64,000 bases of DNA, from the NCBI GenBank assembly GCA_001777915.1, contig MFFN01000004.1, forward strand, positions 227,632-291,631, in the 5' to 3' direction. A model generated the notes under the pieces. The model ran no database searches, was not told the origin of the DNA, and saw only the letters and a program-made list of their open reading frames with translations. The position numbers and the translations under genes were made by a program. Below are positions 1-64,000 of the stretch, piece by piece; within the stretch, counting starts at the first letter, position 1, and each line of letters opens with the position of its first letter. The DNA is from Candidatus Edwardsbacteria bacterium RifOxyA12_full_54_48. GTDB taxonomy: Bacteria; Edwardsbacteria; AC1; EtOH8.

Positions 1-367
1 GGGCTGTTGTTCATCGCATCAGGGCACCATGGTGTCCACGGTGGAAAACACTGAACTTCTGGGGGTTCTGCGCCGGCAGTTTTAATGACAGTCCCGCGAC
101 GGCGCATCCGCCGCCGAATGATTCAAATGGCCGGGCTGCTGGCGGAGATTCCCTCCACCGGCACCATGTAAGCCCTATAATATGACAGAAGCCCGCCGCC
201 AGCTTTACCGGAACCCATGACTTCAGGGGGGCACCACACCAAAAGAAAAAAGCCGGGCGGTAGCCCGCCGTCCCCTCGATAAAGCCGTTCATCGAGTCGG
301 AAAAATCATATCGAGATGAACGGCCACTCGGGTATCGGCGGGATAATCAAGTAACGATATTTTATTT
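1..367. other. Unassigned leader region upstream of the pilT pair
   Basis: No gene is recognised here. A 94-codon reading frame on the minus strand (11-292) has no recognisable domain and a composition like a chance frame. The stretch contains a C-G-G-G-C/G-C-C-C-G hairpin near 250-270, followed on the minus strand by a T-rich run, which could end a minus-strand transcript, and a perfect inverted repeat at 284-324 listed separately. No convincing sigma70 promoter or Shine-Dalgarno sequence precedes the pilT start at 368. Confidence 0.4.
284..324. repeat. 10-bp perfect inverted repeat before pilT
   Basis: GCCGTTCATC at 284-293 is mirrored by GATGAACGGC at 315-324 with a 21-nt spacer. It lies 44 nt before the first pilT-like gene and has no T-run after it, so an operator or mRNA hairpin is more likely than a terminator. 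Its role is inferred from position only. Confidence 0.5.
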
Positions 368-1447
368 ATGGAAGCACCGAATCCACAATTACCGCAGATG
401 GATCAGCTCATGGAGGAGCTGGTATTACGGGAGGCCTCCGACCTGCATATCCGGGTCGGGGAGCCGCCTATTTATCGCATCGGCGGAAGGCTGGTGCGCA
501 GTGAATTCCCGGTGCTGGGCGAGAACGACACCCGGACCCTGCTGTTCAGCATCATGAATGTCGAGCAGCAGAAAAGATTCGACCAGGAGCTGGAACTGGA
601 TTTCGCCTTCGGCCTGCCCGGGGTGGCCCGCTTCCGGGTGAACTCCTTCCGCCAGCGGGGCTACGCCGGCGCGGTGATGCGGGTGATCCCGCTGAAGATA
701 AAGACCATCGAGGAGTGGGGCCTGCCGGTCATCATGAAGGACCTGGCCCTGATGCCCCGCGGCCTGGTGCTGGTTACCGGCCCCACCGGATCGGGCAAAT
801 CCACCAGTCTGGCCGCCATGGTGGAGCACATCAACCAGCGGCGCCAGGCCCATATCATCACCCTGGAGGACCCCATCGAGTTCCTGTACAAGGACAGCCA
901 GTCGGTGATCGAACAGCGGGAGGTGGGGTCCGACACCCCCAGCTTCGCCTCCGGCCTGAGCCACGTGATGCGCCAGAATCCCGACGTGATCCTGGTGGGC
1001 GAGATGCGCAACTACGAGACCATGTCGCTGTCCATCGCCGCGGCCGAGACCGGCCACCTGGTGCTGGCCACTCTCCACACCACCGACGCCGCCCAGACGG
1101 TGGACCGCATCATCAACACCTATCCCCCGGAGTCCCAGGCCCAGGCCCGGGTCCAGCTGGCCACCGTGCTTCAGGCGGTGATATCCCAGGCCCTGCTTCC
1201 GGCGGTGGGCAAGAGCAAGCTGGCCGGGGCTTTCGAGATCATGCTCTGCACCCCGGCGGTCCGCAGCGTCATCCGCGACGGCAAGACCCCCCAGATATAT
1301 TCCCTGATCCAGACCGGCGCCAAGTTCGGCATGCAGAGCCTGGACCAGGCCCTCAAGGATCTGGTGCGCAGCGGCACCGTCACGCTGGACGACGCCCTGG
1401 CCAAGTCGTCCAACCCCCAGGAACTGGAACAGTCGATAGGCAGGTGA
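368..1447 (+). CDS. pilT: Type IV pilus retraction ATPase PilT-like (first copy)
   Basis: 359-aa hexameric secretion ATPase of the PilT/PilU group, which powers pilus retraction and twitching from the cytoplasmic face of the inner membrane. The N-terminal domain begins with the ASDLHIRVG motif of these proteins. The ATPase core shows Walker A G-P-T-G-S-G-K-S-T (138-146), the Asp box ITLEDPIEF (164-172), Walker B DVILVGEMR (206-214) and the His box TGHLVLATLHT (228-238). The C-terminal retraction motif (AIRNLIRE in PilT) is present as AVRSVIRDG. No PilB-type N-terminal domain is present, arguing against an extension ATPase. No clear Shine-Dalgarno sequence precedes the start. It is separated by one base from a second pilT-like gene, so the two are surely cotranscribed. 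Confidence 0.93.
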   Translation: MEAPNPQLPQMDQLMEELVLREASDLHIRVGEPPIYRIGGRLVRSEFPVLGENDTRTLLFSIMNVEQQKRFDQELELDFAFGLPGVARFRVNSFRQRGYAGAVMRVIPLKIKTIEEWGLPVIMKDLALMPRGLVLVTGPTGSGKSTSLAAMVEHINQRRQAHIITLEDPIEFLYKDSQSVIEQREVGSDTPSFASGLSHVMRQNPDVILVGEMRNYETMSLSIAAAETGHLVLATLHTTDAAQTVDRIINTYPPESQAQARVQLATVLQAVISQALLPAVGKSKLAGAFEIMLCTPAVRSVIRDGKTPQIYSLIQTGAKFGMQSLDQALKDLVRSGTVTLDDALAKSSNPQELEQSIGR

Positions 1448-1448
1448 T

Positions 1449-2534
1449 ATGCAGCTTCCCGAACTTTTATATATGATATACCAGAAGGGCGCCTCCGACC
1501 TGATTTTGAAGGTGGGGAACAAGCCCATGATGCGGCTGCAGGGAAGCCTGGTGCCGCTGGAGCTCCCCCCCCTCAATCCCGAGGACACCAAGCGTTTTGC
1601 GGTGGAGATCATGACCAAGGAGCAGCTGGAGCGTTTCCGCCGGGACAAGGAGCTGGACCTCTCCTGCTCCATCGCCAGCCTCTGCCGTTTCAGGGCCTCG
1701 GCCTTCATTCAGCGCGGGGAGTTCGGCCTGGTGTTCCGGCTGATCCCCAACAATATCCCCACCATGGATGAACTGGGCCTGCCCATCATCTCCAAGAACC
1801 TGGCCATGCGCCCCCGGGGCCTGGTGCTGGTGACCGGGCCGGCCGGCTGCGGGAAATCCACCACCATCGCCTCGATGATCAATACCCGCAACGCCAACCA
1901 GGAATGCCATATCATCACCGTCGAGGATCCCATAGAATTCGTCTATCAGGATGTCAAGGCCGAGATCAACCAACGGGAGGTGGGCAAGGACACCCTGTCA
2001 TTCACCAACGCCCTTAAGAGCGTGCTGCGCCAGGATCCCGACGTGATCGTGGTGGGGGAGATGCGGGATCTGGAGACCATCTCCCTGGCCATCACCGCGG
2101 CCGAGACCGGACACCTGGTGCTCTCCACCCTGCACACCACCGACGCCATGCAGACCATCGACCGGATAGTGGACGTCTTCCCGCCCCACCAGCAGACCCA
2201 GGTCCGGATGCAGCTTTCGGGCAACCTGCTGGGCATCATCTCCCAGGTGCTGCTGAAGCGGGCCGACGGCAACGGGCGGGTGATGGCCTACGAGATCATG
2301 ATGGTCAACAGCGCCATCCGGAACCTGATCCGGGAGGCCAAGACCTCCCAGATACCATCGGCCATCCAGATGGGCATGAAGCAGGGGATGACCACCCTCA
2401 ACCATTCCCTGGCCGACCTGGTGCGGCGCAAGATCGTCACTCCGGAAGAGGCCTTCAGCCACACCGATAACCAGGAAGACCTGAAAGCCATCCTGGCCCG
2501 GCCGGGGCCGGCGGCGCCGGCCCCCGCAAAGTAA
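1449..2534 (+). CDS. pilT: Type IV pilus retraction ATPase PilT-like (second copy)
   Basis: 361-aa paralogue of the preceding gene. It keeps ASDLILKVG near the N-terminus, Walker A G-P-A-G-C-G-K-S-T (130-138), ITVEDPIEF, DVIVVGEMR and TGHLVLSTLHTTDAMQT, and it carries the exact PilT motif AIRNLIRE, which the first copy has only in altered form. On this basis the second copy may be the PilT proper and the first a PilU-like accessory retraction motor; this is inference. AGGTG upstream of the ATG serves as ribosome-binding site within the end of the first gene. The C-terminus is a short Pro/Ala tail (PGPAAPAPAK). A strong hairpin with a T-run follows at 2558-2592. Confidence 0.93.
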   Translation: MQLPELLYMIYQKGASDLILKVGNKPMMRLQGSLVPLELPPLNPEDTKRFAVEIMTKEQLERFRRDKELDLSCSIASLCRFRASAFIQRGEFGLVFRLIPNNIPTMDELGLPIISKNLAMRPRGLVLVTGPAGCGKSTTIASMINTRNANQECHIITVEDPIEFVYQDVKAEINQREVGKDTLSFTNALKSVLRQDPDVIVVGEMRDLETISLAITAAETGHLVLSTLHTTDAMQTIDRIVDVFPPHQQTQVRMQLSGNLLGIISQVLLKRADGNGRVMAYEIMMVNSAIRNLIREAKTSQIPSAIQMGMKQGMTTLNHSLADLVRRKIVTPEEAFSHTDNQEDLKAILARPGPAAPAPAK

Positions 2535-2557
2535 CAATAAGAACGCATCCATATTTT

Positions 2558-2592
2558 CGCAAGGCTGGTGAAGTTATCAGCCTTGCGTTTTG
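2558..2592 (+). terminator. Rho-independent terminator after the pilT pair
   Basis: CGCAAGGCTG (2558-2567) pairs with CAGCCTTGCG (2578-2587), a perfect 10-bp stem with a 10-nt loop, followed by TTTT. It separates the pilT pair from the radical SAM gene. Confidence 0.8.
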
Positions 2593-2608
2593 GCTTAAAG
2601 GGTAGGAA

Positions 2609-3793
2609 ATGAAAGCTTCCCGCTACAACCACATCGTCTGGCGCCGCAACCTGCCGCAGCTGCTGTACAATTCCTGGCACCACCGGTTTTTGGAATTGGA
2701 CAACTCCCAGTCGGCGGTCTACGGAGGGCTGTCTCTGCCCCTGACCTATAACCTGATCAACCAGAAGGATCCGTCGGTAGCCAAACTGATGGCCGGGCTG
2801 GCCAAAATGGAATTCCTGATAGATGATAACCGCGACGAGCTGAAACAGATCGAGCTGCTGAGCCAGCTGCACCGTTTCGACCGCAGCCGGCTGGAGCTGT
2901 GGATATGCCCCACCACCCGCTGCGACCAGAACTGCCCCGGCTGTCCCCATCAGGACAGCCGTTCCGACCTGTCGGCCTTAGGCCTGGAGAAGATATTCCG
3001 GCTGATCTCCGGGCGGACGCCGGGCCTGAAGCAGCTGGGCATCAACTGGTGGGGCGGCCAGCCGGCCCTGGCCTGGAAGATGGTGCTGGAGTTCGATAAA
3101 AAACTGGACTTGCTGGCGCGGCAATTTGGCTTCGAATATTCCTACCGCACCATCGGCAGCGGCGGCGGCCCGGCCAATCGATTGACCGCCCTTTCCCGGG
3201 AGAACGAATTATATCTGAATATCGAATCGGTCGATCTTGACAACCTGCCTGCAGCCCCGACTGTTCTGCTGGGGGACATCGCCGGCATCTCAAAAAGAAA
3301 GGATCAACTTCCCCGGGGATCACGGATCAGATTCATAAAAAATATCCCCGGGGGGGAACTCTGCCGGAATGTCAACCAATTGTGCCACAGCGCGCCAAAT
3401 CTGGAGGACGAGGAGGTGGGGGAGATCAACCGCCTGCTGGAAGCCGGCTTCACGGTTGAGAACCTGCCCCGCCCAAAACTGGTGTCCTGCCAGGCAACCG
3501 ACCCCCAAAGCTTCATAATCGACGCCGCCGGGAACAGCTATAAATGCTGGGAGGATCTAGGCGTTCCGGAGAAAATGCTGGCGGAGAATACCGATGATCC
3601 GCTGGCCCCCCAGAATTTCCGCTGGCTGGACTGGGACCCTTACCACGAGGCCCACTGCCGGCTGTGTAATATACTGCCCTGGTGCCTGGGCGGCTGCCGG
3701 GCCAGGCCGCCGGATGCCGACTGCAGCCAGTGGCACTATGCCCTTAGAGAGATGCTGTCCCTGGCCGCGGCGGCCAATCAGAAGGGGGCCTGA
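2609..3793 (+). CDS. Radical SAM/SPASM domain protein, substrate unknown
   Basis: 394 aa. The radical SAM cluster motif is Cys105-x3-Cys109-x2-Cys112 (CDQNCPGC), followed by a GGQP motif (149-152) in place of the usual GGEP. A C-terminal SPASM-like region carries Cys294, Cys313, Cys350, Cys353, Cys359, Cys363 and Cys372 (CRLCNILPWCLGGC), which would bind auxiliary Fe-S clusters. Such proteins modify ribosomally made peptides or act as anaerobic sulfatase maturases. No precursor peptide or sulfatase gene lies next to it. About 100 N-terminal residues precede the cluster motif and resemble no domain I can name. The gene stands alone between two terminators. The stop codon lies inside the stem of the downstream terminator. 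Confidence 0.85.
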   Translation: MKASRYNHIVWRRNLPQLLYNSWHHRFLELDNSQSAVYGGLSLPLTYNLINQKDPSVAKLMAGLAKMEFLIDDNRDELKQIELLSQLHRFDRSRLELWICPTTRCDQNCPGCPHQDSRSDLSALGLEKIFRLISGRTPGLKQLGINWWGGQPALAWKMVLEFDKKLDLLARQFGFEYSYRTIGSGGGPANRLTALSRENELYLNIESVDLDNLPAAPTVLLGDIAGISKRKDQLPRGSRIRFIKNIPGGELCRNVNQLCHSAPNLEDEEVGEINRLLEAGFTVENLPRPKLVSCQATDPQSFIIDAAGNSYKCWEDLGVPEKMLAENTDDPLAPQNFRWLDWDPYHEAHCRLCNILPWCLGGCRARPPDADCSQWHYALREMLSLAAAANQKGA

Positions 3794-3816
3794 AAATTTT
3801 CAGGCCCCCTTCTTTC
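3781..3816 (+). terminator. Perfect 32-nt palindromic terminator overlapping the radical SAM stop
   Basis: Positions 3781-3812 form a perfect palindrome with arms GAAGGGGGCCTGAAAA and its exact complement, followed by TTTC. The TGA stop of the radical SAM gene (3791-3793) is within the left arm. The convergent TPR gene ends 14 nt further on, so it may serve both strands, although the T-run is better on the plus strand. Confidence 0.8.
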
Positions 3817-3825
3817 ATCCCCCGG

Positions 3826-4527
3826 TCATTTCCCCTTGTCCATCAAAGCCAGGTAGGTCTTCACCCGGATGTTATTGGGATCGATCTCCAGGCACTTATC
3901 CCACTGCTGGCGGGCCAGCTCCTTCTGGTCGTCCTTCAGATAGGCCACCCCCAGCAGGATCATGGCCTCGATGTAATTGGGGTTGGAGGACAGGATGATC
4001 TCTATCTCGTCTATGGTCTTGTGAAAATTGTTCAGGCTCAGATAGCTCTTGGCCAGCCGGAGCCGGATGTCGGGGTAATGGGGATTGATGCTCAGGGCCT
4101 TGCCGAATTCCTCCACCGCCTCGTAATGATAACCGATATCGCTGTAGGTGATCCCCAGCTTGGTGTGGGTCTCGGCCAGCCGGTTGCGGATGCTGAGGGT
4201 CAGCCCGTCCTTGATATCCTCGGCCTCCGAGGCCTTGTTGAAGTATTTGACCGCCTCCTCATAGCGCCCCAGTTCGTTCAGGCTGATGGCCAGGTTCAGG
4301 TAGGCCTCCACATAGCGGGGATTGAGCTCGATGGCGGCATGAAAGGACTTGACCGCCTCCTCGAACTGTCCGTTGAAATGGTAGGACATTCCCAGCTGGT
4401 TGTGGAGGTCCGGAAACTTGGGCGAAAGTTTTATCGCCCGCTTCAATTCCTGGCTGGCCTCTCCATAGCGGCCCTTGGAGAAGAGTTCCAGGCCTGACTT
4501 GTAGTGTTGTTCGGTTTCGAATTCCAT
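3826..4527 (-). CDS. Tetratricopeptide repeat protein
   Basis: 233-aa protein built almost entirely of TPR units (for example GLELFSKGRYGEASQELKRA and the LNPRYVEAYLNLAISLNELG type), about six helix-turn-helix repeats covering residues 5-228. There is no signal peptide or membrane segment, so a cytoplasmic scaffold role is likely; the partner is unknown. The ATG at 4527 is chosen because AGAGGTG lies just upstream. A longer frame starting with TTG at 4557 has no such site and adds only ten residues. It is convergent with the radical SAM gene and divergent from tex. Confidence 0.85.
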   Translation of the reverse strand: MEFETEQHYKSGLELFSKGRYGEASQELKRAIKLSPKFPDLHNQLGMSYHFNGQFEEAVKSFHAAIELNPRYVEAYLNLAISLNELGRYEEAVKYFNKASEAEDIKDGLTLSIRNRLAETHTKLGITYSDIGYHYEAVEEFGKALSINPHYPDIRLRLAKSYLSLNNFHKTIDEIEIILSSNPNYIEAMILLGVAYLKDDQKELARQQWDKCLEIDPNNIRVKTYLALMDKGK

Positions 4528-4666
4528 TTTCACCTCTTCGGGATGGTTTATCGTCAAAGGCTCCGGATGCAGATAATGTCATAAATGTAACCCAAAAACC
4601 TGAAATTATCAAGAAGTATTTTCAATCGCTGATGTTTTCCTTGGTGAAATCGGCGCCAAAATGGAT

Positions 4667-4672
4667 TATAAT
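4667..4672 (+). promoter_or_regulatory. Perfect -10 box upstream of tex
   Basis: TATAAT at 4667-4672 is a perfect -10 hexamer. The best -35 candidate is TTGGTG at 4641-4646 with an overlong 20-nt spacer, so the -35 part is doubtful. Transcription would begin near 4679, giving tex a leader of about 26 nt. Confidence 0.5.
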
Positions 4673-4704
4673 CATAAGATGGCAAATATAATACGAAAGG
4701 CGCT

Positions 4705-6879
<2,175 letters not shown>

Positions 6880-6941
6880 ATACACCAAAATAACAGATTT
6901 ATGTTTTCGTGTGTTTCGTGGGTATAAAAAGGAGTTTGTTT

Positions 6942-7361
6942 ATGCTATCATACCGGAAAGAGCTTTGGTTCAACGTCCCCTCCCGCCGGGGGTTTGTCAA
7001 CATCACCGGGCAGGTGGAGGAATGCCTAAAGGAAAGCGGGATCAAGGAGGGCCTGTGCCTGGTCAATGCCATGCACATCACCGCCAGTGTTTTTATAAAT
7101 GATGACGAGGGCGGCCTGCACCAGGACTATGAGAGTTGGCTGGAGACCCTGGCCCCCCATGAGCCGACCTCCCGGTATCTGCATAATCGGACCGGCGAGG
7201 ACAACGGCGACGCCCATCTCAAAAGGCAGGTCATGGGCCGGGAGGTAACGGTGGCCGTCACCAAGGGCCAGCTGGATTTCGGCCCCTGGGAGCAGATATT
7301 TTACGGCGAGTTTGATGGAAGAAGAAGCAAAAGAGTGCTGGTAAAAATAATTGGAGAATAA
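6942..7361 (+). CDS. YjbQ/UPF0047 family protein
   Basis: 139 aa. Family hallmarks are the N-terminal phrase [13 protein letters not shown], the central [15 protein letters not shown] with its conserved His, the [10 protein letters not shown]-like segment (here [14 protein letters not shown]) and the C-terminal QIFYGEFDG. Members are small barrel-like proteins; some have weak thiamine-phosphate synthase activity, but the physiological role is not settled. The start at 6942 is taken because AAGGAG lies 8 nt upstream; an in-frame upstream start at 6909 has no such site. It is immediately followed by the deoxyribosyltransferase-like gene. Confidence 0.88.
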
Positions 7362-7808
7362 ATGAAATTCTATGTTGCTGCATATGTCCGTGAAAAAAGA
7401 CGTGTGAAAGATATCTGCCGGTCATTGGAGTTATTGGGGCATAAAATAACCGTTGATTGGACAAAGGACGAAGCACCCAAACTGAAAGACCGTTCCATAT
7501 TTTCCAAAGACGTCAGGCGCGTCGCCGTACGTGACATGAAGGGCGTGCTGGATTGTGATATATTTATCATTTTGTCCGATCCGGTCCATGGACGAGCTAA
7601 ATACGTGGAATTAGGTGCCGCTATCGCCTCCTTTGAAAAAAACAGGCGTCCTTTGATATATGCTTTGGGCAAGACATCCGACCAGACGGTTTTTTATTAT
7701 CATCCAGTCGTAAAAAGAGTGAAAACCCTTGATGATATAATTTGTAACATCAGACAAAGCAAAGAAAAAACAAGGTCAACAAAACAAAGCGAGGTAAGTC
7801 ATGAGTAG
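7362..7808 (+). CDS. Nucleoside 2-deoxyribosyltransferase-like protein
   Basis: 148 aa with a Rossmann-like layout. It opens with a beta strand (KFYVAAYV), followed by helix, HKITVDW and then an AVRDMKGVLDCDIFIILSD strand. The segment RAKYVELGAAIA matches the catalytic GxxxELG region of nucleoside 2-deoxyribosyltransferases, with Glu83 as the likely nucleophile. The fold is shared with nucleotide-sensing domains, so a nucleotide glycohydrolase role is also possible. The start directly abuts the previous stop (7361), and its 3' end overlaps the lipocalin start by 8 nt, so the three genes form one transcript. Confidence 0.65.
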   Translation: MKFYVAAYVREKRRVKDICRSLELLGHKITVDWTKDEAPKLKDRSIFSKDVRRVAVRDMKGVLDCDIFIILSDPVHGRAKYVELGAAIASFEKNRRPLIYALGKTSDQTVFYYHPVVKRVKTLDDIICNIRQSKEKTRSTKQSEVSHE

Positions 7809-8337
7809 ATTCGAATTGGCCATATCCCTCTGTCTTTTCATTGCGGCAGCAGGATTATATGCCCAAAAGCGGGAATTACCGCGCCTGCAGGCCGTCCCCA
7901 AGGTTGATCTCAACCGCTACCTGGGCACCTGGTACGAGATCGCCACCATCCCCCAGCGTTTTCAGAAGGGCTGCACCGCCGTCTCGGCCACCTACACCCT
8001 GCGCCCGGACGGCAAGATCAGCGTGCTCAACGAATGCTGCAAGGATTCCCTCAACGGGAGATACAAGGCCGCCAAGGGCAAGGCCTGGGTGACAGACACG
8101 CTGACCAATGCCAAACTCAAGGTCCAATTCTTCTGGCCCTTCTCCGGAGCCTACTGGATAATCGAACTGGACAGCAACTACCAATATGCGGTGGTGGGCC
8201 ATCCCAACCGGAATTACCTGTGGATACTGTCCCGCAGCCGGAAAATGGCCGATGTCCTGTACAACGACCTGATGGAGAGGATAAAGAACCACGGCTACCA
8301 ACTGGCAGGGATCGTCAAAACACCCCAGCCGGAGTGA
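7801..8337 (+). CDS. blc: Bacterial lipocalin (Blc-like)
   Basis: 178 aa. An N-terminal signal peptide (about 1-21, ending LYA before Gln) has no lipobox Cys, so unlike Escherichia Blc it is probably soluble in the periplasm rather than a lipoprotein. The lipocalin signature G-T-W-Y-E-I-A is at 42-48, followed by the RFQKGC and SVLNECC segments and the C-terminal LWILSRSRKM strand. Lipocalins of this class bind lysolipids and fatty acids and are linked to membrane maintenance. Its start overlaps the upstream gene by 8 nt. Confidence 0.9.
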   Translation: MSRFELAISLCLFIAAAGLYAQKRELPRLQAVPKVDLNRYLGTWYEIATIPQRFQKGCTAVSATYTLRPDGKISVLNECCKDSLNGRYKAAKGKAWVTDTLTNAKLKVQFFWPFSGAYWIIELDSNYQYAVVGHPNRNYLWILSRSRKMADVLYNDLMERIKNHGYQLAGIVKTPQPE

Positions 8338-8348
8338 GAGAACATTAA

Positions 8349-8382
8349 AAAAAGAGCAGACATGATCGCCTGCTCTTTTTTT
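8349..8382 (+). terminator. Terminator after the lipocalin gene
   Basis: AAAAAGAGCAG pairs with CTGCTCTTTTT around a 10-nt loop, ending in seven T. It closes the tex-to-lipocalin unit. Confidence 0.85.
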
Positions 8383-8437
8383 ATTTTACCAGGGACCTCC
8401 GGTCACCCTGAGAATTGCCGCCGGCTTGTCAAATCGA

Positions 8438-8457
8438 ATGGGTGGCAGGCTCTCCTA
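8438..8457 (-). repeat. Decayed end of the palindromic element abutting a stop
   Basis: On the minus strand the stop TAG of the GIN gene runs straight into GGAGAGCCTGC, matching the arm-plus-extension (GGAGAG...CCTGCACTGAG) seen in the elements at 28659 and 44431. Only one end of the element is recognisable, so this is a fragment. Confidence 0.4.
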
Positions 8458-9174
8458 TTCCCTATGCACCCGGCCCACTCCGCTCACATTCTTTGTCACC
8501 ACCTTGGGGCTTCCCTGATAACCGACATCACCGCTGCCGGCAATGTTGACGGTCAATTCCTGGCTGGCATTCACCCGGCAGTCGCCGGCCCCGCTGATCC
8601 TTACGGAAGCCTTCCGGCTGGCCAGATCACTGGCGGAGATATCTCCCGCACCGTCTATTGAGATATCAAAATTTTCGGCAGTCCCTTTAAGCTTTATATC
8701 CCCGGCTCCATTGATTGTTGCGGCAACATCCCCGGCCTCCAGCTCCAGTTCGACATCCCCCGCCCCGTTAACCATCAAACTGAAATTCCCGGTTTTGATC
8801 CGGTTCTGGCCAGCCACATCGGCCGCTCCGTTGATGCACAGCTCCTTCAGCTCCGGCAGGGTGAGGTGGATCTTGCGGGCTTTGCTTTTGAATAGGCCTA
8901 TTCGTATCCGGGGCTTTCTGTCGGACACCACCAGCAGGCCGTCCTTAACTTCAGTCAGGATGTTTTCCAGCACCTCCGGCTCGGCCTCTATCCGCAGGCT
9001 GTATTCCTTGTCCTGGGTTATGTACAGGTCATAAGCGCCGTTAACCTGTATCTTATCAAAGCCGGAGACATCCCTGCTCTGGCTGATAGTCTGGCCGGCA
9101 TGGGCCATGGCCGAAATCAATGCCAGACAGACGACGATCAGCCCGGCGGCCGGCTTGAAATTTAACCCCTTCAT
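8455..9174 (-). CDS. Secreted head-GIN domain (DUF2807) protein
   Basis: 239 aa. A signal peptide (KPAAGLIVVCLALISAMAHAG) precedes a right-handed beta-helix-like domain of the putative auto-transporter adhesin head GIN family. The GIN hallmark is visible as repeated INGAGD/ISGAGD/IAGSGDV turns (residues about 125-225). Family members are exported; molecular function is unknown, with roles in surface attachment or envelope sensing proposed. The start at 9174 is preceded by AAGGAG; a longer in-frame start at 9258 is rejected because it would place 28 charged residues before the signal peptide. It is divergent from the GH13 gene. Confidence 0.85.
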   Translation of the reverse strand: MKGLNFKPAAGLIVVCLALISAMAHAGQTISQSRDVSGFDKIQVNGAYDLYITQDKEYSLRIEAEPEVLENILTEVKDGLLVVSDRKPRIRIGLFKSKARKIHLTLPELKELCINGAADVAGQNRIKTGNFSLMVNGAGDVELELEAGDVAATINGAGDIKLKGTAENFDISIDGAGDISASDLASRKASVRISGAGDCRVNASQELTVNIAGSGDVGYQGSPKVVTKNVSGVGRVHRE

Positions 9175-9262
9175 TTTACGCTCCTTATAAATATTTATGG
9201 GTTGATATCCGTTAGATATTACGAGATACACCTTTTTAAGTTTCATTTTGTTGAGCAACCTC

Positions 9263-9290
9263 TTATTTGACTTTGAACAAAATCAAATAA
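9263..9290. repeat. 8-bp inverted repeat in the GIN/GH13 divergent region
   Basis: TTATTTGA (9263-9270) and TCAAATAA (9283-9290) form a perfect dyad ending 4 nt before the -35 box of the GH13 promoter. It could be an operator for either divergent gene; this is inferred from position. Confidence 0.4.
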
Positions 9291-9294
9291 TAAA

Positions 9295-9323
9295 TTGAAA
9301 AAAACCGGACAAAGTGCTATCAT
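9295..9323 (+). promoter_or_regulatory. Sigma70 promoter for a leaderless GH13 mRNA
   Basis: TTGAAA (9295-9300), 17-nt spacer, TATCAT (9318-9323). The ATG starts at 9330, six bases after the -10 box, where transcription would be expected to begin. No Shine-Dalgarno sequence is present. Confidence 0.75.
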
Positions 9324-9329
9324 AATCGC

Positions 9330-12300
9330 ATGATTGCAAAGGATCTCCCCATATTCGAATTTCACATCTCCCGCCGTTGCCGCAAAAGATACGGCTTCGA
9401 GGAGGCCATCTACGGCCTGCACGGCAATGTGATACTGGATGATTTCCCGGCGATACAGCGCCTGGCCGACCGGATGAACCTGGTCCGGGATGCCGCCAAT
9501 AACCCCCACCTGGCGGTCAAGGCCGCCGAGATAAACATCATCGCCCTGATCGAGGAGATCCTTCATCTGGTGACCGCCGGTTACCGGCGGCAGTTCAATC
9601 CCAAAATATTCGAATCGGCCTTGAAAAATCTTTCTGCCGTCCTGGATCCGGCCCAAACGGAAAAATGCCTTGAAAATTTCACCGCCTCCTTTCCTCCCCT
9701 TAAGGTCATGGACAACCAGCTGACCTCCGCCGAATATCTTAGGGGCAGCAGCGATGGTTATCCCCACCGGGCGGTGGCCCTGGAGGAACTGCTGTTCCTG
9801 TTCCTGGCCAACGACAATCCCGCCTACCGCCATTATTCCGAGCTGTTCGATGACGCCCCCCTGCGCCAAAGCACCAGATACCTGGACGGCATATCCGGGC
9901 TGAGGGATTATTTCAAGACCCAGCCCAAATTCGGGCCGCATGATCTGGATCTGTTCGAACTGCTGAAAGCTCCGGCCCAGGCCAGTCCTTACTCGCTGGC
10001 CGGACAACTGGAATACATCAAGAAGTATTGGGGTAAAATCCTCCCGGCCGAAATATTCGAAAAAATTTCCGCCCGGATCATCCGGGCCCTGGATGTATTG
10101 AAGGAAGCCGAAAGGTTCCGGGGATTCGCCCCCGGGATGGAGCCGTTGCCGGATTATAAAAGGATGTTCGCCGGGCCGGACGGTTCGCCCGATTACGAGC
10201 CGGAGAAATACTCGCCCGACCTGGACTGGATGCCCAACCTGGTAATGATGGCCAAGAACACCTACGTCTGGCTGGATCAGCTGTCCAAAAAATATCGGTC
10301 TGATATCCGGCACCTGGACCAGGTGCCGGACCAGGAACTGCAACTGCTGTCCGAAAGCGGCTTCACCGGGCTGTGGCTGATAGGGGTCTGGGAGCGCAGC
10401 CCGGCCTCCCAGAGGATCAAACAGATCTGCGGAAACCCCGAGGCGGTCTCCTCGGCCTATTCCCTGTATGATTACCGGATATCGGAAGACCTGGGCGGCG
10501 ACGGCGCCTATTATAATTTAAAGGACCGGGCCATGAGGCACGGCATCCGGATGGCGGTGGACATGGTGCCCAACCATACCGGTATTTTCTCCAAATGGAT
10601 GGTGGAGCATCCCGAATGGTTCGTCCAGCTGGAAACATCGCCCTATCCCGCCTACTCCTTCAACGGGCCGGACCTCTCCGGCCATCCCGATATCGGCATC
10701 TATATCGAGGACGGCTATTACAGCAAGCGGGATGCCGCGGTGGTGTTCAAGAGGGTCGACCGACGGAGCGGCCGGGTGCGCTATATCTATCACGGCAACG
10801 ACGGCACCCACATGCCCTGGAACGACACCGCCCAGCTGAATTTCCTGCTGCCCGACCTGCGGGAGGCGGTGATCGGCGAGATATTGAGGGTGGCCCGCTA
10901 TTCCTCGGTGATACGTTTTGACGCCGCCATGACCCTGGCCAAGAAACACTATCAGAGATTGTGGTTCCCCCAGCCCGGCAGCGGCGGTGACATCCCCTCC
11001 CGCTCCTGGCAGGGGATGAGCAAGGAGGAATTCGACCGGGCCTTTCCGGCCGAGTTCTGGCGGGAGGTGGTGGAAAGGGTGGCCAAAGAAGCCCCCGATA
11101 CCCTGCTGCTGGCCGAGGCTTTCTGGCTGATGGAGGGGTATTTCGTGCGCACCCTGGGCATGCACCGGGTCTATAACAGCGCCTTCATGAACATGCTCAA
11201 GCGGGAGGAGAACGCCAACTACGGTACGGTGATACGGAATCTGCTGGAGTTCGATCCCCAGATCCTCAAGCGCTTCGTCAATTTCATGAACAATCCCGAC
11301 GAGGAGCCGGCCGCGGCCCAGTTCGGCAAGGGCGACAAGTATTTCGGGGTCTGCGCCATGATGTCCACCCTGCCGGGCCTGCCCATGTTCGGCCACGGCC
11401 AGATCGAGGGCTATGCCGAGAAATACGGCATGGAATACCGCCGGGCCTACTGGGACGAGAGCCCGGACCGGGACCTGATGGACCGCCACCGCCGCCAGAT
11501 ATTCCCCCTGCTGAAAAAGCGCTACCTCTTCAGCCAGGTGGACAATTTCGTGCTTTACGATGTGGCCTCCTCCGGCGGGCATGCCCAGCACGATGTCTTC
11601 GCTTATTCCAACTCATCCGGCGGAGAGCAGGCCCTGGTCATCTATAACAACCGCTACCAGAGGTCGGAGGGCTGGGTGAACTGGTCGGTTCCCTATAAAA
11701 GATCCGATGCCCCTGACCTGGCCCGGACCAAGCTGGCCGAAAAGTTCGGCCTGGCCGGCGATGGCTGGATGGTCTTCCGCGACTTGCTGTCGGGGCTGGA
11801 ATATATCCGCCCGGCCAGGCAGGTCTGGGACAGCGGGCTTTATGTGCAATTGAACGGATTCGAGTGCCACGTCTTCACAAATTTTTATCACCAGAACGAC
11901 CCGGACGGGGAATACGCCAGACTGGCCGCCAGCCTCAAAGGCCAGGGGATGCCCAGCATCGAACGAGCCCTGTGGGAGCAGCGGATGGAGGGGTTGTTGG
12001 AATCGTTTGAGGCATTGCTTCTTCCCCTGCGGAGCCCGGCCGGACTGGCCCAGGCCCTGGAAAACGGCCCGGCCAAGCTGGACCTGGTCCGGCGGACCGG
12101 GGAGTCACTGCAAAAGCTGATCCCGGAAGCATCAAGAATTTTCGGCTTACCCGCGGCATCGCTGCCGGCCCGGGAAAATCTCATCCCGGATATTTTTGAA
12201 CGTTTCCGCTGTTCAACCTTGGCTTCGAAAACAGGGGGCCGTCGGCTTTCCGCTTTGCTCGCAGCAACCGGCAAGGGCGGATTTGATATGCTGGATTGGT

Positions 12301-12791
12301 CCGTCTTTTACGCCTTCCTGGTCTTCCAGCATATCAATCGAATGATACCGCAGCCCCAGGCCCGGGAACTGCTGTGGAATCGCCTGGAGAATGCCCTGGA
12401 AAACGGCTGTCTGCCCGGCGGAAAGGCCTACAATATCCGCCTGCTGGTGGAGGTCCTATCGGATGGGGACTGGAGCTGGCCGATAATCTTGGAAGAAAAA
12501 GCTGCACTGAGGAGATTTTTAGAAAGGCCCAAAGTTTTTCAGTACCTGGGATGCAATTGGCATCAGAACGTTTTCTGGTTCAATAAGGAGAATTTCCTTT
12601 ACTTGGTTTTCTGTCTGGCCATGGCCGGCCTGATTTTCGCGCCTGACGGCACCAAGAACATTGGCTCCCGGCGGACTTTGGTTTTGACATACCGCACGGC
12701 GTTAAAAATTATCAAGCTGGCCCGATCATCGGGATACGATTATCACCGCCTGATAGAATTATTGGAAGGAGGAACGGAAGATGCCCCCTGA
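9330..12791 (+). CDS. Large alpha-amylase family (GH13) enzyme
   Basis: 1153 aa, roughly twice a simple amylase. About 330 N-terminal residues are helical and unassigned. The GH13 barrel follows, with region I DMVPNH (411-416), region II IRFDAAMTLAK (nucleophile Asp531), region III LLLAEAFW (acid/base Glu596) and region IV NNPDEE (Asp657). Region IV normally reads N-H-D, so the conserved His is replaced by Pro. About 280 residues after the barrel contain no named domain. There is no signal peptide, so it is cytoplasmic and may act on storage glucan or a maltosyl/trehalose-type sugar; the exact reaction cannot be read. Its stop overlaps the fhs start by 11 nt. The sequence looks intact and all catalytic carboxylates are kept. 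Confidence 0.85.
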   Translation: MIAKDLPIFEFHISRRCRKRYGFEEAIYGLHGNVILDDFPAIQRLADRMNLVRDAANNPHLAVKAAEINIIALIEEILHLVTAGYRRQFNPKIFESALKNLSAVLDPAQTEKCLENFTASFPPLKVMDNQLTSAEYLRGSSDGYPHRAVALEELLFLFLANDNPAYRHYSELFDDAPLRQSTRYLDGISGLRDYFKTQPKFGPHDLDLFELLKAPAQASPYSLAGQLEYIKKYWGKILPAEIFEKISARIIRALDVLKEAERFRGFAPGMEPLPDYKRMFAGPDGSPDYEPEKYSPDLDWMPNLVMMAKNTYVWLDQLSKKYRSDIRHLDQVPDQELQLLSESGFTGLWLIGVWERSPASQRIKQICGNPEAVSSAYSLYDYRISEDLGGDGAYYNLKDRAMRHGIRMAVDMVPNHTGIFSKWMVEHPEWFVQLETSPYPAYSFNGPDLSGHPDIGIYIEDGYYSKRDAAVVFKRVDRRSGRVRYIYHGNDGTHMPWNDTAQLNFLLPDLREAVIGEILRVARYSSVIRFDAAMTLAKKHYQRLWFPQPGSGGDIPSRSWQGMSKEEFDRAFPAEFWREVVERVAKEAPDTLLLAEAFWLMEGYFVRTLGMHRVYNSAFMNMLKREENANYGTVIRNLLEFDPQILKRFVNFMNNPDEEPAAAQFGKGDKYFGVCAMMSTLPGLPMFGHGQIEGYAEKYGMEYRRAYWDESPDRDLMDRHRRQIFPLLKKRYLFSQVDNFVLYDVASSGGHAQHDVFAYSNSSGGEQALVIYNNRYQRSEGWVNWSVPYKRSDAPDLARTKLAEKFGLAGDGWMVFRDLLSGLEYIRPARQVWDSGLYVQLNGFECHVFTNFYHQNDPDGEYARLAASLKGQGMPSIERALWEQRMEGLLESFEALLLPLRSPAGLAQALENGPAKLDLVRRTGESLQKLIPEASRIFGLPAASLPARENLIPDIFERFRCSTLASKTGGRRLSALLAATGKGGFDMLDWSVFYAFLVFQHINRMIPQPQARELLWNRLENALENGCLPGGKAYNIRLLVEVLSDGDWSWPIILEEKAALRRFLERPKVFQYLGCNWHQNVFWFNKENFLYLVFCLAMAGLIFAPDGTKNIGSRRTLVLTYRTALKIIKLARSSGYDYHRLIELLEGGTEDAP

Positions 12792-14427
12792 TCTTCTGCC
12801 CATCAAACAGGTGGCTGCCGGGTTCGGCATTGCCGAGACGGAGCTTTACCTTTACGGCCCCTTCAAGGCCAAGCTAGAGCCTTCGCTGGCCCGGCGCCTG
12901 CCGCAATGCTCGACCTGCGGCCGGCAGGTTCTGGTCACCGCCACCACCCCCACCCCGGCCGGCGAGGGCAAGACCACCACCGCCATCGGCCTGTCGATGG
13001 CGCTGAACAAGACCGGCCACAAATCCATCGTCACCCTGCGGGAGCCTTCGTTGGGTCCGGTGTTCGGCATGAAGGGCGGAGCCACCGGCGGCGGGGCCTC
13101 TCGGGTGCTGCCCAGCGACGAGATAGACCTCCATTTTACCGGAGACATCCACGCCGTCACCACCGCCAACAACCTGCTGGCGGCCATGATCGACAACCAC
13201 ATCCAGCACGGCAACCAGCTGGGTATTGATACCCGGCGCATCGCCTGGCGCCGGGTGATAGACATGAACGACCGGGCCTTGCGGGAGATCGTCATCGGCC
13301 TGGGAGGCCGCCAGAACGGCTTTGCCCGGGAGGACGCCTTCAACATCTCGGTGGCCTCGGAGGTGATGGCGGTGCTGTGCCTGGCGGAGGATTTTGCCGA
13401 CCTGAAAGCCAGGCTGGCCCGGATGGTGGTGGGCTACACCTCCCGCAGCAAACCCGTCACCGCCGCCGACCTGCGGGCGGTGGGCTCCATGGCCCTGCTG
13501 TTGAAGGACGCCATCAAGCCCAATCTGGTGCAGACCTCGGAGGGCACCCCGGCCATCATTCATGGCGGTCCCTTTGCCAATATCGCCCACGGCACCAATT
13601 CCCTCCAGGCCATCAGGCTGGCCCAGTCCCTGGCGGAGATAACCGTTACCGAGGCCGGTTTCGCCTCGGAACTGGGCGGCGAAAAATTCATGGATTTCGT
13701 CTGCCAGGTGGGAAAATTCAATGTGGATGCGGTGGTGCTGGTGACCACCCTGAGGGCCCTGAAATATCACGGCGGTGCGGCCAAGGAGAACCTGGCCGAG
13801 AAGAACCTAGAGGCCCTGATCAAGGGGTTTGACAACCTGGACAAACATATCCAGAACATGCAGTCCTTCGGGATCCCTCTGGTGGTAGCCCTGAATTACT
13901 TCCCGGACAATGATCCCGAGGAGCTGGAGCTTACCCTGAAGCACGTCCGGTCCAAAAACGCCAAGGCGGTCATCAGCGATCCCTACAACAAGGGCAGCCA
14001 GGGATGCCTGGAGCTGGCCCGCGAGGTGGATGCCGCCTCCCGGACCGGGGCCGTGGTAAAACCGATCTACCAGACCGAATGGGCCATCGGCCGCAAGATT
14101 GAGACCATCGCCACCAGGATGTACGGCGCCGCCCGGATCAATTATACCCGGCAGGCCCGCAAGGATATCGATCTTTTGAACAAACTGGGATATGGCAGCC
14201 TGCACGTGATAATCGCCAAGACCCCCTCCTCTCTGTCCGACGATCCCAGGGCCATCGGCCGGCCGTTGAATTTCGACGTGGACGTGGACCGGGTCTTTCT
14301 GTCGGCCGGCGCCGGTTTCGTGGTGGCGGTCTGCGGCGAGATCATGCTGATGCCCGGCCTGCCGGCCGAACCGGCCGCCCAGAGCATCGATATAGACCAG
14401 GATGGGAATATAACCGGATTATTTTAA
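12781..14427 (+). CDS. fhs: Formate--tetrahydrofolate ligase
   Basis: 548 aa, full length for FTHFS. It catalyses ATP-dependent formation of 10-formyl-THF from formate, feeding one-carbon metabolism or the Wood-Ljungdahl methyl branch. Visible hallmarks are the P-loop TPTPAGEGKTTT (near residue 59), the segment LREPSLGPVFGMKGGATGGG split over the active site, FTGDIHAVTTANNL, and GYGSLHVIIAKT near the C-terminus. The coding region overlaps the end of the GH13 gene by 11 nt, and GGAGG of that gene's last codons serves as ribosome-binding site, so the two are translationally coupled. No other one-carbon gene is near, which makes the pairing with a glucan enzyme odd. Confidence 0.96.
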   Translation: MPPDLLPIKQVAAGFGIAETELYLYGPFKAKLEPSLARRLPQCSTCGRQVLVTATTPTPAGEGKTTTAIGLSMALNKTGHKSIVTLREPSLGPVFGMKGGATGGGASRVLPSDEIDLHFTGDIHAVTTANNLLAAMIDNHIQHGNQLGIDTRRIAWRRVIDMNDRALREIVIGLGGRQNGFAREDAFNISVASEVMAVLCLAEDFADLKARLARMVVGYTSRSKPVTAADLRAVGSMALLLKDAIKPNLVQTSEGTPAIIHGGPFANIAHGTNSLQAIRLAQSLAEITVTEAGFASELGGEKFMDFVCQVGKFNVDAVVLVTTLRALKYHGGAAKENLAEKNLEALIKGFDNLDKHIQNMQSFGIPLVVALNYFPDNDPEELELTLKHVRSKNAKAVISDPYNKGSQGCLELAREVDAASRTGAVVKPIYQTEWAIGRKIETIATRMYGAARINYTRQARKDIDLLNKLGYGSLHVIIAKTPSSLSDDPRAIGRPLNFDVDVDRVFLSAGAGFVVAVCGEIMLMPGLPAEPAAQSIDIDQDGNITGLF

Positions 14428-14442
14428 CCAATGCGGCTAAAC

Positions 14443-14478
14443 AAAGAGGGCCACCCTTTGGGTGGCCCTCTTTATCTT
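14443..14478. terminator. Bidirectional terminator between fhs and the DUF4097 gene
   Basis: AAAGAGGGCCACCC (14443-14456) and GGGTGGCCCTCTTT (14460-14473) form a 14-bp perfect stem with a TTT loop. T-rich sequence follows on the plus strand and A-rich sequence precedes it, so both convergent genes can end here. Confidence 0.85.
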
Positions 14479-14484
14479 TTGCTA

Positions 14485-15861
14485 TCAGATCCCGAAATGC
14501 GGCCCGACGGCGAAGATCCATCCGGAGTGGTCGGCCGGGGGAGTGCTGAACACCTCTTTTTCGGTATGGGTCTTCCACTCGCCCATCCGGCTGTAGAGGT
14601 AACCGGCCTGGGCCTGCAGCCAGACGATGCCGAAAAGTCTTAGCTTGCCCCTGACCAGAGGCATTCCCATAAAGCCTTCCGATTTCAATGCCAGCTCCCT
14701 TTCCGAGTCCAGCAGAACGGTCTGCTCCCAACCTAGGTCGGAGCTGGCGCTTCGGGCCAGGTTGATCTCGGCATCGACCCCGCCCAGCAGGGCCCCCAGG
14801 CTGATGTCGGCCCTCCGGCCCCTCAGCAGCACATACTCCAGGGTCACCCCGCCCAGGCTGTATTTATAATCGTAGTATCTCTGGGTATCGCTTAGGGAAG
14901 ACCTGGCTTTCAGATCCTGTCCCCAGCCGGCATAGCCGATCCGGAAGCGGTTGAACTGCATATATCCCTGGCCGCCCCAGCAGTAGCTCTCCTGGCGAAG
15001 CTCGGGAAATCCCGCCGGCGACACATACGGCTGCAAACGTCCCGCCGAGCGGTCCGGCCAGAAGGCAAGCGGCCCGCCGCCCATCTCAAAATGAAAATCC
15101 TTTTGGTATCCGAGCCGTTGGTGTCTCCAGTTCAAAATATCATCGTCCGGCCAATCATTTATCAGTATCTGCTTCGCATTGATGCTTATATTCCCGATGC
15201 CGGTGGAAAGTTGGAACACGCCCTCACCCGATCCTATCGAAATATCTGCCCGGCGGCCATATCCCCGATCGTCCCTGCCGGATATTTTGCCCAGCCCGGT
15301 CTGGGCGTCAATCCGAACGCCAGCACTGTCAGGCAGTTCCAAATTGATATTACCCACTCCGGTGGTCAGCCGGCATTGGCCGGGCATTGATGCTTTTTGC
15401 TGCCACCGACCCTGGATGTTTCCGGCCCCGGTCTCGGCATCCAGCTTGCCGCTTAAGTTTCTGGCGTAGATGTCACCAGCCCCGATATCTATCAGCACCC
15501 CTCCGGAGATATCGTAGGCCGCCACATCGCCCGCCCCGCTGGAGATATCGGCCGCGGCCCAGCTCGGCAGGCCGATGGTCAGGTCCAGCCTTTTGCGGTT
15601 CCAGTTCTGATGCTTATCGGTAAAGATCCTGACGGTATTGCCGGATCTCTCCACCTCCGGCAGGATGTCGCCCTGGGCATTGATGGTGATCGCCCCGCCA
15701 TGGTTGCCGGTGATCTGGATATTTCCCGCCTTGATGTCGATCTTCAGCACATCCCCGGGGGCGAATTCCATCTCCCGTTGCAGTTCCAGGGCCCGGGCCG
15801 GGAAATATACCATCAGTGCCGATAAAATGCCGCCCGCCAGGAATTTGAGATTATAAAACAT
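14485..15861 (-). CDS. DUF4097/head-GIN-like adhesin with C-terminal barrel-like region
   Basis: 458 aa. A signal peptide (about 1-24) leads into an adhesin-like beta-solenoid with repeated turns such as DISSGAGDVAAYDISGG, DIGAGDIYARN, ETGAGNIQG, TTGVGNINLE and QTGLGKISG (about 45-230). From about 260 on, the sequence changes to alternating polar/aromatic strands (MGGGPLAFWP, YMQFNRFRIGYAGW, GVTLEYVLLRG, AVGPHFGI), suggesting a small outer-membrane beta-barrel or beta-sandwich that could display the solenoid on the surface. The function of the repeat part is unknown. AAGGAGG lies before the ATG. It resembles the GIN protein at 8455-9174 in repeat type but not in the barrel-like tail. Confidence 0.7.
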   Translation of the reverse strand: MFYNLKFLAGGILSALMVYFPARALELQREMEFAPGDVLKIDIKAGNIQITGNHGGAITINAQGDILPEVERSGNTVRIFTDKHQNWNRKRLDLTIGLPSWAAADISSGAGDVAAYDISGGVLIDIGAGDIYARNLSGKLDAETGAGNIQGRWQQKASMPGQCRLTTGVGNINLELPDSAGVRIDAQTGLGKISGRDDRGYGRRADISIGSGEGVFQLSTGIGNISINAKQILINDWPDDDILNWRHQRLGYQKDFHFEMGGGPLAFWPDRSAGRLQPYVSPAGFPELRQESYCWGGQGYMQFNRFRIGYAGWGQDLKARSSLSDTQRYYDYKYSLGGVTLEYVLLRGRRADISLGALLGGVDAEINLARSASSDLGWEQTVLLDSERELALKSEGFMGMPLVRGKLRLFGIVWLQAQAGYLYSRMGEWKTHTEKEVFSTPPADHSGWIFAVGPHFGI

Positions 15862-15932
15862 GGTTCCTCCTTGATTCCTTTTGCAAAACTACGAAGCATA
15901 GGACAATTTGTTTCGCTAATGTAGAATTATTT

Positions 15933-16709
15933 TTATCTGTTCTCCAAGACCTTGAGCATCTGCTTATGTATCTTCCCGTTGGAGGCCAGGCACTCCGGGT
16001 AATAGAGGCTGTAGCGGCCCCCGGTAAAGTCGGTGATCCTCCCTCCGGCCTCGGTGATCATCAGAGAGGCGGCCGCCGCGTCCCAGGGCTTGAGTTTTAT
16101 CTCCCAGAACCCGTCGAACCGCCCGCAGGCCAGGTAGGCCAGGTCGATGGCCGCCGAGCCGGGCCGCCGCACCGCCTGGGCCCGCTTGATGAACTTTTGG
16201 AAATTTGCCAGGTTATTCTCCGGGCTGGTGTGGACATCGTAGGGAAATCCGGTGGCTAAAAGACTTTTTACCAGCTCCTTTTCCGCCGAGACTTTTATCC
16301 GCTTACCGTTCAAAAATGCTCCCCGCCCCTTGGCCGCGGTGAACATTTCGTTCAGATTGGGATTATAGACGGCCCCCGCTTTCACCTGACCCTTTTCTTC
16401 GAAAGCGATGGATACGCACCATACCGGAAATCCGTGGGCGTAATTGGTGGTGCCGTCCAGCGGGTCAATTATCCAACGCCGTTTGGAAGAGGTTCTCTGG
16501 TCCCGGCTTTCCTCGGTCATGATGTCATCGCCGGGAAAAGCTTTTCTAATAATGGAGATGATCAGGGCCTCGGAGGCCCGGTCGGCCCCGGTGACCAGGT
16601 CGATGGGGCTTTTGTACTTCACCGATAGTTTTCCCCGGGACATCTTCATCAGCAGGGCTCCGGCCTGCATCGCCGCCGCCACGGCGGTTTGTAATTCTTT
16701 TTCATACAT
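15933..16709 (-). CDS. Inositol monophosphatase family protein
   Basis: 258 aa. It contains the Mg2+-binding motifs of the family: EES after GDDIMT, WIIDPLDGTTNYAHGFP with the metal-binding Asp residues, and WDAAAASLMITEAGG. Such enzymes dephosphorylate inositol-1-phosphate or related sugar phosphates; SuhB-type members also affect rRNA transcription. Substrate cannot be decided from sequence. The ATG at 16709 is chosen because the family starts near this residue and GGAG lies 11 nt upstream; a TTG-start extension to 16742 is possible. Confidence 0.9.
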   Translation of the reverse strand: MYEKELQTAVAAAMQAGALLMKMSRGKLSVKYKSPIDLVTGADRASEALIISIIRKAFPGDDIMTEESRDQRTSSKRRWIIDPLDGTTNYAHGFPVWCVSIAFEEKGQVKAGAVYNPNLNEMFTAAKGRGAFLNGKRIKVSAEKELVKSLLATGFPYDVHTSPENNLANFQKFIKRAQAVRRPGSAAIDLAYLACGRFDGFWEIKLKPWDAAAASLMITEAGGRITDFTGGRYSLYYPECLASNGKIHKQMLKVLENR

Positions 16710-16901
16710 GGGTATTATTACTCCAACAACTATATGCAGCAATAAGTCATTCCTGCGAAGGCAGGAATCCAGGCCCGGATGCCATTCGGAATTTATCTCT
16801 CAATTGATGTGGGAATGGCATGACAATATGGTCTAGTGATCTATTTAGCGCCTAACTAATAGTATAATCCAAAGGCTTTAGGATTTCAAATAAAATCATA
16901 C
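16710..16901. other. Intergenic stretch without genes
   Basis: Between the inositol-monophosphatase and TauE genes no coding sequence is supported. It holds the hairpin repeat at 16748, AT-rich unassigned sequence, and leads into the palindromic element at 16902. Confidence 0.5.
16748..16773. repeat. Short hairpin repeat of the CATTCC...GGAATCCAGG type
   Basis: ATTCCTGC and GCAGGAAT pair around GAAG, followed by CCAGG. The same layout, with a different stem, occurs at 54074-54099 and, inverted, at 19979-20002. A second short dyad (GCCATTC/GAATGGC, 16781-16819) follows it and may be part of the same unit. Confidence 0.6.
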
Positions 16902-16943
16902 GACCTCACCCCACCCCTCTCCAAAGGCATTTGGAGAGGGGGT
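16902..16943. repeat. Palindromic intergenic element, copy 1
   Basis: The flank GACCTCACCCC is followed by CCCTCTCCAAA-ggc-ATTTGGAGAGGG, a near-perfect palindrome. It lies just before the TauE promoter. Confidence 0.75.
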
Positions 16944-16958
16944 TTACAAAAATATTGA

Positions 16959-16987
16959 TTGACTTTGAAAACCCCATCGCTTATTCT
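16959..16987 (+). promoter_or_regulatory. Sigma70 promoter for the TauE/SafE unit
   Basis: TTGACT (16959-16964), 17-nt spacer, TATTCT (16982-16987). Expected start of transcription is near 16994, giving a 17-nt leader without a Shine-Dalgarno sequence before the ATG at 17011. Confidence 0.75.
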
Positions 16988-17010
16988 TATGAAAATTCAT
17001 TTTAAAACGA

Positions 17011-17802
17011 ATGCTTGACACAATGATCTCCTGGCATACCTATCTAATGGTCCTGCCGCTGGTGTTCTTCGCCGGGCTGGTCGATTCCATCGCCGGAGGC
17101 GGCGGCCTGATCTCGCTTCCGGCTTATATGGCCGCCGGCCTGCCGCCCCATTTCGTTCTGGGCAACAACAAGTTCTCCTCAAGTTTCGGCACGTTGGTGG
17201 CCACCCTGCGCTATTACCACGGAGGATTGATAGATCTGAAGGTGGCCCTCTTAAGCGCCGGCTTCGCCCTGGCCGGCTCATTTCTGGGCACCCGGGCGGT
17301 TTTGCTGATCGACCCCGGTTTCTTGCGGTATGTGCTGATCGTGCTGGTCCCGGTGGTCACCATCTTCACTTGGCTGAACAAGGATCTGGGCGTCCATAAT
17401 AATTCGCATCAGACCGAGGCAAAGACCAAATTCATTCTGGCGGCCCTGGCCTCTACCGTGATCGGCTTTTATGACGGTTTCTTCGGGCCGGGCACCGGGG
17501 CCTTTTTGATTCTCTTTTATACTTTGATGCTCAAGTACGATTTCGTCACCGCCAATGCCAACACCAAGGTGGTCAACCTGGCCTCCAATGTGGCCGCGGT
17601 GATAACCTTCATGGCCCACGGCAAGGTGCTCTACGCCCTGGGCATCCCGGCGGCGGCCTGCGGCATCGCCGGTAACCTGCTGGGCGCCAGAATGGTGATG
17701 ACCAAAGGGGCCCGGATCATCCGGCCGATATTCATCTTGGTTCTGCTGTTGCTGTTGGCCAAGATCGTTTATGACATGATCGCGGGGCAATATCATGGAT
17801 AG
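17011..17802 (+). CDS. TauE/SafE family permease
   Basis: 263-aa integral membrane protein of the TauE/SafE (former DUF81) family, thought to export sulfite or organosulfonates. It has two related halves, each with the family pattern: VFFAGLVDSIAGGGGLISLP in the first and STVIGFYDGFFGPGTGAFLIL in the second, plus GNNKFSSSFGTLVATLRYY. About seven to eight hydrophobic segments are visible. Start could be the ATG at 17011 or the one at 17023; neither has a ribosome-binding site. Its 3' end overlaps the metalloprotease gene by 8 nt. The substrate cannot be inferred from neighbours. Confidence 0.9.
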   Translation: MLDTMISWHTYLMVLPLVFFAGLVDSIAGGGGLISLPAYMAAGLPPHFVLGNNKFSSSFGTLVATLRYYHGGLIDLKVALLSAGFALAGSFLGTRAVLLIDPGFLRYVLIVLVPVVTIFTWLNKDLGVHNNSHQTEAKTKFILAALASTVIGFYDGFFGPGTGAFLILFYTLMLKYDFVTANANTKVVNLASNVAAVITFMAHGKVLYALGIPAAACGIAGNLLGARMVMTKGARIIRPIFILVLLLLLAKIVYDMIAGQYHG

Positions 17803-18169
17803 CGCAGAGTTCAACAAACTGGTGGAGCAGGCGGTGGACGACCTGCCGCAGGACTTCCAGGACAAGCTGGAGAATATTGCCATCACGGTGGAGAACTATC
17901 CCTCCCCGGCGGTGCTGAGATCGCTGGAGGAACGGACCGGGAAACATTCCCTGCTGGGGGTGTATATCGGCATTCCCTACAACAAGCGCCCGGCCTATCA
18001 TATTTCGGGCAAACTGCCGGACCGGATAGAACTGTACCAGAAGAACATCGAGTCCATCTGCCGCACACCGCAGGAGATAGTGGAGCAGATCAAGGAGACC
18101 ATCATCCACGAGGTGGGGCACTATTTCGGCCTGAGCGAAGATGACCTGGAAAGATTACAGGACCTATGA
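17795..18169 (+). CDS. Minimal zincin-like metallopeptidase family protein
   Basis: 124 aa. The C-terminal half has the zinc site His-Glu-x-x-His (HEVGHYFGLSEDDL), with Asp/Glu after the second His as in the minimal MMP-like (DUF1025-type) family. The N-terminal half contains NYPSP and LLGVYIGIPY, also typical. These are small soluble proteins of unknown substrate, often adjacent to unrelated genes. It overlaps the permease by 8 nt and the next gene by 4 nt (ATGA), forming a three-gene transcript. Confidence 0.88.
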   Translation: MDSAEFNKLVEQAVDDLPQDFQDKLENIAITVENYPSPAVLRSLEERTGKHSLLGVYIGIPYNKRPAYHISGKLPDRIELYQKNIESICRTPQEIVEQIKETIIHEVGHYFGLSEDDLERLQDL

Positions 18170-19575
18170 ATAAAATTATTTATGTAATGATAATTTGGGC
18201 ATCTCTTACGGCCAGCACCCATGCTGGCGATTACAAATGTTCCGTTGTTGGTAATGCCAGTGGCTATGGCTTGGTAATCGCCAAGGGCCGTAATGATGGT
18301 ATAAACAGATTATATGCAACGGGGGGGGTCCCAGCAGAATTTACCTGGAATGGAAGTGGTTGGAACAGAGTATTGTTTTCAAGCACTATTGCAAGTGCAT
18401 ACTCTATTGCTGCGGGCGACGGGAGGAATGATGGGGTTATTAGGATTTACACTGGCGGTGGTAGCAGCAGGTTACGTGAATGGAGCTTTAACGGTAGTAC
18501 TTGGGATAGCATATTGATAGATGACCGTACTGGTTCTGATATAAGAAGCGTTTGTTTAGGGGATATAAAAAACGATGATTCCATAAGAGTAGTTGCCGGT
18601 GGTAATGACAGCACGACCATAGCTTATACCTACCAAAATGGGAGTGGAACTTGGAAAAAGGACACCGTGGGTATTAAAAGGGGTATAGTTCAGGACATTG
18701 TTATTGGAAACGGCCGCAACGATGATACAAACAGGGTATACTCTAGCGGAGATATTTTTTGGGTTGAATATACCTATAGAAGCAAATGGGACACAACCTA
18801 CCACTCACAAATGATTCCTACAACGGGATCTTTATTGTCGCCAGTAAAAAATGATGGCTTAATTCAATTATATATATCTGAGGACGGAGGGATAAGAGAT
18901 CTCCTGTGGTCAGGCGCACAATGGTTAAATGTTGATTCTGCTGCTTATGGTAGATATCCGTTTTCGGGTGATGGCCGCAATGACGGCAAACAAAGGTTAT
19001 ATGGTTTGAGTAGCAGTATGGTGGTAAATGATTCGATTTACAGCGATATCCGCGTTTTGGAATGGAGTTATGTTGACAGTATTTGGGTGAAAAATGTATT
19101 GGATACCATTGCCTTAAATTACGGTGTCAATTTTGACATGGCAGCCGGAGTAGTGGGCGATGCCCGGAATGATGGCAAAAATCGGGTATATGCTTTAAGC
19201 GAACTTGGTGTGATATATGAATGGGAGTGGGATGATTCGTTGAACGGTGTAGCGGCGGAGCCAGTTACAAGTGATAGAGTTTTCAGTTTACAGTTAAACC
19301 AAAATTATCCTAATCCCTTTAATCAGTCTACAGTTATCAGTTATCAGGCAACAGTGGACGGGCCGGTAAAACTTGCGGTTTACAACATCGCCGGGCAATT
19401 GGTAAAAACATTAATAAATGATCCCTCTCCTAATGCTTTAGGGGAGGGTGGGGTGGGGTCAATAACCTGGGACGGCCGGGACTACCAGGGCAAACCGGTC
19501 ACAAATGGGCTTTATTTCTACTGCCTGGAGGCCGGGGGAACCCGCCGGACAAAGAAAATGATCCTGCTGAAATGA
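18166..19575 (+). CDS. Secreted repeat protein with FlgD-like/T9SS-type C-terminal domain
   Basis: 469 aa. Signal peptide at 1-20 (IIYVMIIWASLTASTHAG). The body consists of about seven repeats of roughly 45 aa built around GxGRNDGxxRxYxxG and a W-N/S-x-x-W motif (for example GDGRNDGVIRIYTGGG and GDARNDGKNRVYA), like a tachylectin/FG-GAP-type beta propeller. The last 80 residues are a FlgD-like sorting domain: NQNYPNPFN, VYNIAGQLVKTL, ITWDGRDYQGKPV, GLYFYCLEAG, KKMILLK. A palindromic repeat is inserted in frame in this domain (19422-19460). A G8 tract (18321-18328) lies early in the gene. It is about 43% G+C, clearly below its neighbours, which suggests transfer or distinct selection. It starts by ATGA overlap with the upstream gene. 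Confidence 0.8.
   Translation: MNKIIYVMIIWASLTASTHAGDYKCSVVGNASGYGLVIAKGRNDGINRLYATGGVPAEFTWNGSGWNRVLFSSTIASAYSIAAGDGRNDGVIRIYTGGGSSRLREWSFNGSTWDSILIDDRTGSDIRSVCLGDIKNDDSIRVVAGGNDSTTIAYTYQNGSGTWKKDTVGIKRGIVQDIVIGNGRNDDTNRVYSSGDIFWVEYTYRSKWDTTYHSQMIPTTGSLLSPVKNDGLIQLYISEDGGIRDLLWSGAQWLNVDSAAYGRYPFSGDGRNDGKQRLYGLSSSMVVNDSIYSDIRVLEWSYVDSIWVKNVLDTIALNYGVNFDMAAGVVGDARNDGKNRVYALSELGVIYEWEWDDSLNGVAAEPVTSDRVFSLQLNQNYPNPFNQSTVISYQATVDGPVKLAVYNIAGQLVKTLINDPSPNALGEGGVGSITWDGRDYQGKPVTNGLYFYCLEAGGTRRTKKMILLK
19422..19460. repeat. Palindromic element, copy 2, in frame inside a coding sequence
   Basis: CCCTCTCCTAA-tgc-TTTAGGGGAGGG plus TGGGGTGGGGTC is the complement of the elements at 46049 and 51847. It adds about a dozen residues (PSPNALGEGGVGS) between the VKTLIND strand and the ITWDGRD strand of the C-terminal domain without breaking the frame. 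Confidence 0.85.
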
Positions 19576-19594
19576 CAGATATTGTTTGTTGCCG

Positions 19595-19622
19595 CCGCAC
19601 TGCCCTCGCAGTGCGGTTTTTT
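19595..19622 (+). terminator. Terminator after the secreted repeat protein
   Basis: CCGCACTG (19595-19602) and CAGTGCGG (19609-19616) with a CCCTCG loop, followed by TTTTTT. Confidence 0.85.
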
Positions 19623-19728
19623 GTTAACAAAAAATATTTTTACTTTTTATGTAACATATCCCCCCGATCCTGCGTAGTCTCCCATGAACCAAGAAAAATA
19701 CTAAATTTCCAAATAAAAGGAGACGGCC

Positions 19729-19821
19729 ATGAAAGGGATAGTTGATATCAAGAGCGTAGATTGGGGCGGGTTGATCCCCATCGGCACACTGATTGCCCTG
19801 TTTGTAATATCCATAATTTAA
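19729..19821 (+). CDS. 30-aa single-span membrane micro-protein
   Basis: ATG-to-TAA frame of 31 codons. The product begins MKGIVDIKSVDW and ends with a hydrophobic helix (GGLIPIGTLIALFVISII). A strong ribosome-binding site (AAAGGAG) lies 6 nt before the ATG. The frame sits alone between two good terminators (19595-19622 upstream, 19856-19879 downstream), so it appears to be its own transcription unit. The likely form is one inner-membrane helix with a short amphipathic N-terminus. No homologue is recognised. Its promoter could not be identified with confidence. Confidence 0.6.
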   Translation: MKGIVDIKSVDWGGLIPIGTLIALFVISII

Positions 19822-19855
19822 TGATACCCAACCCCATAAACTACCTCCAGAAAAG

Positions 19856-19879
19856 AAGCCGGAAAATTTCCGGCTTTTT
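19856..19879 (+). terminator. Terminator after the micro-ORF
   Basis: AAGCCGGAAA (19856-19865) and TTTCCGGCTT (19867-19876) with T-run to 19879. Confidence 0.85.
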
Positions 19880-20089
19880 AGCTATAGGGTCACCCTTCAG
19901 CCTGCTTTATGAGCGAACTTGTCACACTGAGAAAAGCTTTTCACCCGCCAAGTTGAAGTGTGACAGAATTTAAGATTTGGATTCCCGATCAAGCCGGGAA
20001 TGACATAAAAGATATAACTATCAATAATAATGGACTTTCGTCTTACCATGCCCTCAAAAGCCGCCGCGATCCCGGGAGTCATTTTGGAT
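19880..20089. other. Intergenic stretch with decayed repeats
   Basis: No gene is supported. A 9-bp dyad TGTCACACT/AGTGTGACA (19920-19965) and the ATTCCCG/CGGGAAT hairpin at 19981-20001 are visible. The latter belongs to the short hairpin family. The sequence between them resembles worn repeat DNA. Confidence 0.5.
19979..20002. repeat. Short hairpin repeat (inverted copy)
   Basis: GGATTCCCGATCAAGCCGGGAATGACA-type unit: stem ATTCCCG (19981-19987) with CGGGAAT (19995-20001). It has the same layout as 16748-16773 and 54074-54099. Confidence 0.55.
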
Positions 20090-20119
20090 TTGACACCGGT
20101 CAAATCCAAATGCTATACT
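20090..20119 (+). promoter_or_regulatory. Strong sigma70 promoter for a leaderless ECF sigma mRNA
   Basis: Consensus TTGACA (20090-20095), 18-nt spacer, TATACT (20114-20119). The ATG is at 20126, exactly six bases after the -10 box as in the GH13 promoter. No Shine-Dalgarno sequence is present. It does not look like an ECF-type promoter, so autoregulation at this site is not evident. Confidence 0.8.
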
Positions 20120-20125
20120 CACCCC

Positions 20126-20686
20126 ATGGCTTCCAAAAACCAAGACCAGATACTGATAGACCGCTGTCTGGCCGGCGACAGCCGGGCCTTCAACGATCTG
20201 ATCAACCGCTATAAACGGCAGGTGTTCTCCCTCATCTTCCGCCTGGTCCACAACCAGAACGATGCCGAGGACATCGCCCAGGAGACCTTTATCAAGGCCT
20301 ACAAAAGCTTCGCCGGCTACGATTCTTCATATCCCTTTCTTACCTGGCTGTTCAAGATCGCCCACAATTCGGCCATTGATTTCCTCAGGGCCCAAAAGCC
20401 GGAATCGCTCTCCATCCACGACGAGGAAAACCCGGTAGATATCGAAGACACCCAGATATCCCTAGAGGAAAGGATCGAAGCCGCCTCCCAACAGGAACTG
20501 ATAGACCGGGTACTGGACACCCTGCCGCCCCTCTACCGCGAGGTCCTGGTCTTAAGGCATCAGCAGGAGCTTTCCTACGAGGAGATCGCCGAGTCACTGG
20601 ATATACCGGTGGGCACGGTCAAGATCAGGCTTTTCCGGGCCAGGGATATCATGAAGCAAAAGCTGGTCAAGCTTGGATATGGTTAA
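20126..20686 (+). CDS. ECF RNA polymerase sigma factor (RpoE-like)
   Basis: 186 aa. Region 2 is visible as FNDLINRYKRQVFSLIFRL and the -10-recognition segment DAEDIAQETFIKAYKSF ... FLTWLFKIAHNSAIDFLR. Region 4 is LDTLPPLYREVLVLRHQQELSYEEIAESLDIPVGTVKIRLFRARDIMK with a clear helix-turn-helix. There is no region 3, so it belongs to group 4. The start at 20126 matches the family N-terminus and the promoter position; an upstream in-frame ATG at 20030 would precede the promoter. It is followed after 80 nt by its anti-sigma factor, so it probably responds to an envelope signal. Confidence 0.95.
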   Translation: MASKNQDQILIDRCLAGDSRAFNDLINRYKRQVFSLIFRLVHNQNDAEDIAQETFIKAYKSFAGYDSSYPFLTWLFKIAHNSAIDFLRAQKPESLSIHDEENPVDIEDTQISLEERIEAASQQELIDRVLDTLPPLYREVLVLRHQQELSYEEIAESLDIPVGTVKIRLFRARDIMKQKLVKLGYG

Positions 20687-20766
20687 TATCTTGTCCTGCA
20701 ATATGTAATCATAATGAAACATTTGCCACCGAACCCACGTATTATTACCAGAACGGAGAAAAGATC

Positions 20767-21339
20767 ATGGAATGCCAAGAGATAAAAAATAAGCTGCAGG
20801 AGTTGGTAGATAACTCCCTTGAAATTCAGGAGGTTACAGCAATAAAGAACCACCTGAGATCCTGTTGTTCCTGCACTGCCGACTATCGTCTGCTCAATCT
20901 GGTGGCCCAGTCGGTCAAAGCCCTGCCACTGCCCCAGCTCAGCCCTGAGTTCAACGCTAACATCTTTAATGCTTTGGGGTTGGAATATAAGATACCGCGC
21001 CTCAGCCCGGTGCTCAAATGGGCCACCGGGGCTGTGGTATCGCTAAGCTCCCTGTGGCTGGTGATATTCGGCCTGGGGTTGACCTTCGGCCTGAACAAGC
21101 TGGATCCTTTCAAAATATTTTCCCTGGCCAAGGACTTAATCAAGGCCCCGCCCAACCTGCAGGTGATCCTGGTCAAGGCCGGGCTGCGGCTGGCCGATAT
21201 GATCGACCTGCTGGGCCAGGTGGCCGCCACCCTGCTCAAGGGATCCAACCTGCTGGTCCAGCTGGCCATCGCCAGCATCGCGGCCTTTGCCATCATCGCC
21301 GTCACCTCCAAAAGAATTTATATAAATTCAAAAATATAG
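20767..21339 (+). CDS. Zinc-finger anti-sigma factor, membrane anchored
   Basis: 190 aa. The N-terminal anti-sigma domain has the zf-HC2/ZAS motif: Cys3, then H-x3-C-x2-C (HLRSCCSC). A hydrophobic segment lies around 82-108 (WATGAVVSLSSLWLVIFGLGLTFGL split over the span) and a second near the C-terminus (LLVQLAIASIAAFAIIAVTS). The cytoplasmic N-terminal domain is expected to hold the adjacent ECF factor. A GGAG site precedes the ATG at a normal distance. The transcript continues into the bactofilin-like gene. Confidence 0.9.
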   Translation: MECQEIKNKLQELVDNSLEIQEVTAIKNHLRSCCSCTADYRLLNLVAQSVKALPLPQLSPEFNANIFNALGLEYKIPRLSPVLKWATGAVVSLSSLWLVIFGLGLTFGLNKLDPFKIFSLAKDLIKAPPNLQVILVKAGLRLADMIDLLGQVAATLLKGSNLLVQLAIASIAAFAIIAVTSKRIYINSKI

Positions 21340-21361
21340 CACACAATAAAGGAGCACGATC

Positions 21362-22615
21362 ATGTACAAAATTAACAGGCATTCTGCCAAATCCGGCTGG
21401 CTAATCCTGCTGCCGATGATCGCCCTGCTGCTGGCGGCGACCCCCGGACTGGCCGAGGAGACGGTGGTGGGCACCAAGCTGCTGGACAAGAAGACCACCA
21501 TCAAGATCCAGGGTATCGGCGATTCCGATTCCCAGGGTACATACAAATTAAAGATCGGCGACAAAGAGGTCGAGATAGACTCCAAGGATGCCAAGGTGGG
21601 CGACATCTATGTCGGCCCGGCCGACACCATCAACGACGACGTGGTCACCAAGGGCGGCTCCATCACGGTGGACGGCATGGTCAACGGCGACTGCGTGACC
21701 TTCGGCGGCGGGGTGACGGTCAACGGCACGGTGATGCACGACGTGGCCACCTTCGGCGGGGCCACGGTGGTGGCCGGAACGGTCAAGGGGGACGTGGCCA
21801 CCTTTGGCGGCACCGTCTCCATCGACGGCACGGTGGGCGGCGAGGTGGCGGCCTTCGGCGGGATGGTCAATCTGGGGCCCGAGTCCTCGGTGGGCGGGGA
21901 TATCTCCACCGTGGGCGGCACGGTGGACAAGGCCGAAGGGGCCCGGGTGGCCGGTGAGATCAAGAACGTGGATCTAGGGATGCTCAACCAGTTCATTCCC
22001 AGCATGGTCGGCTCGGCCCACTTTGCCCACAAAAAACCGGCTGCCGGACGGGCCATAAAATTCTTTATCGTCTTTTTCATGCTGGCCGGACTGGGCATCC
22101 TGATAACCCTGCTGGGCGTGTTCTTTGCCAAACCCATCGAACGCATCGTCCACATCATCGAGGTCGATTTCTGGAAGTCGGCCGGCATCGGATTCCTGGT
22201 GCAGATCTCCCTGGCCCCGGCCCTGGTGTTCATGGCGGTCTCCATCCTGGGCATCCCCCTGATACCGCTGGCCGTCCTGCTGGTGGTGGCCGGGATCCTG
22301 ATGAGCATCGCCAGCTTCGGGGTGATCATCAACCAGAAATTCCTGCATGCCGTCAACAAGCCTCCCATGAACACCCTGCCGGCGGTGGTGCTGGGATTCG
22401 TGCTGCTGCACTCCCTGTTCCTGCTGGGCAGCCTGATCAACATCGCCGGCAGCCCGCTGACCGCCCTGGGCGTGATATTCATCATCATCAACTTCATAGT
22501 CCTGTGGTGCGGGGTCACCGTGGGCCTGGGCGCGGTATGGACCACCCGGCTGGGCACCAGGGACCAGGCTCCGCCCAGACCGCCCACAGCGCCGAAGATA
22601 GCTGCGGCCGAGTAG
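21362..22615 (+). CDS. Membrane-anchored bactofilin-like (polymer-forming) protein
   Basis: 417 aa. Signal peptide or first anchor at 1-31, then a beta-helix of short repeats (GSITVDGMVNGDCVTFGGGV, TVNGTVMHDVATFGGATVV, GTVKGDVATFGGTVSIDG) typical of the polymer-forming/bactofilin fold (about 75-210). Four hydrophobic helices follow (about 235-260, 280-300, 305-330, 345-395). It is therefore an exported or periplasmic bactofilin-like repeat fused to a membrane domain. Similar fusions are seen next to ECF/anti-sigma pairs, suggesting a structural target of the stress response; this is inference. AAAGGAG before the ATG is a strong ribosome-binding site, 22 nt after the anti-sigma stop. Confidence 0.8.
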   Translation: MYKINRHSAKSGWLILLPMIALLLAATPGLAEETVVGTKLLDKKTTIKIQGIGDSDSQGTYKLKIGDKEVEIDSKDAKVGDIYVGPADTINDDVVTKGGSITVDGMVNGDCVTFGGGVTVNGTVMHDVATFGGATVVAGTVKGDVATFGGTVSIDGTVGGEVAAFGGMVNLGPESSVGGDISTVGGTVDKAEGARVAGEIKNVDLGMLNQFIPSMVGSAHFAHKKPAAGRAIKFFIVFFMLAGLGILITLLGVFFAKPIERIVHIIEVDFWKSAGIGFLVQISLAPALVFMAVSILGIPLIPLAVLLVVAGILMSIASFGVIINQKFLHAVNKPPMNTLPAVVLGFVLLHSLFLLGSLINIAGSPLTALGVIFIIINFIVLWCGVTVGLGAVWTTRLGTRDQAPPRPPTAPKIAAAE

Positions 22616-22638
22616 CAATAAATAATTGGACATAGAAC

Positions 22639-22672
22639 GGCCTTGGGGGTCAACGACCCCCAAGGCCATTTT
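22639..22672 (+). terminator. Terminator of the ECF sigma operon
   Basis: GGCCTTGGGGGTC (22639-22651) and GACCCCCAAGGCC (22655-22667), 13-bp perfect stem, followed by ATTTTAT. Confidence 0.85.
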
Positions 22673-22701
22673 ATAAATTCCCGATAAAACCATAAACACC
22701 C

Positions 22702-22730
22702 TTGAAGTTTCATCCTTTGGGGTTTATAAT
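22702..22730 (+). promoter_or_regulatory. Sigma70 promoter for the PspC/M16 unit
   Basis: TTGAAG (22702-22707), 17-nt spacer, TATAAT (22725-22730). The expected start near 22737 gives a 22-nt leader holding AGGAGGAG before the ATG at 22759. Confidence 0.8.
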
Positions 22731-22758
22731 TGTATGATCAATGGTTAGGAGGAGAATC

Positions 22759-22950
22759 ATGGCTAAAAGAATTTACCGGTCCACCAGGGACCGGATGCTA
22801 GGCGGCGTCTGCGGCGGCATCGGGGAATATTTTGACGTCGATCCCACCATCGTCCGGCTGGTGGCGGTGGTGTTCGCCCTGTCCGGGGCCGGGATCCTGG
22901 CCTATATCATTGCCTGGATCATCATCCCCGACCAGCCGGTGGTAATGTAG
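22759..22950 (+). CDS. PspC domain protein, short
   Basis: 63 aa, essentially one PspC domain: [28 protein letters not shown] followed by one membrane span ([22 protein letters not shown]). PspC proteins are inner-membrane sensors or effectors of envelope stress. A perfect AGGAGG precedes the ATG at 22759; the in-frame ATG at 22741 upstream has no ribosome-binding site. It is the first of two tandem PspC genes located after the ECF sigma operon, fitting an envelope-stress neighbourhood. Confidence 0.9.
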
Positions 22951-22962
22951 GGGGGCCTTTAT

Positions 22963-23364
22963 ATGCCCAAACGATTATACCGTTCCGGAAGGGACCGGGT
23001 GATAGCCGGGATCTGCGGAGGCTTGGCCGATTATTTTGACATCGACCCCCTGCTGATCCGCATTATCTTTATGATCCTGGCCCTGGCCGGCGGGCTGGGG
23101 ATCATTATTTATCTGGCGGCCTGGCTGATAGTCCCCGGCCAGAGCCTTTCGGCCGGCCAACGCGAAACTCCGCCAACTCCCGAGGAAAGGAATCCGAATA
23201 TGCGGCGAAATCCATCCGGGGCGGTGTTCGGGATATTGGTCATCATCCTGGGCATCGGCCTTTTGTTGAATAATTACGGCCTGTTTTATTTTAAATTAAG
23301 CCTGATCTGGCCGCTGATCCTGATCGCCATCGGCGTCAGGCTGCTGATCAGGGATAAAAGATAA
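22963..23364 (+). CDS. PspC domain protein with extra C-terminal membrane domain
   Basis: 133 aa. An N-terminal PspC domain (RSGRDRVIAGICGGLADYFDIDPLLIRI) with its span (about 33-58) is followed by a hydrophilic linker and two further hydrophobic segments (GAVFGILVIILGIGLLLNNYG and LIWPLILIAIGVRLLI), like the LiaI/LiaF transmembrane module. It lies 12 nt after the first PspC gene and 13 nt before the M16 peptidase start, so all four genes are likely one transcript. Confidence 0.88.
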   Translation: MPKRLYRSGRDRVIAGICGGLADYFDIDPLLIRIIFMILALAGGLGIIIYLAAWLIVPGQSLSAGQRETPPTPEERNPNMRRNPSGAVFGILVIILGIGLLLNNYGLFYFKLSLIWPLILIAIGVRLLIRDKR

Positions 23365-23377
23365 AGGAATGCAACTA

Positions 23378-24712
23378 ATGAGAAAATTAATTCTGGCGGC
23401 ATCCTGCCTGGCCCTGGTGGTCTCCGGGGCCGGGGCCGTTGACACCCTGGCGGTCCATCAGGACAGCCTGGCCAACGGCCTGAAAATACTGACCGTGGAG
23501 AAGCCCGGCCTGCCACTGGTCAGCTTCCAGGTGTGGTACCGGGTGGGCTCCCGCAACGAGCGTCCCGGCATCACCGGGATCTCCCACCTGCTGGAGCACA
23601 TGATGTTCAAGGGGACCGACAAGATCGGTCCCGAGGAGTTCTCCAGGATCGTCCAGAAATACGGCGGTCACAGCAATGCTTTCACCAGCCAGGACTACAC
23701 CGCCTATTACGAGAATATCTCCACCGAGTTCCTTTCGGTGGCCATGGAACTGGAGTCGGACCGGATGGCCAACCTGAAGCTGGATCCCAGGGAGTTCGAA
23801 CCGGAGCGCAATGTGGTCAAGGAGGAGCGCCGACTCAGGGAAAACTCGCCCTATGGGCGGCTGTTCGAGGAAATGAATGCCGCCGCCTATACCGCCCATC
23901 CCTACGGCTGGCCGGTGCTGGGCTGGATGACCGACATTGAAGCCATCACCCCTCAGGACCTTCGCGACTATTATCGGATCTATTATGCCCCCAACAACGC
24001 CGCCTGTGTGATAGTGGGCGCCGTCAACCGCAAAGAAGCGGTAGCCCTGGTGGATAAATATTTCGGCGGCATCCCCCGCAACAAAACATCGCCGCCCAGG
24101 GTCACCACCATAGAACCTCCCCAGATGGGTGAACGCCGGGTCAAGGTGCTGAAGGACACCCGGATGCCGCTGGTGGCCATGGGATATCACACGCCGGAAA
24201 TAGGCCAGCCCGACACCTACGCTCTGGAGCTGCTTTCCAATATCCTCAGCAACGGCGAAAGCTCCCGGCTCTACCGCAGCCTGGTCTACGATAAACAGCT
24301 GGCCCTGTTCGCCGGCGGATATAACGATACCCAGACCGACCCCACCCTGTTCATCTTCTATTCCGCGCCGCTGAAGGGCCACAATACCGAAGAACTGGAG
24401 CAGGCCATAACCGAAGAGCTGGAGAAGATCAAGCGGGATGGCGTCTCCCCGCGGGAACTGCAAAAAAGCAAAAACCAGCTGGAAGCGGATTTTATCTTCC
24501 AGCAGCAACGGAACAACGGCCTGGCCGTCCAGATCGGCTCGGCCCAGACCCGGCTCTCCTGGCGCTACCTGAACAGCTACCTTAAGAATATCCGGGCGGT
24601 AAGCAACCAGGACATCATCTCCGCGGCCAATAAATATTTCATCGACCAGAACCGGACCGTGGCCACCCTGATCCCGACCGGCGGCCCCCAGAACAAAGGA
24701 GAGGCCCAATGA
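23378..24712 (+). CDS. M16 zinc peptidase, catalytic partner
   Basis: 444 aa. A signal peptide (1-20) is followed by the inverted zinc motif His70-x-x-Glu73-His74 (SHLLEHMMFKGT) and the third ligand region ERNVVKEERR with Glu near 150, as in processing-peptidase beta subunits. C-terminal M16 domain includes the substrate-binding R-Y-type region GESSRLYRSLV. It is predicted to degrade or process peptides in the periplasm. The ATG at 23378 is preferred over 23369 because AAGGA then sits at normal spacing. It overlaps the next M16 gene by ATGA, so they form a heterodimer pair by analogy with such operons. Confidence 0.92.
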   Translation: MRKLILAASCLALVVSGAGAVDTLAVHQDSLANGLKILTVEKPGLPLVSFQVWYRVGSRNERPGITGISHLLEHMMFKGTDKIGPEEFSRIVQKYGGHSNAFTSQDYTAYYENISTEFLSVAMELESDRMANLKLDPREFEPERNVVKEERRLRENSPYGRLFEEMNAAAYTAHPYGWPVLGWMTDIEAITPQDLRDYYRIYYAPNNAACVIVGAVNRKEAVALVDKYFGGIPRNKTSPPRVTTIEPPQMGERRVKVLKDTRMPLVAMGYHTPEIGQPDTYALELLSNILSNGESSRLYRSLVYDKQLALFAGGYNDTQTDPTLFIFYSAPLKGHNTEELEQAITEELEKIKRDGVSPRELQKSKNQLEADFIFQQQRNNGLAVQIGSAQTRLSWRYLNSYLKNIRAVSNQDIISAANKYFIDQNRTVATLIPTGGPQNKGEAQ

Positions 24713-26067
24713 GAAAGATGTTTTTTGCCGTCGCATTGTTTTTGGCCGCAGCCGGAATGGTTTCAGCCCAGAATATCTGGACCCCTCCCCAGCCCAAAAG
24801 GATCGTTCTCAAAAACGGATTGACGATACTGCTGTTGGAGAACCACCAGTTGCCGGTAATATCGGCGGAGGTTATGGTCAAGGCCGGCAGCGTTACTGAT
24901 CCTGCCGGATATGCCGGCCTGGCTAATTTCACAATCGAGATGCTGGCCAAGGGCACTGACTCCCGCAGTGCGCTGGATATCGCCGATAATTTCGATTTTG
25001 TGGGCGCCCAGTTCGCAGTCAAATGCGACTATGACGCGGCATTCATCTCCTTGACCACCCTGGCGAAGGATTTTAACCGGACCGTGCCGGTTTTATTCGA
25101 GCTGCTGACCAAACCGGCTTTTGACTCCCTGGAGACCGGGCGGCTGAAGGCCGAATTGCTCTCGGCCATCGAGGCCAAGGGGGACCGTCCCAACACCCAG
25201 TCAGCCGAAGCCTTTAACCTGATGCTGTTCAAAGATCACCCCTACGCCCATCCCGGGATGGGCGACGCCGAAAGCGTCTCCCGCATCTCCCGGCAGGACC
25301 TGGCCGGATACCATCAGAAATACTACGCTCCCAATAACTGCATTATCTCGCTGGTGGGGGATTTTAAAAGCTCCCAGATCAAAAGAATACTGGAGCAAAA
25401 TCTGGGAAACTGGGCCGCCCGGAACATGCCCCAATCGATCCTTCCGGAGATACCGCCCATCGGGCAGCCCCGGGCTTTGCTGATAAACCGCCAGATCAAC
25501 CAAGCCTACATCAATCTGGGATTTCTGGGGCCCAAAAGGAGCGATCCCGATTATCAGGCCATCCGGGTGATGAATTACATCCTGGGCGGAGGCGGCTTCG
25601 TATCCCGGCTGGTCAAAAATATCCGGATGGCCCAGGGCCTGGCCTATGATGTGGATTCGTATTACGATCCCCGCAGCGATTTCGGACCCTATATACTTTC
25701 CGTGCAGACCAAATGCGCCTCGGCTGACACCGCCATCAAGAGCTTGATAGCTGAGATGCGGCTGATCCAGAGCCAGCCGGTCAGCGAAGAGGAGCTGAAA
25801 GAAGCCCAGGACTACATCCGGGGCAGCTATCCCTTCCGCTTCGAAACCAGCGGCCAGACCGCCCGGCAGTTCCTGTACCTGGAACTTTACGATCTGGGGG
25901 CGGATTATTTCCGGCAGGATATGCAGAAGACGCTTCAGGTGACCCAGGCCGACGTAATGGCCGCCGCCAAAAAATACCTGAAACCGGACAATTTCCTGCT
26001 GGCGATGGTCACCGACACCAGCCAGACAAAATTGAACATCCCCGGCTTGAAGATAGAAAAACAATAG
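24709..26067 (+). CDS. M16-like peptidase subunit lacking the zinc site
   Basis: 452 aa with a signal peptide (MRKMFFAVALFLAAAGMVSAQ). It aligns with the upstream M16 protein (LKNGLTILLLENHQLPVIS, YYAPNNCIISLVGDF), but the zinc motif positions read N-F-T-I-E in place of H-L-L-E-H, so none of the three motif residues is retained in place. It is thus the non-catalytic, substrate-binding partner, like the alpha subunit of the mitochondrial processing peptidase. It overlaps the catalytic gene by 4 nt and ends before a strong terminator. Confidence 0.9.
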   Translation: MRKMFFAVALFLAAAGMVSAQNIWTPPQPKRIVLKNGLTILLLENHQLPVISAEVMVKAGSVTDPAGYAGLANFTIEMLAKGTDSRSALDIADNFDFVGAQFAVKCDYDAAFISLTTLAKDFNRTVPVLFELLTKPAFDSLETGRLKAELLSAIEAKGDRPNTQSAEAFNLMLFKDHPYAHPGMGDAESVSRISRQDLAGYHQKYYAPNNCIISLVGDFKSSQIKRILEQNLGNWAARNMPQSILPEIPPIGQPRALLINRQINQAYINLGFLGPKRSDPDYQAIRVMNYILGGGGFVSRLVKNIRMAQGLAYDVDSYYDPRSDFGPYILSVQTKCASADTAIKSLIAEMRLIQSQPVSEEELKEAQDYIRGSYPFRFETSGQTARQFLYLELYDLGADYFRQDMQKTLQVTQADVMAAAKKYLKPDNFLLAMVTDTSQTKLNIPGLKIEKQ

Positions 26068-26084
26068 GTTGCCCGATAATAAAG

Positions 26085-26112
26085 AAGCCCCTCCTTGCGG
26101 AGGGGCTTTTGG
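26085..26112 (+). terminator. Terminator after the M16 pair
   Basis: AAGCCCCTCC (26085-26094), TTGC loop, GGAGGGGCTT (26099-26108), T-run. It shares the GCCCCTCC stem with the terminator at 26715-26745. Confidence 0.85.
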
Positions 26113-26133
26113 TAGTGATTTTTATGCTATCGT

Positions 26134-26290
26134 TCAAAGGAGCATTTGTCTGAGTATAACCATCTTTTTGGTTCTGCTAAACAAGCTGGCCTTCAGCTGG
26201 TAAAAATAAATATCTTTGGATACTATGCGCCCCATATCATCGCGGTCGTTCCAAGTTATTGACCCTTTTCCCGCTTTCTCTTTGAAGAGA
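26134..26290 (-). pseudogene. Remnant of a FlgD-like/T9SS-type C-terminal domain
   Basis: Reading the minus strand into the stop at 26134-26136 gives EKAGKGSITWNDRDDMGR, then IVSKDIYFYQLKAS and RTKKMVILRQMLL. This matches the ends of the proteins at 18166, 34408 and 38579 (ITWDGRD, GVYFYRLEAG, KKMVMIK), with decayed key residues. Upstream the reading becomes meaningless and no signal peptide or start is found, so only the C-terminal about 50 codons of a lost secreted-protein gene remain. Confidence 0.7.
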
Positions 26291-26434
26291 AAGCTCCAAA
26301 GAGAACTGTCGCTGCACCGCTGCCCGGAAGTTTATGATATTCAGCTGCCTGAATGTCTTGACCACGAAACAAGGCACCCGCATGCAAAACATTCTTAACG
26401 GCAGCTTATGCCAGTCAGCAGCGCTGATGCGACC

Positions 26435-26502
26435 CGGACCTCTCCCTGCCTGCCGGCCTCCCTCCCCTCGAGGGGAGGGAAGGGGTGGGGTTGGTGCCCC
26501 GC
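26435..26502. repeat. Palindromic element, copy 3
   Basis: GACCTCTCCCTGCC flank, then CCCTCCCCTCGAGGGGAGGG, a 20-bp perfect palindromic core, then AAGGGGTGGGG. Same flank logic as the other copies, different core. Confidence 0.7.
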
Positions 26503-26637
26503 CTTTAAGTGGAGCGGCTAAGGCTTCAGCCCCGATAAAGCAGTCATTGCGTCATTTGCATCCTGCTTGTTCTGGTTCAATGAATGCCGGGGCATAGGCC
26601 TTACCACCCGCGGAACTGGGCGGCAAAGACTTCTTTG

Positions 26638-26665
26638 GTTACTTTCTTAGTCATAAGAAAGTAAC
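26638..26665. repeat. Perfect 12-bp hairpin
   Basis: GTTACTTTCTTA (26638-26649) and TAAGAAAGTAAC (26654-26665) around GTCA. No T-run follows, so it is not an obvious terminator. It resembles hairpin repeats scattered in many bacterial genomes, but no second copy was seen here. Confidence 0.6.
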
Positions 26666-26714
26666 GGTTAAAACCTGTTTTATATAAAACTTAGTAAAGA
26701 TTTTACCAGTAAAT

Positions 26715-26745
26715 AAAAAGCCCCTCCGAAACGGAGGGGCTTTTT
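26715..26745. terminator. Bidirectional terminator below the LDELS-repeat gene
   Basis: AAAAAGCCCCTCC and GGAGGGGCTTTTT pair around GAAAC. On the minus strand it follows the gene ending at 26758. Confidence 0.85.
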
Positions 26746-26757
26746 GGTTTTAAAAAA

Positions 26758-27225
26758 TCACTCTTCCCGGGGCTCCGAGGAGAGCTCGTCCAGGCTCAGC
26801 TCCCGGCTGTTGGATGGTTTGAAGACATTCCCCATCAGCGGGTCGGATCCCTGATCGCCGCTCAGGTCGTCCAGTTTGAACACCCGCCCTCCGGTGCCGA
26901 TCTTGGAGGCCACTTCGGAATTGACATCTCCGCCCATGGCCTCGGATGACAGCTCATCCAGGTTGAATTCCCGGGCGCCCACCCCTATCTTGGCCGCCGG
27001 GTCGGCATATTCCGGTTTGGGCTTGGGGGCCGGTTTTTCGACCACCGCCTCTTCCTTGACCGGAACCGGGGCCTGCCCTCCGGCCGATACTTTCCCGTAA
27101 TGGGCGATGTCGATGGCCGCATCCGTCTTGGGAATGGCGGTCTTGCTGGGCAGGATGGGATCTATCCGGGAGGGCTGCCTCTGTTCGGCCAGGATCTTCT
27201 CTATTTTATGCAGGGCTTCATCCAT
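26758..27225 (-). CDS. Unknown low-complexity protein with LDELS repeats
   Basis: 155 aa, not recognised. The first 17 residues form a charged amphipathic helix (MDEALHKIEKILAEQRQ); a Pro/Lys/Ala-rich linker follows (about 50-78). The C-terminal half carries three copies of a short motif: KIGVGAREFNLDELSSE (79-95), KIGTGGRVFKLDDLSGD (108-124) and SRELSLDELSSE (140-151). The consensus is R-x-F/L-x-L-D-E/D-L-S, which looks like a docking motif in a disordered protein. It has no signal peptide or membrane span. It starts 6 nt after the stop of the TPR gene and shares its promoter and terminator, so a partnership with that protein is likely. It may bind the TPR domain or a third partner in multivalent fashion; this is inference. 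Confidence 0.65.
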   Translation of the reverse strand: MDEALHKIEKILAEQRQPSRIDPILPSKTAIPKTDAAIDIAHYGKVSAGGQAPVPVKEEAVVEKPAPKPKPEYADPAAKIGVGAREFNLDELSSEAMGGDVNSEVASKIGTGGRVFKLDDLSGDQGSDPLMGNVFKPSNSRELSLDELSSEPREE

Positions 27226-27231
27226 CTAAAA

Positions 27232-28584
27232 CTACCTCCGGGCCCGGTAGGAAGCCAGTTTTCTCCGGGCCTCCTCATGGGTGGGCTGCAGGTTGAGCAC
27301 CTTCTCCCAGGCCTTGATGGCCAGTTCGAATTTCTCCAGCTCCTCGTAGGCCACCCCCAGGTTGAAATAGGCCAGGGAGTAGTCCTCACGCTTGGCGATG
27401 GCCTGGTTGAACAGCTCCACCGCCTGCTGATAGTCCTTCTTGATGCGGTACAGGCAGCCCAGGTTGTTGTAGGCCTCCGGGGCCTCGGGGGACAGGTCTA
27501 TGGCCTTCTTGAAGGCCTCCACCGCCTCCTCCTTTTTTCCCAGGTCGCTCAGGGTCAGCCCCAGATTATTATAGGCCTCGGCAAAATCCGGCCGGATGTC
27601 CAGGACCCTGTGAAATTCCGCCTCGGCCGCCGCCAGCTCCCGGCGGTGAAAAAGCATCACCCCCCGGTCGTTATGCTCGTTGGCCTTCTGGCGCCTCCGC
27701 TCGTTGCTGATGTCCCGCTGTTCGTTGCGCTGGCCCTCCAAAAGCTCCTGCATGGTCTGTTGCAGTTTGATCAACTGCTTCTCCATCTCCTCCAGCCGGG
27801 ACTGCCGGGCGGCATCGGCCTCGCTCAGGGATTTCAGGTATTCGCCCGACCGGTCCATCATCTTGGCCAGACCCTCGTTCAGGCTGTCGGCGTTCAGCCC
27901 CTGGCCCAGGGCCTCCACCATCCTCTCCTGCTTCTGGGATATCTCGGCCAGCAGTTCTGTTTCCCGGCTGCCCTGGGCGGCCCGGTTCTGCTGGTCCTCC
28001 AGTATCAGCTCCAGGATGTCGCCGAATTTGTTCTGGTTCAGCACCAGGGCCTCCTTGATATCAGAGGTGCTCTGCAGCATCGGAGCCAGATTATCCTTAA
28101 GCCCGCCCTGGGCGGCCCGATTCTGCTGGTCCTCCAGTATCAATTCCAGGATGTCGGTGAACTTGGCCTGGTTCTGATCCAACGATGATCTCAAGTCGGC
28201 CAAGCTGTTCTGCACCGGACCCAGGTCCACCCCCCCGACCGAGGACATTTTCTCCTTCAAACCGTGAAGCAGTTCGTTGGTGGCCTCGGCTTTTTTAAGC
28301 ACATGCAGCTGGGAGGCGGCGGTGTTCTCCCGGGCCTCCTTGGTCTCGGCCAGGATGGATTTGAGGACCGCCAGTTGCTCCTCGCTGCCCGCCGACTGGA
28401 TCTTGCTGTCAATGGTAGGCAGGGAGCATTTGCCGGCCGAGCTGTCGAAGATCTCGCACTGCGCCTCCAGGCAGTCCTTGAGTTCCGCCTGGGGGGTTTC
28501 CTTCTCCTCGGTTATCTTTCCCTCGGAGTCGTATTTTATTTCCCTGATGGTTGTGTGGACCGACAGAAAGGGGCATTTATTCAT
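27232..28584 (-). CDS. Cys-rich N-terminus / coiled-coil / TPR protein
   Basis: 450 aa. The N-terminal about 55 residues hold four cysteines (C4, C38, C43, C53) in a pattern (NKCPF ... DCLEAQC ... GKCSL) that could bind metal. A long coiled coil (about 60-320) contains a near-exact internal duplication, NQAKFTDILELILEDQQNR (138-156) and NQNKFGDILELILEDQQNR (183-201), also conserved at DNA level, so it is recent. The last about 130 residues are TPR repeats (AEAYNNLGLTLSDLGKKEEA, PEAYNNLGCLYRIKKDYQQA). It is soluble, with no signal peptide. The gene has its own promoter and AGGAG ribosome-binding site and precedes the LDELS-repeat gene. Function unknown; a cytoplasmic scaffold is the best guess. 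Confidence 0.75.
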   Translation of the reverse strand: MNKCPFLSVHTTIREIKYDSEGKITEEKETPQAELKDCLEAQCEIFDSSAGKCSLPTIDSKIQSAGSEEQLAVLKSILAETKEARENTAASQLHVLKKAEATNELLHGLKEKMSSVGGVDLGPVQNSLADLRSSLDQNQAKFTDILELILEDQQNRAAQGGLKDNLAPMLQSTSDIKEALVLNQNKFGDILELILEDQQNRAAQGSRETELLAEISQKQERMVEALGQGLNADSLNEGLAKMMDRSGEYLKSLSEADAARQSRLEEMEKQLIKLQQTMQELLEGQRNEQRDISNERRRQKANEHNDRGVMLFHRRELAAAEAEFHRVLDIRPDFAEAYNNLGLTLSDLGKKEEAVEAFKKAIDLSPEAPEAYNNLGCLYRIKKDYQQAVELFNQAIAKREDYSLAYFNLGVAYEELEKFELAIKAWEKVLNLQPTHEEARRKLASYRARR

Positions 28585-28611
28585 TGTAAACTCCTAATAT
28601 TCAATCAGTGA

Positions 28612-28640
28612 AAGATATCACAAACCAATGGTTTCGTCAA
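28612..28640 (-). promoter_or_regulatory. Sigma70 promoter for the TPR/LDELS unit
   Basis: On the minus strand TTGACG (28635-28640), 17-nt spacer, TATCTT (28612-28617). Start expected near 28605 with a 21-nt leader containing AGGAG. Confidence 0.8.
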
Positions 28641-28658
28641 GCGGGATTTTTGGAAGAG

Positions 28659-28749
28659 GACCTCACCCTTCCACTTCGATTGAAAAACAGTTTGTCTTCT
28701 CAGTGCAGGCTCTCTCCTAATGCTTTAGGAGAGAGGCAGGGGAGAGGTC
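28659..28749. repeat. Palindromic element, copy 4 (extended form), forming the end of nadA
   Basis: Outer GACCTCACCC flank at 28659 and the facing flank GAGGTC ending at 28749. The core CTCTCTCCTAA-tgc-TTTAGGAGAGAG is flanked by the extension TCAGTGCAGGCTCTC also seen at 44431-44528. On the minus strand the element supplies the last residues (TSPLPLS) and the TAA stop of nadA. Confidence 0.8.
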
Positions 28750-29690
28750 TGTTTTGTTATTTCCAGCATCCGCTCCAGCGCCAGCCTGGCCTTTTCGGCC
28801 ACTTCGGCCGGGACCGTTATCTCATATTTCTGATTCTCCAGGGCCCAGGCCGCCTTGGCCAGGGTGATCATCTTCATGTTCCGGCACACCGCATTGGCCG
28901 CCAGGGGATATATGCCCTTTTGGGGATTGGCGGCAGCTAATTGATCGATCAACCCTTGTTCGGTTCCGACCACCCACTCTTCGATCTCCGGATGCTCCTT
29001 CACCGCCTGCACCATCCCAGAGGTGGAGGCCGCCATATCGGCCTGCTCGATCACCTCCGGCGGACACTCCGGGTGGACCATGACGGTGGCCCCGGGATGC
29101 TCCTCCCTGGCATTGATGACATCCTGCACAGTGAAGCGATTATGCACGTAGCAATGCCCCGGCCACAGGATCAGCTTCCGTCCGGTCTTTTTGGCGGCGT
29201 AAGCCCCCAGATTTTTATCCGGCACGAACAGGATCTCCCGGTCCGCCGGCAGCGAATTGATTATTTCCACCGCATTGGACGAGGTGCAGCAGATGTCGCT
29301 CTCGGCCTTGACCGCCGCCGTGCTGTTGACGTAGGTGACCACTATCGGGTTGTTGTGTTTTTCCCTGGCCTGGCGCAGGGCCTCCGGCGTGACCATATCG
29401 GCCATGGGGCAGCCGGCGACCCGGTCCGGCAGCAGGACGGTTTTTTCGGGGTTGAGCAGCTTGGCGCTCTCGGCCATGAAGTGCACCCCGCAGAAGACGA
29501 TGGTTTTGGCCTTGACCTTGACCGCCGCCTGGGCCAGGGCCAGGGAGTCGCCGATGAAATCAGCCAGCCTCTGGACCGGCAGCACTTGGTAGTTGTGTAC
29601 CAGAAAGACCGCGTCCCGCTCCTCTTTAAGTCGGGATATTATCTTATACAGCTCGTCGTCGGATGATCTCTGATATTCTTCCAGGGTCAT
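28725..29690 (-). CDS. nadA: Quinolinate synthase
   Basis: 321 aa. NadA condenses iminoaspartate with dihydroxyacetone phosphate to quinolinate for NAD synthesis. It is a three-domain protein with one 4Fe-4S cluster; the ligand cysteines are in VFCGVHFMAESAK, in DICCTSSNA and in AVCRNMKM. The HNYQ motif of the N-terminus (FLVHNYQVLPVQ) and VHPECPPEV are present. ATG at 29690 overlaps the lpxK stop as TGATG. The last seven codons and the stop come from a palindromic element, so the natural C-terminus has been replaced or extended slightly. No nadB or nadC lies in the window. Confidence 0.96.
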   Translation of the reverse strand: MTLEEYQRSSDDELYKIISRLKEERDAVFLVHNYQVLPVQRLADFIGDSLALAQAAVKVKAKTIVFCGVHFMAESAKLLNPEKTVLLPDRVAGCPMADMVTPEALRQAREKHNNPIVVTYVNSTAAVKAESDICCTSSNAVEIINSLPADREILFVPDKNLGAYAAKKTGRKLILWPGHCYVHNRFTVQDVINAREEHPGATVMVHPECPPEVIEQADMAASTSGMVQAVKEHPEIEEWVVGTEQGLIDQLAAANPQKGIYPLAANAVCRNMKMITLAKAAWALENQKYEITVPAEVAEKARLALERMLEITKQTSPLPLS

Positions 29691-30757
29691 CACCTTATAG
29701 CCTCTTTAATTGTTTCGATCAATTTTTCTTTTCCGGATTCGGGATGGAAAGCAATTTCGATCTCCAGCGCCAACAACGGCTTCCCCGGGTTCCAGCCCAC
29801 CGGCAGTTTCACCGCGTCCTTCTCGGTGGTTATTACTGCATCGCAGTCGCCGGCCGAACGGGAGATCCTTTCCAGGTCGGACCGATCATAGGAATGATGG
29901 TCTCCGAAGATGATGTGATCCGAGATCTCGTATCCCAGGGCCTTGATGCTGTTCTGGAATGAACCCGGCCGGGCGATGCCAGAGAACAAAAGCAGTTTAT
30001 TGTCATTTGCCGGTTTGATAGCCCCACTCATCGGTTGATCACTCAACGGTTTTAATCTGACGGCCCGGTGATCGCAGTAAAGGACCGGCTGGCTTAGATG
30101 ATATTTTTTCACCAGCCTTTCGATGGATTGACAGCCGCCGTGGTCGCCGCTTCTGGTGGCGATGATTATATCGGCCCGTTTCAGGGCCGGGGCCGGCTCC
30201 CGCAGCCGGCCGGCCGGCAGCAGCCAGCCGTTGCCCAGCGGCCGTTTGCCGTCCAGCAGCACGATATCCAGATTTCTGGATAATTTCCAGTGCTGGAAGC
30301 CGTCATCCATGATGACCACATCGGCCCCGGCTGCTGCCGCCATCTCCGCGGCCCGCGCTCGATTCTTTCCCACCAAGACGATGGCCCTGCCCAGCAGTTT
30401 TTGGGCCATCAAAAACGGCTCGTCGCCCGACTCGGCGGGGGCGGCCAGGATCTTCTGCCAGTCGCTGATAACGGTTATTTCCGAACCTTTGCCATCCGCC
30501 CTTTTGTAACCCCTGGATAATATGGCCGGTTTAAATCCCGCCGTCGATAGTTCCCCGGCCAGCATGATGCAGAAGGGGCTCTTGCCGGTGCCCCCGGCGC
30601 TTAGGTTTCCCACGCAGATCACCGGAAGCCGGCTTTTTTGGGTTTTAAAAAGCCCTGACCGGTAGCCCGCCCTCCGCAATTGATAGATCAGAAAATACAG
30701 GATCGAAAAGGGCCAGAGAAAAATTACGGCTGCTATGTCGGCTGATGCTGGCTTCAT
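29690..30757 (-). CDS. lpxK: Tetraacyldisaccharide 4'-kinase
   Basis: 355 aa. LpxK phosphorylates the lipid A disaccharide at the 4' position on the inner membrane. An N-terminal membrane helix (ADIAAVIFLWPFSILYFLIY) precedes the P-loop-like V-G-N-L-S-A-G-G-T-G-K-S-P, then ILSRGYKR, the catalytic-site DDGFQHWKLSRN and LLPAGRLREP, all typical. The start at 30757 fits the family N-terminus and a promoter whose start of transcription falls 2 to 3 nt before it. Together with waaA and rfaE1 it shows that the cell makes lipid A with an inner core. Confidence 0.95.
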   Translation of the reverse strand: MKPASADIAAVIFLWPFSILYFLIYQLRRAGYRSGLFKTQKSRLPVICVGNLSAGGTGKSPFCIMLAGELSTAGFKPAILSRGYKRADGKGSEITVISDWQKILAAPAESGDEPFLMAQKLLGRAIVLVGKNRARAAEMAAAAGADVVIMDDGFQHWKLSRNLDIVLLDGKRPLGNGWLLPAGRLREPAPALKRADIIIATRSGDHGGCQSIERLVKKYHLSQPVLYCDHRAVRLKPLSDQPMSGAIKPANDNKLLLFSGIARPGSFQNSIKALGYEISDHIIFGDHHSYDRSDLERISRSAGDCDAVITTEKDAVKLPVGWNPGKPLLALEIEIAFHPESGKEKLIETIKEAIR

Positions 30758-30766
30758 AATGCCATT

Positions 30767-30795
30767 AGGATAACCCATCCGGGATGAAATTACAA
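30767..30795 (-). promoter_or_regulatory. Sigma70 promoter for lpxK-nadA
   Basis: Minus strand TTGTAA (30790-30795), 17-nt spacer, TATCCT (30767-30772). The ATG at 30757 is 9 nt after the -10 box and has no Shine-Dalgarno sequence, so the mRNA would be nearly leaderless. Confidence 0.6.
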
Positions 30796-30808
30796 CAATT
30801 TTTATGCA

Positions 30809-30838
30809 AAAATGCCGCCCCGGAGAGGGCGGCATTTT
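30809..30838 (-). terminator. Terminator below the 78-aa gene
   Basis: AAAATGCCGCCC and GGGCGGCATTTT form a 12-bp stem (30809-30820 / 30827-30838); TTTTTGC follows on the minus strand. Confidence 0.8.
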
Positions 30839-30866
30839 CAACCTTATTTATGTAAAACCGAGAGCT

Positions 30867-31103
30867 TCAGGCCAGCTTGGCCACCAGCTGCGACAGCTCC
30901 TGGGCCTTGTCCTTCTCAATCACCAGGGAGCCGGAGATATAAAGCCACTTCGACAGTTCGGCCAAATGCTCTTTCTGCAGCTGCTCGTAGTCCAGCCCCT
31001 GCAGATGGTATTTGGTCTGCCTGGCCAGGAACATCTTGGCGGCCGGCCCCAGATAGGCGGTGGAGATGCTCAAAACTCTCTGGGCGAGATCGGTCATGTT
31101 CAT
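30867..31103 (-). CDS. Unknown 78-aa protein paired with a HAMP receptor
   Basis: Not recognised. The predicted product is all helical and soluble (LAQRVLSISTAYLGPAAKMF, LDYEQLQKEHLAELSKWLYI, KAQELSQLVAKLA), with an acidic middle. It starts within the last codons of the HAMP receptor gene (ATGA overlap) and ends before a terminator, so the two form a bicistron. Because the receptor lacks an output domain, this small helical protein might be its cytoplasmic partner; this is inference from order only. Confidence 0.65.
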   Translation of the reverse strand: MNMTDLAQRVLSISTAYLGPAAKMFLARQTKYHLQGLDYEQLQKEHLAELSKWLYISGSLVIEKDKAQELSQLVAKLA

Positions 31104-31927
31104 TTCCCCTGCTCCGTTTTATTTTCCGATTCACTTTTCTCCATCATCACGATCTTCAGGCTGGCCACCATCCGGCCGAAGGAATCCGCCAGGTCGCCGA
31201 TCTCGTCGTTCCGCCTGACGTCCATCTTCACCTCCATGTCGCCCATGCTGATCCGGTTGGCGATCCGGTTGAGGCGGTTGACATCCTTGATGATGGTCCC
31301 CGAGAACAGCAGGATGATGAACCCGGCGAACAGCACCGCGATGCCGATGATCAGGTAGATGGTGTTCCCGATGAATCTCTGCTTGGCGATCACATCCTTG
31401 CTGGTCATGTCCACCCCCACCAGCCCCACCGAATTGCCCAGCGAGTCCCGGATGGGTGCATACCCCGAAAGGAAAGTCCCCCATTGGTCGGTGACGTATT
31501 CGTTGTCGGCGCTGGGTCTTTCGAAACCGGCCAGCATCTCGTCGTTGGTCTCCTCGTAGAGCTCGCCTATCTTGGCGGGCTCCTCGTCATCGGGATCCAC
31601 CACGAACACGGCACCTTCCCCGGTCTTCCGCATGGTGTAGATATAGGTGATGTGGTCGTTGGCCTCCTGGACCTTGAGCAGGGCCTGGCCGATGGCCTGA
31701 AAGGCCGGGGTTCCCTCGTCGCCCGGTTTGATGCCAGCGTGGATATCGCCGTTGAGGTTCACCGCAACGGCCGAGGCCACCGACATCAACTCGGTTCTCA
31801 TCTGTTCCTTGAGGGCTTTCTTGGTCTCATTGAAGGTGTACAAGAACGCCATTCCCGATATCAGCAAAATAAGCACCACAAAGCTCAGAGTCAGTTTGGT
31901 TTTAAGGCTGTGAAAAAATCTTGACAT
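31100..31927 (-). CDS. Membrane sensor with HAMP domain and no output domain
   Basis: 275 aa. First span at about 10-32 (KLTLSFVVLILLISGMAFLYTF), a periplasmic region of about 150 aa resembling a single Cache/PAS sensor (ITYIYTMRKTG, FVVDPDDEEPAKIG, SGYAPIRDSLGNSVGLVGVDM), a second span (TIYLIIGIAVLFAGFIILLFSG) and a HAMP domain (IIKDVNRLNRIANRISMGDMEVKMDVRRNDEIGDLADSFGRM split over the fold). The protein ends about 20 residues after HAMP. The usual kinase, methyl-accepting or cyclase domain is absent, with no downstream frame encoding one, so this is either a truncated receptor or an adaptor working through the 78-aa neighbour. A GAGGGG site precedes the ATG. Confidence 0.85.
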   Translation of the reverse strand: MSRFFHSLKTKLTLSFVVLILLISGMAFLYTFNETKKALKEQMRTELMSVASAVAVNLNGDIHAGIKPGDEGTPAFQAIGQALLKVQEANDHITYIYTMRKTGEGAVFVVDPDDEEPAKIGELYEETNDEMLAGFERPSADNEYVTDQWGTFLSGYAPIRDSLGNSVGLVGVDMTSKDVIAKQRFIGNTIYLIIGIAVLFAGFIILLFSGTIIKDVNRLNRIANRISMGDMEVKMDVRRNDEIGDLADSFGRMVASLKIVMMEKSESENKTEQGK

Positions 31928-31954
31928 TTTCCCCTCGATTAAAAGTGATGTATT

Positions 31955-31983
31955 ATTGTATGACTTATTGAAAACAATTTCAA
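31955..31983 (-). promoter_or_regulatory. Sigma70 promoter for the HAMP receptor pair
   Basis: Minus strand TTGAAA (31978-31983), 17-nt spacer, TACAAT (31955-31960). It overlaps the end of waaA. Start expected near 31948, giving about 20 nt of leader. Confidence 0.8.
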
Positions 31984-33248
31984 GCTTTTTTTATCGTTCG
32001 GATGATAATTTTTGCCGCCTTTTCCGATGCCCCCCTTTTTTCCTCCACCATCTTCATGGCCCGGCCTCCAATATGGCCGATCGATCCACGGTCGGAGGAT
32101 AATTTTCCCAGAATCCCTCTCAGCTCCCCGGCATCGGATACCTGCAGGGCCCCTTGGGCCGCCAGCAAGCCTTGGGCGCTCTCCCGGGCGTTGGACATAT
32201 GGGGTCCGAAGATCACCGGCAGGCCCAGGGCCGCCGGCTCCAGCGGGTTGTGCCCGCCCACCGGCACCAGGCTGCCCCCGACGAAGGCGATATCGCCGGC
32301 GGCGTAGGCGTCTATCAATTCGCCCATGCTGTCCAGCAGCAGGACCGCCCTTGACCTTTCCGATCCGCTGATCTTGCTGCGTTGGGAAAACGGGATGTTC
32401 TTATTGGACAGTATCTGCTCCACCGCCGAAAACCTTTCCGGGTGCCGGGGGGCTATTATCAGCTTCATCCCGCCGGACAGTCCGGCCCAGGCATTCAGGA
32501 TGATCTCCTCCTCGCCCTCCCGGGTGCTGCCCGCCACCAGTATCAGATCCTCCGGTGAAAATCCCAGGTCCGTCCTGAGTTTCATTTTTTGTTCCCGGCT
32601 GACCGGCCGCCGGATGGCGTCGTACTTGATGTTCCCGGCATTGATTATTTTCCCCGGAGCAACCCCCAATGACCGGTATCTTTCCGCATCCTCCGGGCTC
32701 TGGCAGGCAATGCATCCCACCCGGTTCAGCAGGGGCCGGAACAGGAATCCGAAGAAACGGTACCAGGGCAGCGACCGGTCCGACAGCCGGGCGTTGACGA
32801 TGAACACCGGTATCCTCCGGGCATTACAAAGCCACATCAGGTTGGGCCACAGTTCGGTCTCCATCAGCACCAGGGCCGAGGGTTTTACCCTGCCCAGCGA
32901 CAGGGCGATCGAAAACAGAAAATCCAACGGCAGGAAGAAAGTGGCCGATCCCGGATTGATCCTGGCCGCCCGGTCCTGCCCGGTCTGGGTCATGGTGGAG
33001 ATGACCGTTCTATATTCCGGAGCCTCTCCACCCAAGGCTTCGATCAGGGGCGGGATCAGGGCCGCCTCGCCCATGGAAGAAGCATGGAGCCAGATGGGAT
33101 TCCCCTGAGCCTTGGGGACCAGCCCGCATCTCTGGCGCCACTTCTTATTGCCCGAAAAGGTACCGACCAACAGCAAATATGGCCAACCCAAAAGGAAGGC
33201 CATCGTCAAAACGATATTATATAAAATGATCCCCAGCAAAAGATCCAT
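31980..33248 (-). CDS. waaA: 3-deoxy-D-manno-octulosonic acid (Kdo) transferase
   Basis: 422 aa. WaaA attaches Kdo to the lipid A precursor. N-terminal membrane anchor (LLLGIILYNIVLTMAFLLGWPYLLL split over the span), then WLHASSMGEAALIPPLIEAL with the catalytic Glu, STMTQTGQDRA, and ETELWPNLMW; the C-terminal GT-B half has APRHPERF, FVGGSLVPVGGHNPLEPAALG and GPHMSN. All are diagnostic. It overlaps the rfaE1 stop by one base and is cotranscribed with it. The HAMP receptor promoter sits inside its last codons. Confidence 0.96.
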   Translation of the reverse strand: MDLLLGIILYNIVLTMAFLLGWPYLLLVGTFSGNKKWRQRCGLVPKAQGNPIWLHASSMGEAALIPPLIEALGGEAPEYRTVISTMTQTGQDRAARINPGSATFFLPLDFLFSIALSLGRVKPSALVLMETELWPNLMWLCNARRIPVFIVNARLSDRSLPWYRFFGFLFRPLLNRVGCIACQSPEDAERYRSLGVAPGKIINAGNIKYDAIRRPVSREQKMKLRTDLGFSPEDLILVAGSTREGEEEIILNAWAGLSGGMKLIIAPRHPERFSAVEQILSNKNIPFSQRSKISGSERSRAVLLLDSMGELIDAYAAGDIAFVGGSLVPVGGHNPLEPAALGLPVIFGPHMSNARESAQGLLAAQGALQVSDAGELRGILGKLSSDRGSIGHIGGRAMKMVEEKRGASEKAAKIIIRTIKKA

Positions 33249-34240
33249 TACCAGTTTTTCAACGCCTCCTTAAGTTCATTCACCGAGACCGCGGCCACTC
33301 CAAATTTGGAGACCTCCACCCCGGCCGCATGGTTGGCCAGAACCGCCGCCTCCAGAAAACTGGCTCCGGCTGCCAGGGCCAGGGTCAGCACCGCGATCAC
33401 CGTGTCCCCGGCCCCGGAGACATCGTAGACCTCCTTGGCCATGGTGGGTATGTGTTCTGACTTGTTCCCTGCGGTCACCAGATACATCCCCCGGTCGCCG
33501 GCGGTGATCAGCACCGCCTTGGTCTTGAGCCCGGCCATCAGCTTTTTGCCGGCTTTCAGCATGTCCTGGGGGCCGGCTATCTTCATCCCCAGGGCCCGTT
33601 CGGTCTCCAGCACATTGGGCTTGAACAGGGTCACCCCCTTGAAATCCAGGAAATGATTGAATTTGGGATCCACCGTGACGATCTTTTTATGCCTGCGGCA
33701 CAGCTCCAGAGCGGCTTTGAGCACTCTGTCGGTGATCAGCCCCTTGTTGTAATCCTCGATCAGCACCGCATCGGCCGCGGGGATAAGTTTTTTCAGCCGG
33801 GCGATGACCCTGGCCTCGGAGGCCGGCGACAGGTCCTGGCGGTGCTCCCGGTCCACCCGCACCACCTGCTGGTGATGGGCCACTATCCTGGTCTTGATGG
33901 TGGTGTGGCGGGAGGGATCCTCCACCAATCCGCTTTTTGATATTTTCCTTTTCTGAAACTCTTTCAAGATGGTCTGGCGGGGACGGTCCCGGCCGATCAC
34001 CCCCACCGGAACCACTTTGGCCCCCAGGCTGGCGATGTTCCAGGCCACGTTGGCCGCGCCGCCCAGCAGGTATTTCTCCTCGCTGACCTCCACCACCGGC
34101 ACCGGGGCCTCCGGCGATATCCGGCTGACCTGTCCGAACAGGTATTCGTCCAGCATCAGGTCGCCCAGCACCAGGATGGTTTTTTGCTTGAAGCTGTTGA
34201 TCAGGGCGTCGGATCGCTTTTTATCTAATTTGAGCTGCAT
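33248..34240 (-). CDS. rfaE1: D-glycero-beta-D-manno-heptose-7-phosphate kinase
   Basis: 330 aa, PfkB-type sugar kinase equal to the first domain of HldE. Signatures: LVLGDLMLDEYLFGQVSRISPEAPVPVVEV, split by domain use, with the heptose-kinase specific SRISPEAPVPV; GGAANVAWNIASLG; and the anion-hole motif DVSGAGDTVIAVL near the C-terminus. It lacks the adenylyltransferase half, so a separate RfaE2 must be encoded elsewhere. First gene of the rfaE1-waaA transcript. Confidence 0.94.
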   Translation of the reverse strand: MQLKLDKKRSDALINSFKQKTILVLGDLMLDEYLFGQVSRISPEAPVPVVEVSEEKYLLGGAANVAWNIASLGAKVVPVGVIGRDRPRQTILKEFQKRKISKSGLVEDPSRHTTIKTRIVAHHQQVVRVDREHRQDLSPASEARVIARLKKLIPAADAVLIEDYNKGLITDRVLKAALELCRRHKKIVTVDPKFNHFLDFKGVTLFKPNVLETERALGMKIAGPQDMLKAGKKLMAGLKTKAVLITAGDRGMYLVTAGNKSEHIPTMAKEVYDVSGAGDTVIAVLTLALAAGASFLEAAVLANHAAGVEVSKFGVAAVSVNELKEALKNW

Positions 34241-34284
34241 GGTTGGTCTATATCAATTATCCAGTGTTGATCGTAAGTGTCACT

Positions 34285-34313
34285 ATCTTAAAACACTTGG
34301 CGGATAATGTCAA
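34285..34313 (-). promoter_or_regulatory. Sigma70 promoter for rfaE1-waaA
   Basis: Minus strand TTGACA (34308-34313), 17-nt spacer, TAAGAT (34285-34290). Start near 34278, leader about 38 nt. A short dyad (AGTGT/ACACT, about 34277-34297) overlaps the -10 region. Confidence 0.8.
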
Positions 34314-34359
34314 TGAATATTTTTGCAGACCATTGCTAAATGATCAATACCTTAAAATC

Positions 34360-34388
34360 AAAGAGGCGGCTTTCCCGCCGCCTCTTTT
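34360..34388 (-). terminator. Terminator between the secreted-protein operon and rfaE1
   Basis: AAAGAGGCGGC and GCCGCCTCTTTT pair around a TTTCCC loop. It follows the gene ending at 34408 on the minus strand. Confidence 0.75.
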
Positions 34389-34407
34389 AAAAAGAAAATT
34401 GGCAACC

Positions 34408-37400
34408 TTACTTTATCATCACCATCTTCTTGGTAGCACTATGTTCACCCGCTTCCAACCGATAAAAATACACACCCGTTGCAGCCTTCTGGCCTTTATC
34501 GTCCTTTGAATCCCAATTGACATTATAGTAACCCGGCATTTGGCTTTCATTTACTAAGCTTTTTACTTTCTGCCCCAAAGTGTTGTAAATATTGAGCTTT
34601 ACCATGGCCTCTTTTGGCAGGGCATAATTTATCGTTGCATTAAATGCTGACGGATTCGGAAAACTCTGCCCCAACATAAACGATACCGGCAAAACAGAGC
34701 TTATCCGCCTTCCGGCAAGTTGCGGCCCGCCATCTATCCCCAAGTCGAAATACATCTTGAAACGCTGTATCCTGTCGTTATGGGTGTCTATGACATATAC
34801 ATACTTGCCATCAGGGCTTACGGCCAATCCCTGGGGCAGTTTGAATTCCCCGGCTTCTTTTCCCTGGGCGCCAAAAGTAAGCAGTTTATTGCCCCAGGCA
34901 TCCAATTGGACAATCCGGTTATTGTATACATCGGCAATATACAGGTTGTTGTTGCAGTCAAAACAGATGTCCCATGGCTCCCTTAAATTCAATCCCGCAC
35001 CCAAACTGTCTACCATGTTCCCCAAGGTATCAAATATCGCGATTCTGTTATTTTTGGAATCGGAAACATAGATCAAGTAACTGTCTTCATTTTGCCGAAT
35101 GGCTATTCCGGCAGGTTGTTTAAGAATGTTTGCACCAAACTGCCGGACAAATGCCCCGGCTTTATTGAATACCTGCACCCGGTTATTCAAATGATCAGTC
35201 ACATAGATATAATTATCCTTGATGACAATGCCGGTAGGCTGATTAAATTCCCCGGCCTTGTTTCCATGTTGGCCGATGGCGCTGATATAATTTCCCTGCC
35301 CGTCATACTTTTTGATCTTTGACTGATAGCAATCCGTCACCCAAATATTGCCTGACTCGTCCACCGCTATGCCCTTGGGATGATTAAAGCCCAAGGTATC
35401 GGTGCAGGTATATTTATACCCAAAACATAGAAGTGAATCGCCATCAGGCGAAAATTTCCATATTTTGTCATCCTGGGTATCGGTAGCATAGATATTGCCG
35501 AAAGCATCAACGGTACCGTCTACCGGCAGGCTGTTGAATACGGCAAAATCAGCTGTGATGGCTTCCCGCGGCAGAACATCATTGGCAACATAGACATAAA
35601 TCGTTTCCGCTTTACAATTTCCAGCACGGTCATATCCGGTTTGCCTTAAAAGGTAGCTGCCATCATTTACTGTCGTTGTATTCCAATAATCCAAAACTTG
35701 AGGTATCTTATAATGAATCGGCTCAACCCCGCCCGCTAACATTGTCCAAGTTTCGGAATTAGATTTCTTATAATCCAATATCCAGCGGGAAAAGTTCAGA
35801 TCATTTGCATGTCCGACAATGCTTATTGTCCCGCTTACATAACTCATATTTACCGGGCTGGATATTCCAACAAACGGCTTTGTTCTATCTAAAACAATTG
35901 ATCCATACCAGCCTGGGGTAAAGCTTATATTTTCTGCGTTGTCCTTTAATTGCCCATATACCCTCTTTACACCATCCTCTGTTGATAAAACATATGGAAT
36001 AACAGATGAAATACCAGTTTTCCAACCATCATAGATATCATCTGGTATTATGCCTTCATCTGAATCAAGCCTAGGATCCACTGCAGTGTCTGGAAGCTGA
36101 ATTACAAATCGCACTGGCTCAAGAATAACGTTATCCAAAGCCATGGGATTCGGAATATATGACTTTAAAACTGTTGGATCATCCGGAGGTGGTGGCGGAG
36201 GAATTTCTATTTGATTTACCATATATGTAATCTCAAGTCTGCTTAACGGCCGCAAAGGATCGACATTTAACGTAAAAGTATCACTAGATGATTTCCATAA
36301 TGCACCAGGTATGGAAGCAAGCGATTTATCTACGAATGTTTTAGCCGAAGGACTGGCTGAATCGGCATAAATAACATCCACCCTCTTAGAGGCTACTATC
36401 ACATTATGACAAAATATATCATCTTTTAAACGCATAAGTTTTCCGCGATACTTTTCAATAATCGAATCCGGAACAACCTGCATAGCATAAGATCCTGTTT
36501 GCACGGGTCCGGGTCCGGTATTTTCACCCAAAAGATGCAGATAACCATCTTCATAAACCGCGTTATTTAACTGCCACCCAGCAATGCTGCTGCAATCGCC
36601 ATTTCTTATCAAATTCACATAACCGGATGCATTCCCAAAAGGCGATTCATCGAACCTCATTTTTGAAAGGCCTGAGAATTCATCGGTTCCAAACATCCTA
36701 ACCGTTATACACGTATCATTTGTATATAATTGCCCATCATTTATTATAACCCCGCCATTTGCCGGCGCCGTATCCTCATAATATGTTTTAGCAAATAATT
36801 TCGGCGTATAATATTTCCCGTTAATCTTGAATTGTATCTCAAATTCGTTGCCGTTATTTTCCTGGGAATTGTACAGATACTGCACCAGTTTATCTGAATA
36901 TGGCTGCCATCCAGTAGAGACATATTCCCAATGTCCCAATGGTGCGGATAAAAGCATTGTATCCGGGACAATATTGTATTCCCAATATTTTTGAATAATC
37001 TCTACGGAATCCTTTGAATACGGCGTGTTCAAGTTGGTATTAACGCCGACAAACCTGAAATTGGTATAATTCGGCATCCCGAATTGGCAGCTATAGGGTA
37101 TTATTTTTAACAGCTTGCCCCTCCCGGGCAAAAGCTTTAATGTGAAATTCTGATTTGCCCCACTTGTTAAAACACTCGTAACTGGTTGATTATTGATGAC
37201 GTCCAGCAAATAATAATCTGTAGCATACAATGGCGTATAATTTATACTAACATTAATTTCAACCGTGTCCTCCGGCTGACAATATCTGTTTACAAACATA
37301 ACATATTTTTCGGATGTCAAATCATCATCAAAAGTCGCAACTTCAAAATAATTATATTCCGCATAAGCCGGATCGTTAGCAGAAACGGCCTTAATATAAG

Positions 37401-38565
37401 ATGTAGCCGGAATATTGGCTGGTCCATATCGTGTATTTACACTAAATGCATTGCTGCATTCCAAATTCAATAATATAGGCCCAACAACTTTTAATGTATC
37501 GTTAAGCTCTTTGACCCAATCGTAAATGCAATAATCTGCTGTTAGCGGATCACCCTCATCCCAGCTTCGCGGCACCCGGTTTTCATCTACCAAACCGCTA
37601 TAATAATTATCACCCGAACCGCTAAAATAAGAGAAATACTTTATTCCTTTTGCCCCCCTCGATAATGCCAACCATGCCTGGCAATGGAGCTCTTCCTTTG
37701 TGGGCCACCTAATCTGAACGGGACCATTAAAATAGTCTTTTTGCTCAACAGATTGAATTATTGCAGTCCAGTTGGCCTTGATTTTACCCTTGGTATATGG
37801 ATTTACAAAATAATGATAACAGCTATCATTCATACGAACAACATTGCTCAAACAATCCTGGAAACTTAAAAAATCTGTGCTATTAATAGAATACTCTTGT
37901 GGTGTTTCCGGTCTATAAGGGTAAAAGTTATGATCATAAACCCCAAGCTCTTCAATTTTATCAAGAAAAAAGTTCATGGATATTTTTATATATGACTCAA
38001 AACCATCTACTGGCATTATAAATATACTATTAGGCATTTTAAGATTATCACGCCAATAAATACATGCATAATTTAATGCCGTCAGCATCCTTTCCCATTG
38101 CACAGGGCTGCTGCTTTGTACGTTCGCACCATCCGCACTCCATTCATGTCCCATAAGCATGCTGCCAATAACGGGCCGTCCTTCAAAAGAATATTTTATA
38201 TCATCCAAACAATTTCTTATTGATTCCTCCCAACCGGGTGGCAATCCATTCTGCCAACTCACCACCAATGGCCAAACCCAAACGCCTGTGCTTGGTGCAT
38301 ATCTTACGGTTGCCTTAATACCCCCATTTGTAGCATCACAAATGTTCCTTACCGTTATAGTCTCGGAACTTGCAGACAAGTTTTTCAACATAAGTCCTTG
38401 AATTTCGTTAACTCCCAGATTAAGTAACGATGTTCTTTCTTGATCCCAATTTGGCGTTTGTGGCGGGGAATAAGCCCAAGGACAGATAGAAAAACAACTA
38501 TCTTGGGCAAAACCAAGTTTGCATACAATGGAAAGCAAGAGCATAAACAATAATTTCTTAGTCAT
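34408..38565 (-). CDS. Very large secreted protein with NHL repeats and FlgD-like sorting domain
   Basis: 1385 aa. Signal peptide at 1-20 (LLFMLLLSIVCKLGFAQ). The first about 450 aa look like a glycosidase-type TIM barrel (MLMGHEWSADG, QAWLALSRGAKGIKYFSYFSG), catalytic residues not assigned. A middle beta-rich, Ig-like region includes a Pro-rich loop (EIPPPPPPDDPT). NHL beta-propeller repeats lie near 1040-1300 (GFNHPKGIAVDESGNIWVTD, FNQPTGIVIKDNYIYVTD, KLPQGLAVSPDGKYVYVID), then the C-terminal sorting domain (GQSFPNPSAFNATI, IYNTLGQKVKSLVN, VNWDSKDDKGQ, GVYFYRLEAG, KKMVMIK). G+C is about 42%, well below the neighbouring LPS genes. It is probably surface-exposed or released and carbohydrate-related; the exact role is unknown. 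It follows the next gene by 13 nt in the same operon. Confidence 0.8.
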   Translation of the reverse strand: MTKKLLFMLLLSIVCKLGFAQDSCFSICPWAYSPPQTPNWDQERTSLLNLGVNEIQGLMLKNLSASSETITVRNICDATNGGIKATVRYAPSTGVWVWPLVVSWQNGLPPGWEESIRNCLDDIKYSFEGRPVIGSMLMGHEWSADGANVQSSSPVQWERMLTALNYACIYWRDNLKMPNSIFIMPVDGFESYIKISMNFFLDKIEELGVYDHNFYPYRPETPQEYSINSTDFLSFQDCLSNVVRMNDSCYHYFVNPYTKGKIKANWTAIIQSVEQKDYFNGPVQIRWPTKEELHCQAWLALSRGAKGIKYFSYFSGSGDNYYSGLVDENRVPRSWDEGDPLTADYCIYDWVKELNDTLKVVGPILLNLECSNAFSVNTRYGPANIPATSYIKAVSANDPAYAEYNYFEVATFDDDLTSEKYVMFVNRYCQPEDTVEINVSINYTPLYATDYYLLDVINNQPVTSVLTSGANQNFTLKLLPGRGKLLKIIPYSCQFGMPNYTNFRFVGVNTNLNTPYSKDSVEIIQKYWEYNIVPDTMLLSAPLGHWEYVSTGWQPYSDKLVQYLYNSQENNGNEFEIQFKINGKYYTPKLFAKTYYEDTAPANGGVIINDGQLYTNDTCITVRMFGTDEFSGLSKMRFDESPFGNASGYVNLIRNGDCSSIAGWQLNNAVYEDGYLHLLGENTGPGPVQTGSYAMQVVPDSIIEKYRGKLMRLKDDIFCHNVIVASKRVDVIYADSASPSAKTFVDKSLASIPGALWKSSSDTFTLNVDPLRPLSRLEITYMVNQIEIPPPPPPDDPTVLKSYIPNPMALDNVILEPVRFVIQLPDTAVDPRLDSDEGIIPDDIYDGWKTGISSVIPYVLSTEDGVKRVYGQLKDNAENISFTPGWYGSIVLDRTKPFVGISSPVNMSYVSGTISIVGHANDLNFSRWILDYKKSNSETWTMLAGGVEPIHYKIPQVLDYWNTTTVNDGSYLLRQTGYDRAGNCKAETIYVYVANDVLPREAITADFAVFNSLPVDGTVDAFGNIYATDTQDDKIWKFSPDGDSLLCFGYKYTCTDTLGFNHPKGIAVDESGNIWVTDCYQSKIKKYDGQGNYISAIGQHGNKAGEFNQPTGIVIKDNYIYVTDHLNNRVQVFNKAGAFVRQFGANILKQPAGIAIRQNEDSYLIYVSDSKNNRIAIFDTLGNMVDSLGAGLNLREPWDICFDCNNNLYIADVYNNRIVQLDAWGNKLLTFGAQGKEAGEFKLPQGLAVSPDGKYVYVIDTHNDRIQRFKMYFDLGIDGGPQLAGRRISSVLPVSFMLGQSFPNPSAFNATINYALPKEAMVKLNIYNTLGQKVKSLVNESQMPGYYNVNWDSKDDKGQKAATGVYFYRLEAGEHSATKKMVMIK

Positions 38566-38578
38566 TGCTGAAACACCT

Positions 38579-40456
38579 CTACTTTACTAATATTATTTTC
38601 TTGTTAATATAGCCCGTGGAATATTTAAGATTACAAAAATATACACCGGAACTTATTGCATTGCCCGCATTGTCCCTGCCATCCCAGGATATTTTATGCC
38701 GCCCGGCAGTCTTATATGAGTTTACCAACGTTCTTACCCTCTGCCCCAGCATATTATAGATAGTCAATTCTATAAAAGCCTGTTCGGCCAATGAAAATTC
38801 AACTTCGGTTCTTCCCTTGGAAGGATTGGGAAAGACATTCATAAACAATTTGAGATTTCTTTTTTCATCTTCAGGATATCCCAAAACACCACCTGGAGTA
38901 CCGTCTGAATATATCCGCTGGGCAATGATATCCGGATAAGTAAGATATAATGACCCCGGATACCCGCCATGCCAGGTGCAAACCGCACCACCCAAGCCGT
39001 CGTTTGTTATTTGAGGGTATGATTCGCCTGCCACTTGCAGTATGCAAACAGCAACTCCTGTCGTGTTCCACAAAAGATCACCATCTATACCAACTTTTTG
39101 AATATATTGATCTGCATAAAACGGACTGCTACGTTTTTCATCCCACACAACAAATAAATTATCGAAATCGTCAGAAGTTGCATCAAAATGTCCACCGGAT
39201 GTGTCACCGTGTAGAAGAACACCAGTCCCCCATTTTATATTACCTAAACTATCGACGCGTTGGGCATTATATACGTTTGTAACCCCCCCCCCAAAAAGAA
39301 GTGAATTTATATAACCACTATAACCACCTTGTAAATCAACACCATTGCTATCCCATATTTTATTTCCCTGACTATCTATAGATTGAGCATAAGTGTTTGA
39401 ATCGGTTCGGTCATTCCATTTTATAATAGCGCCTCCAAAATTATTTTCGCATAATTTAGCCAAACGTTGCATGCCCGCTTTCACACATATTAGTTCGCCA
39501 TTTACCGACCATTTGCTATTTCCCAAAGAGTCTACCATTTGGACATAAACATCCTCACCGGTTGTGCTATTATTGCGATAATCATCCTCCCAGGTTATAA
39601 CCGCTCCTCCATTGCCATTACTGCACATATGAGGCCAAAACTGTATGCTGTCCGCCGTACACACCGGCACTCCATCTATTTGCCAAACAGGATTCCCGGC
39701 GCTGTCTATCCCTTGGGCATATATATTATCGCTGGTTGCGGCATCCCTGCCGTCCACATAGGCAATGATCGCCCCACCATGCCCGTCACTGCATATGTCC
39801 ACATACCCGCTCATCTGATTGCAAACCAGCACACCGTTCTCCGACCACAATCTGTTGCCCAAACTATCCAGCCGCTGGGCAAAGACACGTGTATAAAACA
39901 ATCCATCCCTATCATCTTCCCAGGCAATTATGGCCCCGCCTTTGCCATCAGAAATCATGGCCGGGTATGTGGAATTCCAATTGGCAAGACTGCAAACCGG
40001 AACACCCTGGCTTTGCCAGACGAAATGCCCCGCGCTGTCGACCCGTTGGGCGTAAATATCCCAAGTGGTGTGATTCACAGAATCGGCCCCGCGATATTGT
40101 TCACTCCAGCATATTATCGCCCCGCTGTTCCCATCGCTCACTATCTTGGGCAACCAGGCCCAGCTAGTGTCACAAACCACTATACCGTTGGGCTGCCAGC
40201 CTGGGGTTTTGGAGACCGTTCGACCAATAGCCACAGAACGCTGTGAATCTATGATAGTGGACCACAATTCGGGTTTGGGCCGGGTATCGCCACGTTCGTT
40301 TGCCCATTCTCCCGGCGTCAGACCCCGATCGCTCTTATTATTACCGACCTCATCGGGGTTGCGCTGTTCGTAGTCAAATAAACGGCGGGCAGGCTGGGCA
40401 TAGGTTACTGCACAAAATATGAGCAGTAACAATCCAAATAATATATATTTTCTCAT
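38579..40456 (-). CDS. Secreted repeat protein with FlgD-like sorting domain
   Basis: 625 aa. Signal peptide (MRKYILFGLLLLIFCAVTYAQ). The body is a run of about eight repeats of 45-55 aa built on DGxGGAIIxWxDDRD ... YAQRVDSLGNxxWxxNGVPVC, suggesting a beta propeller. The last about 85 aa are the sorting domain (NVFPNPSKGRTEVEFSL, IYNMLGQRVRTLVN, ISWDGRDNAGNAI, GVYFCNLKY, KKIILVK). The ATG at 40456 follows AAAGGAA; the upstream in-frame GTG at 40471 lacks such a site. A G10 run on the coding strand (39283-39292) falls in a disturbed repeat unit. It is the first gene of a two-gene operon. Confidence 0.8.
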   Translation of the reverse strand: MRKYILFGLLLLIFCAVTYAQPARRLFDYEQRNPDEVGNNKSDRGLTPGEWANERGDTRPKPELWSTIIDSQRSVAIGRTVSKTPGWQPNGIVVCDTSWAWLPKIVSDGNSGAIICWSEQYRGADSVNHTTWDIYAQRVDSAGHFVWQSQGVPVCSLANWNSTYPAMISDGKGGAIIAWEDDRDGLFYTRVFAQRLDSLGNRLWSENGVLVCNQMSGYVDICSDGHGGAIIAYVDGRDAATSDNIYAQGIDSAGNPVWQIDGVPVCTADSIQFWPHMCSNGNGGAVITWEDDYRNNSTTGEDVYVQMVDSLGNSKWSVNGELICVKAGMQRLAKLCENNFGGAIIKWNDRTDSNTYAQSIDSQGNKIWDSNGVDLQGGYSGYINSLLFGGGVTNVYNAQRVDSLGNIKWGTGVLLHGDTSGGHFDATSDDFDNLFVVWDEKRSSPFYADQYIQKVGIDGDLLWNTTGVAVCILQVAGESYPQITNDGLGGAVCTWHGGYPGSLYLTYPDIIAQRIYSDGTPGGVLGYPEDEKRNLKLFMNVFPNPSKGRTEVEFSLAEQAFIELTIYNMLGQRVRTLVNSYKTAGRHKISWDGRDNAGNAISSGVYFCNLKYSTGYINKKIILVK

Positions 40457-40478
40457 GGTATTCCTTTTCACTATTCAG

Positions 40479-40516
40479 CAACCACTATTCTATGCTATCA
40501 AATACGATAGTGGTTG
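40479..40516. promoter_or_regulatory. 10-bp inverted repeat overlapping the secreted-protein promoter
   Basis: CAACCACTAT (40479-40488) and ATAGTGGTTG (40507-40516), perfect, 18-nt spacer. One arm overlaps the -35 box of the minus-strand promoter and the other covers its start of transcription, the placement expected of a repressor operator. Confidence 0.65.
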
Positions 40517-40520
40517 TCAA
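40492..40520 (-). promoter_or_regulatory. Sigma70 promoter for the two-gene secreted-protein operon
   Basis: Minus strand TTGACA (40515-40520), 17-nt spacer, TAGCAT (40492-40497). Start near 40485, about 29-nt leader with AAAGGAA. Confidence 0.85.
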
Positions 40521-40554
40521 GAACATTTTAGAATATTTTTACCTTGCTTTTCCC

Positions 40555-40583
40555 TTGCGCAAACGGTTGCGGTATGTTATATT
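40555..40583 (+). promoter_or_regulatory. Sigma70 promoter for phoH-pgpH-ybeY
   Basis: TTGCGC (40555-40560), 17-nt spacer, TATATT (40578-40583). Start near 40590, so the leader before phoH (40721) is about 130 nt. Confidence 0.7.
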
Positions 40584-40589
40584 AATTAG

Positions 40590-40720
40590 CCGGGAAGGCC
40601 GGCAGGATAGTGATGTTTTGAGCAGCGGAGATACCTGCCGGTTGCTGTCCGGGATGTCCGGCCCAAAGCAGGGCAATGTGCTATCGAAGGCAACCATTCA
40701 TAAATGCAGAACATACGAGC
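40590..40720 (+). promoter_or_regulatory. Structured 5' leader of phoH
   Basis: About 130 nt between the inferred start of transcription and the ATG. CCGGCAGG (40599-40606) pairs with CCTGCCGG (40634-40641); a second GC-rich hairpin can form around 40650-40675. No known riboswitch motif was recognised. Confidence 0.4.
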
Positions 40721-41722
40721 ATGACCAGAGAAACATCGGAAATAACCGAGCGCATCTCCCTGGCGGGGATAGACGCCGCCAACCTGCTGGGGGCCGGTGA
40801 CGCCAACCTGAAGCTGATCCAGCATTCCTTCAGATCCAGGCTTACCGCCCGGGGCGACGAGGTCATCATCACCGGCCAGCCCCGGGAGTTGGAGATGCTG
40901 ACCAGTTTGATCCTGCGTTTGCGGGAGAAGGTGGAATCCGGCGCGGTCCTCACCGAGCGGGACATCGGCTATGCCATAGACGACCTCCGGCAGCAGCCGG
41001 CCGCCGGTCCCTCCCGGGAGAGGCCGGCCGGGCTCTCGGCCCTGAAAAAACTGATCAAGGCCAAATCGCCGGGCCAGGAAAGCTATCTGGAGGCCATGCA
41101 GGGCAGCGACCTGGTGATCGCCATCGGTCCGGCCGGCACCGGCAAGACCTATTTGGCGGTGGCCGCCGCGGTGGCGGCCCTCAACGAGCGGCAGGTGGAG
41201 CGGGTGGTCCTGTGCCGGCCGGCGGTGGAGGCCGGTGAATCGCTGGGCTTCCTGCCGGGCGACCTCAAGGAGAAGATCGACCCCTACATGCGGCCGCTGT
41301 ACGACGCCCTGTACGACATGATGTCCCCGGAGAAGGTCAACCGCTTTCTGGCCAACGATATCATCGAGATCGTGCCCCTGGCCTACATGCGGGGCCGGAC
41401 CCTGAACAACTCCTTCGTGATCCTAGACGAGGCCCAGAACGCCACCAAGACCCAGATGAAGATGTTCCTGACCCGGCTGGGCTTCAACTCCCGGGCCGTC
41501 ATCACCGGGGACATCACCCAGATAGACCTGGCCCGCAGCGACAGCTCCGGGCTGATCGAGGCCCGCAACATCCTGCAGGGGGTGGAGGGCATCAGCTTCG
41601 CCACCCTGGGAGAGCGGGACGTGGTGCGGCACCGGCTGGTGCATCATATCATCCAGGCCTACCAGAAACATTCCGGCAACGGGCCGAACGATCCCGGGGA
41701 CCAAGGAGGCCCGGCCGACTGA
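40721..41722 (+). CDS. phoH: PhoH-like ATPase
   Basis: 333 aa, YbeZ type. N-terminal KH-like region, then the PhoH ATPase with Walker [15 protein letters not shown] and Walker [22 protein letters not shown], and the characteristic GDITQIDL and [12 protein letters not shown] at the C-terminus. YbeZ partners with YbeY in RNA/ribosome quality control, and the usual order phoH-pgpH-ybeY is present here. ATG at 40721 fits the family; a start at 40676 is also open. It is 7 nt from pgpH. Confidence 0.93.
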
Positions 41723-41729
41723 CCGGATT

Positions 41730-43976
41730 ATGTTCAAGATATCATTAAATAAAATAACATCCCTGGCCCGGAACCTGTGGCCCTTGAACCCCCAATCCAG
41801 AAAATTCCAGCTCTTCTGGATAAAACGGGTGGCCCTGGCCGGCGTTCTGCTGCTGGTGATCGCCAACCTGTTCTCCCCGGCCCGCCACGACGAGATCAAG
41901 CTCAAGGTCGGGGCCACCTCCCCGCGGGACATCCAGGCCCCGTTCGATTTCCAGCTGGTAAAGGATCCCGCCCTGCTCCAGGCCCAGCAGGACAGCGCCG
42001 CCTCCCAGGTTCTGGCCATCGTCTACCGCAACCCCGAGTTCGATCGGAAACTCTACAGCGATGTGGAGCTTTTCCTGATCAACCTTTCCAATCTCCGTCA
42101 GGAGGACGAGTATCTATCCACTAAATTAGCGACCATTCAGTCCTGGAAGCTGAACCTGAGCCGCGGCACCGCCGATCTGCTGCTGACCGTGCCCGGTCTG
42201 TACTCCTTCCAGCAGGGGCTTAAGGACATGGCCCATTCCCTGCTGGAGCCGGGGGTGCTGCCCTTAAGCGACGGCCAGGCGAAAATGCTGGGACCCGAAG
42301 TGGTGCTGCGGCAGGGACAGGATCTGCAGAGGGTCCCGACCTCCCGGCTGTTCACCATGGAATCCCTACCCCTGCTGATCAAGGCCAAGAGCCAGGCGGC
42401 CTTCCCCAATTCAGAGCCCATGGCCAAGGTCCTGGCCGAGGTGGCGACAAAATTGCTGATGCCCAATTTGACGGTGGACACCAGCGAGGTGGGATCGGCC
42501 CGGGCCAGGGCCAGGGAATCGGTATCCAAATACACCGGCCAGGTGAGCAAGGGCGAAAAGATAGTTGCCGCCTACCAGAAGGTGGACCAGACAACGGCCC
42601 AGAAGCTCCATTCGCTGCAGCTCAAGCTGGATGAGATCACCACCGTCTCCCGGCGCAGCGGCTGGAACTATGTGCTGACCCTGCTTTCCCGGCTGCTGGC
42701 CCTGGGCTTCTTCCTGGGCATCCTGACCTTTTATCTGATAAACTTCCGCCCGGAAGTTTTCCGCAACTTTCACTCGCTGCTGATCCTGGCCACCATCATC
42801 CTGCTGAGCGTATTGTCCGGCTGGCTGGTGCTGTCCCGCCCCGATTTCCCGCCCTACCTGCTCCCGGCGGCCCTGGGCCCGATGCTTACCAGCCTGATGT
42901 TCGACATTCCGCTGGGGGCGGTGATGGCCGTCACCGCCAGCCTGCTGTTCGGGGTGGTCACCGAACTGAGCCTGCCCATCACGGTGGTGGCCCTGGCCTC
43001 CGGCTCGGTGGCCTCCTTCCTGGTCAAGGGCCTGCGCAGCCGCTTCCAGTTCATCATCACCAGTTTCTTTGCCATCACCCTGGCCAGCGGCCTGGCCATC
43101 GCCGCCATGGAATACCTGAAGCTGTCGCCCTTCCAGCAGATCCAGCGCTCCCTGCTGATGGCCCCGGCCAGCGCCTTTCTGTCGATCGTGCTGACCCTGC
43201 TGCTGCTGCCGGTGCTGGAGGCGGTCTTCAACACCACCACCGATTACAGCCTGCTGGAGATGGCCGACCCCGACCAGCCCCTTTTAAAGCGCCTGTCCAT
43301 CGAGGCCACCGGAACCTTCCAGCACAGCCTGCTGGTGGGCAACCTGGCCGAGGTGGGGGCCAAGGCCATCGGGGCCAACAGCCTTCAGGCCCGGATCATG
43401 GGCTATTACCACGATATCGGAAAACTGGCCAAGCCGGACTATTTCATCGAGAACCAGGGCGGGGCGGCCAACCGCCACGACAGCCTGGCCCCCAAGATGA
43501 GCTTTCTGGTGGTGGCCTCCCATGTCAAGGAGGGGATGGAGCTGGCCAAGAAACACCGCCTGCCGCAGGTCATCAAGGATGCCATCGTCCAGCACCACGG
43601 CACCACCCTGGCCAAGTATTTCTACCACAAGGCCAATCTTTCCTCCGAGGGCAAACTACTGGAGGGGGATTTCCGCTATCCGGGCCCCAAGCCCCAGTCC
43701 AAGGAGATCGGCCTGGTGATGCTGGCCGACGTGGTGGAGGCCTCGGTCAGATCTTTGAAGGACCGCGACCCCAAGCGGGTCCGCCGGATGGTCAAGGCCA
43801 CCATCGCCGACAAGGCCAACGAGCTGGAGCTGGACGAGTCCAATCTGACCCTCCATGACCTGCACCTGGCCGGGGAGGCCTTCCTGCCGGTGCTGCTGGC
43901 CCTGTTCCATCCCCGGATAGAATACCCCGGGGCCAAGAACGGCCCAGAACAAAAAAACAATCACCCCCAGGGTTAA
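41730..43976 (+). CDS. pgpH: 7TM-HD family membrane phosphohydrolase (PgpH)
   Basis: 748 aa. An N-terminal anchor (33-48) is followed by a large extracytoplasmic 7TMR-HDED domain (about 50-310), seven transmembrane helices (about 325-515) and a cytoplasmic HD domain with LKRLSIEATGTFQHSLLVGN, the metal-binding His-Asp pair in GYYHDIGKLAKPDYFIENQ, and VQHHGTTL. PgpH proteins hydrolyse the signal c-di-AMP. Order with phoH and ybeY is conserved across many bacteria. It is 26 nt from ybeY. Confidence 0.93.
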   Translation: MFKISLNKITSLARNLWPLNPQSRKFQLFWIKRVALAGVLLLVIANLFSPARHDEIKLKVGATSPRDIQAPFDFQLVKDPALLQAQQDSAASQVLAIVYRNPEFDRKLYSDVELFLINLSNLRQEDEYLSTKLATIQSWKLNLSRGTADLLLTVPGLYSFQQGLKDMAHSLLEPGVLPLSDGQAKMLGPEVVLRQGQDLQRVPTSRLFTMESLPLLIKAKSQAAFPNSEPMAKVLAEVATKLLMPNLTVDTSEVGSARARARESVSKYTGQVSKGEKIVAAYQKVDQTTAQKLHSLQLKLDEITTVSRRSGWNYVLTLLSRLLALGFFLGILTFYLINFRPEVFRNFHSLLILATIILLSVLSGWLVLSRPDFPPYLLPAALGPMLTSLMFDIPLGAVMAVTASLLFGVVTELSLPITVVALASGSVASFLVKGLRSRFQFIITSFFAITLASGLAIAAMEYLKLSPFQQIQRSLLMAPASAFLSIVLTLLLLPVLEAVFNTTTDYSLLEMADPDQPLLKRLSIEATGTFQHSLLVGNLAEVGAKAIGANSLQARIMGYYHDIGKLAKPDYFIENQGGAANRHDSLAPKMSFLVVASHVKEGMELAKKHRLPQVIKDAIVQHHGTTLAKYFYHKANLSSEGKLLEGDFRYPGPKPQSKEIGLVMLADVVEASVRSLKDRDPKRVRRMVKATIADKANELELDESNLTLHDLHLAGEAFLPVLLALFHPRIEYPGAKNGPEQKNNHPQG

Positions 43977-44002
43977 CCAGATAAATTTAATTGCCGGTTA
44001 TC

Positions 44003-44431
44003 ATGATGACCGTTTTCATCGAATGCCTGGACCATTCCTCCCCCGTCAAGGAGGCCGGATTGAAGCGCTGCATCTGCCGGATCCTGGCGGCCGAGGGCTA
44101 TGCCGATTACGATCTGACATTGATCCTGGCCGACAGCGCCTGCCTGCGGCGGCTCAATAAGAAATATCGCAGCATCGACCGGGTCACCGACGTCATCTCC
44201 TTCGCCATGCTGGAAGGCGACGCCCCGCCGGTGGCCGACGCCGACCTGGGGGACATCTATATCTCCCTGCCCCGCACCAGGAGGCAGGCCCGGGAATACC
44301 GGGTCAGCTTCGAGGAGGAGCTTAAACGGCTGGTGGTCCACGGGCTGCTGCATTTGATCGGTTATGATCACATCAAGCCCGGCCAGGCAAAAAAGATGCG
44401 GAAGAAGGAAGAACTGTACATTGGGTTTTAG
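44003..44431 (+). CDS. ybeY: rRNA maturation endoribonuclease YbeY
   Basis: 142 aa. YbeY is a single-domain zinc protein acting in 16S rRNA 3' maturation and ribosome quality control. The zinc site H-G-x-x-H-L-x-G-Y-D-H is present (HGLLHLIGYDH), and the earlier DRVTDVISFAMLEG and LGDIYISLP segments are standard. Start between 44003 and 44006 (MM) is uncertain since no ribosome-binding site is seen. The stop TAG ends exactly on the first base of a palindromic element (44431). Confidence 0.93.
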   Translation: MMTVFIECLDHSSPVKEAGLKRCICRILAAEGYADYDLTLILADSACLRRLNKKYRSIDRVTDVISFAMLEGDAPPVADADLGDIYISLPRTRRQAREYRVSFEEELKRLVVHGLLHLIGYDHIKPGQAKKMRKKEELYIGF

Positions 44432-44528
44432 ACCTCTCCCTGCCTAACGGCTTCCACTTCGGTTGGCAATAATAAATGCCTTGCTCAGTGCAGGCTCTCC
44501 CCGCTGCGGGGAGGGTGTGGGTGAGGTC
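44431..44528. repeat. Palindromic element, copy 5 (extended form), abutting ybeY stop
   Basis: GACCTCTCCCTGCC flank begins on the G of the TAG stop. It contains the same extension CCACTTCGGTTG ... CTCAGTGCAGGCTCTC as copy 4, then CTCCCCGCTGCGGGGAG and the closing GGGTGAGGTC. Confidence 0.8.
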
Positions 44529-44699
44529 CGGGAATGACAACCATTGCGGATTGCTTCACTTCGAAAGCAGCGGAAGGTGCCGCCCTCAGTGCAGGCTCTT
44601 GTCAGGCAAGGATGTATTTTCGCAATGACTATCTGGAATAAATCGAAAGCTTTGGTGCCTTGGTGGCAAAATATTTAACCCAACACAAGGAGTCCTTTT
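44529..44699. other. Gene-free stretch before the CorC-like gene
   Basis: No gene is supported. A partial second copy of the TCAGTGCAGGCTCT extension occurs near 44587. AGGAG at about 44687 is the ribosome-binding site of the next gene. Confidence 0.5.
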
Positions 44700-46046
44700 T
44701 TGGATAGCAATCTATGGTTTGAGGTCCTTTTCATCGCCCTGCTTATTTTGCTCAACGGCTTCTTCTCCGCCGCCGAGATCGCCCTGATCTCGGTCCGCAA
44801 ATCCCGCCTTAAAGAACTGGCCCAGAACGGCAGCCGCAAGGCCGGCATCATCCTGAACATTCTGGAGGACCCCTCCCGCCTGTTCGCCACCATTCAGATC
44901 GGCGTCACCTTCGTGGGCTTTCTGGCCGCCGCCATCGCCGCAGTCAGCACTTACAAGATCCTGGCCGACTGGATCTCCCGTTTTCCCGTCTGGTTCATCA
45001 GCTCCAACAGCCAGCCCATCGCCGTGGCCCTGGTGACGGTGATCGTCTCCCTGGTGACCTTGATCTTCGGCGAGCTGGCCCCCAAGAACATCGCCCTCAA
45101 GCATGCCGAGGCCATCGCCCTGATGGTGGCCGATCCCCTGAACCTGATGGCCCAGGGCGCCAAGCCGCTGATCTGGCTGCTGGCCAAATCCAGCGACCTG
45201 GTGCTGGCGCTGTTCGGCATCAAGAAGGTCCATAACAACCAGCTGGTGACCGAGGACGAGATCCGCTCCCTGCTGCGGGCCGGGCACGAGCAGGGGCTGC
45301 TGGACCGCTCCGAGACCGAGATGATCCACGGCATCTTCGAGCTGGGCGAGACCACCGCCAAGGAGATCATGGTGCCCCGGATAGACATGGTCAGCGCCGA
45401 GGACAACCTGACCCTGGGAAAGGTTTTGCGCCTGATGGACCAGTCGGGCCACTCCCGGATCCCGGTGTTCCACGATACGGTGGACAACATCGTGGGCTTC
45501 GTGCACGACGAGGACGTCAACCGGGCGCTGAAGGACAAGGAGCGCTCCGCCCCCATCACCGACATCATCCGGCCGGCCCATTTCGTGCCCGACTCCAAGA
45601 AACTGGACAGCCTGCTGGAGGACTTCAAGGCCTGGAAGACCCACGGCGCCATCGTGGTGGACGAGTACGGCGGCACCGCCGGGATGGTGACCCTGGACGA
45701 CGTGGTGGAGGAGATCGTGGGCGATATCCGGGACGAGTTCGACACCGAGGCCCCGCATTACAAGAGGATCGACGACCGCAACTGCCGGATAGACGCCCGG
45801 ATGGACATCGAGGAACTGAACGAGGCCCTGGGCACCAGCTTCCCCACCGAGGGCTACGAGACCTTCGGGGGGTTCATCTACGACATCGCCGGGAAGGTTC
45901 CCACGGTGGGCGACAAGCTGCGCTGGCCGCTGGCCGACCCGGCCTGGGAGTTCGTGGTGGAGAACGTCAGCCGGAGAAGGATCATCTCAGTGCGGGCCAA
46001 GCGGCTGGGCAAGGTGTCGGCCAAGGCAGTAGCGCCTAAGGAATAA
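44700..46046 (+). CDS. CNNM/CorC-HlyC family membrane protein
   Basis: 448 aa. An N-terminal DUF21/CNNM membrane domain with four hydrophobic helices (FIALLILLNGFFSAAEIALISVRKS onwards, up to about residue 150) is followed by a CBS-domain pair (about 205-325, REIMVPRIDMV-like AKEIMVPRIDMVSAEDN) and a C-terminal CorC_HlyC domain (about 350-435). Family members transport or sense Mg2+ or Co2+; the haemolysin name is historical. It uses a TTG start, supported by AGGAG 8-9 nt upstream. A palindromic element begins 2 nt after the stop. Confidence 0.92.
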   Translation: MDSNLWFEVLFIALLILLNGFFSAAEIALISVRKSRLKELAQNGSRKAGIILNILEDPSRLFATIQIGVTFVGFLAAAIAAVSTYKILADWISRFPVWFISSNSQPIAVALVTVIVSLVTLIFGELAPKNIALKHAEAIALMVADPLNLMAQGAKPLIWLLAKSSDLVLALFGIKKVHNNQLVTEDEIRSLLRAGHEQGLLDRSETEMIHGIFELGETTAKEIMVPRIDMVSAEDNLTLGKVLRLMDQSGHSRIPVFHDTVDNIVGFVHDEDVNRALKDKERSAPITDIIRPAHFVPDSKKLDSLLEDFKAWKTHGAIVVDEYGGTAGMVTLDDVVEEIVGDIRDEFDTEAPHYKRIDDRNCRIDARMDIEELNEALGTSFPTEGYETFGGFIYDIAGKVPTVGDKLRWPLADPAWEFVVENVSRRRIISVRAKRLGKVSAKAVAPKE

Positions 46047-46048
46047 CG

Positions 46049-46086
46049 GACCCCACCCTTCCCTCCCCTAAAGCATTAGGAGAGGG
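46049..46086. repeat. Palindromic element, copy 6
   Basis: GACCCCACCCTTCC flank, then CTCCCCTAA-agc-ATTAGGAGAG core. Nearly identical in sequence to the copy at 51847 and to the complement of the in-frame copy at 19422. It follows the CorC-like stop by 2 nt. Confidence 0.85.
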
Positions 46087-46198
46087 AATTCTTTCACCAC
46101 TTCGCCAGTAATATAACGGTCAATCTCCATGCGGGCTCTGAGCAGGACATCATACACGGCAAGCCGAATAGGTGACGCAGAATAAAAAATATCTAATT

Positions 46199-46204
46199 TA
46201 TATC
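46199..46204 (+). promoter_or_regulatory. Possible -10 box of a leaderless DUF4037 mRNA
   Basis: TATATC lies six bases before the ATG at 46211, the same spacing as at 9318 and 20114. No good -35 box and no Shine-Dalgarno sequence were found. Confidence 0.35.
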
Positions 46205-46210
46205 TTCACT

Positions 46211-47296
46211 ATGCCAAAATTCATTCCCGGCCTAAAATTATCAGAGCTGTTCTTTAAAGAGGCCGTAAAACCTTTAATAAAATCGGGATTCCCCGGGCTC
46301 GAATATTCCGCCGGGCTTATCGATCATGGTTCTGAAGTGCTGGGCTTCGATACGGAACTTTCGACCGATCACCATTGGGGTCCGAGGGTTTTGCTTTTTA
46401 TTTCCCCAAAAGACATCGGGCTGAAAAAACAGATTTTTGACTTTCTCGGCAGGAATCTGCCCCCGTCCTTTCGGGGATACTCAACACATTTCGGCGATCC
46501 CGACCAAGCCGGTGTTAGGCTCCTGGCCGCAGCAAAAGCGGGACAGCCCATAAGCCATCGCGTGGAAATCCACACCATCGGATCATTTTTCAAAAACTAT
46601 CTTTTAATCGAGCCTAAAAATGCTCTTACTGCTTCCGGGTGGCTGACATTGTCCGAACAAAAGCTCCGAACCATCCGGAGCGGCAAAATATTTCACGACC
46701 AACTGGGCTTGAAACAAATCCAAAACAAGCTGCATTATTTCCCCAGGGATATCTGGCTCTACATGCTGTCGTCGGAATGGACCAAGATAAGCCAGGAAGA
46801 GCCCTTTGTCGGGCGCTGCGGCGATGTAAATGACGAGATGGGATCTAGGATTTTGGCTGCACGGCTGGTGCAATCCATCATGAAACTCTGTTTTTTGATG
46901 GAAAAGGAATACGCCCCATACAGCAAGTGGTATGGCACGGCCTTTTCCCGTTTAAAGTGTGCCAAAAAACTTTCTCCGGTTCTGCATAAGGTCCTAGCCT
47001 CGGAATATTGGAAGGAACGCGAAAAACATCTTTCGCTGGCATATAAGATCGTTGCCCAAATGCACAACAGCCTCAAATTGACCAGGCCTATGGCCGCGGA
47101 CGTTTCGCGGTTTTATAACCGGCCATATTTGGTGATCCGCGCGGGCATTTTTGCCAGTGAACTTAAGAAGAGGATCAAAGACCCTGTCGTTAAAAGGATC
47201 CCGGCCGATATCGGCTCGGTGAACCAGTTCACAAATACCGTCGATCTTCTGGAAAATAATGAACTATTGAAGCGGATGAATATCCTGTACCGATAA
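46211..47296 (+). CDS. DUF4037 domain protein (nucleotidyltransferase-like)
   Basis: 361 aa. The N-terminus matches DUF4037: GLKLSELFFKEAVKPLI, then GSEVLGFDTELSTDHHWGPRVLLF, in which the G-S ... D-x-E pattern resembles a nucleotidyltransferase fold. The rest is helical (ALTASGWLTLSEQKLRTI; ARLVQSIMKLCFLMEKEYAPYSKW). Substrate unknown; a link to small-molecule or tRNA nucleotide transfer is conceivable but unproved. Start at 46211 is preferred over 46172 because homologous N-termini begin here. It is followed after 16 nt by a small hydrolase, likely the same transcript. Confidence 0.8.
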   Translation: MPKFIPGLKLSELFFKEAVKPLIKSGFPGLEYSAGLIDHGSEVLGFDTELSTDHHWGPRVLLFISPKDIGLKKQIFDFLGRNLPPSFRGYSTHFGDPDQAGVRLLAAAKAGQPISHRVEIHTIGSFFKNYLLIEPKNALTASGWLTLSEQKLRTIRSGKIFHDQLGLKQIQNKLHYFPRDIWLYMLSSEWTKISQEEPFVGRCGDVNDEMGSRILAARLVQSIMKLCFLMEKEYAPYSKWYGTAFSRLKCAKKLSPVLHKVLASEYWKEREKHLSLAYKIVAQMHNSLKLTRPMAADVSRFYNRPYLVIRAGIFASELKKRIKDPVVKRIPADIGSVNQFTNTVDLLENNELLKRMNILYR

Positions 47297-47312
47297 ATTT
47301 TATACCGTTTCT

Positions 47313-47957
47313 ATGAAAAAGAAAACTCAAATAATGCTCATCCCTGGCGAGAATAACTTCAAGAACCAAAAGGATTATCTTCGCTTCTTAAAGACCCGGC
47401 CGGTCTCCATTGAGAAGCGGATACGCTGGAGCGAAGAATATCTGAATAAAAGATTGGGCCGGGATTTCGAGATCATCCGGCCCGTCATGCCGCTAAAAGA
47501 GAATGCAAAGTATGTTGATTGGAAGGTACATTTTGAAAGATTTATCCCTTTTTTAAGGAATAATCTAATCCTGATAGGCACCTCCCTGGGCGGCATCTTT
47601 CTGGCCAAATATCTGTCGGAAAATAAATTTCCCCAAAAGGTATTGTCGGCCTATTTGATCTGCCCGCCCTTCGACAACACCCTGCCCGAAGACGACCTGG
47701 TCGGTGGTTTTAAGCTAAAACCCGATCTTTCTTTGATCGAGAAGAATACCAGGAACCTTTATCTGCTTTTTTCCCGGGACGATGATGTCGTTCCGGTATC
47801 CCATGCCGCCAAATACGCCGCAAAATTGAAAAAGGCAACCATCATAATCTTCGATAGTAAGAACGGACATTTCAAAGTGTCTGAGTTCCCGGAGATCGTA
47901 AAAATGATACGAGGTGACATAAAAGGTTTGTCCCACTTAGATGCCTTCCTTGTCTAA
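47313..47957 (+). CDS. Small alpha/beta hydrolase
   Basis: 214 aa. Begins with the strand MLIPGENNF, where lipase-like proteins have the oxyanion hole; nucleophile elbow G-T-S-L-G-G near residue 90; acid Asp in SRDDDVVP and catalytic His in NGHFK near 189. It resembles RBBP9/YdeN-type serine hydrolases, but longer at the N-terminus. Substrate unknown. No signal peptide. It is likely cotranscribed with the DUF4037 gene. Confidence 0.8.
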   Translation: MKKKTQIMLIPGENNFKNQKDYLRFLKTRPVSIEKRIRWSEEYLNKRLGRDFEIIRPVMPLKENAKYVDWKVHFERFIPFLRNNLILIGTSLGGIFLAKYLSENKFPQKVLSAYLICPPFDNTLPEDDLVGGFKLKPDLSLIEKNTRNLYLLFSRDDDVVPVSHAAKYAAKLKKATIIIFDSKNGHFKVSEFPEIVKMIRGDIKGLSHLDAFLV

Positions 47958-48078
47958 CAAGCCGAATGTGAGAAAAACCCTCGATCCCCATCGTTCCATG
48001 AGATAACAAACCCGACTGCTGAGCCGATCAGCCAAAGGCCATGGGGGTGAACCTGGCCCACCCGGAAAGAAGTTTTTA

Positions 48079-50367
48079 ATGTCCAAATCATCCGATATCC
48101 ACAAGATCGCCTTCCTGGGCGATTACCTGCCGCGAAAGTGCGGCATCGCAACCTTCACCACCGACCTGCGCACCTCGGTGGCGGCGGAATTCCCCGCCAC
48201 CCAGTGCCTGGTGGTCCCGGTCAATGACGTCGAGGGCGGCTACGATTATCCGCCGGAGGTCCGGTTCGAGATCGCGGAGCAGGACCTGCCGTCCTACCTG
48301 CGGGCGGCCGACTTTCTCAACATCACCAACGTGGACGTCCTCTGCGTGCAGCACGAGTTCGGCATCTACGGCGGAGCGGCCGGCAGCCACCTGCTGGCCC
48401 TGCTGCACAAGCTGCGGATGCCAGTCGTCACCACGCTTCACACCATCCTGCGCGAACCCAACCCCGAACAGCGGCGGGTGATGCGCGAGTTGATCCGGCT
48501 TTCCACCCGGCTGGTGGTGATGTCGGAAAAGGGCCGGGAGTTCCTGCGGGATGTCTACCAGGCGCCGGCCGACAAGATAGACCTTGTTCCCCACGGCATC
48601 CCCGAGATGCCCTTCGCCGATCCCAATTATTTCAAGGATGAGTTCGGGGTGGCCGGCAAGCAGGTCTTGCTCACCTTCGGGCTGCTTTCGCCCAACAAGG
48701 GCATCGAGTACGCCCTGCGGGCCCTGCCGGCCATCATCGCCGAGTTTCCCAACACGGTCTACATCGTGGTGGGCCAGACCCACCCCAACCTGCTGCGCGC
48801 AGAGGGCGAGTCCTACCGGTTGAGCCTGGAGCGGATGGCCAAGGAACTGGGGGTCCAGAAGCACGTGGTGTTCTTCAACCGCTTCGTCGAGCTGGAGGAG
48901 CTGACCCGGTTCATCGGGGCCACCGACATCTACCTCACCCCCTACCTGACCGAATCGCAGATAACCTCGGGCACCCTGGCCTACGCCTTCGGGGCCGGCA
49001 ACGCGGTGGTGTCCACCCCCTACTGGCACGCCCAGGAACTGCTGACCGAGGAGCGCGGCAAACTGGTGCCATTCCGCGACCCGGAGGCCATCGCCGGGGC
49101 CGTCATCGGCCTGCTGCACGACGCGCCGCTGCGCCACTCGATGCGCAAGAACGCCTACCAGCTGGGGCGGGGCATGGTATGGAGCCGGGTGGCCCATCTT
49201 TACGTGGACTCCTTCCGCCGGGCCGGCCAGGAGCACAGCTTCGTGGGGCGAAAATCCTCGCCCATCAGGACCCTTGACGAGCAGCCCGACCAGCTGCCGG
49301 CTCTTAAGCTGGACCACCTGTACCGCCTGAGCGACTCGACCGGGATATTCCAGCATGCCAGCTTCACGGTCCCCAATTTCGCCGAGGGCTACTGCACCGA
49401 CGACAATGCCCGGGCCCTGCTGCTGACCCTGATGCTCCAGCAGGCGGGGCACAGCACCCCGCGCAGCAACGAGCTGGCCGCCACCTATTCCGCCTTTTTG
49501 AACCACGCCTTCGTCCGCAAGACCCGCCGCTTCCGCAATTTCATGAGCTTCGACCGCCGCTGGCTGGAGGATGTCGGCTCGGAGGACTGCCACGGCCACG
49601 CCCTGTGGGCCCTGGGTCTCTGCATGGGCCATGCCGGCCACGGCAGTTTCCACATGCTGGCGGCCGAGCTGTTCGAACAGGCCCTGCCGGTCGCCCCCGG
49701 GCTGACCTCGCCCCGGGCCTGGGCCTTCGCCCTGATCGGAATAGATGAATACCTGCGGCGCTTGAGCGGCGACCGGCGGGCCGGCCAGATCCGGGAATCT
49801 CTGACCGCCAAGCTGATGCAGCGCTTCGCCGACGCCTCAAGCCAGGACTGGCAATGGTTCGAGGACGTGGTCTCCTACACCAACGCCAAGCTGCCGCACG
49901 CGCTTATCCTCAGCGGCCGCAGTATGAACAACTCCCAGATGCTGGAGACCGGCCTTAAAGCGCTGCGCTGGCTGGTCAGGGTCCAGACCTCCGATACCGG
50001 CTCCTTCCGGCCGGTCGGCTCAAACGGATTCTTCCCCAAGGGGCAGGCCCGGGCCCTGTTCGACCAGCAGCCGATAGAAGCCCAGGCCACGGTATCGGCC
50101 TGCATCGAGGCCTATTCGGCCACCGGCGACATGTACTGGGCGGCCGAGGCCCGCCGGGCCTTCGAATGGTTCCTGGGACGGAACGATCTGGGACTGGCCC
50201 TGTACGATTCCACCACCGGGGGCTGCCGCGACGGCCTGCACGTCGACCGGGTCAGCCAGAACCAGGGGGCCGAATCCACCCTGGCCTTCCTGCTGGCCCT
50301 GGCTGAGATGCAGACCCTCCAGAGCGCCCTCACCAGTTTCAACGGGTCGCCGGATGAACAGCGATGA
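48079..50367 (+). CDS. GT4-type glycosyltransferase fused to an alpha/alpha-barrel-like domain
   Basis: 762 aa. The first about 370 aa are a GT-B, family 4-type transferase (LGDYLPRKCGIATFTTDL, FGLLSPNKGIEYALRALPAI, the E-x7-E-like ITSGTLAYAFGAGNAVVSTPYWHAQELL). The remaining about 370 aa are helical with repeated aromatic motifs (GYCTDDNARALLLTLMLQ, DCHGHALWALGL, WQWFEDVVSYTNAKLPHALIL), resembling an (alpha/alpha)6 barrel such as those of glycan-degrading or epimerising enzymes. It overlaps the GH130 gene by 4 nt (ATGA), so the pair works together, perhaps on mannose-containing glycans; this is inferred from the partner family. Confidence 0.85.
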   Translation: MSKSSDIHKIAFLGDYLPRKCGIATFTTDLRTSVAAEFPATQCLVVPVNDVEGGYDYPPEVRFEIAEQDLPSYLRAADFLNITNVDVLCVQHEFGIYGGAAGSHLLALLHKLRMPVVTTLHTILREPNPEQRRVMRELIRLSTRLVVMSEKGREFLRDVYQAPADKIDLVPHGIPEMPFADPNYFKDEFGVAGKQVLLTFGLLSPNKGIEYALRALPAIIAEFPNTVYIVVGQTHPNLLRAEGESYRLSLERMAKELGVQKHVVFFNRFVELEELTRFIGATDIYLTPYLTESQITSGTLAYAFGAGNAVVSTPYWHAQELLTEERGKLVPFRDPEAIAGAVIGLLHDAPLRHSMRKNAYQLGRGMVWSRVAHLYVDSFRRAGQEHSFVGRKSSPIRTLDEQPDQLPALKLDHLYRLSDSTGIFQHASFTVPNFAEGYCTDDNARALLLTLMLQQAGHSTPRSNELAATYSAFLNHAFVRKTRRFRNFMSFDRRWLEDVGSEDCHGHALWALGLCMGHAGHGSFHMLAAELFEQALPVAPGLTSPRAWAFALIGIDEYLRRLSGDRRAGQIRESLTAKLMQRFADASSQDWQWFEDVVSYTNAKLPHALILSGRSMNNSQMLETGLKALRWLVRVQTSDTGSFRPVGSNGFFPKGQARALFDQQPIEAQATVSACIEAYSATGDMYWAAEARRAFEWFLGRNDLGLALYDSTTGGCRDGLHVDRVSQNQGAESTLAFLLALAEMQTLQSALTSFNGSPDEQR

Positions 50368-51848
50368 ATAAATTGATCTCCCCCGCCATAGCGCCTCCGG
50401 TCCTGCAGGCCAAACGCATCGGACCGGTGATCTCCCCGGACCGCTCCCGGGTGTTGCTGCGGCCCTTCTATCCCGTCAGGAAAAGCATTGCCCGGAGGAT
50501 CGTGAACGGGATCATGACCCTTAGTGACGAAGCGGCGGCCCGATTGCTGGCATCGGTGTTGAGCGAGTTCAAAGACCGGCATACCAACGTTGAGCAGACC
50601 TTCCTCAACCGCTTCAGGCAGGTGCAGGCGTATCTGAAGGATAGGAAGGAGACCCCGCCGGAGAAACAGCTGCTGATCGGGGCCTACTTCTCGCATGAAT
50701 ATTCCCCGGAGTCGGCCGCCCTGTTCAATCCGTCCATCGTGCCTCATCCCGATCAGACCAAGCTTCCGGCGGGCTCGCTCCGTTTTGTGTTGAGCCTGCG
50801 GGCCACCGGCGAGGGGCACATCTCATCCATCACCTTCCGCACCGGCACCGTCAGCGCCAAACACAGCATCAAGCTCACGCCGCCGGTTCCCTTTGTGACG
50901 GAGCCGGAGCCCCTGACCAACGCGGTATACCAGAAGGATCTCTTTGCCCGCAAGCTCCAGGAGGCGGGCCTGCACAGCAACTTCTGCCGGCGGGTGGTGG
51001 ACCAGCTGCCCGGGGAATTCGTCCTGGACGACCTGCGCCGGATGCTGAAAGCGGAGCGGCGGAAAATGACCCCGGTCGACGCCCTGGCCGACCGGGCCTC
51101 CCAGGGCATCCTGCTGCTGGCCGAATCCAACTACCAGGTGCGGTTCGATCCCTCCAGCCATCTGGCCCAGCGGATCCTGTTCCCCTCGGTGCCCAGCCAG
51201 AGCAACGGCATCGAGGACGCCCGGTTCGTCATGTTCCGGGACGACGACGGCAGCATCACCTACTACGCCACCTACACCGCCTACGACGGCAAGATCACCC
51301 TGCCCCAGCTGCTGGAGACCGCCGACTTTATCCATTTCAAGTTCCTGACCCTCAACGGCCCGGCCGTCCAGAACAAGGGCATGGCCCTGTTCCCCCGCAA
51401 GATCGACGGGCGTTACGCCATGCTGTCGCGCCAGGACGACCAGAACATTTTATTGATGTACTCCGACAACATCCACTTTTGGCAGACTCCCAGGATGCTG
51501 CTGCAGCCGGCCCAGCCCTGGGAGATGGTCAAGATCGGCACCTGCGGCTCCCCCATAGAGACCGAGGCCGGCTGGCTGGTGCTGAGCCACGGGGTCGGGC
51601 CAATGCGGAAGTACTGCCTGGGGGCCTTCCTGCTGGATCTTAAGGACCCCTCGCGGGTGATCGGCCGCCTGCGCCAGCCGCTGTTGTCGCCCAACCAGGA
51701 CGAGCGCGAAGGCTATGTGCCCAATGTGGTATACACCTGCGGCTCTTTGCTGCACGGCCGGGAGCTGGTGATACCTTACGCCATGAGCGACTATGCCACC
51801 AACTTTGCCACCGTGCCGATAGACGACCTGCTGGCGGGGATAGAATGA
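50364..51848 (+). CDS. GH130-type glycoside phosphorylase/hydrolase
   Basis: 494 aa. C-terminal half has the GH130 five-bladed propeller features: NGIEDARFVMFRDDDG with the conserved Glu-Asp, YYATYTAYDG, KGMALFPRKIDGRYAMLSRQD and GCGSPPIETEAGW-like (here GTCGSPIETEAGWLVLSHGVG). GH130 enzymes phosphorolyse or hydrolyse beta-mannosides. About 200 N-terminal residues precede the propeller and are not assigned. It is coupled to the GT4 fusion by ATGA. Its stop TGA overlaps the first bases of a palindromic element. Confidence 0.85.
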   Translation: MNKLISPAIAPPVLQAKRIGPVISPDRSRVLLRPFYPVRKSIARRIVNGIMTLSDEAAARLLASVLSEFKDRHTNVEQTFLNRFRQVQAYLKDRKETPPEKQLLIGAYFSHEYSPESAALFNPSIVPHPDQTKLPAGSLRFVLSLRATGEGHISSITFRTGTVSAKHSIKLTPPVPFVTEPEPLTNAVYQKDLFARKLQEAGLHSNFCRRVVDQLPGEFVLDDLRRMLKAERRKMTPVDALADRASQGILLLAESNYQVRFDPSSHLAQRILFPSVPSQSNGIEDARFVMFRDDDGSITYYATYTAYDGKITLPQLLETADFIHFKFLTLNGPAVQNKGMALFPRKIDGRYAMLSRQDDQNILLMYSDNIHFWQTPRMLLQPAQPWEMVKIGTCGSPIETEAGWLVLSHGVGPMRKYCLGAFLLDLKDPSRVIGRLRQPLLSPNQDEREGYVPNVVYTCGSLLHGRELVIPYAMSDYATNFATVPIDDLLAGIE

Positions 51849-51885
51849 CCCCACCCTGCCCTCCCCTAACGCATTAGGAGAGGGA
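51847..51885. repeat. Palindromic element, copy 7, between GH130 stop and DUF5677 start
   Basis: GACCCCACCCTGCC flank starting inside the GH130 TGA stop; core CTCCCCTAA-cgc-ATTAGGAGAG. The right arm AGGAGAGGG (51876-51884) ends 3 nt before the ATG of the next gene and is its only ribosome-binding site. Confidence 0.85.
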
Positions 51886-51887
51886 GA

Positions 51888-52736
51888 ATGATAATATCAA
51901 GACCATTAAAAAACTCACTAAATTCAATTATGTTATTTTTATCAACACAAGACCATATCGAGGTATTAAAAAATCTTATTGCGCTGGGTAGACCAAAAAT
52001 GTTTATGGTTTCGCCCATAAAATACAGTAATGAATATACTTCATTAATGGTATCATTTTTATTACACAACATTTCCGCTAGCGAATCGTTATTAACATTA
52101 TATAATACATATTCAAATCAATGGTTTCCGACAAATATTGGTTATATTATTGTTAGAACCATGTTTGAAACAGACATAACCGCACATTATATTACAAAAG
52201 ATCCTACTAAACGCTCTTTGCAATATATCCAATACGGGGCAATTATTGATAAAAAACAACTAGCTATGTGTATTAACCTTTGTAATAGTACAAATAATTC
52301 TACAAAAGAATACATGCAGTTAATGTTCAAAGAACGGTACAAAAATAAGGAAGAAGAAATTAATAACCAGTATAATAAGATAAAGAATAATTACACACAT
52401 AATAATAAGAACGGAAAAAAGACGTTATATAAAAATTGGTCCGGGAAAAGCATACATAATATGGCAATTGAGGTTGATCATAAAGAAGTTTATGAGACGT
52501 TATATACGGAACTATCATCATTCACACATGTAGATGTTAAGCTTGCTACTCGCTTTTTACGTGTGGATTTAAAAGGTCCTTATTGGTCTAACAAAGCTTC
52601 TGAAAATGATCTTGGATCTGTTTTCCAATATGCAGATATTTTCTTAACTTGCTTTCTAAAATTATTTGGTAAAGAAATGACCATTTGGGATGAAGAAGAA
52701 GTTGATAACTGTTGGAATATAAAAAAACGCAGCTAA
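51888..52736 (+). CDS. DUF5677-like protein, AT-rich
   Basis: 282 aa, mostly helical. The segments SLLTLYNTYSNQWFPTNIGYIIVRTMFETDITA and LYTELSSFTHVDVKLATRF recall DUF5677/Abi-like proteins with an R-x4-E and an S-x-x-H motif, found next to defence or mobile genes. The coding region is about 30% G+C against about 60% for its neighbours, so it was probably acquired. Translation appears to start from a Shine-Dalgarno supplied by the palindromic element upstream. Function unknown; a role in phage defence is only a possibility. Confidence 0.65.
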   Translation: MIISRPLKNSLNSIMLFLSTQDHIEVLKNLIALGRPKMFMVSPIKYSNEYTSLMVSFLLHNISASESLLTLYNTYSNQWFPTNIGYIIVRTMFETDITAHYITKDPTKRSLQYIQYGAIIDKKQLAMCINLCNSTNNSTKEYMQLMFKERYKNKEEEINNQYNKIKNNYTHNNKNGKKTLYKNWSGKSIHNMAIEVDHKEVYETLYTELSSFTHVDVKLATRFLRVDLKGPYWSNKASENDLGSVFQYADIFLTCFLKLFGKEMTIWDEEEVDNCWNIKKRS

Positions 52737-52763
52737 TTTAATTATGCAGAAAATGAAATATTT

Positions 52764-53144
52764 ATGAAATTCTGCTGGGTAACCATAAACGTCAAGGACA
52801 TGGAACGGTCCCTGTCCTTTTACCGGGACCTTCTGGGCCTGGAGATAAAACGCAAGATGACCCCCAGCCCCGATATGGAGATAATATTTTTAGGCTCTGG
52901 GGAAACCCAGGTGGAGCTTATCTGCAACAAAAAAGCCGGCGCTATTGTCGCCGGCAAAGATATCTCCCTGGGCTTCGAAGTGGATTCCTTGGACAAATTC
53001 AGCGAGATATTAAAGAGCAAGAACATTCCCATCCACTCCGGGCCTTTCCAACCCAACCCGCACATCAAATTCTTATACATCCTCGACCCGGATGGAACGA
53101 AGATCCAGCTGGTGGAAAATATTCCAGCCGCTGGCCCTAAATAA
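52764..53144 (+). CDS. Glyoxalase/VOC superfamily protein
   Basis: 126 aa, one pair of beta-alpha-beta-beta-beta modules: KFCWVTINVKDMERSLSFYRDLLGLE at the N-terminus with the first His replaced by Thr, and the C-terminal FLYILDPDGTKIQLVE with the conserved Glu near 117. Members bind metal and act on lactoylglutathione, antibiotics or metabolites; here the specific role cannot be told. It is preceded by an AT-rich gap after the DUF5677 gene. Confidence 0.85.
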   Translation: MKFCWVTINVKDMERSLSFYRDLLGLEIKRKMTPSPDMEIIFLGSGETQVELICNKKAGAIVAGKDISLGFEVDSLDKFSEILKSKNIPIHSGPFQPNPHIKFLYILDPDGTKIQLVENIPAAGPK

Positions 53145-53186
53145 AAGAAGAACTGTCGCTGATGCGTTCCGGACCGCGCCACTTTG

Positions 53187-53222
53187 CTCCTTCCCGCATC
53201 GGGAAGGGGTAGGGGTTAGGTC
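53187..53222. repeat. Palindromic element, copy 8 (short core)
   Basis: CTTCCCGCATCGGGAAGGGG core followed by TAGGGGTTAGGTC. The same unit recurs at 54037-54072. Confidence 0.7.
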
Positions 53223-53249
53223 GGTACCCGCCATTACTTGAATTAATTC

Positions 53250-53256
53250 TTATATA
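53250..53256 (+). promoter_or_regulatory. Possible -10 box of a leaderless recO mRNA
   Basis: TTATATA ends five bases before the ATG at 53262. No Shine-Dalgarno sequence; -35 box not evident. Confidence 0.3.
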
Positions 53257-53261
53257 CCTTC

Positions 53262-54017
53262 ATGATCGAACGCACCGAAGCCATAATATTAAAGACCCAG
53301 AATTTTTCCGAGACCAGCCGCATCGTCAGCGCCTTCACCCGGCAGTTCGGCCGGATGAAGTTCATGGCCAAGGGCGCCCGCAAGCCAAAAAGCAGGTTCG
53401 GGGCTTCCTTCCAGCCCGGCGGGGTCTCCCAGATCGTCTTCTACCGCAGCCGCCACTCCGAGCTGCACACCGTCTCCGAGACCGACGTGGTCTGGGACCC
53501 CTCGGCCCTGGCCGAGGACGGCCGGATGAACCCGGCGGCGGTGGCCCTGGAGATGGGCTACAAACTCACCGCCTTGGAGTCGCCCAATATGGCCTTCTAC
53601 AAGAATCTTTCGGGATTTTTGCGGTCACTGCCATCCTCCGGGGAAAGCCCCAGCCAACTGCTGGGCTTTTTTCTGTCGGCCCTCAACAACCTGGGACACT
53701 CCCCCCGGCTGGATTCCTGCGTCAAATGCCGCCGGGAGCTTAAAAGCGGCGGGCCGGTCTTCTCGGTGACCGAGGGCGGATTCCTCTGCCCCCGCTGCCA
53801 TGCCCCGGAGGGGGAATGCATTATCCTGAAACCGACCCAATCCGCGGCCCTGTATCACTGGCACTCCACCGGAGAACTGTGCCAGATCGCCCCCCGCGAC
53901 AGCAAAGGGCTGATCGAGACCCTGACCGCCTTCGTCAACCACCACATATCGGGCCGGACCAAGCTGATCTGCGTAAAATATTTGGACCCCACCCCTGCTC
54001 CTCCCCTAACGCATTAG
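53262..54017 (+). CDS. recO: DNA repair protein RecO
   Basis: 251 aa. N-terminal OB fold (ERTEAIILKTQNFSETSRIVSAFTR; GARKPKSRFG), helical middle, and a zinc finger with CVKCRREL ... FLCPRCH. RecO loads RecA onto SSB-coated DNA with RecR/RecF. The last residues (DPTPAPPLTH) and the TAG stop are encoded by the palindromic element at 53985-54025, so the original C-terminus (about after VKYL) has been extended by about ten residues. Confidence 0.93.
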   Translation: MIERTEAIILKTQNFSETSRIVSAFTRQFGRMKFMAKGARKPKSRFGASFQPGGVSQIVFYRSRHSELHTVSETDVVWDPSALAEDGRMNPAAVALEMGYKLTALESPNMAFYKNLSGFLRSLPSSGESPSQLLGFFLSALNNLGHSPRLDSCVKCRRELKSGGPVFSVTEGGFLCPRCHAPEGECIILKPTQSAALYHWHSTGELCQIAPRDSKGLIETLTAFVNHHISGRTKLICVKYLDPTPAPPLTH

Positions 54018-54025
54018 GAGAGGGG
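53985..54025. repeat. Palindromic element, copy 9, encoding the end of recO
   Basis: GACCCCACCCCTGC flank and CTCCCCTAA-cgc-ATTAGGAGAGG core. TAG (54015-54017) in the core is the recO stop. Confidence 0.85.
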
Positions 54026-54036
54026 TATATTGTATT

Positions 54037-54072
54037 TCCCTTCCCGCATCGGGAAGGGGCAGGGGTTAGGTG
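54037..54072. repeat. Palindromic element, copy 10 (short core)
   Basis: CCTTCCCGCATCGGGAAGGGG core followed by CAGGGGTTAGG, as at 53187. Confidence 0.7.
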
Positions 54073-54073
54073 T

Positions 54074-54099
54074 CATTCCCGTGTAAACGGGAATCCAGG
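54074..54099. repeat. Short hairpin repeat of the CATTCC...GGAATCCAGG type
   Basis: CATTCCCGT/ACGGGAAT stem then CCAGG, directly following copy 10. Confidence 0.6.
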
Positions 54100-54117
54100 A
54101 ACCCGACCGACAAAAAT

Positions 54118-54152
54118 AACGTAGGGGATGGTTTCAAACCCTCCCCTACGTT
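54118..54152. repeat. 11-bp inverted repeat in the recO/M3 gap
   Basis: AACGTAGGGGA (54118-54128) and TCCCCTACGTT (54142-54152) around a 13-nt loop, no T-run. Confidence 0.6.
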
Positions 54153-54168
54153 AAAACGACCCCGGTAC

Positions 54169-54206
54169 GACCTCACCCTACCCTCTCCAAATAAATTTGG
54201 AGAGGG
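54169..54206. repeat. Palindromic element, copy 11
   Basis: GACCTCACCCTACC flank and CTCTCCAAA-ta-AATTTGGAGAG core; near-identical to copy 1 at 16902. It ends 5 nt from the stop of the M3 peptidase gene (minus strand). Confidence 0.8.
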
Positions 54207-54211
54207 ATTTT

Positions 54212-55738
54212 TTATTCCGCCAGGTATTTAAGCGAGAATTCCTCCCCGCTGATGCGCTTGTACAATTCGGGATAGGTGTAGGTCCCGGAAGGTTTGATCA
54301 CCTCTTCCATCAGAAACTTCCCGAACTTTTTACCCTGGCCCATGATGTCATCCGTTTTGTGGCGCTGCTTGAACACCTCCCTCAGCATGTCGCAGCTTAG
54401 GTCGCCCATGAAATAATTGTGCAGGTAGATGGGATGGGTGGTGTGATGGATCCGGAATCCCCAGGGCGGCTCCCCGGCGAAAGGCTCCTCGCCCAGTATC
54501 TGCCGGTATGTCTTCCAGTACAGCTGGTGAACATCGTCGATGGTCTTGATGTTCTCCCGATACAGGGCCTGGTCGAACAGGATGGCCGGAACGGCCTCCA
54601 GCCGGGTGGCCCGCTCCCAGCGCTTGAGATTGCCAAAGTTCTCCGCCGCCCCGGCCTGGTCCTCTCCGAAGAACTGTCCGTAGAACGATCGGTCATATAA
54701 AAAATCCTGGAACAGGTTGGCGAACCCCTCGGAGATGATGCCGCTGACCCCCAGGTTCAACAGCACCTCCCGGGGCTTAAGCAGGAAAGAATGCAGGGCG
54801 TGGCCGGTCTCGTGCAGCAGCACGCCGTATTCGTGATAGCGGTTCTCCACGTTGGCCAGTATCCGGGAGTCCTTGGCCGTCTGGATGGGGAAATTATAGC
54901 CCCACTCCGACTTGTTGCGGCGGGGGAAGATGTCGTAGGTGATGTTGTATTTGGTGATGTCCCAGCCGAAGTTCAAAAAGAAATCCCGGACCACATCGTA
55001 ACCGGCCGACATGTCCACCCGGTGGTTGAGCTCCGGGGCCAGTTGGGCGCTGATATAGGCTTCGTCCCACGGTTTTACTTCCGTGTCGCCGATGAATTTT
55101 TCGCCGAATTCCGCCTTGATCTTTTTCATGGCCGGCAGCAGTTTGGCAGTCTGTTCCGGCCAGCCGTCGAACATGCTGGCGTCCAGCTCCTGCTGTTCCA
55201 GCTGGTAGGCCGCGAAGTTCTTGGCCCCGTAGAGCCGGGCATATTCTTTTCTCAATCCGATCAGTTCGGCGAATCCGGCCTGGAACAGCGGCTGGTTCAC
55301 CTGGGCCCGGGCCAGGTAGGCTTTCTTTCTTTTCTCCCGGTCCGGCTGGCTCCGCAGGATCTGGGCGATCTCGGTGGAGCGGATCTCCCGGCCATCCAAA
55401 TTGGAGCGGTGGGTATTGAGCACCTGGGACAGCTGGGTGGCCAGTTTCTGGATCTCCAGTTCCAGCTGGTTCATCTGGTCGGACAGGTGGTAGGGCTTGA
55501 AGGCCTTGTACAGGATCTCTTTCCGGCGCTTGTCCTGCGGCTCCAGGTCCATTGCCTGGTGATCCAGAATGGCCTGGTAGTTTTTCTGGTCCTTGAATAC
55601 CTTGACCATCCTCTGGTAGGCCTTCTGCGAGCCGAAATCGTATCCGGTGGTGTACTGGACCCATTCCAGGCGGTAGTACTGGGCCGACAGCTTTTCCAGC
55701 TTGCGGCCGATGGCGCTAAGTTTTTTTATTTGGGACAT
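54212..55738 (-). CDS. M3 family oligopeptidase
   Basis: 508 aa, soluble M3/oligoendopeptidase F-like zinc peptidase. The zinc motif His-Glu-Thr-Gly-His is at 309-313 (LLHETGHALHS), with the third ligand Glu in SGIISEGFANLF about 26 residues later. C-terminal HTTHPIYLHNYFMGD and YPELYKRISG are typical. It acts in cytoplasmic peptide turnover. The ATG at 55738 is preceded by GGAG and a perfect promoter; an upstream open frame to 55915 would overlap the TonB gene and is rejected. Confidence 0.93.
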   Translation of the reverse strand: MSQIKKLSAIGRKLEKLSAQYYRLEWVQYTTGYDFGSQKAYQRMVKVFKDQKNYQAILDHQAMDLEPQDKRRKEILYKAFKPYHLSDQMNQLELEIQKLATQLSQVLNTHRSNLDGREIRSTEIAQILRSQPDREKRKKAYLARAQVNQPLFQAGFAELIGLRKEYARLYGAKNFAAYQLEQQELDASMFDGWPEQTAKLLPAMKKIKAEFGEKFIGDTEVKPWDEAYISAQLAPELNHRVDMSAGYDVVRDFFLNFGWDITKYNITYDIFPRRNKSEWGYNFPIQTAKDSRILANVENRYHEYGVLLHETGHALHSFLLKPREVLLNLGVSGIISEGFANLFQDFLYDRSFYGQFFGEDQAGAAENFGNLKRWERATRLEAVPAILFDQALYRENIKTIDDVHQLYWKTYRQILGEEPFAGEPPWGFRIHHTTHPIYLHNYFMGDLSCDMLREVFKQRHKTDDIMGQGKKFGKFLMEEVIKPSGTYTYPELYKRISGEEFSLKYLAE

Positions 55739-55774
55739 TGGGGCTCCTATTTTATTTTTCAAACCTATGCATTG

Positions 55775-55803
55775 ATTATACAAGGCTGGGCGGTAAATGT
55801 CAA
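55775..55803 (-). promoter_or_regulatory. Consensus sigma70 promoter for the M3 peptidase
   Basis: Minus strand TTGACA (55798-55803), 17-nt spacer, TATAAT (55775-55780), both perfect. It overlaps the stop of the TonB receptor gene. Start near 55768. Confidence 0.9.
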
Positions 55804-58800
55804 AACATAAACCCCAAAACCAGCCTTGCCTTCCGCGGCAGAACATAGGCCGAGCTTTCCGGGTAGCGCAGTGAGTTGTAGGGATCGTTGACGTAGTCAT
55901 TGTAGGCGGCCGCATAGGTGAGGTAGAGTTCCTTGTCGTCTATCACCCCGTCGCCGTTCAGGTCCCGCCATTTGCTGTAATCGGGATTGGGATACATCAT
56001 GGTATGGCCGGAGCTGTCGATGCCACCCGGCAGGCTGTCCAAAACGGTCTTCCCGGCAAAATCATCGTAGGAGGGCGGCGTGCCGTAGGCATCGGTCAGG
56101 CCGGTCTGGGGAAAGATCCCGGTGGTGTTCTTGCGGTTGAACAGATTCAATACCTCCAATCCCAGGGTCAGGTTCACCCCGGATAGTTTGAATATCTTCT
56201 CCGCCTTCAGGTCGGTGTTGAAGGTCCAGGGCAGCCGTTCGTGATTGATGTCTCCCACGATGTTGCCGTAGAAATATCCCAGCACGGTGTAGGGAAACCC
56301 GCTGTTGGCGTTATTGAACAGGCCTATGGATATATCGGACAAAGGCTGCCCACCAAAAAACCACGGACCGAAATCGCTGCCGGATCCCCAGCCCAGGTTC
56401 AGGACAAACTTGTGCCGCTGGTCCCAGTTGAGGAAATAAGTATTGATATATTTTGGGTTCAGCAATGGGTCTTCTAGATTGTCAACCCCACCGTATATGT
56501 ACTCGTGAACAATATTTGGTGCATCAGTGTTATACTTTGTCATCTGAAAAGAATAATTGGCTAAAATCGAATATTCCTTTCCCAAGGGTTTCAACTCATA
56601 AGTCAGCTCCAAGCCGCGAATATTGGCTTGTCTATTATTTTTAAATCCACTGTAACTCAATCCAGTTGTAGTATCTTGGATATATGCGGTATCTATCAGA
56701 TCATAAACATCCTTATAATACATACTTAGGTCAAGCTCTGAGCTCTGCCCGAATCGTCGTGATAAACCGGCATCATAGGCTATGGTGTAGGGCGCCATTA
56801 GCTCCGGTTCGCCCAATACAGTGGTGCCCCGGGCAATGTTGGCGGTTAAATTTTTGTACAGATAATCCCACGACGGCTGCTGTACATACCGGCCGAAGTT
56901 CACCCGGAAGGAAGCGGACCCTGAGATCTTGTGCAGAAACCCCAGCCGCAGGCTGTACATGGTGGTGTCCCGGGCTTCTATGTATGAGGCGGTATCGGTC
57001 AGGTTGAAGTTATTGGCCTTTTTCCCGGCATTGGGCATGAACCGGTCCAGCCTGACTCCGGCGGTAAGCACCAGGTCGCTCAGCTCCAGTTTTTCCTGAA
57101 GATAAATAGCCAGGTTGGCCGGATCGAAATCGTAATAGTCCTTGAACGGCACCGGATCCCAGGGCAGTGAATTCTCCTTGAGGTATACCCGGTATTTCTT
57201 GAGATCGATGCCCCCCTCCAGGTTGTTCTTTTCGTTCACCTGGTGATTCAATTTAAAGTTGAACCCGTTATAACTGTCGGCCGTCCTCCGCCACAGCCTG
57301 GCCAGGCCGTAGCCTACAAAGTATCCCGGGACGCCATAGGGATTGTTGATATTTTTGACATAGCCCTGTCCGGCATAGGCATCGTAGATGCTGTCGCCGT
57401 TGGCATCGGCGTCGGACAGGAAGGTGTAATCCTGCCACCAGCTGCGCTCCTTCTCGGCGGCGGTGTCCAGCACCCCGGCCTGGGTCCTGGCGCTGAAGCG
57501 GCTGAGGCCCAGCGAATATGAGGTCTTTAGAGAGAGGTCCTGCCTGAACCTCAGGCCCAGCATCCACTCCTTCTTCAATTCGGCGTAGTAGTTATCCAGG
57601 TTGTATTTGAAATATGTGCTGTATTGTAATTCCTGCTCCCTGTTGGCAAACCAGGTGAGGCTGGCCTTGGCATTATATCGTTCAAGTTTATAATCCGCCC
57701 TTCCCTGCAACCTATACGAATTAGATCCGCTGTGCGGCAGGTATGGCTGGTCCCATTCCTTCCAGCCGTACATCCGGCCGTGGGCCAGCCGGTCCTGTTT
57801 TTCCAATTCCCACATCTGCTGGCCGCTGACATCCGATCCCCCGGCGGCGTAAAGGCTGTCGTAGTGCCTGATGGTATCGGCCCAGTCGCCCACCCAGCCG
57901 TAACTTCCGCCGCTGCCGGGGACGGTATCCCACACGGAGTGGCTGTAGTACAGGGTATCGGCCCAGATATAATCCTGGGAATGATCGGGCACGTAGATTT
58001 TTTCCGGCATATTAAAGGCTATTATGCCTTTGCGGTCTGCAACCTCGGCATTGAACGAAAAACGCAGGTCATTAACCTTGGGAATGGCCGAATTCCAAAA
58101 GCCCTCGAATTTGTTATATCCGCTGTTGGTTGATCCTTGGATCATATCCGAAGTCCATTTTATCCCTTTATCGGCCGACGATTCCGACCGTTCGGTAATG
58201 ATATCAACCGCGCCCGACATGCTTTGCCCGATGGAAACGGGGAACCCCGCCCCGGTGATCTCGATCCCGGCAATGGCCCGGGAGGGGAGGTGCTCGCTGA
58301 ATACCCCGAAATGCCGGTCGCTGACATCGAAGCCATCCACGAAATACGCTAGCTCGTCATGGTCACCGCCCCGCAGGTGCATCTGCCCGGCATGGATCAC
58401 CGTACCTGGAGTTTGCCTGATAATATAGCCCAGCCCGGGCTCAGGCATGTTTATTGTTCGTCCGGCCGCTATGGCAAGCTGGCCCGTTCCGTCGGATTCG
58501 TTCTCTTCTGCCTGTTTTTTTTGACTGGCCGGCCAAAGCTTCAAAAAAAGTATCGCACCTTTTTCCGGGTAATACAGCACCTCCTTGACCACCGCCGGAC
58601 TGGATCCTTTCTTCTCCGCCCGGAGGGTATAACTGCCAGCCCCCAGGCTGTCCATAACAAAATAACCGTTGATGTCCGTCCTGGACTCAACGGTCGTTCC
58701 ATCTATGGTGATCCTGGCCTTTTCCAGTTTCTGCCCGGTTGCGCCGTCGATCACCAAGCCCTCGAGTTTGTTGGCCTTTTCTCCGGCCAGGGAAAGGGCC

Positions 58801-58841
58801 GCAGACCATAACAGGATGGCAGAGCAGATGATCCTGCGCAT
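55800..58841 (-). CDS. TonB-dependent outer-membrane receptor
   Basis: 1013 aa. Signal peptide 1-19, carboxypeptidase-regulatory-like domain (about 27-95: LEGLVIDGATGQKLEKARI), plug (about 125-225: MHLRGGDHDELAYFVDGFDVSD, VSIGQSMSGAVDIIT), then a long beta-barrel (NNLEGGIDLKKYRVYL, LVLTAGVRLDRFMP, ILANYSFQMTKYNT) ending in aromatic F (RLVLGFMF), as outer-membrane barrels do. A TonB box is not obvious. Ligand unknown; homologues take up siderophores, glycans or peptides. It has its own promoter at 58890. Confidence 0.92.
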   Translation of the reverse strand: MRRIICSAILLWSAALSLAGEKANKLEGLVIDGATGQKLEKARITIDGTTVESRTDINGYFVMDSLGAGSYTLRAEKKGSSPAVVKEVLYYPEKGAILFLKLWPASQKKQAEENESDGTGQLAIAAGRTINMPEPGLGYIIRQTPGTVIHAGQMHLRGGDHDELAYFVDGFDVSDRHFGVFSEHLPSRAIAGIEITGAGFPVSIGQSMSGAVDIITERSESSADKGIKWTSDMIQGSTNSGYNKFEGFWNSAIPKVNDLRFSFNAEVADRKGIIAFNMPEKIYVPDHSQDYIWADTLYYSHSVWDTVPGSGGSYGWVGDWADTIRHYDSLYAAGGSDVSGQQMWELEKQDRLAHGRMYGWKEWDQPYLPHSGSNSYRLQGRADYKLERYNAKASLTWFANREQELQYSTYFKYNLDNYYAELKKEWMLGLRFRQDLSLKTSYSLGLSRFSARTQAGVLDTAAEKERSWWQDYTFLSDADANGDSIYDAYAGQGYVKNINNPYGVPGYFVGYGLARLWRRTADSYNGFNFKLNHQVNEKNNLEGGIDLKKYRVYLKENSLPWDPVPFKDYYDFDPANLAIYLQEKLELSDLVLTAGVRLDRFMPNAGKKANNFNLTDTASYIEARDTTMYSLRLGFLHKISGSASFRVNFGRYVQQPSWDYLYKNLTANIARGTTVLGEPELMAPYTIAYDAGLSRRFGQSSELDLSMYYKDVYDLIDTAYIQDTTTGLSYSGFKNNRQANIRGLELTYELKPLGKEYSILANYSFQMTKYNTDAPNIVHEYIYGGVDNLEDPLLNPKYINTYFLNWDQRHKFVLNLGWGSGSDFGPWFFGGQPLSDISIGLFNNANSGFPYTVLGYFYGNIVGDINHERLPWTFNTDLKAEKIFKLSGVNLTLGLEVLNLFNRKNTTGIFPQTGLTDAYGTPPSYDDFAGKTVLDSLPGGIDSSGHTMMYPNPDYSKWRDLNGDGVIDDKELYLTYAAAYNDYVNDPYNSLRYPESSAYVLPRKARLVLGFMF

Positions 58842-58889
58842 ATTCGCCTCGCATATAGGGTTGTTTGACGAAGGGCTTCTTTTAAATGT

Positions 58890-58918
58890 AGTATAACAAA
58901 AGACTCTGGATATGTAAA
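58890..58918 (-). promoter_or_regulatory. Sigma70 promoter for the TonB receptor
   Basis: Minus strand TTTACA (58913-58918), 17-nt spacer, TATACT (58890-58895). Start near 58883, leader about 41 nt. Confidence 0.8.
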
Positions 58919-58925
58919 TATAAAT

Positions 58926-59579
58926 CTATCTTGTTTTCCCATCCAGCCACTTGCAACCATTGTAAAGCTCCCGGCGGTCCTTGGACCGGTGCCGGCCCTT
59001 GGTCACTATCAGGGTGTCCTCAATGCCGTGGGACATAAATTCCCAATGCATTTTTTTGTTGGCCTCCAGGTTCCAGTCCTTCTCCCGGGATATCAGATAA
59101 AAATAATGTCCTTTTAACGATTCCCACTTGGCCAGCCCCATGGCCCCGTCATGGGCGCAGATGCAGACCGCCCCTTTGAATTTGTCGGGATGCAGGAAGA
59201 CCTCCATCATGGCCTGCACCGCCTGCCCGGAAAAGCCGCAGATGAAGACCTTGGTAGTATCCACCGGATAATCGGCAATAAGCTTTTTATAAGTGACCAT
59301 GATATCGGCATCGTTCTGCCAGGCACTGCGGTGATTTTTTGTTTTGGCCGAGGTGCCGATCACCCAGCCCAGCCTGTCGGCGATGGCCCGGTTGGAATCC
59401 AGATCCTTTTGGGTGGCGCCGGTGCAGGAAGTGATGATCAGGGCCGGGGCGGGCTTTTTTATGTCCTGGGGAGCATAGAATAAATCCTGCTGGGCAAACA
59501 ATGTAGCTCCATTAAACAACAAAATTATGACACACAACTTTTGCCAGTTATTTCGCAATAATATTTTAACCACCCTCAT
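58926..59579 (-). CDS. Exported alpha/beta hydrolase (esterase-like)
   Basis: 217 aa. N-terminal signal peptide (LCVIILLFNGATLFAQ) and a hydrolase core with strand ALIITSCTGAT, nucleophile elbow G-F-S-G-Q (VFICGFSGQAVQAM) and a C-terminal His in KGRHRSKDRREL. It looks like a small secreted esterase or depolymerase; catalytic acid not identified with certainty. The start lies in a palindromic element: AGGAGGGG and the ATG at 59579 are part of the repeat (59569-59635), and upstream coding reads into repeat sequence. A TTG a few codons on is an alternative. Confidence 0.7.
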   Translation of the reverse strand: MRVVKILLRNNWQKLCVIILLFNGATLFAQQDLFYAPQDIKKPAPALIITSCTGATQKDLDSNRAIADRLGWVIGTSAKTKNHRSAWQNDADIMVTYKKLIADYPVDTTKVFICGFSGQAVQAMMEVFLHPDKFKGAVCICAHDGAMGLAKWESLKGHYFYLISREKDWNLEANKKMHWEFMSHGIEDTLIVTKGRHRSKDRRELYNGCKWLDGKTR

Positions 59580-59635
59580 CCCCTCCTTGATCAAGTAGAA
59601 GATCCGCCGTAGCGGAGAGGGGATTAAGGGGTGGT
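59569..59635. repeat. Palindromic element, copy 12, at the start of the hydrolase gene
   Basis: ACCACCCTCATCCCCTCC ... GGAGAGGGGATTAAGGGGTGGT, a long imperfect palindrome with inner segment TTGATCAAGTAGAAGATCC shared, inverted, with copy 13. Confidence 0.8.
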
Positions 59636-59686
59636 CAATGCCAGAGGCATATAACCACGATAGCTGTGCTATTCTCTTTGAAGCCG

Positions 59687-60886
59687 TCATCGTTTCAACA
59701 GACTTTTGATGTTCCTGCCGTATTTTGCCGGATAAGTTTTGATCAGCAGAACTTCCTGGCATTTATTGAAGGCGGCAAATTCTTTCAGAGCCGTACCCAG
59801 GACCGGAAAGAATTCTTCAAGATCGTCAATTTTCTTTTCGATATGCAGTGAATTGACGATCAATAATTTATTCTTACGGTCGGCCTTGGGGTCCAGCCGG
59901 CCAACCAGCTCGCCGTTCCACAATATCGGCAGGCTGAAATATCCGTATTTCCGTTTGGCGGCCGGGACATAGCATTCCAGGGTATATTCGAAATCGAATA
60001 TCTCTCTGGTGCGGTTCCTCAGGATGATCAGGTTGTCGAAGGGCGATAGCAGATGGACCTGGTGCTTGGCGCATTCTGATGTGTCGTCGATCCCGGCCAG
60101 GTCTTCCTTCAGAATATAATACTTCTTGGGCAGGCCCTCGATGGATATCTGGACTATCTCTCCGCTTTCCTCCAACTCCTTAAGCCATTTGCTCAGCCGG
60201 CCGGTGACATGCATGTATTTGTCTATGTCGCCCTCGCTGGCCGGGCCCATGGAGCCCAGGGCCCGTTTGATGAAAAAGTGCTTCTCCTCCCGCTCGCCGG
60301 GCAGGGAGATATCCAGGCCCGGGGGCAGCACCCGTTCGGTCAGGTCGTAGATACGCTGGAAATTCCTTCTCTCGCTGACCATCAATTCGCCGCGTAAAAA
60401 GAGTACCTCCAGGGCCATCTTCTCCGGCTTCCAGTCCCACCAGACCCCTTTCCGTTTGTTGCGGCCCTCGAAATCGCCGCCGGAAAGCGGGCCCTCTTCG
60501 GCCACCCGTTTCTTCACCCGGTCTATGATGTGTTTCTTTCCTTTTATCCAGGATGAAATGTACTTGCTGCGCCGGCCCTGCATGTGAGAAATATAGTAGC
60601 GATAGTCTTTGATCGGCAAATAACTGGCGGCATGGGCCCAGTATTCGAATATCTTCCGATCGTCTTTTTGCAATTGATGCAAGTGCTGCTGGCGGTATCC
60701 GCTGACCCTGGCATTGAGAGCCAAATGATGCGCCCTCTCGATGATATTGATGGTGTCTATCTGAACATAACCAAGATGGTCGATGGCCTGATATGTGCCT
60801 TCCTTGCCCTGCAGGGATGCGGGATCGTCCAGCAATTGCTTGTGCAGGTTGAGAGCTTTGGCCTGATGTAATGATATTTTAGGCAT
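59687..60886 (-). CDS. ycaQ: YcaQ/AlkX-family winged-helix DNA glycosylase-like protein
   Basis: 399 aa. Family hallmarks: Q-I-D in GYVQIDTINIIERAHHLAL, EYWAHAASYLPIKDY, and the C-terminal GRLDPKADRKN. YcaQ proteins unhook DNA interstrand crosslinks through tandem winged helices. No Shine-Dalgarno sequence is found; a perfect TATAAT (60891-60896) lies four bases before the ATG, so the mRNA may be leaderless. It is flanked by inverted copies of a palindromic element (59569 and 60941). Confidence 0.88.
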   Translation of the reverse strand: MPKISLHQAKALNLHKQLLDDPASLQGKEGTYQAIDHLGYVQIDTINIIERAHHLALNARVSGYRQQHLHQLQKDDRKIFEYWAHAASYLPIKDYRYYISHMQGRRSKYISSWIKGKKHIIDRVKKRVAEEGPLSGGDFEGRNKRKGVWWDWKPEKMALEVLFLRGELMVSERRNFQRIYDLTERVLPPGLDISLPGEREEKHFFIKRALGSMGPASEGDIDKYMHVTGRLSKWLKELEESGEIVQISIEGLPKKYYILKEDLAGIDDTSECAKHQVHLLSPFDNLIILRNRTREIFDFEYTLECYVPAAKRKYGYFSLPILWNGELVGRLDPKADRKNKLLIVNSLHIEKKIDDLEEFFPVLGTALKEFAAFNKCQEVLLIKTYPAKYGRNIKSLLKR

Positions 60887-60890
60887 CTAT

Positions 60891-60896
60891 ATTATA
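60891..60896 (-). promoter_or_regulatory. -10 box next to the ycaQ start
   Basis: TATAAT on the minus strand, four bases before the ATG at 60886; no clear -35 box. Confidence 0.45.
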
Positions 60897-60940
60897 ACCA
60901 TTCCCCGTCTTGGTATTTTTATCACTGCTTTTTATAATTT

Positions 60941-61009
60941 GACCTCCCCTGTCCCCTCTCCGCCACGGCGGATCTTCTACTTGATCAAGCAGGGGATTTA
61001 AGGGTGGTC
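60941..61009. repeat. Palindromic element, copy 13
   Basis: GACCTCCCCTGTCCCC flank; contains the same inner sequence as copy 12 in opposite orientation and ends GGGTGGTCA. Confidence 0.8.
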
Positions 61010-61028
61010 ATTCGATAAACATTATAAC

Positions 61029-61060
61029 AAAAGGCCGACCCCGTTGGGGATCGGCCTTTT
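61029..61060. terminator. Terminator between infB and ycaQ
   Basis: AAAAGGCCGA/TCGGCCTTTT with a GC-rich apex (CCCC/GGGG). Suited to the minus strand after infB and symmetric enough to act in both directions. Confidence 0.7.
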
Positions 61061-61097
61061 TATACCGTCTGCGGCCTCCTGCCTGGTTGTTAAACTT

Positions 61098-61162
61098 GAC
61101 CTCTCCCTGTCTAACGACATCCCTCTCCTGATTAATCAGGAGAGGGATTAAGAGTGAGGCCT
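61098..61162. repeat. Palindromic element, copy 14, abutting infB stop
   Basis: GACCTCTCCCTGTC flank, CCCTCTCCTGATTAATCAGGAGAGGG core (26-bp perfect palindrome), AAGAGTGAGGCC end running into the infB stop TAG (61161-61163). Confidence 0.85.
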
Positions 61163-63695
61163 ATTCCTGCTTGATCTCCTCTATGATGTAGGTCTCCACC
61201 ACGTCGCCCACCTTGATGTCGTTGAACTGGTCCAGCCCCAGGCCGCACTCGAAGCCGGTCTGCACCTCGCGGACGTCGTCCTTGAAGCGTTTGAGCGAGG
61301 CGAATTTTCCGTTGTACACCTCCACGTTGTCCCTTATAAGACGGACCTTGTGGGAGCGGGCGATGGTCCCGGACAGTACCTGGCAGCCGGCGATGGTGCC
61401 CACCCCGGATATCTTGTAGGTCTCCCGCACCTCCACCCGGCCCTGCACCACCTCCTTGAACACCGGGGCCAGCATCCCCTTCTGGGCCTTCTGCAGGTCC
61501 TCCAGGGCATCGTAGATGATGTTGTACATGCGGATCTCCACCCCCTCGTTCTCAGCCAGCTCCCGGGCCCGCTCCTCGGGCCGAACATGGAAGCCGATGA
61601 TGATGGCATTGGAGGCCTGGGCCAGCCGGACATCGGACTCGTTGATGGCGCCCACCCCCTTGTGGATGACCACCAGTTTGACCTTCTCGTTGGACATTTT
61701 GAACACCGAATCGCCGATGGCCTCGATGGAGCCGGCCATGTCGCCCTTGATCACCAGCTTCAGCTCCTGGATGGCGCCCTCCTGGATCTGGTCGTAGATG
61801 CCCTCCAGGGTGATCTTCTTGGCCGGACGGAACTCATGTTCCCGCTTCAGCTGCTGGCGGCGGTTGGCCATCTCCCTGGCGTCCGATTCAATCTGGTAAA
61901 CCTGGAATGAATCGCCGGCCATGGGGGCCCCCTCAAAGCCCTGCACCAGCACCGCACTGGACGGCCCGGCTTTAAGGATCTGCTTGCCGTGCTCGTCATA
62001 CATGGCCCTCACCCGGCCGCTGTACAATCCAGCTACAAAGGACTGGCCCTTCTCCAGGGTGCCCTGCTGAACCAGAACCGTGGCCAGGATCCCCTTGCCC
62101 TTGTCCAGCCGGGACTCTATCACCGTGCCCTTGGCCGGGCAGTCGGGGTTGGCTTGCAGTTCCAGCAGGTCGGCCTGCAACAGCACCATCTCCAGCAGTT
62201 TTTCCACGTTGAGGCCGGTCTTGGCCGAAACCTCCACGGCGATGGTCTTGCCTCCCCAGTCCTCCACCAATAAACCGACCTTGGAGAGATCCTGCTTGAC
62301 CCGGTTGGAGTCTGCCCCGGGCAGGTCTATTTTGTTGATGGCCACTATGATCGGCACCTTGGCCGCCTGGGCATGGTCTATGGCCTCCCTGGTCTGGGGC
62401 ATCAGCCCCTCGGTGGCGGCCACCACCAAAATTACGATATCGGTCACCTGGGCCCCCCTGGCCCGCATGGCGGTAAAGGCCTCGTGGCCCGGGGTGTCCA
62501 GAAAAGTTATCGAACCGTTGCTTATTTTCACCTCATAAGCCCCGATATGCTGGGTGATGCTGCCGTGCTCCCCTCCGGCCACATCGGTCTTGCGGATGGT
62601 GTCCAGCAGGGTGGTCTTGCCGTGATCCACGTGGCCCATCACCGTCACCACCGGAGGCCGCGGCTTCAGGTTTTCCGGGGAAAGCTTTTCCTCCTCCTTC
62701 TCCTCCGGCTGGTTGAATTCATCCTGCTCCTCCAGCGCATAGCCGAATTCATCGGCGATGGTGGCCAGGGTATCCAGGTCCAGACGCTGGTTGATGGTGA
62801 CCATCAAGCCCAGCCCCAAGGCCTTGGCGATCACCTCTCCCGGCTTGGCCCCTATGGCCTGGGCCAGATCGGCCACCGAAGAATACTCCGGCATTTTAAC
62901 GACCTTTTCGTCAACCGCCTCTGCCGACAGATCCCCCCGCTCCTTGTCTTTATAGGACCTGCGGGCTTTGCCCCTTTCGATGGCGGCCATGGTCTGCCTG
63001 ACCGTTGCGGCAATGGCCACATGGTCAACCGGCAGCTTTTTATCCTTATGTTTTTTCCGCTTGCGTTTTCTTTTCCGTTTTCCCAGCGCGTCCTCTTCCG
63101 CCAGCGGCTTGGGATAGGGGGTGGTCATCTCCTTGGGATAATCTATGGGAGTGGGCACGATCTTGGTGATCACCGGTTTGTGCACCACCGGCCTGGGTGG
63201 TACCGGCCTTCTTATCACCGGCTTAGCGCCCGAAACCGCCGCAACCCTTGATACGATAACCGGGGGAGCTTCCTCCACCGCCACCTTGGCCTCGGCTTTG
63301 ACCGTGGCTTCTTTTTTCTCCTGGATCTTCTTCTTCTGCTGTTGTTCCTGCTTGACCGCTTGCTTCTCCTCCTCGAACTTCAGCTTGACAGACTCCAGCA
63401 TATCATTGGTGACCAGGCTCATCCGGCTCTTGATATTGAAATTAAGCTCATTGAGCATGGACAGCAGGGCATCGGCCGATATCTTCAGATCCTTGGCCGC
63501 CTCAAAAACCTTCACCTCCTTGGCCGGTTTGGCGGCCTCGGCTTTCTTTTTGGCAACGGGCTTCTTCTGGGCCACTTCCGCTTTCTTGGCCACTTCTGTC
63601 TTTTTGACCACTTCTGTCTTCTTGACCGCTTCTTTCACCCCGGCTGCCTTGGCTGTCTTCTTGGCGGGCTTGGTGGTTTTCTTAGTCTCTGCCAT
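61161..63695 (-). CDS. infB: Translation initiation factor IF-2
   Basis: 844 aa. A long Lys/Ala/Val-rich, poorly structured N-terminus (about 1-250) with repeated VVKKTEVVKKTEVAKK-type units, the IF2 N-terminal domain (AAKDLKISADALLSMLNEL), then the GTPase domain with G1 GHVDHGKT, G3 DTPGHEA and G4 NKID, and the domains II-IV with the C-terminal GFECGLGLDQFNDIKVGD. IF-2 positions initiator tRNA on the ribosome. AGGAG precedes the ATG, 8 nt after the nusA stop, the conserved nusA-infB order without ylxR. Confidence 0.97.
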   Translation of the reverse strand: MAETKKTTKPAKKTAKAAGVKEAVKKTEVVKKTEVAKKAEVAQKKPVAKKKAEAAKPAKEVKVFEAAKDLKISADALLSMLNELNFNIKSRMSLVTNDMLESVKLKFEEEKQAVKQEQQQKKKIQEKKEATVKAEAKVAVEEAPPVIVSRVAAVSGAKPVIRRPVPPRPVVHKPVITKIVPTPIDYPKEMTTPYPKPLAEEDALGKRKRKRKRKKHKDKKLPVDHVAIAATVRQTMAAIERGKARRSYKDKERGDLSAEAVDEKVVKMPEYSSVADLAQAIGAKPGEVIAKALGLGLMVTINQRLDLDTLATIADEFGYALEEQDEFNQPEEKEEEKLSPENLKPRPPVVTVMGHVDHGKTTLLDTIRKTDVAGGEHGSITQHIGAYEVKISNGSITFLDTPGHEAFTAMRARGAQVTDIVILVVAATEGLMPQTREAIDHAQAAKVPIIVAINKIDLPGADSNRVKQDLSKVGLLVEDWGGKTIAVEVSAKTGLNVEKLLEMVLLQADLLELQANPDCPAKGTVIESRLDKGKGILATVLVQQGTLEKGQSFVAGLYSGRVRAMYDEHGKQILKAGPSSAVLVQGFEGAPMAGDSFQVYQIESDAREMANRRQQLKREHEFRPAKKITLEGIYDQIQEGAIQELKLVIKGDMAGSIEAIGDSVFKMSNEKVKLVVIHKGVGAINESDVRLAQASNAIIIGFHVRPEERARELAENEGVEIRMYNIIYDALEDLQKAQKGMLAPVFKEVVQGRVEVRETYKISGVGTIAGCQVLSGTIARSHKVRLIRDNVEVYNGKFASLKRFKDDVREVQTGFECGLGLDQFNDIKVGDVVETYIIEEIKQE

Positions 63696-63703
63696 AATAT
63701 CTC

Positions 63704-64000
63704 CTATTCCTGCCGTTCCGATGGTTCTCCGGCCTGGTGCTGCTCATCGTCATTGTCAGATCCTTTTTCTCCGTCGCTGCCGGATTCTTCGGCCGGATTC
63801 TCCTCGGCTTTGGCCGGGGTTCCCTCGGCGCCGGGCTCTGCCGGGGTCGATTCTTCCCCGCCGGCAGGCTGGTCGGGAGCCGGCCTATCGGCCGGCTTGG
63901 CCGGGGAGTTCTTCTCGTCAAAATGCATCAACTGGGCATCCTTGGCCTCCTTGGCGGCGGACAGCACCTTCTCGGCCGTCTTGGCGCCTATGCCATCGAT
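63704..64000 (-). CDS. nusA: Transcription factor NusA, C-terminal part (5' end outside window)
   Basis: Open to the window edge. The first visible residues IDGIGAKTAEKVLSAAKEAKDA are the helix-hairpin-helix at the end of NusA-type proteins, followed by a hydrophilic Glu/Pro/Ala tail (SPAKPADRPAPDQPAGG ... GEPSERQE). Adjacent to infB in the canonical order. About 99 codons are visible; the identification rests on this motif and on gene order. Confidence 0.75.
   Translation of the reverse strand: MDGIGAKTAEKVLSAAKEAKDAQLMHFDEKNSPAKPADRPAPDQPAGGEESTPAEPGAEGTPAKAEENPAEESGSDGEKGSDNDDEQHQAGEPSERQE

Follow-up and report, generated by a model that had tools for sequence, protein, structure and literature searches.

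An in-frame palindrome in the sorting domain of a secreted protein

The gene at positions 18166 to 19575 of the window (i.e., the whole 64,000-nt stretch of DNA analyzed here) carries a 39-nt palindromic sequence in the region encoding the C-terminal sorting domain of a secreted protein. The locus raises the question of whether this palindrome is a repeat element that entered the gene and is read as part of the protein and, if so, how it came to occupy this position. The features concerned are the following:

18166 to 19575, plus strand: ORF of 469 amino acids, a secreted repeat protein with recurring GRNDG motifs and a T9SS sorting domain at its end (profile matches, orthologues)
19306 to 19563, plus strand: T9SS type A / FlgD-Ig-like C-terminal sorting domain (TIGR04183, model fold match, SprA in genome)
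19422 to 19460, minus strand: GACC-type palindromic element in the sorting-domain loop, predicted translation PSPNALGEGGVG(S), with its foot (GACCCCACCCC) facing the 3' end of the gene
19423 to 19448, no strand assigned: imperfect palindrome consisting of the hairpin stem and core TAATGCTTTA (stem pattern search)
19449 to 19460, minus strand: asymmetric foot of the element copy, reading GACCCCACCCCA on the minus strand (element alignment)

The predicted product of ORF 18166-19575 matched the profile TIGR04183 at residues 381 to 466 (E = 3.6e-8; 33.3 bits; cut-off, 23), and a FlgD_ig match was also found. On the basis of the profile score above the cut-off, the fold, and the presence of the T9SS in the genome (the SprA translocon is encoded there, with a profile score over the cut-off), the region, described as a sorting domain in the preliminary description, is one of 79 T9SS sorting domains of this genome. 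An AlphaFold model of the domain (46-sequence alignment; pLDDT, 78.5) is a beta domain whose best PDB match is PorU of P. gingivalis (6za2). In the modeled piece, residues 49 to 58 (PSPNALGEGG; pLDDT, about 58) form a low-confidence turn between strands 41-48 and 59-64, which agrees with the loop between two strands suggested earlier. The ORF has orthologues in genomes G001 (69% identity) and G003 (47%), and in both of them the element is present in frame at the corresponding position.

The DNA of the copy (19422-19460; 39 nt) is TCCCTCTCCTAATGCTTTAGGGGAGGGTGGGGTGGGGTC and is 95% complementary to another copy at 46049-46087. It is divided into the codons CCC TCT CCT AAT GCT TTA GGG GAG GGT GGG GTG GGG TC(A), corresponding to P420 to G431 (and S432). 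The element-encoded peptide expected in the product is PSPNALGEGGVGS, and the stretch of the predicted product across the insert is LINDPSPNALGEGGVGSITWDGR. One of the three frames of this strand of the element is open, and it is the frame used; the other two meet TAG or TAA inside the core. The core CCT AAT GCT TTA had been said to avoid its own stops, and it does so in the sole stop-free frame of the strand. All six TAATGC-core copies in sorting domains likewise lie in the stop-free frame, and TCGA cores occur in two frames. In the mRNA sense, the 19422-19460 copy folds modestly (z = -1.9), and its MFE structure differs from a simple hairpin.

A dispersed family of hairpin elements

Oriented by the foot, the consensus of the element is GACC[CT]CACCC[CT]N-CCCTC[CT]CC-core-GGRGAGGG, and a second foot, inverted relative to the first (GGGTGAGGTC), is present in many copies. 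Cores are either of a long AT-rich type (TAANGCNTTA, AAANNNNTTT and similar) or of short types (GCATC, GCAGC, TCGA), and the copies catalogued span about 38 to 50 nt. The element is a dispersed REP-like (MITE-like) hairpin of this phylum with the ends GACC...GGTC and an interchangeable core. The stem pattern occurs eight times in the window (0.03 expected from shuffles). Genome-wide (2.74 Mb), 38 long-core copies were found versus 1 in the control, and a looser stem palindrome gave 84 matches versus 4. Together with the stop-free frame in ORF 18166-19575, this dispersal bears out the initial suggestion of a palindromic element inserted in frame inside a protein. Most copies lie in intergenic gaps or directly after stop codons, and no target sequence common to the genomic copies was found beside GACC. 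Other copies in the window are listed below; their coding context was scored by codon usage, which is a rough guide only and missed the AT-rich gene 18166-19575.

16902 to 16941, plus strand: intergenic copy with core AAAGGCATTT; the site is empty in G001
26437 to 26495, no strand assigned: double-footed copy with core TCGAG (pattern search)
28712 to 28749, minus strand: intergenic copy adjoining a further foot at 28659 (pattern search)
46049 to 46087, plus strand: intergenic copy right behind a stop codon; the core is identical in related genomes (L121, L150)
51847 to 51885, plus strand: copy overlapping an ORF end (similarity, coding context)
53985 to 54025, plus strand: copy at a gene end; the orthologous G001 site has another core and foot
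54169 to 54207, plus strand: intergenic copy with core AAATAAATTT (similarity, pattern)
61098 to 61147, plus strand: copy with double-foot remnants and core TGATTAATCA (similarity, pattern)

Only one of 200 shuffles matched or exceeded the folding of the intergenic copy at 16902. Adjoining the double-footed TCGAG element, the minus strand at 26166-26292 contains a decayed sorting-domain remnant (GSITWNDRDDMGR...TKKMVILR).

Orthologous intergenic sites, compared by a strict collinear search in place of a fuzzy search that was too noisy, exhibited both presence and absence of the element as well as core differences. A clean insertion of ~50 nt was found at C1:192608 relative to L125, with no target duplication at this one usable empty site. 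The footed form was present in all 10 family members searched (2 to 48 copies each) and absent from the controls. Among 51 genomes outside the family, it was found only in G018 (14 copies) and G027 (1 copy). Given that other distant genomes have at most one copy, the 14 copies of G018 may reflect a transfer. Those family members that bear a name are Candidatus Edwardsbacteria, and most public genomes sharing the TAANGCNTTA element are listed under this name or as UBP2.

One sorting-domain loop is occupied in eight species

Sorting domains were extracted by profile, since regex-based extraction missed many. The loop (measured from GQLVKTL to W) is 13 residues long in 75 of 82 element-free domains and 18 to 24 residues long in occupied ones; that of ORF 18166-19575 has 18 residues. 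The net gain is therefore five residues, not the roughly twelve first estimated, as little of the native turn (e.g., VNExxPAGYY) is left. In three domains (L118, L153, and L154), the element is followed by VPKxGS, which is perhaps a remnant of that turn.

A search for the palindrome followed by TGGRAYGG detected occupied loops in G000, G001, G003, G005, G006, G008, and G009, with no control hit in the family. A second pattern search added loops in G001 and G002; L094 also counted toward the eighth species. At least 19 domains of eight species are thus occupied at one loop by elements with four or more different cores (three domains in G000, six in G001, two in G002, three in G003, one in G005, one in G006, two in G008, and one in G009), which shows that the insertion is real and old. 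The occupation is not a single event; the preliminary description had missed this recurrence, the loss of most of the native turn, and the tRNA synthetase site described below. The added DNA of every extra-long loop examined belonged to the same palindromic family, and the same extra loop built from different, nonrepeat DNA was not seen. In L094 (G002:C5:526250-526552), further sequence interrupts the palindrome in the occupied loop, and the frame is apparently still open.

In 16 of the 19 occupied domains, the reading frame continues through the element; of the other three, two are broken and one is a chimera. The broken ones (C4:755701 of this genome, frameshifted directly after the element, and G003:C48, with a stop just upstream) indicate that tolerance of the element is not universal. 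In the chimera (G006:C14:176090; L104 / L112), the sorting domain stands after the element and unrelated sequence before it, which is possibly the product of recombination at the element. In this genome, 76 of the 79 sorting domains are element free. By chance, 0.07 hits would be expected (84 copies, 79 loops of 30 bases, 2.74 Mb) versus the 3 seen, a comparison that is no test of independent insertions, since sorting domains are paralogous.

In a tree computed without the loop (70 columns), 11 occupied domains and no empty one fell in two neighboring groups plus one row, so that the occupied domains of this genus cluster. The occupied/empty label nevertheless needs seven changes overall on this tree, at least three of the changes being forced by well-supported branches; with 70 columns, the number of gains is uncertain. 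The comparison with homologues lacking the insert, as called for at the outset, was provided by one orthologous set, in which L203 (G001) is filled while L171, L202, and L204 (G000, G002, and G003) are empty. The filled L203 has the donor-type residues SVTW and the empty orthologues have QAAW or EVLW, a pattern that favors import of a loop cassette from some other sorting domain over a fresh insertion. In all occupied loops, the right end of the element is followed directly by a TCN codon and then by [IV][TP]W or a similar strand, and the left junction varies.

A second in-frame site in cysteinyl-tRNA synthetase

In G000, G001, G002, G003, and G006, the gene for cysteinyl-tRNA synthetase (CysRS; one match per genome) has an in-frame copy of the element at one and the same loop. 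The G000 locus (L226; G000:C3:138264-139670) has the insert TPGPSPEGRGE; the other loci are L227-L235. The cores differ (CGAG, TAAAGCATTA in both G001 and G003, CGATGGG, and TCGAG), and the elements share the spacer TTGAT/TGGAT/TTAAT. Another loop is present in G004, G005, and G007, and G009 has no element. The G008 loop is possibly a decayed form of the element. In G008 and G009, this loop contains a second short palindromic repeat, which was considered as a further element but proved not to be dispersed in the genome.

Origin and spread of the occupied loop

We estimate a probability of about 80% that a REP-like hairpin entered the sorting-domain loop in ancient times, was tolerated there, and spread by domain exchange while its cores turned over. 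An ancestor of the genus would have acquired the element in a beta-turn of a T9SS sorting domain, in the core's one stop-free frame, so that ribosomes would have read through it as PSP-NAL-GEG-(R/G)VGS. Since the turn is predicted to be surface exposed and length tolerant, the protein would have kept its signal, and selection would have had to preserve no more than the reading frame. The occupied loop may then have reached other secreted proteins via duplication or recombination of sorting domains, and the hairpin core may have been swapped with those of other family members, the site remaining unchanged. The element is probably translated and the protein probably sorted normally. Gene conversion is a candidate means of both spread and core exchange, and the first copy would have had a transposase-like origin. 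A broader formulation, in which cores are replaced at fixed sites (the sorting-domain loop, the CysRS loop, and some intergenic sites) while foot and site persist, together with spread through the secretome by domain exchange, is tentative and rather doubtful. The genomes compared here are metagenome assemblies.

Much of the same evidence can be turned toward repeated insertion by a site-preferring enzyme at the sorting-domain and CysRS loops. Close relatives differ at the same position in the core and in having one foot or two; this, the constant right end, and the three or more forced changes on the loop-free tree would all suit such a hot spot. However, the genomic copies have no common target sequence beside GACC, only the right junction is constant and the left one is variable, L203 came with its donor's SVT residues, and the CysRS elements have a common spacer; we therefore consider repeated insertion unlikely. 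Mobilization of the element by the REP-associated tyrosine transposase (RAYT) of the genome is harder still to sustain. Besides several IS200-like genes, the genome has one RAYT gene (NF047646; 128 bits), and insertion without target duplication, as seen at one site, is compatible with HuH enzymes. However, the RAYT gene is bracketed by inverted GTAGGCACAAATTC... repeats of the GTAG type, while the element ends in GACC, and no GACC element lies within 650 bases of any Y1 transposase. The RAYT, being paired with another repeat (GTAG), was rejected as the mobilizer, and none of the RAYT and IS200-type genes of the genome could be linked to the element.

Two further explanations were weighed. The hairpin might be kept for a role in DNA or RNA (mRNA stability, attenuation, or a cruciform), with the peptide as a by-product, and the location of most copies between genes or just past stop codons, positions from which a hairpin can affect the end of an mRNA, and the strong folding of the 16902 copy are consistent with this idea. 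The modest mRNA-sense fold of the copy under study and the 76 of 79 sorting domains that manage without an element make it very improbable for the loop. Natural loop variation, palindromic by chance, is scarcely credible: the position does correspond to a variable turn in FlgD-Ig-like domains, but the loop is otherwise near-constant at 13 residues, the 39-nt match to dispersed intergenic copies reaches 95%, and the 84 matches versus 4 in the control contradict it. Ancient entry followed by domain exchange thus remains our preferred reading.

Comparison with known palindromic repeats

The likeness to the palindromic elements of Rickettsia (RPEs) drawn in the preliminary description holds for the way of working (i.e., an in-frame palindromic insert in a tolerant loop) and fails for membership on account of length. 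RPEs are dispersed in and between genes and lie without loss of frame within unrelated proteins, conserved enzymes among them; an insert can occupy the same locus in orthologues, with an identity that may differ between them (RPE-4/6/7); classical RPEs are 100 to 150 bp long with a conserved ORF (PMC2229807, PMC3767692). The GACC element is also found in frame in protein genes (sorting domains and CysRS). However, it is only about 38 to 50 nt long and differs from RPEs, as these are described, in its GACC/GGTC end, its exchangeable core, and its recurrence in one domain family. It works like an RPE and is not one, and it is a further case of a kind of event already known from Rickettsia.

According to Di Nocera et al. 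(2013; PMC3733652), CGTC/GTAG REPs are hairpins of 20 to 40 bp with an unpaired tetranucleotide-type foot at one end, occur as monomers and inverted doubles, and lie mostly downstream of genes, with some inside ORFs; CGTC REPs have no dedicated transposase. The same study reports different REPs at about one recB site in two Xanthomonas species, and core differences therefore have a precedent as well. The GACC element shares the hairpin with a foot, the single and double forms, and the mostly extragenic location with the REPs as described there, its way of working agrees with that of the intragenic REPs, and it has the broad REP-like features of a 20- to 50-nt hairpin in many copies, mostly extragenic near gene ends. 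In contrast, its foot is GACC/ACCYC rather than GTAG, its copies do not flank a RAYT, and its end is GACC or GGTC rather than CGTC. Repeated occupation of a secretion-signal domain does not appear in the sections of that study consulted (PMC3733652). Double-footed copies resemble REPINs in being larger inverted pairs around one hairpin, but a cognate RAYT was not found for the GACC element and many copies are single footed (PMC3116915). The target-site duplication of a classical MITE is absent at the one clean empty site, a single usable case. A search of a limited literature collection retrieved no paper on the GACC element.

The GACC element adds a candidate phylum to the bacteria (Rickettsia and a few rich in REPs) from which palindromic inserts in reading frame are known. 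Both protein sites are clean natural experiments, since a secretion-signal loop is occupied in many instances and an essential tRNA synthetase holds, at a single position, cores that differ between sister species. They make in-place sequence change of REP-like repeats and the tolerance of T9SS signal loops testable.

Two minor observations concern the surroundings. The RAYT gene L020 (G000:C1:193950-194534) is flanked by inverted GTAGGCACAAATTCTATTTGTGCC repeats, and at the orthologous position of a relative (L125), a GACC element stands together with a different gene. In the window, a 300-nt direct repeat with 73% identity (850-1149 and 1907-2206) is likely a duplicated gene or domain.
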